From assembly GCA_903874895.1 (NCBI GenBank), contig CAIQUG010000063.1, positions 1-38,274 on the forward strand: a stretch of 38,274 nucleotides of DNA, in the 5' to 3' direction. Below are positions 1-38,274 of the stretch, one piece after another. A program made the position numbers and the translations under genes. A model generated the notes under the pieces. That model was not told where the DNA came from, did not search any database, and saw nothing but the letters and a program-made list of their open reading frames with translations. How positions within the stretch are numbered: position 1 is the first letter of the stretch; every line of letters starts with the position of its first letter. The stretch is from an uncultured Caulobacterales bacterium (GTDB lineage: Bacteria > Pseudomonadota > Alphaproteobacteria > Caulobacterales > Caulobacteraceae).

Positions 1-153
1 AGCCTGAACCGCACCGCCCACCCCGGTCGCGGTCTGGCTGACCGTCGATCCGACGGCCCCGGAACTGCGCGCGGCGATGTCGGCCGGCGGCGACCCGCCG
101 GACGCGCATCCGCTCAGCAGCAAAACACCAAGACCGATGATCAGTCGACGCAC
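1..153 (-). CDS. Small lipoprotein, N-terminal part only (runs off the window)
   Basis: Reading leftward from a GTG at 153, the frame stays open to base 1 and gives 51 residues. The first 16 residues form a classic lipoprotein signal: basic start (RR), hydrophobic stretch (LIIGLGVLLL) and lipobox LSGC, so the mature protein would be lipidated at Cys-16. The following Gly/Ser/Ala-rich part (GGSPPADIAARSSGAVG) looks flexible. A GAGG ribosome-binding site lies about 8 nt before the GTG. No family is recognised because most of the gene is outside the window. The lipoprotein signal is seen directly; function is unknown. Confidence 0.6.
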   Translation of the reverse strand, partial: MRRLIIGLGVLLLSGCASGGSPPADIAARSSGAVGSTVSQTATGVGGAVQA

Positions 154-293
154 TCGAACCCTCGCGCTGTATGATGGCAGCATACGCCGAGTTGTACCCG
201 TCCGGCGAGGGCCAAGGCTCCGGCAAAAGATCAAATCCTCGCCATCGCCACGCGTTTCCCGACCTCGCCGTCACGACTTTGCCGTCTGCAGGC

Positions 294-322
294 TTGCACC
301 GTGCCCGCGACACCACTAGGGT
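294..322 (+). promoter_or_regulatory. Candidate sigma-70-type promoter of the tRNA-Lys gene
   Basis: TTGCAC at 294-299 and TAGGGT at 317-322 are separated by 17 nt. Transcription would start near 329, about 20 nt before the mature tRNA 5' end at 348. This is a motif match only. Confidence 0.45.
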
Positions 323-347
323 CCGCCTGCTTCGGAAGAGGCACCCC

Positions 348-423
348 GAGCCTGTAGCTCAGTCGGTAGAGCACGTGACTTTTAATCATGGGGTCCTGGG
401 TTCGAATCCCAGCGGGCTCACCA
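348..423 (+). tRNA. tRNA-Lys (anticodon TTT)
   Basis: The sequence folds as a standard cloverleaf. The acceptor arm GAGCCTG pairs with CGGGCTC (one T-G pair). The D arm contains AGCTCAGTCGGTAGAGC. The anticodon stem CGTGA/TCATG encloses the loop CTTTTAA, whose anticodon TTT reads Lys codons AAA and AAG. The T arm is CTGGG-TTCGAAT-CCCAG. The discriminator is A at 420 and the CCA end (421-423) is encoded in the DNA. Confidence 0.97.
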
Positions 424-497
424 TTTTCCCCGTTCCAACTCCGGCACCCTTCCCCCTGGAACCTGAGCGCAGGGATCGCGCTGGCATGGCGCATGGC

Positions 498-530
498 AAA
501 AGAGCCGCCCCCAGGGGGGACGGCTCTCTT
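498..530 (-). terminator. Intrinsic terminator for the minus-strand gene at 605-916
   Basis: AGAGCCG with a run of C pairs with a run of G and CGGCTCT, giving a long GC-rich hairpin. Read on the minus strand the hairpin is followed by TTTT (AAAA at 498-501). It lies about 75 nt past the stop of the minus-strand gene. It could also stop read-through from the tRNA on the plus strand, where the T tract is poorer. Confidence 0.7.
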
Positions 531-604
531 GTGCATATTCACCGATCAGGGACCGGAACGGGCGTGTCTGCCCGCGTCACACCGCAAGTGAGGCGGCGGC
601 GCGG

Positions 605-916
605 TTAGTTGGACCCGGTGAACTTCACCGGAATCTTGATATCACCCGTCTTCGCGCCCATCGGCAGCGACTCGGCGACGCACATGGCCGCCTTGTCGAA
701 ACCGCGGCCCGGTGCCGTGTTGTCCAGGACCTTGCAGTCCGACAGTTTACCGCCACCCGCCGTGCACTGCAGAGTTACGCTTGCAGCCTCGTGAGTATTG
801 GCATGCTTTTCGAGACACTGATCGACTTTCTCCTGGAAACTGGCACTGGCCGAGGCCGCACCAATCAAAGAAGCGCATGCAAAAACACCAAAAATGACCG
901 AGATCTTGTTTTTCAT
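605..916 (-). CDS. Small exported protein with a TonB C-terminal-like domain
   Basis: The 103-residue product starts at MKNKISVIFG, the first residues of a clean Sec signal peptide ending near AASASA. An upstream in-frame Met 11 codons earlier would put charged and polar residues in front of the signal, so it was not used. The mature part has the pattern of a TonB C-terminal domain: VTLQC, a turn, KLSDCKV, a GFDKAAMCVAESLP helix, then a final IPVKFTG strand. Unlike real TonB there is no membrane anchor or proline-rich linker, so it is unlikely to transduce energy itself. Four Cys residues in the mature part could form two disulfides. The similarity is by pattern recognition; the function is unknown. 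Confidence 0.75.
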   Translation of the reverse strand: MKNKISVIFGVFACASLIGAASASASFQEKVDQCLEKHANTHEAASVTLQCTAGGGKLSDCKVLDNTAPGRGFDKAAMCVAESLPMGAKTGDIKIPVKFTGSN

Positions 917-1128
917 TGGAAGACACCACCCTAGTTGTGATGCGGTCAAAATGACGGGAATTGGTAAAATATTTGATTAGAACAACAGCACTAAGCGGAT
1001 TTTATGATTAATATATCGAGGCCAGAACCCATATTGACTCCAATCCTCCCGTTTCCGCCTCATTAAGCATTCCTCGATAGGGTCAGCGTAACAACTGGAC
1101 AACTACGTCTCAGATCACTGGGGGCACT

Positions 1129-3093
1129 ATGAAATTCGCACGGTTCACCGACATGCCGATATTGGTGAAGATGGGCGTTGCGCCGGCCTGCGCGGCGCTG
1201 ATGGTCGCCGTGGCGGCCACCGCCATGCTGTCGATCGAGGCACGGCAGTCCAGCGAACTCAAGCGGATCGTCCAGACGGACCTGCCCGTCAGCCTACGCC
1301 TGAAGACGGTGGCCGAGCGGATCACCGCGGCCCACGGTCGCCTCTACATGCTCATGACGCACCAGGCGGCGGAGATCGACACCGCCAAGGTGAGCGACCA
1401 GATGGCCGAGCTGCTGACGGAGATCGACAAGATCACGGCGGAAGTGAAGTCCATCGAGGACGCTGCCGATCCCGAACAGCGCCCTGCCCTGGCCGCCCTT
1501 CGCAAGGACCTGGGTGAAACCCGCAGCGCTCTGGATGCCGTCGGCGCCATGATCGGGGTCGACTTCAAGACGGCCGCCGGCTTTGTCGCGCCCTTTGAAG
1601 AAAACTATCAGCACATGGCATCGCGGCTGGCGTCCATCGTCGACAAGCAGACTGCGGCGTCCTCGAAGCGGGCGGACGACAGCTATGCCACCGCCCAGTC
1701 CGCCGCTGGAATCCTGGGGCTCGGCGCGGCCGTCTGCCTGCTGCTGGTGCTGGGATCGGCCTACGCTTCGGTCATGCCGTTCCGTCGCGATATCCTGAAG
1801 ATCGCCGGTGCCACGGAGCGGCTGTCCGAGGGCGACAACAACGTCGACCTCGAGGCCCTGCGCCGGGGCGACGAACTGGGCGCCATGGTGCGCGCCCTCT
1901 CCGTCTTCCGCGACAACCAGCGCGCCATTGCCGACATGCGCGAGCAGCAGGCTGCTGCCAGCCGCATGACCGAGGATGAACGCCGGGTTTCCGAGGCGGC
2001 CCGTGCCGCCGCTCAGGCCCAGCAGGCGACCGTGGTCAGCCAACTGGCCACGGGTCTCGAGCGCCTCTCGTCCGGCGATCTGACCTTCCGCATCGAAGAG
2101 CCGTTCGCCGGTGAATACGAACAGCTCCGGACCGACTTCAACAATGCCATCAGCCAGCTTCAGAACGCCCTGAAGGTCGTGATCGCCAACGCCGTCGCCA
2201 TCCAGTCCGGCACCGTGGAGATCAGCAGCGCCGCCGACGACCTGTCGCGCCGGACCGAGCAGACCGCCGCCAGCCTCGAAGAAACGGCCGCTGCCGTCGA
2301 GGAGATCAGCGCGACTGTCAACCGCACGGCCGAGGGGGCCAACCATGCCAAGACGGTGGTGACCTCCGCCCAGGTCAAGGCCGAGCGGTCCAGCGAGATT
2401 GTCAGCGACGCCGTGAAGGCCATGAGCGAGATCTCGTCGTCGGCACGTCAGATCAGCCAGATCATCGGCGTGATTGACGAGATCGCCTTCCAGACCAACC
2501 TCCTCGCCCTCAATGCCGGGGTCGAGGCGGCGCGGGCCGGAGATGCCGGTCGCGGCTTCGCCGTCGTGGCCTCCGAAGTGAGGGCCCTGGCCCAGCGCTC
2601 CGCGGATGCGGCCAAGGAGATCAAGGCGTTGATTTCCGCCTCCACCGCCCAGGTCAATGTCGGCGTCAATCTGGTCGGCCAGACCGGTGAGGCCCTGACC
2701 AGCATCGCCTCCAACGTCACCGAGATCACCCAGCTGGTGAACGAGATCGCCGCTTCGGCCCAGGAACAGGCGACCGGCCTGATCGAGGTGAACTCCACGG
2801 TCAGCCAGATGGATCAGGTCACCCAGCAGAACGCCGCCATGGTGGAGCAGACCACGGCCGCCATGCGCAGCCTGCGGGAGGAAGCCTCTGAACTGACCCG
2901 TCTGTTCGAACGGTTCAAGATCGGCTCCACCGTCGGCGCCATCCAGCCCCCTGCCCGCGCCGCGTCGGCCCCGGCACCGGCCCGGGGGCGGGCACCGGCG
3001 ACAACCCAACGGGCGACCGTGATGCGCGCGTCGTCCAGCGCCGCGCCCAAGCCGGCAGCGCCACCCCGCGAGGACAACTGGGACGAATTCTGA
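1129..3093 (+). CDS. mcp: Methyl-accepting chemotaxis protein with two HAMP domains
   Basis: This 654-residue inner-membrane chemoreceptor relays periplasmic ligand binding to CheA/CheW. TM1 lies at about residues 12-34, a helical periplasmic sensor region at about 36-190 and TM2 at about 192-216. A first HAMP is at about 217-266 and a second HAMP-like segment ([13 protein letters not shown]) at about 303-350. The signalling domain runs from about 355 to 595, with the conserved hairpin tip [14 protein letters not shown] at 451-464 followed by VEAARAG and GRGFAVVA. The C-terminus ends DNWDEF, resembling the NWETF pentapeptide that tethers CheR/CheB. The start is preceded by GGGG. No che genes are in the window, so this is an orphan receptor here. 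The ligand cannot be predicted. Confidence 0.95.
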
Positions 3094-3130
3094 TCCGTCT
3101 CGAACGGACCATCGCCCTTGCAAACGGAAT

Positions 3131-3168
3131 GATCCCCCGCTCCCGCCTATGGGACCGGGGGATTTTTC
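3131..3168 (+). terminator. Intrinsic terminator between convergent genes
   Basis: ATCCCCCG pairs with CGGGGGAT and is followed by TTTTT. It ends transcription of the chemoreceptor gene. The stop codon of the opposing hexosaminidase gene (3147-3149) lies inside the hairpin. Confidence 0.85.
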
Positions 3169-5453
3169 ATGCCTCCAACCGCCAGAAGTGACGCCTGCTC
3201 CAACGCCCAGAACGGACCGGGTGTCGATCGGCGGACCTGCAGACACAGGCTGTGCCGTCCCGTAGTGGTCGCCAGGGGCATCCGGATGGGCTGGCGCAGG
3301 GAGCGGGCAGGATCCCCGAGGGACAGGGCGGCGACCACGGGTCCGTCACACCGGTCCAGATGGACCTCCATCCTGCCACCCGCACCGAGGGAGGGGTCCA
3401 GGGCAATCCCTGCGGCCTCTTCGCCCAGTTCGAAATTGTACGGCAGGGACACCAGCGACAACCGCAGGGCCGCCGCCCCGTCCATCGCCACCTCTGGCGT
3501 CTGCCAGCACGGGTTCCTGGAATCGACCCGCACCACCGGCCCCGCCTGAGACTCGAGACTGAGCGCCAGCCCACTGGTGCAGAGCGAAAGGCGCAGCGGC
3601 ATCCCGTCCGCCCCGACCGGTGACTCAATCACCTCATCAAGCTCCCCCGGCAGTTTCATGTCGTCCCGGAACGCCGCCGCGCGGACCCGGACCGGCAAGG
3701 CCGCATCGATCGGGAGCGCGAATCTCTTTGAATCCGGACGCGGCTGCGATCCGTCCAGGGTGTAGCGCAGGGTTCCCAGGTGCGCCTGGGTTGAAAGGGT
3801 GACGATTGCCCGCCCCGCAAGTCCCGGATCCGACTTCAGCCTGACCCGCAGGGCACTGTTCGACGCCCCGATGCCACGCCGGTGATAGGCCGCCAGCTGG
3901 CCCGGCAGGCGGTCAAGGAAATCTGACCAGTCCCGTCGCTCCGCCGGAGTCCAGGCGACTTCGGCGAGGGCGGCCAGCCGTGGAAAGGCCGCGGCCTCGA
4001 CCCGCGCCTCGCTGCGCAGAAGCTCGGTCCAGATATTGGCCTGAACACCCAGGACGTGGGCTGCAGCCGCCGGGTCCAGTCCGTTCGTATCCGGATCAAA
4101 ATCGTAGACCAGCTTCAGGGGGAAGACCCCGCGCCCCGGGCCATCCTCGGGAGCGTCGCCCTGGCGGTAGTCGAGATAGAGGGGCAGGACCGGGCTGAGC
4201 ACGGCGTCGTGACCGGCCCGCGCCGCAGACCGCCCGGCGGCGACACCATGCCAGGACATGACCGCTGCCGACGGCGGCAGGTCGTCATTCAGAATCTCGT
4301 CCCATCCCATGAGCCGGCGCCCGCGGGAGTCCAGGTGGGCGGCCATCTGACGGACCATCCAGGCCTGCAGGGCGGTCTCGTCCTTCAGTCCCAGAGCCCG
4401 GATCTGCGCCTGCACCTCCGGAGAGGACTTCCACGCGTCCTTCACCGCCTCGTCGCCGCCGATATGGATGAAGCGGGACGGAAACAGGTCCGTGACCTCA
4501 TCCAGAATGTCTTCGAGAACCTTGAGGGTTGCCGGTAGCGGTTTGAAGAGATTGGGATAAACACCCCAACCCGATGCGGGAACGCGGGGGGCGGCACCCG
4601 CGCTCAGGTCAGGATAGGCGGCAAGTGCTGCCGTGGCATGGCCCGGCATCTCGATTTCGGGAAGGATCGTCACGTGGCGAACCGCGGCATAGGCCACCAG
4701 GGCGCGAACCTGGGCCTGGGTATAGATTCCGCCGGATACCCGGTGCTCCCCCGCCTCCACCCGCCATCCGCCGACCTCGGCAAGTCGCGGATAGCGGCGG
4801 ATCTCCAGACGCCAGGCCTGGTCGTCCGTGAGGTGCCAGTGGAGGATGTTGAGCTTGTGCCGGGCCATCTCGTCGATGAACCGTCGGATCCACTCTGGTG
4901 ACTGGTAGTGACGGGCACTGTCGAGCATCACGCCGCGCCAGCCAAACCGGGGGGCATCGGTGATCTCCATGCCTGGCACCTGCGCCGGATCACCGGCCGC
5001 GCGGTTGGTGGGCGGCTCCAGGATCTGGGAGAGGGTCACGGCGGCATAGAAGAGACCGGCGTCTCCCTGCGCCCGGAGGGTGATGCCCTGCGGAGTTACA
5101 GACAGTCGGTAGCCCTCTGCGGGCATGGGGTCCGAGACGCGTTCCAGGCGGATGGCGCCCCCGGAGCCGATTGCCACAGGACGATGCAGCTGGGCCTGAA
5201 GGGCGGCCCGCAGATAGGTTGCCGTCGCCCGGGCCGCGGGATCCCCCTCGGACACCGACAGGACGAGGGTCGCGGGAAGGTGAAAGTCCTGCCCTGTGAG
5301 CTGGACCTGGGCCGGGCGGGGGGTGATGGCAACGCCGGGGTCAGGTCGAGGGTCGGCCTGGGCACATGCGGGTGCGGTCATCAGCCCGAAGCCGATCCCC
5401 GCGATGAGCGGCAACACAAAGGTCCGCCAGCTCCAGTTTGAACATCGATGCAT
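3147..5453 (-). CDS. Exported beta-N-acetylhexosaminidase, glycoside hydrolase family 20
   Basis: The 768-residue enzyme should remove terminal N-acetylhexosamine from chitooligosaccharides or glycans by substrate-assisted catalysis. A signal peptide covers about residues 1-32 (ending APACAQA), so it acts in the periplasm or outside. A GH20 N-terminal domain (about 40-165) precedes the TIM barrel, with HWHLTDDQ at 205-212 and the catalytic pair Asp-334/Glu-335 in HIGGDE. The C-terminal 230 residues look beta-rich and include LRYTLDGSQP, as in chitobiase C-terminal modules. The open frame extends far upstream, but the chosen Met gives the signal peptide; its ribosome-binding site is poor. It is divergent from eda. 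Confidence 0.93.
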   Translation of the reverse strand: MHRCSNWSWRTFVLPLIAGIGFGLMTAPACAQADPRPDPGVAITPRPAQVQLTGQDFHLPATLVLSVSEGDPAARATATYLRAALQAQLHRPVAIGSGGAIRLERVSDPMPAEGYRLSVTPQGITLRAQGDAGLFYAAVTLSQILEPPTNRAAGDPAQVPGMEITDAPRFGWRGVMLDSARHYQSPEWIRRFIDEMARHKLNILHWHLTDDQAWRLEIRRYPRLAEVGGWRVEAGEHRVSGGIYTQAQVRALVAYAAVRHVTILPEIEMPGHATAALAAYPDLSAGAAPRVPASGWGVYPNLFKPLPATLKVLEDILDEVTDLFPSRFIHIGGDEAVKDAWKSSPEVQAQIRALGLKDETALQAWMVRQMAAHLDSRGRRLMGWDEILNDDLPPSAAVMSWHGVAAGRSAARAGHDAVLSPVLPLYLDYRQGDAPEDGPGRGVFPLKLVYDFDPDTNGLDPAAAAHVLGVQANIWTELLRSEARVEAAAFPRLAALAEVAWTPAERRDWSDFLDRLPGQLAAYHRRGIGASNSALRVRLKSDPGLAGRAIVTLSTQAHLGTLRYTLDGSQPRPDSKRFALPIDAALPVRVRAAAFRDDMKLPGELDEVIESPVGADGMPLRLSLCTSGLALSLESQAGPVVRVDSRNPCWQTPEVAMDGAAALRLSLVSLPYNFELGEEAAGIALDPSLGAGGRMEVHLDRCDGPVVAALSLGDPARSLRQPIRMPLATTTGRHSLCLQVRRSTPGPFWALEQASLLAVGGMKNPPVP

Positions 5454-5501
5454 GGCGGCAGGAGACCATGGCGCGCCGCAGGTCACAATATCGGGAGCGA
5501 A

Positions 5502-5517
5502 ACGCAAACGATTGCCC
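5502..5517. promoter_or_regulatory. Candidate LacI/PurR-type operator
   Basis: The core GCAAACGATTGC (5504-5515) is a palindrome with one mismatched pair and the central CG typical of LacI-family sites. The first 10 bases of the 16-mer match the PurR consensus half ACGCAAACG. It sits in the divergent gap between the hexosaminidase gene and eda. No LacI-type regulator gene is in the window. Confidence 0.4.
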
Positions 5518-5600
5518 CTTGTGCGAACTTCCCGGCCCGTGCGAAGGCCGGACGGAGCGACGGGTGCCGCCCCGCCGCCTTCCGACCTGAAGGCTGATCC

Positions 5601-6227
5601 ATGCGTCCCATCCGAGACATCCTGACCCTGGCCCCCGTGATCCCCGTGATCGTCATCGACCACTTGAAGGACGCGGCCCCGATGGCCGAGGCCCTGTGCT
5701 CCGGCGGTCTGACCGTGCTCGAGGTCACCCTGCGCACGCCTGCGGGTCTGTTGGCCATTGCGGCGATGAAGGCGGCCCGGCCCGACGCAGTGGTGGGGGC
5801 CGGCACGGTCAATACCCCGGACCTGCTGGATCAGGCAGCAGACGCGGGGGCAGACTTCATCGTGGCCCCCGGGCTCACGCCGGCGCTGGCACAGCGGGCC
5901 CGGACACGGGGCCTGCCCTTCCTTCCGGGCATCGCCACAGCGGGAGACATCCTGCGGGGCTTCGAACTGGGCCTCGACACGTTCAAGTTCTTCCCGGCCG
6001 AGACCAGCGGCGGCGTCCCGGCGATCAAGGCGCTGGAGGGCCCCTTCCCCGACATCGCCTTTTGTCCGACGGGAGGCGTCACCCTTGAAAACGCGCCGCG
6101 CTATCTGGCCCTGCCCAGCATCCTCTGTGTGGGGGGGAGCTGGATCACGCCGAAGTCTGCCATCGCCGCCGGCGACTGGGCCTTTGTCCGGTCCGCTGCC
6201 GCCGAGGCCCGGCAACTGGCGCGCTAG
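5601..6227 (+). CDS. eda: 2-dehydro-3-deoxy-phosphogluconate (KDPG) aldolase
   Basis: The 208-residue cytoplasmic class I aldolase splits 2-keto-3-deoxy-6-phosphogluconate into pyruvate and glyceraldehyde 3-phosphate, the last step of the Entner-Doudoroff pathway. It may also act on 4-hydroxy-2-oxoglutarate. Visible features are Glu-41 in VLEVTLRTP, the GAGTV motif and the Schiff-base Lys-129 in FKFFPAE. The later CPTGGV and GGSW segments bind phosphate. Length fits the family. GAAGG lies 8 nt before the ATG. It ends 3 bp from the convergent hmgA stop, with no terminator visible between them. The other Entner-Doudoroff genes (zwf, pgl, edd) are not in the window. Confidence 0.93.
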   Translation: MRPIRDILTLAPVIPVIVIDHLKDAAPMAEALCSGGLTVLEVTLRTPAGLLAIAAMKAARPDAVVGAGTVNTPDLLDQAADAGADFIVAPGLTPALAQRARTRGLPFLPGIATAGDILRGFELGLDTFKFFPAETSGGVPAIKALEGPFPDIAFCPTGGVTLENAPRYLALPSILCVGGSWITPKSAIAAGDWAFVRSAAAEARQLAR

Positions 6228-6230
6228 ACC

Positions 6231-7367
6231 TCAGCCCGGGGTCTTCCAGCTGTTCACATAGTCGAGGTTTTCCACCGCCGACATGGCGTCCGGAACATCC
6301 AGCGGATCGCGGGTGTCGATCATCACGGCGTATTCATCCGTGGCGGGCTTGGACGGGCTCAGCATGTTGCGCAGGGCCTTGGGATGCGGCCCGTGGGTGA
6401 ACCCCGACGGGTGAAAGGTCAGCATGCCGGCATCGATATTGTCACGGCTGAAGAAATCCCCTGCGTGGTAGAACAGCACTTCGTCATAGTCGTCGTTGTT
6501 GTGGAAGAAGGGGATCTTGATTGCACCGGGATCGGTCTCGAAGGGGCGGGGCGCAAAGGTACAGACCACGAAACGGTCGGCCAGGAAGGTCGTGTGGGCC
6601 GACGGGGGCACGTGGTAGCGGTGGCTCATCACCGGCCGGATATGTCGCACGTTGAGGCGGACCGGGGCCAGGTCCCCGTGCCAGCCCAGCGCATCCAGGG
6701 GATTGTAGTCATAGGTGACAGCCGACAGGGCTCCACGTTTCTTGATCGTCACTCCCACCGGCCCCGCCTGCGCCTGGTGCGCCCGGAAGGCGTCATCCAT
6801 CACAGGTGTGTCGAGCAGGGCCGGATCAAAGATCGCGTGTCCGCCGAGCAGTCCCTTGTCCGGCAGGGTGAAGTGGCTGTTGGTCGCCTCGATCATCAGG
6901 ACCTGCAGAGGCGCGCTCGGCGTCAGCCGCCACATCGTGCCGCGCGGCAGGACGACATAATCCCCGGCCACGACCTCCAGCCGCCCGAAGTCGCAGAACA
7001 GCTCCGCCGCACCGGCGTGGACGAACAGCAGCTGATCCCCGTCCGCATTGCGCGCCAGCCCCTGCATCGGCCCGTCAAGGCGAAGGAACCGGATTTCCAC
7101 ATGGGCGTTCTTCAGCACCACCGGGGCCCGCCAGGGGCAACCGTCCGGGCTTGCCAGCCGGGTGAGGTCAAAGGCCCGGGGGCGGAGCGGTCCTTCGAAG
7201 CTTGACCAGCCCGTCGGCGGACGCGGGTGATAGAGGAAGGTCGCCGGGCCAAAGAAGCCCTCCTTGGACATTTCCCGCTCATAGGTGCCCGCGGGCAGGT
7301 CCGCATGGGCCTGTCGGCTATGCTGACCTTCGCTGCCCCGCACGGGCAGCCAGTTGCGGCGGGTCAT
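6231..7367 (-). CDS. hmgA: Homogentisate 1,2-dioxygenase
   Basis: This 378-residue non-haem Fe(II) enzyme opens the ring of homogentisate to maleylacetoacetate in tyrosine/phenylalanine catabolism. It belongs to the shorter bacterial cupin form. The C-terminal cupin carries HNNDDYDEVLFYHAG and GFTHGPHP; His-289, Glu-296 and His-325 are plausible iron ligands (inferred). It is last in marR-hpd-hmgA, starting 3 nt after the hpd stop, with GGAGG inside the end of hpd, so the two are probably translationally coupled. The next pathway enzymes, maleylacetoacetate isomerase and fumarylacetoacetase, are absent from this window. Confidence 0.93.
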   Translation of the reverse strand: MTRRNWLPVRGSEGQHSRQAHADLPAGTYEREMSKEGFFGPATFLYHPRPPTGWSSFEGPLRPRAFDLTRLASPDGCPWRAPVVLKNAHVEIRFLRLDGPMQGLARNADGDQLLFVHAGAAELFCDFGRLEVVAGDYVVLPRGTMWRLTPSAPLQVLMIEATNSHFTLPDKGLLGGHAIFDPALLDTPVMDDAFRAHQAQAGPVGVTIKKRGALSAVTYDYNPLDALGWHGDLAPVRLNVRHIRPVMSHRYHVPPSAHTTFLADRFVVCTFAPRPFETDPGAIKIPFFHNNDDYDEVLFYHAGDFFSRDNIDAGMLTFHPSGFTHGPHPKALRNMLSPSKPATDEYAVMIDTRDPLDVPDAMSAVENLDYVNSWKTPG

Positions 7368-7370
7368 GGC

Positions 7371-8450
7371 TCAGGCCTCCACCCGGCCGGGCAGGACGCC
7401 CCGCCGGATCTGGTCGAGTTCCAGGCTTTCGAACAGGGCCTTGAAGTTGCCCTCACCGAAGCCCTCGTTCCCCTTGCGCTGGATCAGCTCGAAGAAGATC
7501 GGCCCCACGGCATTCTCGGTGAAGATCTGCAGCAGCAGGCCCTGCCCCTCCGACGGGGCCCCGTCCACCAGGATCCGCGCGGCCCGAAGCCGCTCCACGT
7601 CCTCTCCATGGCCCGGGACCCGGGCATCGATGCCGTCGAAATAGGTATCGATCGTGTCCTGGAAGTTCAGACCGCGCCCGCGGATCGCTTCAACGCTGGC
7701 GAAGATGTCGTTCGTTCCCAGAGCGATATGCTGGATCCCCTCCCCCTTGTACGAGCGAAGAAACTCCTCGATCTGACTGTGATCGTCCTGGCTCTCGTTC
7801 AGCGGAATGCGGATCTTGCCGTCGGGGCTGGTCATGGCCTTGGAGAACAGGCCCGTCTGCTGGCCCTCGATGTCGAAATAACGGATTTCCCGGAAATTGA
7901 AGATCCGCTCGTAATAGTCGGCCCAGGTCTTCATGTTCCCGCGGAACACGTTGTGGGTCAGGTGGTCGAGATAGGTCAGGCCGCAGCCGACCTCCGCCTC
8001 CCGCTCCACCGCACCGGGAATGGGCCGGAAGTCCACGTCATAGATCTCGTTCGCCCCGTAGCGGTCGACGAGATAGATGTGCGCGCCGCCGATCCCGACG
8101 ATCGCGGGAATGTTCAGCTCCATGGGGCCTGTGCGGGACGCCACGGGCTCTGCGCCCCGCCGCACGGCCTCCGCAAAGGCGTGGGCGGCGTCGCGGACAC
8201 GAAAGGCCATGGCGTTCGCGGACGGCCCCCGGGTCGTCCGGAAGTCGGACACCTGGCCCTGAGGCTCGTTGTTGAGCAGGAAGTTGATGTCGCCCTGCTT
8301 GTAGCGGATCACGTCCTTCGACCGGTGCCGCGCGACGGCGGTGAAACCCATCCGCTCGAACAGCTGGGCCAGGGCGGCCGGATCCGGTCCGGTGAATTCC
8401 ACGAACTCGAAGCCATCAGTCCCCAGGGGGTTCTCGAACAGGTCGGCCAC
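7371..8450 (-). CDS. hpd: 4-Hydroxyphenylpyruvate dioxygenase
   Basis: The 359-residue Fe(II) dioxygenase converts 4-hydroxyphenylpyruvate to homogentisate, the step before HmgA. The C-terminal vicinal-oxygen-chelate domain supplies the facial triad His-163 (LDHLTHNV), His-241 (IQHIALGT) and Glu-321 (IFFELIQRKG), matching the known spacing in bacterial HPPD. The conserved C-terminal GFGEGNFKALFES is present. The start is a GTG with GGAGG 5 nt upstream. It lies 39 bp after the marR-type gene and directly before hmgA, so a single tyrosine-degradation transcript is likely. Confidence 0.96.
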   Translation of the reverse strand: MADLFENPLGTDGFEFVEFTGPDPAALAQLFERMGFTAVARHRSKDVIRYKQGDINFLLNNEPQGQVSDFRTTRGPSANAMAFRVRDAAHAFAEAVRRGAEPVASRTGPMELNIPAIVGIGGAHIYLVDRYGANEIYDVDFRPIPGAVEREAEVGCGLTYLDHLTHNVFRGNMKTWADYYERIFNFREIRYFDIEGQQTGLFSKAMTSPDGKIRIPLNESQDDHSQIEEFLRSYKGEGIQHIALGTNDIFASVEAIRGRGLNFQDTIDTYFDGIDARVPGHGEDVERLRAARILVDGAPSEGQGLLLQIFTENAVGPIFFELIQRKGNEGFGEGNFKALFESLELDQIRRGVLPGRVEA

Positions 8451-8489
8451 GACGTCCTCCGATGGCTGGATAGCGACGTCGTTAAAGTA

Positions 8490-8957
8490 TCATTTGAAAC
8501 TATCGGCGGCAAGGTGCGCTGCGGCTTGCTCGATCCGGCGAAGAAGGCGTTGCAGGCCCTCGACCTCGGCCTCGGACAGACCGGCGATGACCTCCTGCTC
8601 GTATTTGAGCGCCAGGGGGGTGACCTCCCCATGCAGCCGCCGGCCGGTCTCGGTGAGTTCGAGATGATGGGATCGCCCGTCTGCGGCATTGGGCGTGCGC
8701 TGGATCAGCCGTCGTGCGGTCAGGGCCTGGGCCGCGCGGCTGATGATCACCTTGTCGGTCGCTGTGCGTGCCACAACCGACTGGGGCGTGGAAGGGCCGT
8801 CCTCGGCCAGGATGCAGATCAGGCGCCACTGGGGGACGGACAGGCCGAAGCGGTCCTCATAGGCCCGGGCGATCAGCCGGGACACCTCATTGGAGGCGAC
8901 GCTCAGTCTGTAGGGCAGATAGGCGTCGAGCCGCAGCCCCTCGGACGAATCGGACAT
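8490..8957 (-). CDS. MarR-family transcriptional regulator, probably of hpd-hmgA
   Basis: The 155-residue protein has the MarR layout: N-terminal dimerisation helix, winged helix-turn-helix at about residues 35-100 (LSVPQWRLICILAE, then ATDKVIISRAAQALTARRLIQR), wing ending DGRSHHLELTETG, and a long C-terminal dimer helix. As first gene of the operon with the two homogentisate-pathway dioxygenases, it is most likely their repressor, sensing a pathway intermediate; this is inferred from position only. GGGAG lies 9 nt before the ATG. A GTCGAC inverted repeat about 50-65 bp upstream is a candidate operator. Confidence 0.88.
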   Translation of the reverse strand: MSDSSEGLRLDAYLPYRLSVASNEVSRLIARAYEDRFGLSVPQWRLICILAEDGPSTPQSVVARTATDKVIISRAAQALTARRLIQRTPNAADGRSHHLELTETGRRLHGEVTPLALKYEQEVIAGLSEAEVEGLQRLLRRIEQAAAHLAADSFK

Positions 8958-9007
8958 GACAGAGCTCCCGCAAGGTTGCCAGAGCTTAGGACAAGGTCCG
9001 CAGGCCC

Positions 9008-9023
9008 GTCGACGTGTGTCGAC
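9008..9023. repeat. GTCGAC-GTGT-GTCGAC inverted repeat, candidate MarR operator
   Basis: Two perfect GTCGAC palindromes separated by 4 nt form a 16-bp inverted repeat, MarR-operator-sized. It lies between the marR-type start (8957) and the stop of the upstream minus-strand gene (9040). It could instead be a weak hairpin at the end of that gene; there is no T tract. Confidence 0.35.
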
Positions 9024-9039
9024 GCTCCGACGCGCTCCG

Positions 9040-9324
9040 TCAGGCGGCGTATTGCTGCAGCCATTGCCGTGCGGCGCGCTGGGCCTCGGCGACCATCTCG
9101 CGGTCCATCTCGGCGCTCAGCTCGCGACGATAGCGCTTGGCGTCTTCGGACCCGCGCATGGCAGCCAGGTTGAACATCATGTGCGCGGAAACCAGGTCCA
9201 GCGGCACGCCCCCATGGCCCGTCGAATACAACAGGCCGATCCGGCAGAGTTCCTCGCCTGACGAATCGACGCCCGGCAGCGGCAGAGACGAAACCTCAGA
9301 CATGTTCGCGAATTCGATTTGCAT
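9040..9324 (-). CDS. Small Sel1-like repeat protein
   Basis: The 94-residue protein starts at MQIEFANMSE, chosen because AGGAGGG lies 6 nt upstream; an open frame continues 21 codons further but has no such site. The middle, LCRIGLLYSTG then GVPLDLVSAHMMFNLAAMRG, is a single Sel1/TPR-like helical hairpin (A-x-G-x-x-Y and A-x-x-W/F-x-x-x-A patterns). The C-terminus is charged helix (AEMDREMVAEAQRAARQWLQQ). Sel1-type repeats bind proteins, but one repeat gives no specific function. There is no signal peptide, so it is probably cytoplasmic. It follows a strongly AT-rich upstream region. Confidence 0.75.
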   Translation of the reverse strand: MQIEFANMSEVSSLPLPGVDSSGEELCRIGLLYSTGHGGVPLDLVSAHMMFNLAAMRGSEDAKRYRRELSAEMDREMVAEAQRAARQWLQQYAA

Positions 9325-9654
9325 TTTTGCCCTCCTGATCCGCACGCATTCGACGTACGGGCGGCCATCTCGAAGACCGCAAGACAAGAAAAGCCCTGCT
9401 CGATTGAATTTAAAGTTAATGTCGAAATTTATTTGATTTTTCTGCAGAAGCTAACCATTTACTACTGTATATATATTCATTTTAATCTCATAAACCATTA
9501 CTAACGAAACAATACTTGTCTTCGGGTCGGTAAGAGATGATTCACCCGCCGCATTCGAGGCTTCGGAATCCGTTCAGCCACGGTTCATGCAGAACGGATC
9601 AAACAGGGTCGTGACAGACACAGCGGCATTCGCCGCCCGTCAAGGAACACCGAG
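9325..9654. promoter_or_regulatory. AT-rich divergent intergenic region
   Basis: No gene was found in this 330-bp gap between the Sel1-like gene (minus) and the first RcnB-like gene (plus). Roughly 9400-9530 is conspicuously AT-rich in an otherwise GC-rich window, with several A/T runs and TTAA or near-TTAA tetrads. The right half carries an 8-bp inverted repeat (9568-9599). Both divergent promoters must lie here, but no confident -35/-10 pair was identified. Confidence 0.6.
9568..9599. repeat. 8-bp inverted repeat upstream of the RcnB-like gene
   Basis: ATCCGTTC (9568-9575) and GAACGGAT (9592-9599) are perfect inverted copies separated by 16 nt, about 55 bp before the start codon at 9655. 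It could be a regulator site or a 5'-leader stem. Confidence 0.4.
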
Positions 9655-10620
9655 ATGAAGCCGACCCACGCCCGCCGGACTGTTGCTCTCACAGCCCTTG
9701 CCGCCAGCACGCTGCTGCTGGCCAGCGCCGCCTCCCCTGCGGGTGCCGAGAACCCGGACCACGAGCGTGCGGATCGCGACGGTCCTCGGTCGGCCGCGGC
9801 GCCGCAGCCCGCCCCGCAACCTCAGAGCCCGCCACCCCAGAGAGCAGCCCAGCCCACCTACCACGCACCCGCCCCGCCGGCAGGACCGGCGCAGGGGCAG
9901 TTCCGCGGCCAGTATTCGGGCCAGTACCAGGGCCAGGGCCAGGGTCAGTTCCAGGGCCCGCCTTCGGGACAGGCCCGTTTCCAGGGATACACGGGCGGAC
10001 AGGCTCCGAACTCCGGTCAGGCACCGCCGACGGGACGTCCCGGCCAGGCGTCCTATGGTGCGGCACCGGGAAATCCCCCCGCCCCCTCCGGTCGGGACGG
10101 TGATCGCTGGCCGGGATCGGCGCGCGATGGAGCCCGGGATGGATCTCGGGACGGATCTCGGGATGGGGGCCGCGACTGGGGCCGGGATAGCGGCCGGGAT
10201 AGTGGCCGGGATAGTGGCCGGGATAGTGGCCGGGACTGGGGACGCGACGGACGCCGGGACGGTGGACGGGACTGGGGACGGGACTGGGGACGAGACTGGG
10301 GACGGGATGGGGGGCGCGATCCGCACGGGGATCGAGGCGGTGGCGAGCGTCACGAGTGGCGCTATCGCGGGGAACTGCACCCCGGCTATCGCCTGTCCCC
10401 CTATCGCTATCCAAGTGGGTGGGGCTACCGGTCCTGGCGGGTCGGCGAGCGACTCCCGTTCCTTTTCCTGACGTCGTACTATTTCATCGACGCCTATGCC
10501 TATGACCTGCCGCCGGCCCCCTATGGCTACCGCTGGGTCCGGTACGGGTCGGATGCCCTGCTGGTCAATGTCTACACCGGCGAGGTGGAGGACGTGGTCT
10601 ACGGCATCTTCTACTGGTAA
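9655..10620 (+). CDS. Exported RcnB-family protein with a GRD-repeat linker
   Basis: The 321-residue protein has three parts. A signal peptide covers about 1-31 (ending SPAGAE). A long low-complexity region follows: first Pro/Gln/Gly-rich (repeated GQ and GQFQG), then about 16 tandem xGRD units at about 157-222. The C-terminal 85 residues form an RcnB-like domain, with LPPAPYGYRWVRYGSDALLV and GEVEDVVYGIFY. RcnB of E. coli is a periplasmic protein linked to Ni/Co homeostasis; here that role is only suggested by the domain. AAGGA precedes the ATG by 8 nt. A second RcnB-like gene follows 49 bp downstream, probably co-transcribed. Confidence 0.85.
   Translation: MKPTHARRTVALTALAASTLLLASAASPAGAENPDHERADRDGPRSAAAPQPAPQPQSPPPQRAAQPTYHAPAPPAGPAQGQFRGQYSGQYQGQGQGQFQGPPSGQARFQGYTGGQAPNSGQAPPTGRPGQASYGAAPGNPPAPSGRDGDRWPGSARDGARDGSRDGSRDGGRDWGRDSGRDSGRDSGRDSGRDWGRDGRRDGGRDWGRDWGRDWGRDGGRDPHGDRGGGERHEWRYRGELHPGYRLSPYRYPSGWGYRSWRVGERLPFLFLTSYYFIDAYAYDLPPAPYGYRWVRYGSDALLVNVYTGEVEDVVYGIFYW
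10123..10320 (+). repeat. 12-nt tandem repeat coding for xGRD units
   Basis: Degenerate 12-nt units of the type GGCCGGGATAGT are repeated about 16 times in frame; the central copies (about 10180-10235) are almost identical. Because the unit is a multiple of three, copy-number change would alter linker length without a frameshift. Confidence 0.85.
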
Positions 10621-10669
10621 GTCGACGCTGCACGATGGCCGCGACCGGCGGGAATACGGAGGCTACGGG

Positions 10670-11032
10670 ATGGCCCTGCTCTGCCCGAACGACAACACTC
10701 CAGAAGCGCGCCGCCGCGGCGGGCTTCTGGCCGCGGCTCTGATCGGACTTCTGTCGGTAACAGCAGCCCCGCTCGCCGCGACCGCTGCTGCAGCGCCGCC
10801 CCCGGCACCGGATGAGCGCGCGGGCCACCCCCCATCCGATCCCAGGGCCCATCCCGTACGGGGTGGATTCCTGCCGGCAGAGCGTCTGGCCGACCGGGTG
10901 GCAGATCCGAGGGCCTACAAGGTCCGCGCCGCACCGCCCGGCTACAGCTGGATCCATGTGGGTCACGACCTGATCCTCGCCCAGGACCGGAGTGGCCTGA
11001 TCGTGGACATCGTGGAAGGCGTCTATCCCTAG
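10670..11032 (+). CDS. Short exported RcnB-family protein
   Basis: The 120-residue protein starts at the ATG at 10670, with GGAGG 7 nt upstream. The same frame is open further upstream, but that part overlaps the preceding RcnB-like gene. A signal-like hydrophobic segment (GGLLAAALIGLLSVTAAPLAATAAAA) is preceded by an unusually long polar N-region of about 16 residues. The C-terminal 60 residues form a minimal RcnB domain: FLPAERLADRV, APPGYSWIHVGHDLILAQ, then GLIVDIVEGVYP. It shares its domain with the gene just upstream but lacks the repeat linker, suggesting an old duplication. The metal-related role is inferred from the family. It converges on gatB. Confidence 0.75.
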   Translation: MALLCPNDNTPEARRRGGLLAAALIGLLSVTAAPLAATAAAAPPPAPDERAGHPPSDPRAHPVRGGFLPAERLADRVADPRAYKVRAAPPGYSWIHVGHDLILAQDRSGLIVDIVEGVYP

Positions 11033-11065
11033 GCACCGTTTCACGGCGCCATGGATCGATCCAGC

Positions 11066-12541
11066 CTAGGCGGGATCCACCACGCCCAGGCGGGACCGGA
11101 GGATTTCGTTCACGGCGGCCGGATTGGCCTTGCCACCGGTCGCCTTCATGACCTGGCCGACGAACCAGCCAAGCGCCTGCGGCTTTTCCTTCACGGCCGC
11201 CGCCTTGTCCGGATTGGCGCTGATGATGGCGTCGATGGCGGCCTCGATGGCCCCGGTGTCGGTGACCTGACGCAGCCCCTGGGCCTCCACGATGGCGGCG
11301 GGTGCGCCCTCCCCGGCCCACATCCGTTCGAACACCTCCTTGGCGATCTTCGACGAGATGACGTCGGTCTCGATCAGTTCCACGAGGCTTGCCATGTCCG
11401 CCGCCGGGATCGGGCTCTGGTCGAACTCCAGCCCGTCCTTGGACAGGTGAGAGAGCAGTTCATTGGTCACGAAGTTGGCCACAAGCTTCGCATCCCGCCC
11501 CGCGGCAGCCGTCTCGAAATAGGCGGCACGCTCGGCGTCACTCGCCAGCACGCCGGCGTCATAGGCGGACAGTCCGTACTGCGACTGCAGGCGGGCGCGC
11601 TTGGCATCCGGAAGCTCCGGCAGGGTCGCCTCGATCTCCTTCACCCAGGCCGCGTCGAGAATCAGGGGCAAGAGGTCGGGATCGGGGAAATAGCGGTAGT
11701 CGTGCGCGTCCTCCTTGGACCGCATGGAGCGGGTCTCGCCTTTGCCCGCGTCGAAGAGGCGGGTCTCCTGATGGATCACGCCGCCGTCCTCGAGAATCTC
11801 CACCTGACGGCGGGCCTCATAGACGATGGCCTGCTGGATGTAGCGCATGGAGTTCACGTTCTTGATCTCGCAGCGGGTGCCCAGCGGGTCCCCCGGTTTG
11901 CGGACGGACACGTTCACGTCGGCGCGGAGATTGCCCTTTTCCATGTCCCCGTCACAGGTGCCGAGGTAGCGCACCAGCTGGCGAAGGGTCTTCACATAGG
12001 CCGCCGCGTCCTCGGGCGAGCGCATGTCCGGCCGGGACACGATCTCCATCAGGGCCACGCCGGACCGGTTCAGGTCCACATAGGTGAGGTTGGGATCCAT
12101 GTCGTGCAGGGACTTGCCGGCGTCCTGCTCCAGATGCAGCCGCTCGATCCCCACCTCGAAGGTCGAGCCGTCGTTGCGCTCCACCACCAGCACGCCCTCG
12201 CCGATGATCGGGTCCTTGAACTGGCTGATCTGATAGCCCTGGGGCAGATCGGGATAGAAATAGTTCTTGCGGTCGAAGCGGGACACCAGATTGACCTTGG
12301 CCCGGAGTCCAAGGCCCGTCCGGATCGCCTGCTCGACGCAGAAACGGTTGATCACCGGCAGCATCCCCGGAAAACCCGCATCCACGAGGCTGACCTGTTG
12401 GTTCGGGGCCGCACCGAAGCCGACGCCTGCGCCGGAGAACAGCTTGGCCTGGGAGGCGACCTGCGCATGGACCTCGAGGCCAAGGACAAGTTCCCACTCG
12501 CCGGTGCGGCCGGAGATGCGGTAGGGGGCGCGGTCTGTCAT
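11066..12541 (-). CDS. gatB: Asp-tRNA(Asn)/Glu-tRNA(Gln) amidotransferase subunit B
   Basis: The 491-residue subunit of GatCAB binds misacylated Glu-tRNA(Gln) or Asp-tRNA(Asn) and carries the kinase/transamidase site that makes the amidated tRNA. Recognisable segments are GLEVHAQV near residue 22, [10 protein letters not shown], the [19 protein letters not shown] motif and [15 protein letters not shown]. The C-terminal YqeY-like tail domain (about 340-491) ends in the tRNA-contacting [17 protein letters not shown]. Length is normal. It is on the same strand as gatC-gatA but separated from them by an oppositely oriented gene, so it needs its own promoter in 12542-12721. Confidence 0.97.
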
Positions 12542-12721
12542 GGGTCAGTCCTGCTCAGGATCGTGTCATCGGACGCGCCGTTGCGGCCAGCAAGTCCAGT
12601 GTTGTGGTTACGCATCATATGGGGCCGAGGCAACTCCATGGCCACGCCGCGCTTGTGAGTTTGCCAAAAACCCGCTTCAATCATGACGCAAAAGACCAAC
12701 TCCACTCCTGAGGGAACCCCT

Positions 12722-13042
12722 ATGTCCAAATTCTTCAAGGCCGCCTTCATCGGCGCCGCACTCAGCCTCGCCACCGTGTCCGTGGCCGGCGCCCAGATGG
12801 CCCCGGCTTCCGCCGCCCCGGCCGTGAAGTTCTCTGCCGACACCGCCATCGAGACGATCGCGGCCAACCCGGCTGCCAAGGCGGCCCTGGACAAGGTCGT
12901 CGGCGCCGACCTGACCAAGCATCCCCAGTATGAAGCCTTCAAGGGCCTGAGCCCGCGGGCGCTTGCCCCCTACTCGGAAGGCAAGATCACCGACGACACC
13001 CTGAAGGCGCTGGATGCCGCCCTGGCCGCCGTCAAGGGCTGA
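12722..13042 (+). CDS. Small exported protein of unknown function
   Basis: The 106-residue protein starts at MSKFFKAAFIG, with GAGGGA about 8 nt upstream; an earlier in-frame ATG at 12683 would add 13 polar residues before the signal and was not used. A signal peptide ends at about residue 22 (VSVAGA). The mature part has the pattern FSADTAIETIAANPAAKAALDKV, then ADLTKHPQYEAFKGLSPRALAPYS, then KITDDTLKALDAALAAVKG. It is a small helical periplasmic domain of a type I associate with hypothetical proteins of Caulobacterales and sphingomonads. It has no Cys and no catalytic motif. It sits alone between gatB and gatA with its own strong terminator. Confidence 0.85.
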   Translation: MSKFFKAAFIGAALSLATVSVAGAQMAPASAAPAVKFSADTAIETIAANPAAKAALDKVVGADLTKHPQYEAFKGLSPRALAPYSEGKITDDTLKALDAALAAVKG

Positions 13043-13072
13043 GCCGAGCCTCCAGCCACAGGCTGAATACAG

Positions 13073-13105
13073 AAACCCCGCCCTGTTACCAGGGCGGGGT
13101 TTTTC
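13073..13105 (+). terminator. Strong intrinsic terminator
   Basis: AAACCCCGCCCT pairs perfectly with AGGGCGGGGTTT around a GTTACC-type loop and is followed by further T residues. It ends the small exported protein gene. The A run on the left arm lets it work for gatA on the minus strand as well. Confidence 0.92.
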
Positions 13106-13135
13106 GTGTCCGCGACCTTTTGCGCTGATGCCGGA

Positions 13136-14611
13136 TCAGGCCCAGGGCTCGGGGCGGGCGGTGAAGCCGGCGGCCTGTTCCATGGCGGCCGCGAGGGAGA
13201 AGAGCGAGCCCTCGTCCAGCGCCCGGCCGATCAGCTGCAGACCCAGCGGCAGACCCTGGCTGTCCAGCCCCGCGGGGATCGAAAGGCCCGGCAGACCGGC
13301 CAGGTTGGTGGTCACCGTGAACACGTCGTTCAGGTACATCGCCACCGGATCGTCCTGCTTCTCCCCCAGGGGGAAGGCCGCCGACGGCGTGGTGGGCGTC
13401 AGGATGGCGTCCACCTCCTCGAAGGCCTTGGAAAAGTCCTCGGCAATCCGGGCGCGCACCTTCAGGGCCTTCAGGTAGTAGGCGTCGTAGTAACCGGCCG
13501 ACAGCACATAGGTGCCGATCAGAATCCGACGCTTCACCTCCGGCCCGAACCCTTCGGCGCGGGTGGTTTCGTAGACGTCGGTGAGGGCCGTGCCCTCGCC
13601 CCGATAGCCGAACCGCATGCCGTCATAGCGGGCGAGGTTGGACGAGGCCTCCGCCGGGGCGATGATGTAGTAGGCCGGCAGGGCGTAGCGGGTGTGCGGC
13701 AGGCGCACGCTCTTGATCTCGCAACCCGCCGCGCGGAGCCACTCGACGCCGTCATCCCACAGGCGCGCGATCTCCTCGGGCATGCCGTCGATCCGGTACT
13801 CCTCCGGCACGCCGATCCGCAGTCCCTTCACGGACTTGCCGATGAACTGGGAAAAGTCGGGGACCGGCAGGGCGAGGCTGGTGGAGTCCTTCGGGTCATG
13901 ACCGGCCATGGAGGTGAGCATCAGGGCCGCGTCCGCAACGGTGCGGGTGATCGGTCCGGCCTGGTCGAGGGAGCTGGCAAAGGCGACCATGCCGAACCGC
14001 GAGCACAGCCCGTAGGTCGGCTTGATGCCCACGGTTCCGGTGAAGCTGGCCGGCTGGCGGATGGAGCCGCCGGTATCCGAGGCCGTGGCGGCCAGGCAGA
14101 GGTCCGCCGACACCGCCGATGCCGACCCGCCGGACGAGCCGCCCGGGGTCAGGTTGCGGTTCGAGCCCCGGGCGCGCCAGGGGCTGACCACCGGACCGAA
14201 GGCCGAGGTCTCGTTGGACGAGCCCATGGCGAACTCGTCCATGTTGAGCTTGCCCAGCATGACGGCTCCGTCCCGCCACAGGTGCGAGGTCACGGTCGAC
14301 TCGTAGGGCGGCACGAAGGTCCCGAGGATCTTCGACCCCGCCGTGGTCCGCACGCCGTCGGTGCAGAACAGGTCCTTGACGCCGATGGGAGCGCCATCCA
14401 GCGGGCCCGCCGTTCCCGCCGCCCGTCGGGCATCGGACGCCCGGGCGTCGTCCAGCGCCCGCTCCGGCGTCGTGAGCACGTAGGCGTTCAACTGCGGATT
14501 GACCGCATCGATGCGGGAGATGAAGGCCTCCGTCAGCTCGACGGAAGAGAAGTCCTTGTTCGCCAGTCCGTCGAGGGCGGACCTGAGCGTGAGGCGGGTG
14601 AGATCCGACAT
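13136..14611 (-). CDS. gatA: Asp-tRNA(Asn)/Glu-tRNA(Gln) amidotransferase subunit A
   Basis: The 491-residue glutaminase subunit of GatCAB releases ammonia from glutamine for use by GatB. It belongs to the amidase-signature family. The catalytic Ser-cisSer-Lys triad is visible as Lys in [10 protein letters not shown] (about residue 77), the cis-Ser in [11 protein letters not shown], and the nucleophile Ser in [11 protein letters not shown]. The start is [16 protein letters not shown]; the open frame runs 33 codons further upstream over gatC but that part is not conserved-looking. The ATG lies 1 nt after the gatC stop, so the two are translationally linked. Confidence 0.96.
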
Positions 14612-14612
14612 C

Positions 14613-14900
14613 CTATTCGACCACCTTGGGAACCACGAAGAAGCCCTGATCGGCGCGGGGGGCATTGCGCAACACCCGGGCGGCATTGCCCCCGTCCGTG
14701 ACCACGTCATCGCGCATGGGCAGGGTCTGGGCCACGGCGGACGTCATCGGCTCGACCCCGTCGGTGTCCACCTCGGCCAGCTGCTCGATCCACGACATGA
14801 TGCCGTTCAGCTCTTGGGCAAGGGGCGCGAGCCGGTCCTCGGGCTCGGCGATCCTCGCAAGCTTGGCGACCTTGCGCACGGTGGCGACGTCGATGGCCAT
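14613..14900 (-). CDS. gatC: Asp-tRNA(Asn)/Glu-tRNA(Gln) amidotransferase subunit C
   Basis: The 95-residue subunit wraps around GatA and GatB and stabilises the complex. The family signature is clear: the N-terminal helix ([40 protein letters not shown] in segments), the [11 protein letters not shown] loop, MRDDVVTDG, and a C-terminal ending [13 protein letters not shown]. The start at [12 protein letters not shown] is supported by GGAGG 7 nt upstream. It is the first gene of gatC-gatA and is divergent from ruvX across a 77-bp gap. Confidence 0.95.
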
Positions 14901-14977
14901 CAGGGCCTCCAGATTCCAGGGCGGTGGTACGAGGGCTTGGGTTAGACGCCTCAGACGGCATTTGACAAGGGCCCGCA

Positions 14978-15466
14978 ATGTGCGGCACGCCGATTGACAT
15001 GGCCATTGTCGATATAATGCAGCTCAGGGACGCCCTGCCCCCCCGCACCCCGGTCGTGGGCCTCGATCCGGGGGAGAAGACGATCGGTGTGGCGGTGTCG
15101 GATATCTCCCTGACCATTGCGTCTCCCCTGGCCCTCATCCGCCGCTCCAAGTTCACCCGGGAGGCAGAGGAGCTGTTCGCCCTGATGGAAAGCCGGGGGG
15201 CCGCCGGCGTGGTGATCGGCCTGCCGGTGAACATGGACGGCACGGAGGGGGCCCGCTGCCAGTCCAACCGGGCGCTGGCCCGAAACCTGCTGCGCCTGCG
15301 GGACCTGCCGGTCGCCTTCTGGGACGAGCGCCTCTCCACCGCGGCGGTGGAGCGCATGCTGATCGGCGAGGCGGACATGACCCGGGGCAAGCGCGCCGAG
15401 GTCGTCGACCGGGCCGCCGCGGGCTACATCCTGCAAGGGGCCCTCGACCGCCTGCGCGGCGGATGA
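14978..15466 (+). CDS. ruvX: RuvX/YqgF-type putative Holliday junction resolvase
   Basis: The protein of up to 162 residues has an RNase H-like fold: VVGLDPGEKTIGVAVSD (first catalytic Asp), GVVIGLPVNMDGTEG, WDERLSTAAVERML and the last Asp in VVDRAAAGYILQ. YqgF proteins act in 16S pre-rRNA 5'-end processing and have been linked to Holliday junction cleavage; both are family knowledge. The start is uncertain: the ATG at 14978 has AAGGG 6 nt upstream, but in-frame ATGs at 14999 and 15017 also leave the core domain intact. It is followed by pyrB after 40 bp. Confidence 0.88.
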   Translation: MCGTPIDMAIVDIMQLRDALPPRTPVVGLDPGEKTIGVAVSDISLTIASPLALIRRSKFTREAEELFALMESRGAAGVVIGLPVNMDGTEGARCQSNRALARNLLRLRDLPVAFWDERLSTAAVERMLIGEADMTRGKRAEVVDRAAAGYILQGALDRLRGG

Positions 15467-15506
15467 GTTGCGCCTGCCCGCGGCGACGCCTATAGCCTGA
15501 CTTCCG

Positions 15507-16487
15507 ATGACCAGCGCAGCCGATTTCGAAACCCAGATTCGTGAGCGCATCTTTGCGTTCCCGACGCCGCACTTCCTCGGCGTCGCCGCCCTCAACCGTC
15601 CGGATGCGGAGCGCCTGCTGGAGCTGGGCGATGCCTTTGTCGCGGTGAACCGGCAGAACGAGAAGAAGCTGTCGATCCTCCGGGGCCGGACGCTGGTGAA
15701 CCTGTTCTTCGAGAATTCCACCCGCACCCAGATGAGCTTCGAGCTGGCGGGCAAGCGCCTGGGTGCCGACACCATGAACATGGCCCCCCGGACCTCGTCC
15801 ATCGCCAAGGGCGAGACGCTGATCGACACGGCCATGACCCTGAATGCCATGAAGCCGGACCTGCTGGTGGTGCGCCATTCCGCGTCCGGCGCGGCGGAAC
15901 TGCTGGCCCGTAAGGTGGGGTGCAATGTCATCAATGCCGGCGACGGCTGGCACGAGCATCCGACCCAGGCCCTGCTGGACGCCCTGACGCTGCGCCGGGC
16001 CTTCGGCAGGGTAGAGGGGCTGACCGTGGCCATCTGCGGCGACGTGCTGCACAGCCGGGTCGCCCGGTCCAATGTCGGGCTGCTGCAGACCCTGGGCGCC
16101 CGGGTCCGGCTGGTGGGGCCACCGACCCTGATGCCCGCGGGCGTGGACCGCTGGGGGGCGGACGTGTTCCATGACATGCGCGCCGGTGTCACCGGGGTGG
16201 ACGTGATCATGATGCTGCGCCTGCAGCTCGAGCGGATGGACGGGGCCTTTGTCCCCTCCACCCGGGAGTATTTCCGCTTCTACGGACTGGATGCGGAGAA
16301 GCTGGCCCTGGCGCGGCCCCATGTGCGGGTCATGCATCCGGGTCCGATGAACCGGGGGGTCGAGATAGACAGCGGCGTGGCTGACGATCCGTCCGTCAGC
16401 CTGATCCGCGATCAGGTGGAGATGGGCGTGGCCGCACGGATGGCCGTTCTGGCCTCCCTCGCCGCCCGCGGCGACGGTGGAAACTGA
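15507..16487 (+). CDS. pyrB: Aspartate carbamoyltransferase catalytic subunit
   Basis: The 326-residue enzyme condenses carbamoyl phosphate and aspartate, the committed step of de novo pyrimidine synthesis. The carbamoyl-phosphate loop [35 protein letters not shown] and [14 protein letters not shown] are all present, as is the second-domain [14 protein letters not shown]. There is no regulatory pyrI nearby. Instead the next gene, 1 nt after the stop, encodes a dihydroorotase homologue without a metal site. That is the arrangement known from Pseudomonas-type ATCase, where the inactive PyrC' is needed for dodecamer assembly. Confidence 0.96.
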
Positions 16488-16488
16488 C

Positions 16489-17790
16489 ATGCCCCAGAGC
16501 CAGCCCACCGCCTTCATCAATGCCCGCCTGGTGGATCCGGAAAGCCGTTATGACGGCCCCGGCTGCCTCGTGGTGGCTGAGGGTGTCATTGCCGATGTCA
16601 CCCGCCGCCCGACCATCGACAGCCTGTCCGCCGATCTGCGGGTCGTCGACTGCGCCGGCGCCATGCTGGCGCCCGGCCTGATCGACCTGCGCGTCAAGAC
16701 CGGGGAGCCCGGCGCGGAGCCGAAGGAGACCCTGAAGTCCGCGAGCCGCGCCGCCGCCGCCGGAGGCGTCACGTCCATCGTCGTGCAGCCCGACACCGAT
16801 CCGGCCGTGGATGACCCGGCCATGGTGGACTTCATCCTGCGCCGGGCCCGGGACATCGAGCTGGTACACGTCTATCCCGCCGGCGCTGCCACACGCGACT
16901 GCGCCGGCGAGCGCATGACCGAGATGGGCCTGATGCGGGAGGCCGGCGCCGTCTACTTCACCGACGGTGACCATTCCATCGTCAATTCAAAGACTTTCCG
17001 CCGGATCCTGACCTATGCAAAGGCCTTCGGTGCCCTGGTCGCTCACCGGCCCGCGGACCCGTGGCTCAGCCAGGGGGCCTGTGCCACCGAGGGAGAGTTC
17101 GCCGCCCGGGCCGGCCTGCCCGCTGCCCCGGCCGTCGCCGAACGGATCATGCTCGAGCGCGATCTGGCGATCACCGAACTGACGGGCGGACGCCTGCTGG
17201 TGGACCAGATCACCACCGAAGCCGCCCTCGAGACCCTGCAGCGCTACCGGTCCCGGGGGGTACGGGCGCTGGCCACGGCCTCCATCAACCACCTGTGCTT
17301 CAACGAGGTGGACACCGGGGACTACCGCACCTTCTACCGGCTGGACCCGCCGCTGCGTCCGGAAAGCGACCGCCAGGCCCTGATCGACAGCGTGGCGTCG
17401 GGACTTGTGCCGATCATCGTGTCGGCCCACGCGCCCCTTCCGGCGGAGGACAAGCGCCTGCCCTTCTCCGAGGCCCTGCCCGGGGCCGTGGGCCTGGAAA
17501 CCCTGCTGCCTGCGCTGCTGGGCCTCTATCACGAGGGCCGGTCGAGCCTGATCGACCTGATCCGGGCGGTCACCCTGGCCCCTGCCGAGACCCTGGGGCT
17601 GCAGGCAGGTCGCCTCGCTGCCGGGGCGCCTGCGGACCTCGTCCTGTGCGATATCGACGCGCCCGTCCGGATCGAGGCGGATCGATTGATCTCCAAATCC
17701 AAGAATTCGCCATTTGACGGCCGCAGACTTCAGGGACAGGTGTTGATGACCCTCGTCGACGGCCGGGTCGTGCACCAGGCCCGCGCCTGA
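16489..17790 (+). CDS. pyrC': Dihydroorotase-like non-catalytic subunit (PyrC')
   Basis: The 433-residue protein has a dihydroorotase/amidohydrolase fold but lacks the metal site. The usual PGLIDxHxH reads PGLIDLRVKTGEPG, with Arg and Lys replacing both His. The later ATDHAPH motif reads VSAHAPLPAEDK, without the catalytic Asp. Fold-type segments AAAAGGVTSIVVQPDT, GAVGLETLLPALL and LTLAPAETLGL remain. In Pseudomonas the corresponding pseudo-dihydroorotase is a structural partner of PyrB; the same role is inferred here. The ATG at 16489 is preceded by GGTGGA inside pyrB; an in-frame GTG at 16477 is the alternative. A real dihydroorotase must be elsewhere. Confidence 0.9.
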   Translation: MPQSQPTAFINARLVDPESRYDGPGCLVVAEGVIADVTRRPTIDSLSADLRVVDCAGAMLAPGLIDLRVKTGEPGAEPKETLKSASRAAAAGGVTSIVVQPDTDPAVDDPAMVDFILRRARDIELVHVYPAGAATRDCAGERMTEMGLMREAGAVYFTDGDHSIVNSKTFRRILTYAKAFGALVAHRPADPWLSQGACATEGEFAARAGLPAAPAVAERIMLERDLAITELTGGRLLVDQITTEAALETLQRYRSRGVRALATASINHLCFNEVDTGDYRTFYRLDPPLRPESDRQALIDSVASGLVPIIVSAHAPLPAEDKRLPFSEALPGAVGLETLLPALLGLYHEGRSSLIDLIRAVTLAPAETLGLQAGRLAAGAPADLVLCDIDAPVRIEADRLISKSKNSPFDGRRLQGQVLMTLVDGRVVHQARA

Positions 17791-17834
17791 ACGATCCCGT
17801 CCGCAAGCCCCCCATGCGCTCCAAGGTTGGCCCC

Positions 17835-18518
17835 ATGTCCCACTTCGGTTTCCGGATCGCCACGGCCCTGATCGGGGTTTTCCTCTCCACTGCCGCGGCC
17901 CCCGCCCTCGCAGCCGCCACCGCCGCCAACGATTCGCCGGCCCCGGCGGGGGGACTGGCCGGCACCTTCTACGACGGAGCCTATGTCATGGGTTCGCCCA
18001 AGGCGCGGGTGGTGGTGCAGGAGTACGCATCTGCCGTCTGTCCGCACTGCGCCCGTTTCGACGCATCGGTCTTTCCGACGCTGAAGGCGAAGTACATCGA
18101 CACGGGCAAGGTCCGCTTCGAGTTCCGCGAATATCTGACCGCCCCCGCGGACGTGGCGGCCTCGGCCTTCATCATCGCCCGATGCGCGGGCAAGCTGGCC
18201 TACTTCAAGTCGGTGGAGGACATCTTCAAGGCCCAGGCAGAGATGTTCTCCGGACAGCCGGGCACCGAACCGGTGGTCGTGTTGATGCGGATCGCCCGGA
18301 ACAACGGGGTCGACGCAGCCCGCTTCCAGGCCTGCCTGTCGGACAAGGCCGCGGTCACGGCCCTGCAGGCACGCATCGATCACGCCATGGACGTCGACAA
18401 GATCGACGGCACGCCCACCGTGCTGATCGATGGCCGCAAGGTCGACCCCGGCGTCGGCGAATGGACTCCGGAGAAGCTGAGCCGGGAAATCGACGCCGCC
18501 CTGACGCACCGCCGCTGA
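17835..18518 (+). CDS. DsbA-family periplasmic thiol:disulfide protein
   Basis: The 227-residue protein has a signal peptide (about 1-27, ending APALAA). It has a thioredoxin-like domain with an inserted helical segment, as in the DsbA/ScsC/BdbD group. The redox motif is CPHC in YASAVCPHCARFD, and the cis-Pro loop is GTPTVLIDG. It probably forms or isomerises disulfides in the periplasm; direction cannot be judged from sequence. The ATG at 17835 was preferred because AAGG lies 8 nt upstream and it begins the signal; an ATG at 17814 is possible. No DsbB-like partner is adjacent. Confidence 0.88.
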   Translation: MSHFGFRIATALIGVFLSTAAAPALAAATAANDSPAPAGGLAGTFYDGAYVMGSPKARVVVQEYASAVCPHCARFDASVFPTLKAKYIDTGKVRFEFREYLTAPADVAASAFIIARCAGKLAYFKSVEDIFKAQAEMFSGQPGTEPVVVLMRIARNNGVDAARFQACLSDKAAVTALQARIDHAMDVDKIDGTPTVLIDGRKVDPGVGEWTPEKLSREIDAALTHRR

Positions 18519-18640
18519 GCCTCACGGCCACCGGGGGCAACGGACTGCGCGATTCGTCGCCTTGCGCGCCCGCCGGGGATTGGCGACAGTCATGACAAGC
18601 GCCGGCGGTTCGTCCGGCGGATACCGGGGAGCCTGACTGA

Positions 18641-19288
18641 ATGATCCTGCTAGGAATTTCGCCGCTGGCCCTTCTGGCGGCCATTGTCGTCGGCTATCTG
18701 CTGGGCTCCATCCCCTTCGGCGTGATCGTCACCCGCGCGGCCGGCGTAGGCGACGTCCGCAATATCGGGTCGGGCAACATCGGCGCGACCAACGTCCTGC
18801 GCACGGGTCGTCGCGACCTTGCCCTGATCACGCTGGTGGCGGACGCCGGCAAGGCGATGCTCGCCGTGGTCATTCTGCGGGCGATCTACGGGGAGGACGC
18901 CGGTGCCGTGGCCGGAGCCGCGGCCTTCACCGGGCATCTGTTCCCCGTCTGGCTCGGCTTCAAGGGCGGCAAGGGGGTCGCCACCTTCTTCGGCGTCATG
19001 CTGACGATCAACTGGGAGATCGGCGTCATCGCCGCGGCCCTTTGGATCCTGACCGCCGCCATCTTCCGGATCTCTTCCCTCGCCGCCCTGGTTGCCGTGG
19101 CGCTGACGCCGCTCAGCATGCTGGCGCTGGGACAACCGGTGTCCTTCCTGGCTGCGGCGCTGTTCATGGGCGTGCTGATCTATGTCCGCCATGACCCCAA
19201 TATCCGCCGCCTGCTCGCAGGCCAGGAGCCGAGGATCGGTGCCAAGTCAGCGGCAGCACCGGTTGCGGATCCGGCCAGCCAGCCTTGA
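18641..19288 (+). CDS. plsY: Acyl-phosphate:glycerol-3-phosphate acyltransferase PlsY
   Basis: The 215-residue inner-membrane enzyme transfers the acyl group of acyl-phosphate to glycerol 3-phosphate, the first membrane step of phospholipid synthesis. The three family motifs are visible: GSIPFGVIVTR then NIGSGNIGATNVLR, GHLFPVWLGFKGGKGVAT, and the later membrane segments ending VLIYVRHDPNIRRLLAGQE. About five hydrophobic helices are seen. GGGGAG lies about 9 nt before the ATG. Its TGA stop overlaps the TTG start of dprA (TTGA), so the two are coupled. Confidence 0.96.
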   Translation: MILLGISPLALLAAIVVGYLLGSIPFGVIVTRAAGVGDVRNIGSGNIGATNVLRTGRRDLALITLVADAGKAMLAVVILRAIYGEDAGAVAGAAAFTGHLFPVWLGFKGGKGVATFFGVMLTINWEIGVIAAALWILTAAIFRISSLAALVAVALTPLSMLALGQPVSFLAAALFMGVLIYVRHDPNIRRLLAGQEPRIGAKSAAAPVADPASQP

Positions 19289-20406
19289 GCGGACTGGACG
19301 CAGACGAACGCGTCAACCGCCTGCGCCTCGCCCGCACCGAGCAGGTCGGTGCCGTTACCTTCCACGCCCTGCTGCAGCGGTTCGGATCCGCCGGACGGGC
19401 CCTCGAGGCCCTGCCCGACCTGTCCCGCCGCGGGGGCCGCCTGCACGCCCTTCGGCCCGTATCCCGCGCCGACGCCGAGCGCGAGATCGCTGCCGGTGCG
19501 AACACCGGTGCCCGGCTGATGGTGTTCGGTGATGCGGACTATCCGCCGATGCTGGCGGCGGCGGAACCGGCCCCGCCGGTCCTGTGGCTGGCCGGAAATA
19601 CCGGGCTTCTGAGTCACACCGCCATTGCCATCGTGGGGGCGCGGATCGCCTCGTCCGCCGGGCAGCGGTTCGCCCGGATGCTGGCGACGGATCTGGGCGC
19701 GGCCGGACTTCTGGTGGTGTCGGGCATGGCCCGGGGCATCGACGCCGCAGCCCATGAGGGCGCCCTCGCCAGCGGGACGGTGGCGGTGCTGGCCGGGGGG
19801 ATCGACGACATCTACCCCCCGGAACATCAGGCCCTCTACCAGAAGATCGCCGCCCGCGGCCTGATCGTGTCGGAAAACCCGCCGGGCCGCCGCGCCCAGG
19901 CCCGGGACTTCCCCCGGCGCAACCGGATCATCTCGGGCCTCAGCCGAGGGACCGTGGTGGTGGAGGCGGAACTCCGCTCCGGCTCCCTGATCACCGCCCG
20001 TATCGCCGCCGAACAGGGTCGGGACGTCTGGGCCGTGCCGGGATCTCCCCTCGATCCCCGATCCCGCGGCGTCAACGATCTGATCCGCCAGGGGGCGATC
20101 GTCTGCGAGGGCGCCGACGACATCCTGCGGGAACTGGCAGCATCCCGTCCGATGGAGGAGCCGGACCGCGTCACCTTTTCCGGTCCGGCCATGGACGAGT
20201 CGGCCCTGCAGAAAGCCACGGAGCGGCTTCATGCCGCCCTCCTCCATCATCTGTCCCCCACGCCGGTCCCCATCGACGAGCTGGTCCGGGCCACCGGTGC
20301 ACCTGCGGGGATCGTGCTCGCCGCCCTTGTGGAGCTGGTCCTGGCCGGTCGGGCCGAACTGAATCCCGGCGGTCTGGCCAGCCTCGCCGGTGACGACCCG
20401 GCCTGA
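19285..20406 (+). CDS. dprA: DNA processing protein DprA
   Basis: The 373-residue protein loads RecA on incoming single-stranded DNA during natural transformation. An N-terminal SAM-like region (LRLARTEQVGAVTFHALLQRF) leads into the Rossmann-type domain with AIVGARIASSAG, SGMARGIDAAAHEGAL, VLAGGIDDIYPPEH, SENPPG, FPRRNRIISGLS and SGSLITARIAAEQGRDVWAVPGS. A C-terminal winged helix (about 305-365) follows. The only start that keeps the N-terminal domain is the TTG at 19285, overlapping the plsY stop. No other competence genes are in the window. Confidence 0.94.
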   Translation: MSGLDADERVNRLRLARTEQVGAVTFHALLQRFGSAGRALEALPDLSRRGGRLHALRPVSRADAEREIAAGANTGARLMVFGDADYPPMLAAAEPAPPVLWLAGNTGLLSHTAIAIVGARIASSAGQRFARMLATDLGAAGLLVVSGMARGIDAAAHEGALASGTVAVLAGGIDDIYPPEHQALYQKIAARGLIVSENPPGRRAQARDFPRRNRIISGLSRGTVVVEAELRSGSLITARIAAEQGRDVWAVPGSPLDPRSRGVNDLIRQGAIVCEGADDILRELAASRPMEEPDRVTFSGPAMDESALQKATERLHAALLHHLSPTPVPIDELVRATGAPAGIVLAALVELVLAGRAELNPGGLASLAGDDPA

Positions 20407-20416
20407 CGGTCTGTGC

Positions 20417-20599
20417 CTAGTGGGCCAGCCCCCGGCGCGCGCCCTGATGCTCGCTCACCATCCGGATCTGGAGGGCGAGATCGACCTCTCCCTCCCGGTC
20501 CGCAAGGTTCGCCAGAGCGCGGAGCATCTCATACACATAGGTGATGATATCTTCGGGAGCGGTATCGAAATACAGCGACGGATCACTAGAGTCGGACAT
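20417..20599 (-). CDS. Small conserved-looking protein of unknown function
   Basis: The 60-residue acidic, soluble protein begins MSDSSDPSLYF, with GAGG 7 nt upstream; the open frame extends 10 codons further without support. It looks mostly helical (EDIITYVYEMLRALANLADREGEVDLALQIRMVSEHQGA), with no signal peptide and no Cys. It is convergent with dprA (10-bp gap) and divergent from topA. No family is recognised. Ribosome-binding site and good codon structure support it as a real gene. Confidence 0.65.
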   Translation of the reverse strand: MSDSSDPSLYFDTAPEDIITYVYEMLRALANLADREGEVDLALQIRMVSEHQGARRGLAH

Positions 20600-20790
20600 G
20601 AAGGGCCTCACCACCTGAGCGGGCAGCATATCATATTACCACCAAAACGCGCAATTCGCGCGGTTGCGGTTCTGATCTGCGACGCCTATGCAACGGCTCT
20701 GTTGACACAGCCCCCCCCGCGCACCCACTTTCGCGCCTCTGCCGCCTCCCCCTGCTGCAGCGCCAGCCAGCCCTCAACCCGACAGGTCGA

Positions 20791-23478
20791 ATGAACGTCG
20801 TCGTCGTCGAAAGCCCCGCAAAGGCAAAGACCATCAACAAGTATCTCGGTGCCGGCTACACGGTGCTGGCATCCTATGGGCACGTCCGCGACCTCCCCTC
20901 CAAGGACGGATCGGTCAAGCCGGACGAGGATTTCGCCATGCTTTGGGATACCGATCCCAAGGCGAAGAAGCGGCTGGCCGACATTGCCGACGCGATGAAG
21001 GGGGCCACCCGTCTGATCCTGGCCACCGACCCGGACCGCGAAGGCGAGGCCATCTCCTGGCACATCCTGGACGAGCTGCGGCGCAAGAAGGCGGTCAAGG
21101 GGGCCGAGGTTCAGCGGGTGGTGTTCAACGCCATCACCAAGTCCGCCGTCACCGAGGCGATGAAACACCCGCGGGAAATCGACCAGGAACTGGTGGACGC
21201 CTATCTCGCCCGCCGGGCGCTGGACTACCTGGTGGGGTTCACGCTCTCGCCGGTATTGTGGCGCAAGCTGCCGGGAGCCCGCTCGGCCGGTCGGGTTCAG
21301 TCGGTGGCCCTGCGGCTGATCGTCGAGCGGGAACAGGAGATCGAGGCCTTCGTCGCCCAGGAATACTGGACGGTGGAAGCCGACGTCTCCGCTGGCTCCG
21401 ACCCCTTCCTCGCCCGGTTGGTGAAGCACGAGGGCAAGAAACTCGGCAAGTTCGACCTGCCCGACGAGGCCACGGCCATGGCCGCGCGGAAAGCGGTGGA
21501 AGCCGGTCGCTTCACCATCACCGCGGTGGAGACCAAGCCCGGCAAGCGCACGCCGCCCCCGCCCTTCACCACCTCCACCCTGCAGCAGGAAGCCGCCCGG
21601 AAGCTGGGCTTTGCCGCCCAGCGAACCATGCAGGCCGCCCAGAAGCTGTATGAGGGCATTGACGACAATGGGGGCCTGATCACCTACATGCGGACCGATG
21701 GGGTGCAGACCGCGCCCGAAGCCATCGAGGAGGCCCGCAGCGTCATCGCCGACCAGTTCGGCAAGGCCTATGTTCCGGAAAAGCCGCGCTATTATGCGAA
21801 CAAGGCCAAGAACGCGCAGGAGGCCCACGAGGCCATCCGTCCCACCAACCTGGCTCGCCGACCGGAGTCCCTGCGGCTCGAGGGCGATCTGGCACGGCTC
21901 TATGAACTGATCTGGAAGCGGATGGCTGCCAGCCAGATGGAGGCCGCCCGGGTCGAGCGCACCACCATCGACCTGACGACGGCCGATGACCGCACGGGCC
22001 TTCGCGCCTCGGGCCAGGTTGTGAAGTTCGACGGCTATCTGCGGGTCTATGAGGAAGGGTTCGACGACTCCTCCGGTGACGAGGACGGCGGCCGCCTGCC
22101 CGCGGTCAGCGAAGGCGCGACGGCCACGGTGGCCGAGGCGCGGGCGGACCAGCATCACACCGAACCGCCGCCGCGCTACAGCGAAGCCAGCCTCGTCAAG
22201 AAGATGGAGGAACTGGGCATCGGCCGCCCCTCCACCTACGCCTCCATCATCACCGTGCTGCGGGATCGCGGCTATGTGAACATGGACAAGAACCGGTTCA
22301 TTCCCGACGACAAGGGCCGTCTGCTGACCGCCTTCCTGTCGCACTTCTTCAAGCGCTACATCGAATACGACTTCACCGCCGAACTGGAAGGCAAGCTCGA
22401 CCTGGTCTCGGCCGGCGAACTGAACTGGAAGGTCCTGATGCGGGAGTTCTGGACGGGCTTCGACCGCCAGATCAGCGAGGTCGGAGACAAGCGCGTCGGC
22501 GATGTCATTGACATGCTCAACGAGGATCTCGGCCCCTGGGTCTTCCCCGACCTGGGCGACGGCAAGAACCCGCGCATCTGCCCGCGCTGCGGTGTCGGCG
22601 AGCTGAGCATCAAGCTGGGCAAGTTCGGGGCCTTTGTCGGCTGCTCGAACCGGGAGACCTGCAGCTTCACCCGGCAATTGCAGGACGGCGCGACACCGGA
22701 CGGCGGCGCGGACAATGGCGACCGGGAACTGGGTATCGATCCGGCGAGCGAGAAGCCGGTCTGGCTGAAGATCGGCCGCTTTGGTCCCTATGTGGAGGTC
22801 GCGACGGAGGACAAGCCCAAGCGCTCGAGCCTGCCCAAGGGCTGGACACCGGCGACCGTGGACCTCGACGGAGCCCTGCGGCTGTTGTCCCTGCCCCGGG
22901 ACGTCGGCCCCCATCCGGACGACGGCGCGCCGATCACCGCGGGTCTCGGCCGGTACGGCCCCTATGTGCTGCACAGCGGAACCTATGCGAGCCTTGACGG
23001 CTTCGAGGACATCTTCGAGGTCGGGCTGAACCGGGCGGTCTCCCTGCTGGCGGAAAAGCGGGCGGGCGGCGGGCGTCCCCAGCGTGGGCAGGCCACGGCG
23101 CTGAAGGAACTGGGTCCGCACCCGACCACGGGCACGGTGATCAAGGTCCTGTCCGGGCGGTTCGGGCCCTACATTGCCTGTGACGGCGTCAACGCCAATG
23201 TGCCCAAGGGCAAGGAACCCACCGAAATCACCCTCGACGAGGCCGTGAGCCTCCTGGCGGAACGAGCGGCCAAGGGCGGCAGCAAGGCCCCCAAGAAGAA
23301 GGCGGCGGCCAGGCCCGCCAAGGCGACGGCAGCCAAGACGGGCGCCGCGGCCAAGAAGGCCCCGACCAAGAAAGCCCCGGCCAAGACGGCACCTGCAAAG
23401 ACCGCTGCGGCCAAGACCGCTCCGGCCAAGGCAGCCACCGCGAAGAAGCCAGCGGCCAAGACGGCGAAGGGCACGTGA
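20791..23478 (+). CDS. topA: DNA topoisomerase I (type IA)
   Basis: The 895-residue enzyme relaxes negative supercoils by cutting one strand. The TOPRIM domain begins [14 protein letters not shown] and carries the metal motif DPDREGE (80-86). The catalytic tyrosine is Tyr-299 in [21 protein letters not shown] follows. Around residues 597-625 is one four-Cys zinc ribbon (CPRC, then CSNRETC), followed by further degenerate topo C-terminal repeats of the [10 protein letters not shown] type. The last 65 residues are a Lys/Ala/Pro tail like histone H1, probably for DNA binding. The TGA stop overlaps the GTG start of rnr. Confidence 0.97.
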
Positions 23479-25799
23479 AGCGGCCCCGCAAGCCGAGACC
23501 GGAAGCCACTGCGTCCGGCGATGGCCCCAAGCGTTCCGTCGGCCTGCCGGACCACGCGACGCTGGCCGCCTACATCCAGGCGGCGGGCGAGACCGATGTC
23601 GGTGCCCTGGCCAAGCATTTCGGCCTGAAGGGCGGAGAGCGGCGGGCCCTTCGTCTCCTGCTGAAGAGCATGGAGCAGTCCGGTGCCCTCGGCCGTCGGG
23701 GTCGCAAGGGCGTGGCCACGGCCGGAGATGTGCCGCCGGTCGGCGTGGTGGAGGTGACCAGCAAGGACACGGACGGCGATCTTTTCGTCACCCTGGTCAA
23801 GGGCGGCGACGACATTGCGCCCATCCGGCTGGCCCCGGACCGGACCGAAGCCTCTGCCGGGGCACCGGGCCTGGGTGACCGGCTGCTGGTCCGCTTCGAG
23901 CGGCGGGAGTCCGGCGAGGTTGAAGCCCGCATCATCAAGAAGCTGGGCCAGAGCGCGCATCGCATCCTCGGCGTCGTCCGCAAGAGCCGGGGCGAGGCGC
24001 GGGTGGAACCGGTGGACCGCCGCGTCAAGGAAGGCCTCGTGCTGATGGCCGGCGACGCCATGGAGGTGCGGGACGGCGATCTGGTGCTCGCCACCGTGGC
24101 CGCCCCCGGCCCCAACCGCTACGGCCCCAAGCGCGGCAAGCTGGTGGAAACCATCGGCCGGGAAGACGACCCCCGCGCCTTCTCCCTGATCGCCATCCAC
24201 ACCCATGGCATCCCCATGGGCTTTCCCGTCGAGGCCGAGGCCGAGGCCAATGCCGCCCTGCCCCCGACCCTCGAAGGTCGCGAGGACCTGCGGGATCTGG
24301 GCCTTGTCACCATCGACCCCGCCGATGCCCGTGACCACGACGATGCGGTGTTCGCCCACCCCGATCCCGATCCGAAGAATGCCGGCGGCTTTGTGGTGTG
24401 GGTCGCCATTGCCGATGTGGCCGCCTATGTGCGCCACGGCTCCGCCCTAGACCGACAGGCCTGGAACAAGGCCAATTCCGTCTACTTCCCGGACCGCGTG
24501 GAACCCATGCTGCCGGAGCGGCTGTCCGCCGGTCTGTGCTCCCTGATCGAGCATGAGGACCGGGCCTGCATGGCCGTGCGGATGGTGTTCAATGTCGATG
24601 GCCACAAGATCTCGCACCGCTTCACGCGAGGGCTGATGCGCTCTGCGGCGAAACTGTCCTACGAGCAGGCCCAGGCGGCCATCGACGGCGAACCGGATGA
24701 TCGCACCGCCCCCCTTCTCGATGGCATCCTGCGCCCCCTGTGGGCCGCCTATGCCTGCATGGGCAAGGGGCGCGACAAGCGTTCACCCCTGGACATCGAA
24801 AGCGCCGAGCGGCGGATCGCCTTTGCCCCCACCGGGCAGATCGCCGCCATCACGCCCCGCGCTCGCCTGGACGCGCACCGGCTGATCGAGGAGATGATGA
24901 TCCAGGCGAATGTCTGCGCGGCCGAAAGCCTTGAGCAGAAGCGGACGCCCCTCGTCTATCGGGTGCACGAGGAGCCGAGCCAGGAGAAGCTGTTCAGCCT
25001 GGCCGATTTCCTGGCGACACTGGCCATCCCCTGGACCAAGGGCGAGGTGGTGAAGACCGACCGGTTCAACCGTCTGCTGGAGGAACACCGGGGCGGTCCC
25101 CACGGGGAGATCATCAATGAGGTCGTCCTGCGCACCCAGATGCAGGCGCACTATTCCCCGGACAATCTGGGGCATTTCGGCCTGAACCTGCAGAAATATG
25201 CCCACTTCACCTCGCCGATCCGGCGGTATGCCGACCTTGTCGTGCATCGCGCCCTGATCCGCGCCCACCGCCTGGGGATGGACGGGCTGAGCGATTCGGA
25301 AATCGCCCGGCTGAAGGAAACCGCCGAGCACATCACCGCCGCCGAACGTCGGGCCATGGCCGCCGAGCGGGATGCGACGGACCGCTATGTCGCGGCCTTC
25401 CTGTCGGACCGGATCGGGGCCACCTTCGTGGGGCGCATCACCGGCGTGACCCGTTTCGGCCTGTTCGTCCGGCTGGCGGAAACGGGGGCCGACGGGCTGG
25501 TCCCGGTGTCCAGCCTCGGCGGCGAGTACTTCGTGCACGACGACCACGCCCACGCCCTGATCGGTGAACGGTCCGGCCGCCAATGGCGCCTCGGCCGCAT
25601 GGTGGAGGTGGAACTCAGGGAAGCCACGCCCCTTACCGGCGGCCTCCTGTTCGGTATGCTGAGCGAGCCCGAAGCCCCGCCACCCGGGTCACCGGCGCCG
25701 CGCCTCGGAGCCCGGCGCCAGGCCGCGTCCCGCGTTCCGCCACGGGGGGGCGCACCGAGAAATCCCCCCAAGGGCGTCCGCAGGGGCCAGCGTCGCTGA
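23475..25799 (+). CDS. rnr: Ribonuclease R
   Basis: The 774-residue processive 3'-5' exoribonuclease of the RNB family degrades structured RNA in quality control. An N-terminal winged-helix region (about 25-80) is followed by cold-shock-type domains. The RNB catalytic core has the metal-binding acidic cluster [13 protein letters not shown], the [16 protein letters not shown] region and the [18 protein letters not shown] signature. An S1 domain near the C-terminus ([30 protein letters not shown] in segments) leads to a basic tail. The GTG start overlaps the topA stop. A coupled topA-rnr transcript is inferred. Confidence 0.96.
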
Positions 25800-25822
25800 C
25801 GCAACCGTCGACGGCGGACGCA

Positions 25823-25848
25823 TTCCCTGCTCCAATCGCGTCAGGGAA
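25823..25848 (+). promoter_or_regulatory. Stem-loop overlapping the ribosome-binding site of the Nudix gene
   Basis: TTCCCTG (25823-25829) and CAGGGAA (25842-25848) are perfect inverted copies around a 12-nt loop, 10-35 nt before the ATG at 25858. The right arm contains the AGGGA that would serve as ribosome-binding site, so folding could limit translation. A second purine run, GAGAG, lies just outside the stem. Confidence 0.4.
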
Positions 25849-25857
25849 GAGAGACAC

Positions 25858-26577
25858 ATGACCCAACCAGAATACGACGCGCCCGATGCCGGTCCCCAGA
25901 AGCCCCCAGGAACGAAGGCCGCAAGGCCCCGGGATGCTGCCACCCTGATCCTGTTGCGCCGGGATGCAGCCGCGCCGCGGGTGCTGATGGGGCGCCGTCA
26001 CCGGTCCCATAGCTTCATGCCGGACAAGTGGGTGTTTCCCGGTGGACGAGTGGACGCCGCCGACTACCGCGCGCCGGCAGCGACGGAACTCCGCGCCGAC
26101 GTGGAGGCCGCCCTCGTCAGGACCATCCCGGCGTCCCGCCCCCCGTCCCTGGCCCGCGCCCTGGCCGTGGCAGCGGTCCGGGAAACCTTTGAGGAGGTCG
26201 GCCTCAAGCTGGCGCAGCCTGCGCCGACGATCCCGGCCGGCGGCCCCTGGGCACCGTTTGCCGTCGACGGCGTCCTGCCCGATCTTGACGCCCTGGAGTT
26301 GATCGCGCGGGCGATCACCCCGCCGATGCGCCCCAAGCGCTTCGACGCCAGGTTCTTCACCGCCGAGGCGGACAGGCTGCAGTCCCTCACCCCCACGGGC
26401 GGCAGCGGCGAACTGGACGAGATCGCCTGGGTCAATCTGGAGGAGGCCATGGCGCTGGACCTGCCCACGGTCACCCGCTTTGTCCTGCGCGAACTCAGCC
26501 TGCGTCTCACCGACCCGGCCCGCCGCCCGCTGTCCCTGCGCTACGCCCGCGGCGGACGGCAGATGGAGACATTGTAG
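25858..26577 (+). CDS. Nudix hydrolase
   Basis: The 239-residue protein is a Nudix pyrophosphohydrolase. It starts with a disordered Pro-rich segment, then DAATLILLRRD and PDKWVFPGGRVDAAD. The Nudix helix AVRETFEEVGL carries the REx2EE metal ligands. About 45 residues separate GGRVD from RETFEEVG, much longer than the classical Gx5Ex7REUXEExGU box. That insertion is typical of the NUDT7/NUDT19-like CoA or acyl-CoA group, so such a substrate is possible but unproven. It lies 58 bp after rnr and may be in the same transcript. Confidence 0.88.
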   Translation: MTQPEYDAPDAGPQKPPGTKAARPRDAATLILLRRDAAAPRVLMGRRHRSHSFMPDKWVFPGGRVDAADYRAPAATELRADVEAALVRTIPASRPPSLARALAVAAVRETFEEVGLKLAQPAPTIPAGGPWAPFAVDGVLPDLDALELIARAITPPMRPKRFDARFFTAEADRLQSLTPTGGSGELDEIAWVNLEEAMALDLPTVTRFVLRELSLRLTDPARRPLSLRYARGGRQMETL

Positions 26578-26597
26578 TCGGGACCGTCCGGGGGGCG

Positions 26598-26625
26598 TTG
26601 ACTTCTGCCCCATGATACGTATTGT
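26598..26625 (+). promoter_or_regulatory. Candidate sigma-70-type promoter of rpmG
   Basis: TTGACT (26598-26603) and TATTGT (26620-26625) are separated by 16 nt. A transcript would begin near 26632, about 50 nt before the rpmG start codon. Motif match only. Confidence 0.5.
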
Positions 26626-26682
26626 CCGCGCTCTCGTTTTTCACGGTCTGACACTGCGTCGGCCCGCTAGGAGTCTGTGGCC

Positions 26683-26850
26683 ATGGCGAAGCCGGCTTCC
26701 ATCAAGATCCGTCTGAATTCCACGGCGGACACCGGGTTCTTCTACGTGACGAAGAAGAACGCGCGCACCAAGACGGAAAAGCTCGTGCTGAAGAAGTACG
26801 ATCCCGTCGTCCGCAAGCACGTGGAATTCCGCGAAGGCAAGATCAAGTAG
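26683..26850 (+). CDS. rpmG: 50S ribosomal protein L33
   Basis: This short gene encodes 55 residues beginning [20 protein letters not shown] and continuing [20 protein letters not shown], the typical L33 sequence. It is a small basic component of the large ribosomal subunit near the E site. There are no Cys pairs, so it is the zinc-independent (C-minus) form. GGAG lies about 10 nt upstream. It stands alone with its own promoter candidate and a strong terminator. Confidence 0.97.
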
Positions 26851-26879
26851 GATCGCGCTACCGCGACTGAAAATGCAGA

Positions 26880-26913
26880 CGCCCGGTCCTTGAACGGCCG
26901 GGCGTTTTCTTTT
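26880..26913 (+). terminator. Intrinsic terminator after rpmG
   Basis: CGCCCGG pairs with CCGGGCG across an 11-nt loop and is followed by TTTTCTTTT. It ends rpmG and lies between that gene and the convergent pleD stop at 26947. Confidence 0.9.
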
Positions 26914-26946
26914 GCCGAATGCCGGGACTGGCAGGCGGTACAGGAG

Positions 26947-28311
26947 TCAGGCTGCCCTGGCGATGACCAGGTTTCGGCCCTTGGCCTTGGCGTCATAGAC
27001 GGCATCGTCCGCGCGCTTCAGCAGGTCCTGGGCCGTGTCCGCGGCGTCAAGGGTTGCGGCCACGCCCACCGAGATCGTCACGCTGAGAGGATCGTCGACC
27101 CCCGCCACATGGAACGGCGACCCGGCCACATGGCGGCGCAGGCGCTCGGCGATGGCTTCGGCCTCACCCAGCGCCGTGTCCGGCATGATCACCACGAACT
27201 CCTCACCGCCATAGCGGCAGGCCAGGTCAATGGCCCGGACATTGGTCGCCAGCCGGATGGCGAATTCCCGCAGGACCTCGTCCCCGACGGCATGACCGAA
27301 GCTGTCATTGATCCGCTTGAAGTGGTCGATATCCACCAGAAGCGCCGAAACCGGCTCCCCCCCGTGGGTGGCCCGCCGCACGAGGGCCGTCAGCTGTCCG
27401 GACATGTAGCGGCGATTGTGCAGTCCGGTCAGCGGATCGGTCACTGCGAGCTCGAGGCTCTGGTCCAGATTGTTCCGCAGGAAATCGTAATAGCGCTTCT
27501 GGCGGATCAGGGTTCGCACCCGGGCGGCGAGCTCTTCCGGGTCCACAGGCCGGGTCAGGACGTCATTCACCCCGAGCTCCAGCGCCTTCACCATCCGGGC
27601 CCGGTCGCTGGCCTCGACGATGGCGATGATCGGCAGATGGCGCGTGGCTTCGTCCGACCGGATCTGGGCGGCGAGCCGGAGGGCGTCATGGGAGCGGGAT
27701 GCCGCATTGATCACCAGCAGGTCGGCCCGCCCCCGCGCAGCCGGCAGGGCCTGGTCCACATTCCGCTCCACGACGATCCGGTGGTCCTGCGACAGTTCCT
27801 GCTCGATGACGCGAATCTGTTCGTCGTTGTCGTCGGCAATCAGGATCAGACCGCCACCGCCGGACATCCGCGCGGCGGCCCCCTCGATCACGCCCATGCG
27901 CCGGCCGGATGCCTCCCGGTGGCGAAGCTCGTCGATCACAAGCTTCAGACGCACCAGGCTGCGGACCCGGGCGAACAGGGCCAGATCGTCGATCGGCTTC
28001 GTCAGGAAGTCATCCGCGCCGGCCTCGAGCCCGCTCAACCGGTCGCGACGCCCGTCGAGGGCCGTGACCAGGACGACGGGAATGTGGCGAGTCGCCGCAT
28101 CGGCCTTCAGCCTGCGACAGACCTCCAGCCCGTCCATGCCGGGCATCATCACGTCCAGCAGGATGATGTCCGGGGCCTGCTCGGCCGCCATGACCAGCGC
28201 CGACGGACCATCCGGTGCCGTCAGGACATCATAGTACTCTGCCGACAGTTTCGCCTCGAGGAGGCGGACATTGGCCTCAGCGTCATCGACAACGAGGATC
28301 CGCGCAGTCAT
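26947..28311 (-). CDS. pleD: Response regulator diguanylate cyclase PleD
   Basis: The 454-residue protein makes cyclic di-GMP at the differentiating cell pole and drives the motile-to-stalked switch in Caulobacter. REC1 has the phosphoacceptor Asp-53 (ILLDVMMPGMDG) and Lys in LTKP. REC2 (about 152-270) lacks the Asp and serves dimerisation. The GGDEF domain has the active site GGEEF at 368-372 and the allosteric product-binding RxxD at 359-362 (RAID), the same numbering as the studied Caulobacter PleD. It should therefore be active and feedback-inhibited. It starts 7 nt after divK, with AGGAG spanning the divK stop. Confidence 0.97.
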   Translation of the reverse strand: MTARILVVDDAEANVRLLEAKLSAEYYDVLTAPDGPSALVMAAEQAPDIILLDVMMPGMDGLEVCRRLKADAATRHIPVVLVTALDGRRDRLSGLEAGADDFLTKPIDDLALFARVRSLVRLKLVIDELRHREASGRRMGVIEGAAARMSGGGGLILIADDNDEQIRVIEQELSQDHRIVVERNVDQALPAARGRADLLVINAASRSHDALRLAAQIRSDEATRHLPIIAIVEASDRARMVKALELGVNDVLTRPVDPEELAARVRTLIRQKRYYDFLRNNLDQSLELAVTDPLTGLHNRRYMSGQLTALVRRATHGGEPVSALLVDIDHFKRINDSFGHAVGDEVLREFAIRLATNVRAIDLACRYGGEEFVVIMPDTALGEAEAIAERLRRHVAGSPFHVAGVDDPLSVTISVGVAATLDAADTAQDLLKRADDAVYDAKAKGRNLVIARAA

Positions 28312-28318
28312 GCCGCTC

Positions 28319-28684
28319 CTATCCCAGAAACCGACGAACCGTATCGAGAAAATAGGTGACCGAGATGGGCTTCGAGATATAGGCCTCGCAGCCTCCCTCG
28401 CGAATCCGCTCCTCGTCGCCCTTCATGGCAAAGGCGGTGACGGCAATCACGGGGATGTGGGACAGCTCGTCGTCCTCCTTCAGCCACTTGGTCACCTCAA
28501 GCCCCGAGATCTCCGGCAGCTGGATGTCCATGAGGATCAGATCGGGACGATGATTTCGCGCCAGGGCAAGCGCCTGCAGTCCCTCCCGGGTCTGCAGCGT
28601 CTCGTACCCCTGGGCATCGAGCAGATCATGAAACAGCTTCATGTTCAGCTCGTTATCCTCGACGATGAGGACTTTCTTGGTCAT
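28319..28684 (-). CDS. divK: Single-domain response regulator DivK
   Basis: The 121-residue receiver domain has no output domain. In Caulobacter it is phosphorylated by DivJ, dephosphorylated by PleC, and controls the CckA-CtrA pathway through DivL. The acidic pocket VEDNE, the phosphoacceptor Asp-53 ([13 protein letters not shown]) and Lys in YISKP are present, with [13 protein letters not shown] as in known DivK. The start [11 protein letters not shown] was chosen; 26 further open codons upstream do not look like receiver sequence. It is first in divK-pleD. A CtrA-like box lies 83 bp upstream. Confidence 0.96.
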
Positions 28685-28766
28685 AATCCGATCACGCTCA
28701 CCCTCGCCCGGCGATCCGCAGTCCACGGTCTCCAGCGCAGTTGAACACGGTGTTACACGCATATCC

Positions 28767-28781
28767 TTAAGTCCGGGTTAG
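28767..28781 (-). promoter_or_regulatory. CtrA-type binding site upstream of divK
   Basis: On the minus strand the sequence reads CTAA-CCCGGAC-TTAA, matching the CtrA consensus TTAA-N7-TTAA in 7 of 8 fixed positions. It lies 83 bp from the divK start and 29 bp from the divergent dinB start. CtrA control of divK is, as I recall, reported in Caulobacter; here it is inferred from the motif. Confidence 0.6.
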
Positions 28782-28809
28782 CCGACAGGATGTCGGCCGG
28801 GTGGGTGAC

Positions 28810-30108
28810 ATGTCGCAGGACCTCGGCCAGCCCCGCCCTCCAGCCCGCCCCGGTCTGTGTCGCGACTGCCTCTGGATGACAGACGATCTGACCGGGACGC
28901 GCTGCACGGTCTGCGGCTCGCCCCGCCTCGTCTCCCACCCGGAGCTCTGGCAACTGACCCTCGCACACCTGGACTGTGACGCCTTCTATGCCAGCGTCGA
29001 GAAGCGGGACCGTCCGGAGCTGGCCGAGCTGCCGGTGATCGTCGGCGGCGGCGTACGGGGCGTGGTGACCACCTGCTGCTACATCGCACGGACCTACGGC
29101 GTGCGGTCGGCCATGCCCATGTTCAAGGCCCTGAAGGCCTGTCCGGATGCGGTGGTGATCAGCCCCGACTTCAGCAAGTATCGTCGCGAGAGCCGCCGGA
29201 TCATGGACATGGTGGCCGAACTCTCCCCGCTGGTTCAGCCCCTGTCCCTCGACGAGGCCTGGATCGACCTGGCCGGCACCCAGCGCCTGAACGGCGGGCC
29301 CGCTGCCTTCCAGATGGCCCGACTGCAGCGGAGACTCCAAGCCGAGACGGGACTTTCCGTGTCCATCGGCCTGGGCCCCAACAAGACCCTGGCCAAGATC
29401 GCGTCCGATCTGGACAAGCCCCGGGGCTTCGCCGTGATCGGGTCGCAGGAGGCGAAAGCGTTCCTCGCGGGCCGCCCGGTCACCCTCCTGCCCGGTGTCG
29501 GGCCGGCCTTTGCCCGGACCCTGGAACGGGACGGGGTCCGACGGATCGCGGACCTGTCCAGCCTGGGTGCCAAGGTGCTCACCCAGCGCTACGGGGCCTT
29601 TGGGCTGAGGCTCGCCGAGCTGGCGGAGGGGCGCGACCTGCGAACCGTCGATCCCAACGAGGCGCGCAAGGGCATCAGCGCGGAGACGACCTTCAACACC
29701 GATATCCGCGACCTACCGGGTTTGAAGGACGAGCTCTGGCGCATGTGCGAAAAGGCGGCCGGTCAGGCCCGCGCCCGGGGACTGGCCGGACGGGTCGCCA
29801 CCCTCAAGCTGAAGACGGCGGACTTCCAGATCATCACCCGCCGACGCACCCTGCCTGGTCCGATCCAGACCGCGACCCTGCTGTTCCAGACCACCTGCGA
29901 CATATTGACGCGTGAGGCCGATGGCCGCGCCTTCCGGCTGATCGGCGCTGGTTTGGGCGATCTGGTGGAAACCTCGGCGGAGGCCGTCGACCTGTTCAGC
30001 AGTGACGAGAGCCGCGCCCGGGTCATGGAAGGCACCATGGACCGGATTCGTGCCCGCTTCGGCAGCACCGCCGTCATGTCCGGGCGGAATCTGAAGCCGC
30101 GGGCGTAG
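28810..30108 (+). CDS. dinB: DNA polymerase IV (DinB) with an N-terminal zinc-ribbon-like extension
   Basis: The 432-residue Y-family translesion polymerase has the palm motifs LAHLDCDAFYASVE and PLSLDEAWIDL carrying the catalytic acidic residues. The SIGLGPNKTLAKIASDLDKP motif, a thumb helix-hairpin-helix (LLPGVGPAFARTLERDG) and the little-finger domain follow. An extension of about 50 residues before the polymerase has four Cys as CRDC and CTVCG, likely binding zinc. No C-terminal beta-clamp motif was identified with confidence. The ATG at 28810 was chosen; a GTG at 28801 is in frame. No LexA box was recognised in the shared upstream region. Confidence 0.94.
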   Translation: MSQDLGQPRPPARPGLCRDCLWMTDDLTGTRCTVCGSPRLVSHPELWQLTLAHLDCDAFYASVEKRDRPELAELPVIVGGGVRGVVTTCCYIARTYGVRSAMPMFKALKACPDAVVISPDFSKYRRESRRIMDMVAELSPLVQPLSLDEAWIDLAGTQRLNGGPAAFQMARLQRRLQAETGLSVSIGLGPNKTLAKIASDLDKPRGFAVIGSQEAKAFLAGRPVTLLPGVGPAFARTLERDGVRRIADLSSLGAKVLTQRYGAFGLRLAELAEGRDLRTVDPNEARKGISAETTFNTDIRDLPGLKDELWRMCEKAAGQARARGLAGRVATLKLKTADFQIITRRRTLPGPIQTATLLFQTTCDILTREADGRAFRLIGAGLGDLVETSAEAVDLFSSDESRARVMEGTMDRIRARFGSTAVMSGRNLKPRA

Positions 30109-30176
30109 GTTGCATTTCCCGACTGGACACGCGCTGGTCGTCAGGGTCTGCTGATCGCGAATCCAGGGAGATCAGG

Positions 30177-31675
<1,499 letters not shown>

Positions 31676-31676
<1 letters not shown>

Positions 31677-32980
31677 TGCGCATCCTCGGACAGACCCTGA
31701 TGGCGGCAGCGCTGGCCACGACGCTTGTCAGCGGCCCCTCGCGGGCTGACACGATTGCCGTCACCCACGCGCACATCCACACCATGGGCAAGGGCGGCGA
31801 GATCGCCTCCGGCGTCGTGCTGATCGACAACGGCCGGATCACAGCGGTGGGCCGCGATGTTGCCATCCCCGCCGGGGCCCGAATCATCGACGCCAAGGGC
31901 CGGATCGTCACGCCGGGCCTCATCGTCACCGGGTCGAGTGTCGGCGCGGAGGAAATCGAGGGGGTGGAACCCACGGTCAATTCGGGTGTCGAGGGCGGGC
32001 CTCTGAGCGCCGGATTCGACATCCAGTACAGCCTCAATCCGGACTCCACCGTTTTGCCCATCGAACGGTTGACGGGGGCGACCTCGGCCCTGGTGTCACC
32101 TATGTTCCGCGGGCGCCGGGGTGATACGCGGGAGACCTTGTTCGCGGGTCAGGCCGCCGCGATCAGCCTGGCGGAGGGCCCTGACATCCTCCTCCGCGCC
32201 CACGTGGCCATGGGTGTGGACGCCGGCGACCGGGGCGCCGGTCGGGCGGGAGGTGCCCGCGGAGCCCTGATTCCCGAACTGCATGGCCTGCTCGCCGAAG
32301 CGCGGGCCTACCACCGGAGCCGGGCGGCCTATGATCAGAACAAGGTCCAGCCTTTCGCCCTGCGGCGAGAGGATCTGGAAGCCCTCGGGGCCGTGATCGA
32401 CGGACGCGAACCTCTGCTGGTGGAGGTGCATCGCGCCTCCGACATACGCCAGATCCTGGCCTTCGGTCGCGCCGAGAAGGTCCGGCTGGTTCTGTCCGGG
32501 GTGGAGGAAGGCTGGCGCGTCGCCGCAGAGCTCGCAGCGACCCAGACCCCGGTGATGCTCGACAGCGACGAGGACCTTCCGGTCTCGTTCGAGAAGCTCG
32601 CCTCCACCCTGGAAAATGCCGCCCGACTGACGGCGGCGGGGGTTTCGGTCTCGATCCACGGACCCGGTCTCTCGACCGGTGGCAAGGCCGTGCGCCTGGC
32701 CGCCGGGCGCGCCGTCGGGCACGGCCTGCCCTGGTCCGCCGGACTGGCTGCCGTGACCATCAATCCCGCCCGCGCCCTCGGTCTTGCCGATACGGTGGGG
32801 TCACTGGAACCCGGCAAATCCGCCGATCTGGTGGTCTGGAGCGGCGATCCGCTGGACACCAGCGGCGCACCGGATGTCGTGATCATCAAGGGCCGCGAAC
32901 AGTCCGGACGATCCCGCCAGCTGGACCTGCGGGACCGCTACCTCAAGGCGGCCGATGGCCTGCCGCCGCCCTATCACTGA
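31676..32980 (+). CDS. Exported amidohydrolase-like protein lacking the metal-binding motif
   Basis: The 434-residue protein has a Sec signal peptide (about 1-24, ending GPSRA) and the composite beta-domain plus barrel plan of amidohydrolases: VLIDNGRITAVGRDV and RIVTPGLI near the N-terminus, INPARALGLADTVGSLEPGKSADLVVWSGDP at the end. Where the family has PGLIDxHxH this protein has PGLIVTGSSVG, and the later metal His/Asp are not evident. It is probably non-catalytic or uses different chemistry. Its ATG overlaps the preceding stop (TGATG), with GGGAGG just upstream. A structural partnership with the preceding lipoprotein is inferred. Confidence 0.85.
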
Positions 32981-33021
32981 GGCCGCTCGGCCGTCGGCAC
33001 GCAAGAGAGCGTTACTACAAA

Positions 33022-33036
33022 TTAATCCGGAGTTTA
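33022..33036 (+). promoter_or_regulatory. CtrA-type binding site upstream of the FlaEY-like gene
   Basis: TTAA-TCCGGAG-TTTA matches the CtrA consensus TTAA-N7-TTAA in 7 of 8 fixed positions. It lies 48 bp before the GTG start at 33085, a position from which CtrA could act at the promoter. Motif match only. Confidence 0.5.
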
Positions 33037-33084
33037 CTGCAAAGGCGCAGACTGTCGGCTTGAACCCGGCAAAAGGTGCCTAGC

Positions 33085-35922
33085 GTGACGGTTTCCTTCG
33101 ACCCAACCCTGCTGGTGAGCTGGTACAGCGCTCGCGCAGGTGCGCCGGCGTCGGGGGCCTCGGCGGGCACGACCCCCTCGAATTCGACGGCGGCCTCCGC
33201 GCCCAAGCCGCCCTGGCAGACTGCGGCAACGCCCAAGGCCGGAACCCAGACCACGGACCAGAAGGCAGCGGCTGCGGCGGCGGCGGCAAATTCCGCTGCC
33301 AACAACATCCTGAACGGCCAGCCCTTGATCAATACCGCGGCGACCCGTCTGTCCGTCAGCGGCAAAGACGCAAAGGTCAACGCGGACTACAAGAACCTGT
33401 TCGCCCTCTACCAGGGCGTGACCGCACTCCAGTCGATCGCGACCCAGGCGGGCACCGCCTCGACAAGCCAGCTGACCACCTATCAGAAAGCCTTCAGCCA
33501 GGGGCTGGGTGAGCTTCAGACCTTTCTTTCCACGTCGCCGTTCGCACGCTTCTCCCTGGCCCTCGGGGCTGTCAGCTCCAAGGACACCTCCGCCGCCGTC
33601 ACGCCGTCCGAGACCGACCTCTATCAGGGACCGACCATCTACACCGGCGACCTTTCCGTCCCGCCGCCCTCCCTGTCCGGAACCGTGGCGTTTTCCGCCA
33701 GCTTCAAGCTGCCGAACGGATCGTCGGCGACGGTGAATTTCGACCTGAGCGAACTTGGTTCGACACCGCGGACCCTGCCGAACGTGGTCTCCTACCTCAA
33801 CAGCAAGCTCCAGGCTGCCGGCCTGAAGACGACCTTCCAGGACGTCCGGATTCCAGGGGTGGGAAAGACCGTCACGTCGGGCAAGTCCAGCTACACGCTG
33901 CCGGCCGGGGCGGACAGCTTCGCCCTCAAGATCGTGGGCTCTCCGGATGAGACCGTCACCTTCTCTGCGCCCACCACCAAGCCGGCCGTCTATGTGTCGC
34001 AGACGTCCGGCTCGACGACACCGACCCAGAGCTTTACCGCGACCAAGGTGGTCACGACACCGGCGGTCAATACCCAGGTCCTGACCGGCCTGACGGCGGA
34101 TCCGACCGCAGCCGCCGGGACATCCAGCAAGCTGTTCGGCCGCACGCTCGGCACCAACACCGCGGGAGCGGCCTATCAGGCCACGGGCCCTGACGGAGCC
34201 CTCTATGTGGTCAGCAACGATGCCGGCACCGGACCGACGGGCCAGGCCCTGCCCGGTCCGCAGAACGTTGTTCTGACCAAGTATGATTCCGCCGGGCAGG
34301 TCGTCTATACCCGGACCCTCGGCACCGCCGGCAGTGCGACGGCCTATTCGGTCGCAGTCTCACCCGACGGCAAGAGCGTCGCCGTGGCGGGCAGCATCAC
34401 CGGTGCCTTGAACGCCAACGACGGGACCGTGACGCCAGGGCAGTCCGACACCTTCGTGGCGACCTATGACGCCCAGTCGGGCGACCCGAACTGGGTGTCC
34501 CGGGTGGGAACCGGCGCCGGCGCGGACACGCCGACCGGCGTCGCTTTCGATGCCAACGGTGCCGTCTATGTCTCCGGCCAGACCTCCGCGGCCTTCTCCG
34601 GACAGACGCTGAAGGGATCACAGGACGGGTTCGTCCAGGCTTTCTCCTCCAAGGGCGTGGCGGGCACGCTGCAGGAATTCGGCGCGTCCGGGATCAACAG
34701 TACGGCAGGACTGACGGTCAGCGGGACGACCGTGGTGGTGGCCGGCGCCGAAGGCGGCCATGCGGTGCTCCGGAGCTTCGCCATCAGCGGAACGGACACC
34801 CTGACGGCGGGAACGGTCCGGGACCTCGGGGCCCTGAACGGGGGCAGCGTAGCCGGAATCAGCACGGCGGCGGACGGGTCCGTCGTGGTGGCCGGCTCGA
34901 CGCACAACGGAGCCCTCAGCGCAGGCGCGGTGACGACGGCCTATTCCGGCGGCAAGGAAGCCTTTGTGGCCAAGCTGTCGCCCAGCGGGGCGCCGAGCGG
35001 ATCCGACACCCTCGCCTATTATTCCGCCGGCGGAGACACCACGGCGACGACCGTGACGACAGCAAACGGCGTGGTCTATATCGCCGGACAGGTGGCTGGA
35101 CCGGCCGATGCGGCCAGCAACGGCCTGCCGTCCAATGAAGGGTTCGTCACCGCCATCGACCCGACCACGGGGCATGCGACATGGACCAGCAGCCTTACCG
35201 GTGACGCCGGGCAGGATCGGCCCAACAGCATTGCCGTCTCGGCCAACGGATCATCGGCTCTCAACCTGCTCGGGCTTCCCGCCCAGACCATCAACTATGC
35301 CCCCTCCACCTACCTCGTGGACAACAGCCCCCTGCAGGCGGGGGACAAGTTCAGCATCACCCTGGCCAACGGCTCCACCAGCACGGTCACCATTGACGCC
35401 AAGGAGACGCTGCAGACCCTGGCCGCCAAGATCAACACCGCGTCCCAGAACCAGCTGACGGCCACGGTCGGCATTGCCGTCAATGGCAGCAATCTGACCA
35501 TCAAGCCGACCAACAGCCGCCAGAAGGTGGTCCTGAACGCGGGGCCCGCCGATGCCGACGCCCTGGCGGCGCTGGGCATCAAACCGGGCGAACTGGCGGC
35601 CTCGGCCAGCACCTATGCCACCATCTCGAAGACCTCGAACCTGAAGGTCTCGCCCTATGCCCTGGGCCTGACGGGCAATCTGAACCTCGGCACGGCGGAC
35701 GACATCGCCAACGCCAAGAAGGAGCTGACGGCGGCCCAGGACGTGCTGAAGGTCATCTTCACGGACATGACCACCAAGCCGCTGCCGAAGTCGACGGGAT
35801 CGGGCAAGTCGGGCGGTGTGCCCGCCTATCTGACCGCCCAGATTGCCGACTACAAGACGGCCCTGTCCCGTCTGCAGGGCGCGGCGTCGACTCCGAACAC
35901 CACCCTGTCCCTGTTCGGCTGA
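33085..35922 (+). CDS. Large beta-propeller/flagellin-like protein, possible FlaEY-type flagellar regulator
   Basis: The 945-residue protein starts at a GTG (MTVSFDPTLLVSWY), with AAAGG 8 nt upstream; a GTG three codons earlier is possible. It has no Sec signal and no Cys was seen. After an Ala/Thr-rich N-terminus come about 250 residues of helix and strand. Residues of about 340-720 repeat a propeller-like unit (VVLTKYDSAGQVVYTRTLG, AVSPDGKSVAVAGS, VAFDANGAVYVSGQT). Residues of about 745-860 resemble flagellin/hook-associated IN domains: DKFSITLANGSTSTVTIDAKETLQTLAAKINTAS in segments. The layout recalls what I remember of the caulobacterial flagellin-regulating protein FlaEY, a recollection and not a checked match. 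It is convergent with the FkbH-like gene (12-bp gap). Confidence 0.7.
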   Translation: MTVSFDPTLLVSWYSARAGAPASGASAGTTPSNSTAASAPKPPWQTAATPKAGTQTTDQKAAAAAAAANSAANNILNGQPLINTAATRLSVSGKDAKVNADYKNLFALYQGVTALQSIATQAGTASTSQLTTYQKAFSQGLGELQTFLSTSPFARFSLALGAVSSKDTSAAVTPSETDLYQGPTIYTGDLSVPPPSLSGTVAFSASFKLPNGSSATVNFDLSELGSTPRTLPNVVSYLNSKLQAAGLKTTFQDVRIPGVGKTVTSGKSSYTLPAGADSFALKIVGSPDETVTFSAPTTKPAVYVSQTSGSTTPTQSFTATKVVTTPAVNTQVLTGLTADPTAAAGTSSKLFGRTLGTNTAGAAYQATGPDGALYVVSNDAGTGPTGQALPGPQNVVLTKYDSAGQVVYTRTLGTAGSATAYSVAVSPDGKSVAVAGSITGALNANDGTVTPGQSDTFVATYDAQSGDPNWVSRVGTGAGADTPTGVAFDANGAVYVSGQTSAAFSGQTLKGSQDGFVQAFSSKGVAGTLQEFGASGINSTAGLTVSGTTVVVAGAEGGHAVLRSFAISGTDTLTAGTVRDLGALNGGSVAGISTAADGSVVVAGSTHNGALSAGAVTTAYSGGKEAFVAKLSPSGAPSGSDTLAYYSAGGDTTATTVTTANGVVYIAGQVAGPADAASNGLPSNEGFVTAIDPTTGHATWTSSLTGDAGQDRPNSIAVSANGSSALNLLGLPAQTINYAPSTYLVDNSPLQAGDKFSITLANGSTSTVTIDAKETLQTLAAKINTASQNQLTATVGIAVNGSNLTIKPTNSRQKVVLNAGPADADALAALGIKPGELAASASTYATISKTSNLKVSPYALGLTGNLNLGTADDIANAKKELTAAQDVLKVIFTDMTTKPLPKSTGSGKSGGVPAYLTAQIADYKTALSRLQGAASTPNTTLSLFG

Positions 35923-35934
35923 CGAACCCCGCCC

Positions 35935-38013
35935 TCAGCCTGCGCGCCAGACCCCGTCGTCCTGCAGGGTGAAACCATTGTCCCGATAGATGTTCCGGGC
36001 GGGGAAGTTCCGTTCTCTCTCGACGATCCGCCCTCCGAGACGCACGCCCCGGGCCGCCGTGGCCTGCACGGCGAAGGCGAGGAACCGGTGCTCGATATCC
36101 ATGCCCAGCGCCCGGCAGCTGACGGCGAAGGCGACAATCTCGTCCCCGAGGACGACAATGGCCCCGACCAACCCGTGATCCCCGAACCGGTCGGACGCCC
36201 GGGCCACGAACACCGACGCGTCCGACATTTCCAGCCGCCGTCCCAGCTCTGCCGCCGAGATCTGGAGACCCGTGGTGGTGAACTGCGTCGTCCTCTGCAG
36301 CAGTTCCGCCACCCGGGTGGTGTCGTCCCCCGGCGCGAGGGCGCGGCACTCCAGTCGGATCCCCAGGGAGGCGATGAAGGCATCCCGATCGTCGAAGCTG
36401 TCCCGGCTGCGTCCCCGCGCAAGGGTGGCCCGGGTCATCGCCGTGCGCTCCAGGCTGTCCGCCGTCACCAGAGGCGGCTGAAGCCGTGGATCGGTGAGCA
36501 GCCGTCGCCGCAGTCCGGCCAGGTCCTCGCCCAGCAGGTCAATCTCCGGCAACGCCTGTCGAATGCGTTCCCGCTCCACGGGATTGTCGTCGATGAACAG
36601 GAAAGCCGATGGGGCAAAGCCGAGTTCGTCGGCGATCGCCCGGATGTTCTGCGCCTTGTCGGTCCAGTTGATCCGGTAGGTAACAAAGTCATCAAGGGTC
36701 AGCAGACGGTCCCGGGGATAATGGTCGGGATAGGTCCACAGGGCGCGGACGGTCTGCTCGTCATTCTTGCTGACACAGGCCAGCAGGATCCCCCGCCGCT
36801 TGAGGCACAACAGGGCTTCGTGCAGACCGAAATAGAGTCCGATGAACGAAAACGGGCTGGAGACCTCCGCACTCCAGGCAAAGGGCGCACCGGTTTCGGC
36901 AAGGACCCCCGGCCAAAGGACGCCATCGAGGTCCACGATCACGCACTTTCGGGCCTCGTGCCGCGTCACCGACTGGATCGCATCCAGGTGCGCCGATGCC
37001 AGTACCCGTTCCCGCAGATAGGGTTCGCCATCGAGGGACTCCGACAGGCGGGTCAGATCCGGCGGCAGGCCGTGAACGGCCACCTTCTCCGCCTCGATGC
37101 GCTGCAAGAGCCAGCCCGGCGAACCGAAATGGGTAAACCCCACCTCCCCGTCGTCCAGAAGACGGTCCTGCCCGGCCCCAGCGAGGGCCGCGGCCACGTC
37201 GACCACGTGGACGTCGGCATAGGTCTCGGCCAGCTCGGCCAGGGCGATATTGGCCAGACGAAACCGGTTGCGGTGTCCCAGCAATCCCCGCTCGGCAAAG
37301 CCCAGGGGCTGCACGGTGGGTTCAGGCAGATTGTCGAGGAGGATGGGCGCGGAGGTCACAGCCCGGAGCTGTTCGATCAGGTGACGGGCGGACTGGAGGA
37401 ACAGCCCGGTGGGCGGCTCACCGGTGGCCGGGTCCACCGGATCCATGATGGCGTGGCGGGCCCGCAGCGCACCGACCAGTACCAGGTCATGGCGGCGATC
37501 GACGGCCATGGCGATGTCGTCGGGAAAGCTCGCCGCGATGTGCAGATCCAGACCGCGACGCCGTCCCTCCTGCCGCAGGAAGTCCTGTTCCATCTGGATG
37601 TCGCAATCGCCGAACAGCAGAAGATCCAGCCTGCGCCCCCCGGCGGACACGCCCTCCATGGTGGCGGCCTCGGTCACGGTCCAGTAGTCCTCGCCCCCGA
37701 TGCGCCTTGCCCGGCGACGGGCGTCCAGAGCCGCGGCCGGATCGCGCCCATGGGTCGCACCCAGATCCGCCGACAGGGCCGAGAGTTCGGCCTCCGGGGT
37801 CAGGTGGGTCAGCACCTCCCGTTCCACGAGGGCGTTCAGCAGGACCTCCCCCAGGCTCTTCTCGAACAGGGGCTGTGGCACCTGGAACAGCTCGATCACC
37901 TGGGCGAGGTCGGCATCCACCACCCAGCGCATCTGATTGACGGCATGGAGCACCAGCACCCGTCCGTCTCCGACCGGGGCCAGATGGATGAAGCGGGACT
38001 TGCGCAGCGGCAT
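35935..38013 (-). CDS. FkbH-like HAD-IIIC/GNAT protein with a PqqD/RRE-like N-terminal domain
   Basis: The 692-residue protein has four regions. Residues 1-85 (SRFIHLAPVGDGRVLVLHAV, DADLAQVIELF, ALVEREVLTHLTPEAEL) resemble the PqqD-like peptide-binding domain at the start of many radical-SAM/SPASM maturases. Residues of about 128-340 are SGNH-hydrolase-like (LLLFGDCDIQ). Residues of about 355-500 are a HAD-IIIC phosphatase with Asp-361/Asp-363 (DLDGVLWPG), CVSKND and FIDDNPVERE. The FkbH-typical QRTTQFTTTG follows, then a GNAT acyltransferase-like end. FkbH proteins load glyceryl groups from 1,3-bisphosphoglycerate on carrier proteins; the substrate here is unknown. Its ATG follows a 2OG-oxygenase gene by 47 bp on the same strand. 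Confidence 0.82.
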   Translation of the reverse strand: MPLRKSRFIHLAPVGDGRVLVLHAVNQMRWVVDADLAQVIELFQVPQPLFEKSLGEVLLNALVEREVLTHLTPEAELSALSADLGATHGRDPAAALDARRRARRIGGEDYWTVTEAATMEGVSAGGRRLDLLLFGDCDIQMEQDFLRQEGRRRGLDLHIAASFPDDIAMAVDRRHDLVLVGALRARHAIMDPVDPATGEPPTGLFLQSARHLIEQLRAVTSAPILLDNLPEPTVQPLGFAERGLLGHRNRFRLANIALAELAETYADVHVVDVAAALAGAGQDRLLDDGEVGFTHFGSPGWLLQRIEAEKVAVHGLPPDLTRLSESLDGEPYLRERVLASAHLDAIQSVTRHEARKCVIVDLDGVLWPGVLAETGAPFAWSAEVSSPFSFIGLYFGLHEALLCLKRRGILLACVSKNDEQTVRALWTYPDHYPRDRLLTLDDFVTYRINWTDKAQNIRAIADELGFAPSAFLFIDDNPVERERIRQALPEIDLLGEDLAGLRRRLLTDPRLQPPLVTADSLERTAMTRATLARGRSRDSFDDRDAFIASLGIRLECRALAPGDDTTRVAELLQRTTQFTTTGLQISAAELGRRLEMSDASVFVARASDRFGDHGLVGAIVVLGDEIVAFAVSCRALGMDIEHRFLAFAVQATAARGVRLGGRIVERERNFPARNIYRDNGFTLQDDGVWRAG

Positions 38014-38060
38014 TCAGAGCGTCTCCCGCGGGGTCATCGGCAGGGGCGAGGCGGCGGGGC

Positions 38061-38274
38061 TCATGGCGCCGCGAACCGGCGGCCGGCGGCGGCTTCGCCC
38101 TCCACCCGACCGGCATTGGCGGCCCGCACCCGGGCCCCGTCGGCGTCATAGAGAAAAGGCACGAGGGTGAACCTTTGACCCACTGTCACGGGGGTCACCT
38201 CATGCAACAGGCCGCAGGCGAAGACAGCCGCACCGCCCGTGGGGGGACGAAAGGTCTGGCGACTGAACTCGGGG
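38061..38274 (-). CDS. 2-oxoglutarate/Fe(II)-dependent oxygenase, C-terminal part only
   Basis: The last 70 residues before a TGA stop are in the window. The order TFRPPTGGAAVFACGLLHEVTPVTVGQRFTLVPFLY (read in segments) is the C-terminal half of a prolyl-4-hydroxylase-type double-stranded beta-helix. His in LLHEV would be the distal iron ligand, and the Arg in GQRFTLV would bind 2-oxoglutarate. The proximal HxD motif lies outside the window. Such enzymes hydroxylate protein side chains or small molecules. It is upstream of and co-directional with the FkbH-like gene, so a shared modification pathway is plausible but inferred. Confidence 0.85.
   Translation of the reverse strand, partial: PEFSRQTFRPPTGGAAVFACGLLHEVTPVTVGQRFTLVPFLYDADGARVRAANAGRVEGEAAAGRRFAAP

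Follow-up and report, generated by a model that had tools for sequence, protein, structure and literature searches.

The window, that is, the whole 38,274 nt stretch of DNA that was analysed, comes from an uncultured Caulobacterales bacterium and carries near its end a gene for an FkbH-family enzyme with an additional N-terminal domain. The gene lies between a convergent gene and the end of a 2-oxoglutarate (2OG) oxygenase gene, and four domains are recognised computationally in its product. The features are:

33076-35922, plus strand: FlaEY-like protein, 948 aa, with an SBBP/beta-propeller-like centre; convergent, ending 12 bases from the FkbH stop
35935-38013, minus strand: RRE-SGNH-HAD-GNAT FkbH-family enzyme, whole gene (692 aa, ATG start, TGA stop)
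37774-38013, minus strand: RRE (PqqD-fold) domain, residues 1-80 (AlphaFold2, Foldseek, VIA-align, hhalign; without a Pfam match)
36955-37635, minus strand: SGNH/GDSL-like domain, residues 127-353 (VIA-align; Cys137, Asp288, His295)
36475-36954, minus strand: HAD-IIIC domain, residues 354-513 (TIGR01686/TIGR01681; structural match to 3slr)
35938-36363, minus strand: GNAT domain, residues 551-692 (VIA-align matches to GNATs)
38061-38273, minus strand: peroxiredoxin-like/2OG Fe(II) oxygenase, C-terminal 70 residues; its stop is separated by 47 bases from the start of FkbH

Residues 354-685 match the FkbH domain model TIGR01686 (NCBIfam) with 215.9 bits against a cut-off of 146.65, which places the enzyme in the FkbH family. 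The full-length AlphaFold2 model has a pLDDT of 82.8 and a pTM of 0.70, and the nearest solved structure to the enzyme body is 3slr (BF1531; VIA-align Z 18.4 over residues 113-516). The SGNH-like domain resembles SGNH/GDSL-type esterases (VIA-align Z about 15), and its Cys137, Asp288 and His295 are kept in all 39 subfamily loci. Cys137 would occupy the nucleophile position, and His295 lies in a stretch (residues 289-295) that is modelled with a pLDDT under 50. The GNAT domain matches GNATs including RimI, Ard1 and Naa50 (VIA-align Z 13-15). At signature positions picked from recall and alignment, the HAD residues D361, D363, S415, K453, D475 and D476 and the GNAT residues T575, T576, Q577, D608, G614, S632, C633 and R634 are likewise present in 39/39 loci. 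The enzyme shares HAD-IIIC and GNAT domains with the FkbH glyceryl/acyl transferases of TIGR01686, with every tested position kept, and its transferase activity is a prediction. It differs from them in the extra N-terminal RRE, a GDC/GEC cysteine motif in the SGNH-like domain, and the pairing with a 2OG oxygenase. Sister genes of the FkbH type that carry a GSC motif lie in mixed surroundings (six loci, viewed by eye).

An earlier note on this DNA had read the first 85 residues as an RRE/PqqD-type domain fused to an FkbH HAD-IIIC/GNAT enzyme, and had proposed a structure model and a search with PF05402 (PqqD) as checks. The AlphaFold2 model of this block (pLDDT 85-94) has strands at residues 9-15, 18-23 and 29-33 followed by helices at 34-42, 48-51 and 56-64, which is the strand-strand-strand-helix-helix-helix order used to recognise RREs (PMC12710340). 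The same order is seen in the domain model and the full-length model, which were built from overlapping alignments. In Foldseek searches the best 12 matches are all RRE proteins, with no generic winged helices among them; the best E is 2.9e-3, no match reaches E 0.001, and mostly unrelated proteins follow below rank 12. VIA-align finds likeness to solved RREs, with TigE first (Z 9.9, rmsd 3.7, 110 aligned), then TbiB1 (5.7), MccB (5.7), McbB (5.3) and NisB (5.3); among the 33 entries it listed, 27 are RiPP/NRPS enzymes that carry an RRE or RRE-like domain, and five are ribosomal oxygenases, MINA53 and YcfD-like proteins being among the matches. The modelled fold is as the note expected, and its matches extend beyond FkbH proteins, so that neither of the two outcomes named in the note as refuting its reading was obtained.

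The profile check gave a divided answer. PF05402 matched none of 26 subfamily members and nothing in the window's genome, so that the domain is not assigned to this family, and Pfam as a whole gave no match to the RRE domain of the window's enzyme. PF05402 is described as recovering RREs incompletely (PMC7470986). Since that model is silent, the assignment is carried by the modelled fold and by profile-profile comparison, in which hhalign aligned the domain with PqqD at a probability of 86.5% and a score of 32.2, against 16.97 for the best of 40 shuffles and 9.91 for the reversed profile. Together, these results confirm about the first 80 residues of the enzyme as an RRE at the level of a predicted structure. 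That they instead resemble a generic winged helix is very improbable, and we rejected this reading on the Foldseek, VIA-align and PqqD profile results. Small domains do yield false RRE calls in Foldseek (about 75% in one survey, PMC12710340), the best E value is modest, and stray weak MarR matches appear in 4 of 26 members searched singly (best E 0.021), but the required order of strands and helices is modelled with high confidence, the leading Foldseek matches are uniform, and the PqqD match is independent of them.

All 39 distinct loci of the subfamily have the RRE (39/39), although members were selected on a threshold of more than 550 of the 692 residues, which a member lacking the domain would have passed. 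When an N-terminal HMM was run over 17,034 stop-to-stop frames (at least 50 aa, from all loci collected), all 67 matches at E<=1e-6 belonged to the subfamily, near-copies included. Outside it, only L049, a deltaproteobacterial FkbH, appeared up to E 1 (E 0.0048), and the best score among 75 further FkbH proteins with a length of 480 aa or more (some near-copies, L049 set apart) was E 0.91; the observation that these first 85 or so residues are unlike other FkbH starts therefore stands. The genes around L049 (HtrA-like, GlcD-like and others) are not RiPP-like. In 299 genomes of the family, all 29 matches at E<=1e-100 begin at query residue 1-3 (at most three candidates scored per genome). When the RRE profile was used to look for the domain on other proteins, it found only RRE-FkbH below E 0.01 in 100 relatives (17 matches; next E 0.028), and in 398 genomes of the phylum (about 13 candidates scored per genome) it found only two, both from the window's genus.

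Several RRE residues are near-invariant (S6 and H10 in 39/39 loci; R18, L20, R29, F43 and L62 in 38/39). Overall, the RRE and the linker have the lowest mean pairwise identity across the 39 loci (0.46 and 0.47), followed by the 514-550 stretch (0.48), GNAT (0.51), the SGNH-like domain (0.61) and HAD (0.76). The peptide groove of the predicted RRE is expected between strand 3 and helix 3, and helix 3, one half of it, is variable, the commonest residue occurring in 10-27 of 39 loci at eight of the nine positions 56-64. Such weak conservation fits varied substrates and also relaxed constraint.

A 2OG oxygenase does lie directly upstream, as had been noted. Its last 70 residues are in the window, and another contig of this genome, C248, carries the remainder and shares an exact overlap of 141 bases with the end of the window. 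PF13640 scores 18.2 bits on the fragment, under the cut-off of 27, and 43.9 bits on the orthologue at L031, which places the partner in the 2OG-Fe(II) family. The H-x-D, His and Arg site is kept in 27/27 sequences that reach it, the window's included; the 28th, L040, is represented by its N-terminal part. A putative peroxidatic Cys is found at the aligned place, where the alignment is weak, in 5/28 partners including the window's, and no RRE was detected in the partner oxygenase. At the window's locus, the oxygenase gene is itself preceded upstream by RND efflux genes.

The tie between the two genes is well kept, with a 2OG oxygenase gene within 2.5 kb of RRE-FkbH in 31 of the 39 loci; of the eight without one, one is at a contig edge. 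Twenty-eight of the linked oxygenases are peroxiredoxin-like/2OG proteins (for L040, the contig covers just the N-terminal part) and three are PKHD/PiuC-type. The latter are stand-alone enzymes like YbiX/PiuC (NF003974; 189 bits for one of them, cut-off 143), unlike the window's partner, a peroxiredoxin-like/2OG fusion whose L031 orthologue scores at most 38 bits, below all PKHD cut-offs. On a tree, the linked oxygenases require three label changes, two of them forced by supported branches, compared with a mean of 17.9 after shuffling (0/500 as low), and the partners of RRE-FkbH are drawn from separate lineages. FkbH and partner distances are correlated (r 0.79, 28 pairs, 0/5000 permutations), part of which species descent may explain. 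Oxygenase copies away from FkbH gave no common theme as a hint to the substrate; their neighbours include glyoxalase, ferritin, TauD, glutamate synthase, TrcR and others by Pfam, and RND-type genes by BLAST clustering.

This tight pairing and co-divergence, and the TPR proteins with weak ATP-grasp similarity that adjoin in 4/39 loci, would suit an RRE that docks a partner protein (the oxygenase or a TPR/ATP-grasp protein) and not a substrate. We regard this as improbable; the oxygenases belong to different families, so that a docking tail common to them would require several separate origins.

To find a precursor peptide, the region some 6 kb around FkbH at the 39 loci was translated in six frames, and segments of 22 aa or longer that lay outside called genes (those of 180 aa or longer) were clustered by all-versus-all BLAST (E 0.01). 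None of the 158 small-ORF families occurs in more than seven of the 39 loci. The search thus yielded no precursor, and the locus is not classed as a RiPP cluster, with the proviso that BLAST could overlook very short or fast-changing precursors and that called genes may include false ones masking a small ORF. The 46 families viewed by eye (the 14 widest and 32 more) are dispersed repeats or ordinary syntenic gene pieces, for example of a gamma-carbonic-anhydrase-like gene, Tat-like genes and gene starts.

FkbH enzymes supply three-carbon acyl groups to carrier proteins, the FkbH/OzmB types transferring glyceryl from 1,3-bisphosphoglycerate. We tentatively propose, at a probability of roughly 0.48, that in the subfamily described here the RRE docks a ribosomally produced peptide or a protein encoded elsewhere, and that this substrate is hydroxylated by the oxygenase and acylated by FkbH. 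The N-terminal domain would hold the peptide, or the tail of a protein, as an added strand on the RRE sheet while the partner oxygenase hydroxylates it. The FkbH body would then take an acyl group, by analogy probably glyceryl from 1,3-bisphosphoglycerate, and load it via the HAD centre, and the GNAT domain would pass it to the substrate, perhaps by way of Cys137 in the SGNH-like domain. The computation shows the RRE fold of the model, the four domains, the retained HAD, GNAT and SGNH residues, the retained oxygenase site and the conserved pairing; the binding of a peptide or protein, the identity of the substrate, the acyl group and the order of these steps are inferred. The order of RRE elements, the VIA-align and PqqD profile matches, retention in 39/39 loci, the kept HAD and GNAT residues, the oxygenase pairing with its intact site and correlated distances, and the RRE-like folds already known on protein-modifying enzymes (JmjC proteins and, among the matches, ribosomal oxygenases) support this proposal; it is weakened by the missing precursor, the low identity of RRE and linker, the variable helix 3, the lack of a Foldseek E below 0.001, the 8/39 loci without an oxygenase, and the precedent of BmdC.

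BmdC, the bacillamide NRPS oxidase, is similar in that it is a tailoring enzyme that begins with an RRE-like domain and for which no leader peptide is known, but it is an FMN oxidase serving an NRPS carrier. It is a solved case, and its authors argue that the domain is likely an evolutionary relic. The RRE-like domain of FkbH could similarly be a relic, or serve packing or dimerisation, with an ordinary FkbH loading a carrier or small molecule and the oxygenase acting on the same small molecule. We consider this the main rival, although somewhat unlikely. It agrees with the carrier-fed chemistry of known FkbH proteins, the outcome of the precursor search, the standing of the RRE among the least conserved parts of the enzyme, and the efflux genes at the window's locus and the efflux or glyoxalase genes by several unlinked oxygenase copies. 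Against it, the domain persists at every locus with near-invariant residues, the strong family matches all start at its first residues, and no gene recognisable as NRPS/PKS or carrier appeared in that part of the neighbourhood which was annotated. The note's interpretation is partly supported: it holds for an RRE-type domain on an FkbH HAD-IIIC/GNAT enzyme and for the tie to the oxygenase, and a peptide or protein as substrate is, in view of the small-ORF families and BmdC, a conjecture.

RRE and FkbH are a new domain combination. The domain shares three strands and three helices, a length of about 80 residues and a position N-terminal to the catalytic body with the RREs of TigE, TbiB1, LynD and MccB, but the body is FkbH and not a radical SAM enzyme, cyclodehydratase, dehydratase or ThiF protein, PF05402 does not match, and no precursor was found alongside. 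The RRE-Finder studies of 2020 and 2025 describe RREs on enzymes new to the domain, such as glycosyltransferases, carbamoyltransferases, Memo-like and DUF59 proteins, and the main text of neither names FkbH (PMC7470986, PMC12710340). Our literature search found no paper joining FkbH with an RRE, and none on FkbH with RiPPs judged by title. If the RRE works on FkbH, acyl chemistry would shift to ribosomal peptides or proteins, and the pair with the oxygenase, small enough for direct expression and testing, would be a new handle for finding an undescribed modification pathway. The case also bears on the question whether RRE-like domains found on unusual enzymes still function in peptide docking or are relics.

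RRE-like folds are known on protein-modifying enzymes, namely JmjC proteins (PMC12710340), and the RRE might act outside RiPPs, with RRE-FkbH and the oxygenase hydroxylating and then glyceryl- or acyl-modifying a cellular protein. This is quite improbable; a FlaEY-like protein or flagellin would be the candidate substrate, the FlaEY-like gene being convergent to FkbH here and near other same-family oxygenase copies in relatives. The large convergent protein described in the note is real and of a flagellin-locus type; it clusters by BLAST with L218:11065-14037, a protein encoded beside flagellin and FlaG genes in relatives. FlaEY is a provisional name, which none of the family models run on the protein yielded. 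The surface modification pathway suggested earlier is upheld in its tie to the oxygenase and weak in its cell-surface part, the FlaEY-like gene adjoining RRE-FkbH in three of six genomes of the genus. In five further genomes some 2-5 kb separate FlaEY from another, distinct oxygenase pair, and its relation to RRE-FkbH is one of association only.

The window is contig C63 of a draft genome of 266 contigs, to which, among named relatives, uncultured Caulobacterales MAGs and Phenylobacterium come closest. The features discussed here are:

35935-38013, minus strand: RRE-FkbH gene (692 residues), encoding a predicted RiPP recognition element (RRE) followed by SGNH-like, HAD-IIIC and GNAT regions
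33076-35922, plus strand: convergent FlaEY-like gene (948 residues)
30177-31676 and 31676-32980, plus strand: amidohydrolase-type gene pair (by Pfam on a member at locus L037), downstream of the FlaEY-like region
28319-28762, minus strand: DivK-like response regulator (by eye)
26947-28311, minus strand: PleD-like response regulator, receiver-receiver-GGDEF (by eye)

The stop codon of the RRE-FkbH gene is 12 bases from that of the convergent gene, and its start lies 47 bases beyond the stop of a 2-oxoglutarate Fe(II) (2OG) oxygenase gene that extends past the contig end. Contig C248 overlaps the window end by exactly 141 bases and holds the remaining part of the oxygenase gene, preceded by an RND pump gene. 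The combined gene order matches that of locus L031, where the FkbH is 90% identical to that of the window and the neighbours are, by Pfam, OEP, HlyD, ACR_tran and a peroxiredoxin-like/2OG oxygenase. A BLAST cluster of 13 amidohydrolase-type genes recurs in 8 of the 39 distinct RRE-FkbH loci compared, and within one genome adjoins both a window-type FkbH and a paralogue (L149).

NCBIfam identifies the second half of the protein as FkbH (residues 354-685, 215.9 bits), and residues 1-116 match no Pfam model. The PqqD profile PF05402 did not detect RRE-FkbH in the window genome, nor any N-terminus among 26 relatives (0/26), which gave only stray weak matches to other families. AlphaFold2 run on 26 sequences predicts the RRE succession of elements, three strands followed by three helices (block pLDDT 85–94, residues 1-80), and the full-length model shows it again. 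The top 12 Foldseek matches are all RRE proteins, including TigE (probability 1.00, E 2.9e-3), TbiB1, LynD and TruD; none has an E of 0.001 or better, and lower ranks are mostly unrelated. VIA-align, run on the 1000 best Foldseek matches, listed 33 entries: five ribosomal oxygenases (MINA53 and YcfD-like), one ribosome and 27 RiPP or NRPS enzymes with RRE or RRE-like domains. TigE scored Z 9.9 and the other 26 scored 3.3–5.8, values below 8 being ones that can reflect a common arrangement. An hmmsearch of solved chains, which uses sequence alone, likewise ranked TigE highest, with an E of 0.16 that is not significant. When aligned profile to profile with 33 domains of the PqqD family, collected with PF05402 from alphaproteobacterial genomes, the N-terminus gave a probability of 86.5% and a score of 32.2; none of 40 column shuffles exceeded 16.97, and reversing the profile gave 9.91. 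The RRE fold, which the earlier note had suggested, is taken here as established at the level of the structure model.

Such a domain does not necessarily signify a RiPP pathway, since RRE-like domains are present on JmjC proteins, according to one RRE-Finder paper (PMC12710340), and the matches here include ribosomal oxygenases, whose entry titles give ribosomal proteins as their substrates. Precedents cut both ways as to whether it is a working peptide dock or a relic. For BmdC, an RRE-like oxidase of bacillamide NRPS, the RRE-like domain is argued to be likely a relic, and by analogy the same could apply to RRE-FkbH. Conservation is lowest in the RRE and the linker (mean pairwise identity 0.46 and 0.47, against 0.48 for stretch 514-550, 0.51 for GNAT, 0.61 for SGNH-like and 0.76 for HAD) and helix 3 is variable, but the domain is found in all 39 loci, and its residues S6 and H10 are invariant.

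The remainder of the protein resembles SGNH/GDSL esterases (residues 127-353, VIA-align Z about 15), HAD phosphatases (351-513, Z about 13.5) and, again by VIA-align, GNATs including RimI, Ard1 and Naa50 (551-692). An FkbH-like protein of Bacteroides (3slr) aligns to residues 113-516 with Z 18.4. Invariant across the 39 loci are C137, D288 and H295 of the SGNH-like domain, D361, D363, S415, K453, D475 and D476 of the HAD, and T575, T576, Q577, D608, G614, S632, C633 and R634 of the GNAT region. Residue C137 occupies what we take to be the place of the SGNH catalytic serine and may be the nucleophile of this domain; the full-length model has low confidence at residues 289-295. Outside the subfamily, many of the top-scoring FkbH proteins have a GSC motif at this position; the RRE profile gives no match in them.

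By sequence comparison the RRE-FkbH subfamily is sharply delimited: members share about 51% identity or more over their full length, while other FkbH proteins are at most 40% identical, with partial coverage mostly of the catalytic half. Among the family matches listed at E ≤ 1e-100, 29/29 begin at query residues 1-3, so no member lacking the RRE was seen. The subfamily is rare and patchy, occurring in at least 19/299 genomes of the family and at least 4/385 of the class (own genome included), and the RRE profile was found in at least 2/398 genomes of the phylum, both from the window's genus. The window genome has a second copy on contig C75 (53% identical). Standing apart is a deltaproteobacterial FkbH (L049:7971-10190), 30% identical over the full length, whose N-terminus is RRE-like but diverged (E 0.0048, among 17,034 frames), so the fusion may predate the alphaproteobacterial group. 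A literature search combining FkbH and RRE found no paper, and FkbH is absent from the main text of both RRE-Finder papers (PMC7470986, PMC12710340). Many new RRE fusions are reported in the latter, so what is new here is the RRE on FkbH, and RRE-FkbH offers a good experimental handle.

In 31/39 loci RRE-FkbH has a 2OG oxygenase gene no more than 2.5 kb away, with 28 partners of the peroxiredoxin-like/2OG type (counting L040, where the contig carries only the N-terminal part) and three of the PKHD/PiuC type. The oxygenase site is complete in 27/28 peroxiredoxin-like/2OG sequences, that is, in all that reach it, and, in a weakly aligned stretch, five of the 28, the window's included, have a Cys at the peroxiredoxin place. 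Among the other eight loci, the upstream sequence at L011 is only 357 bases long, four (L033, L135, L137 and L148; genomes G572, G611, G521 and G024) have a relative of the window partner (56–59%) elsewhere in the genome, and L039, L046 and L147 have none in the stretch covered. In a tree of 53 oxygenases (27 FkbH-linked, 26 unlinked; L040 and the PKHD type excluded), linked sequences form clades of 17 and 4 rows and, amid unlinked ones, a clade of 5 rows plus L144. This requires three linkage changes, at least two of them forced by supported branches, and 0/500 shuffles were as low. If the distant PKHD type is counted as well, linkage to a 2OG oxygenase seems to have arisen on more than one occasion, but an ancient linkage with later losses may also account for it. 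Pairwise distances of FkbH and partner are correlated (r 0.79, 28 pairs; 0/5000 permutations), to which species descent contributes. In two related loci, the oxygenase and FkbH genes are separated by one of about 320 aa that by eye is alpha/beta-hydrolase-like (esterase) (L134:8666-9628, L142:7191-8159).

The earlier note reported no precursor peptide, and among 158 small-ORF families around the 39 genes none occurs in more than seven loci, so the locus is not classed as a RiPP cluster; the 46 families inspected are repeats or fragments of ordinary genes. In 4/39 loci (L036, L041, L139 and L144), thus not generally, the FkbH/oxygenase pair has beside it a TPR protein that weakly resembles ATP-grasp proteins and might be a further modification enzyme. 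Some of these TPR proteins have a weakly RimK/ATP-grasp-like C-terminus.

The convergent 948-residue protein, flagellin-like in the earlier note, shares a BLAST cluster with proteins whose genes, in relatives, adjoin those for flagellin and FlaG; we call it FlaEY-like. FlaEY is a possible regulator of flagellin genes according to one paper. The gene adjoins FkbH in the window genome (G000), G002 and G003, is not adjacent in G005, and lies on another contig in G001; in G004 the contig ends at that point. In five further genomes (G572, G587, G608, G698 and G011), FlaEY is about 2–5 kb from a pair of same-family oxygenases, an arrangement not seen in the rest of the 26 searched. We estimate the chance of each such nearness at a few per cent, given several oxygenase copies per 4-Mb genome, and the five are probably one event because the synteny near gyrA and ssb is shared in 4/5. 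The two arrangements are suggestive at most. At L209, L211, L213 and L218 (e.g., L218:6703-8864), tandem peroxiredoxin-like/2OG oxygenases lie between gyrA and a DUF3617/ssb group, with FlaEY 2–5 kb away and flagellin genes nearby, without an adjoining FkbH. At L212 (G653:C52:213000-232500), about 6–7 kb separate the gyrA-side oxygenase pair from clustered genes for an M16-like peptidase (by eye), an oxygenase and FkbH, giving three oxygenase copies in a single stretch.
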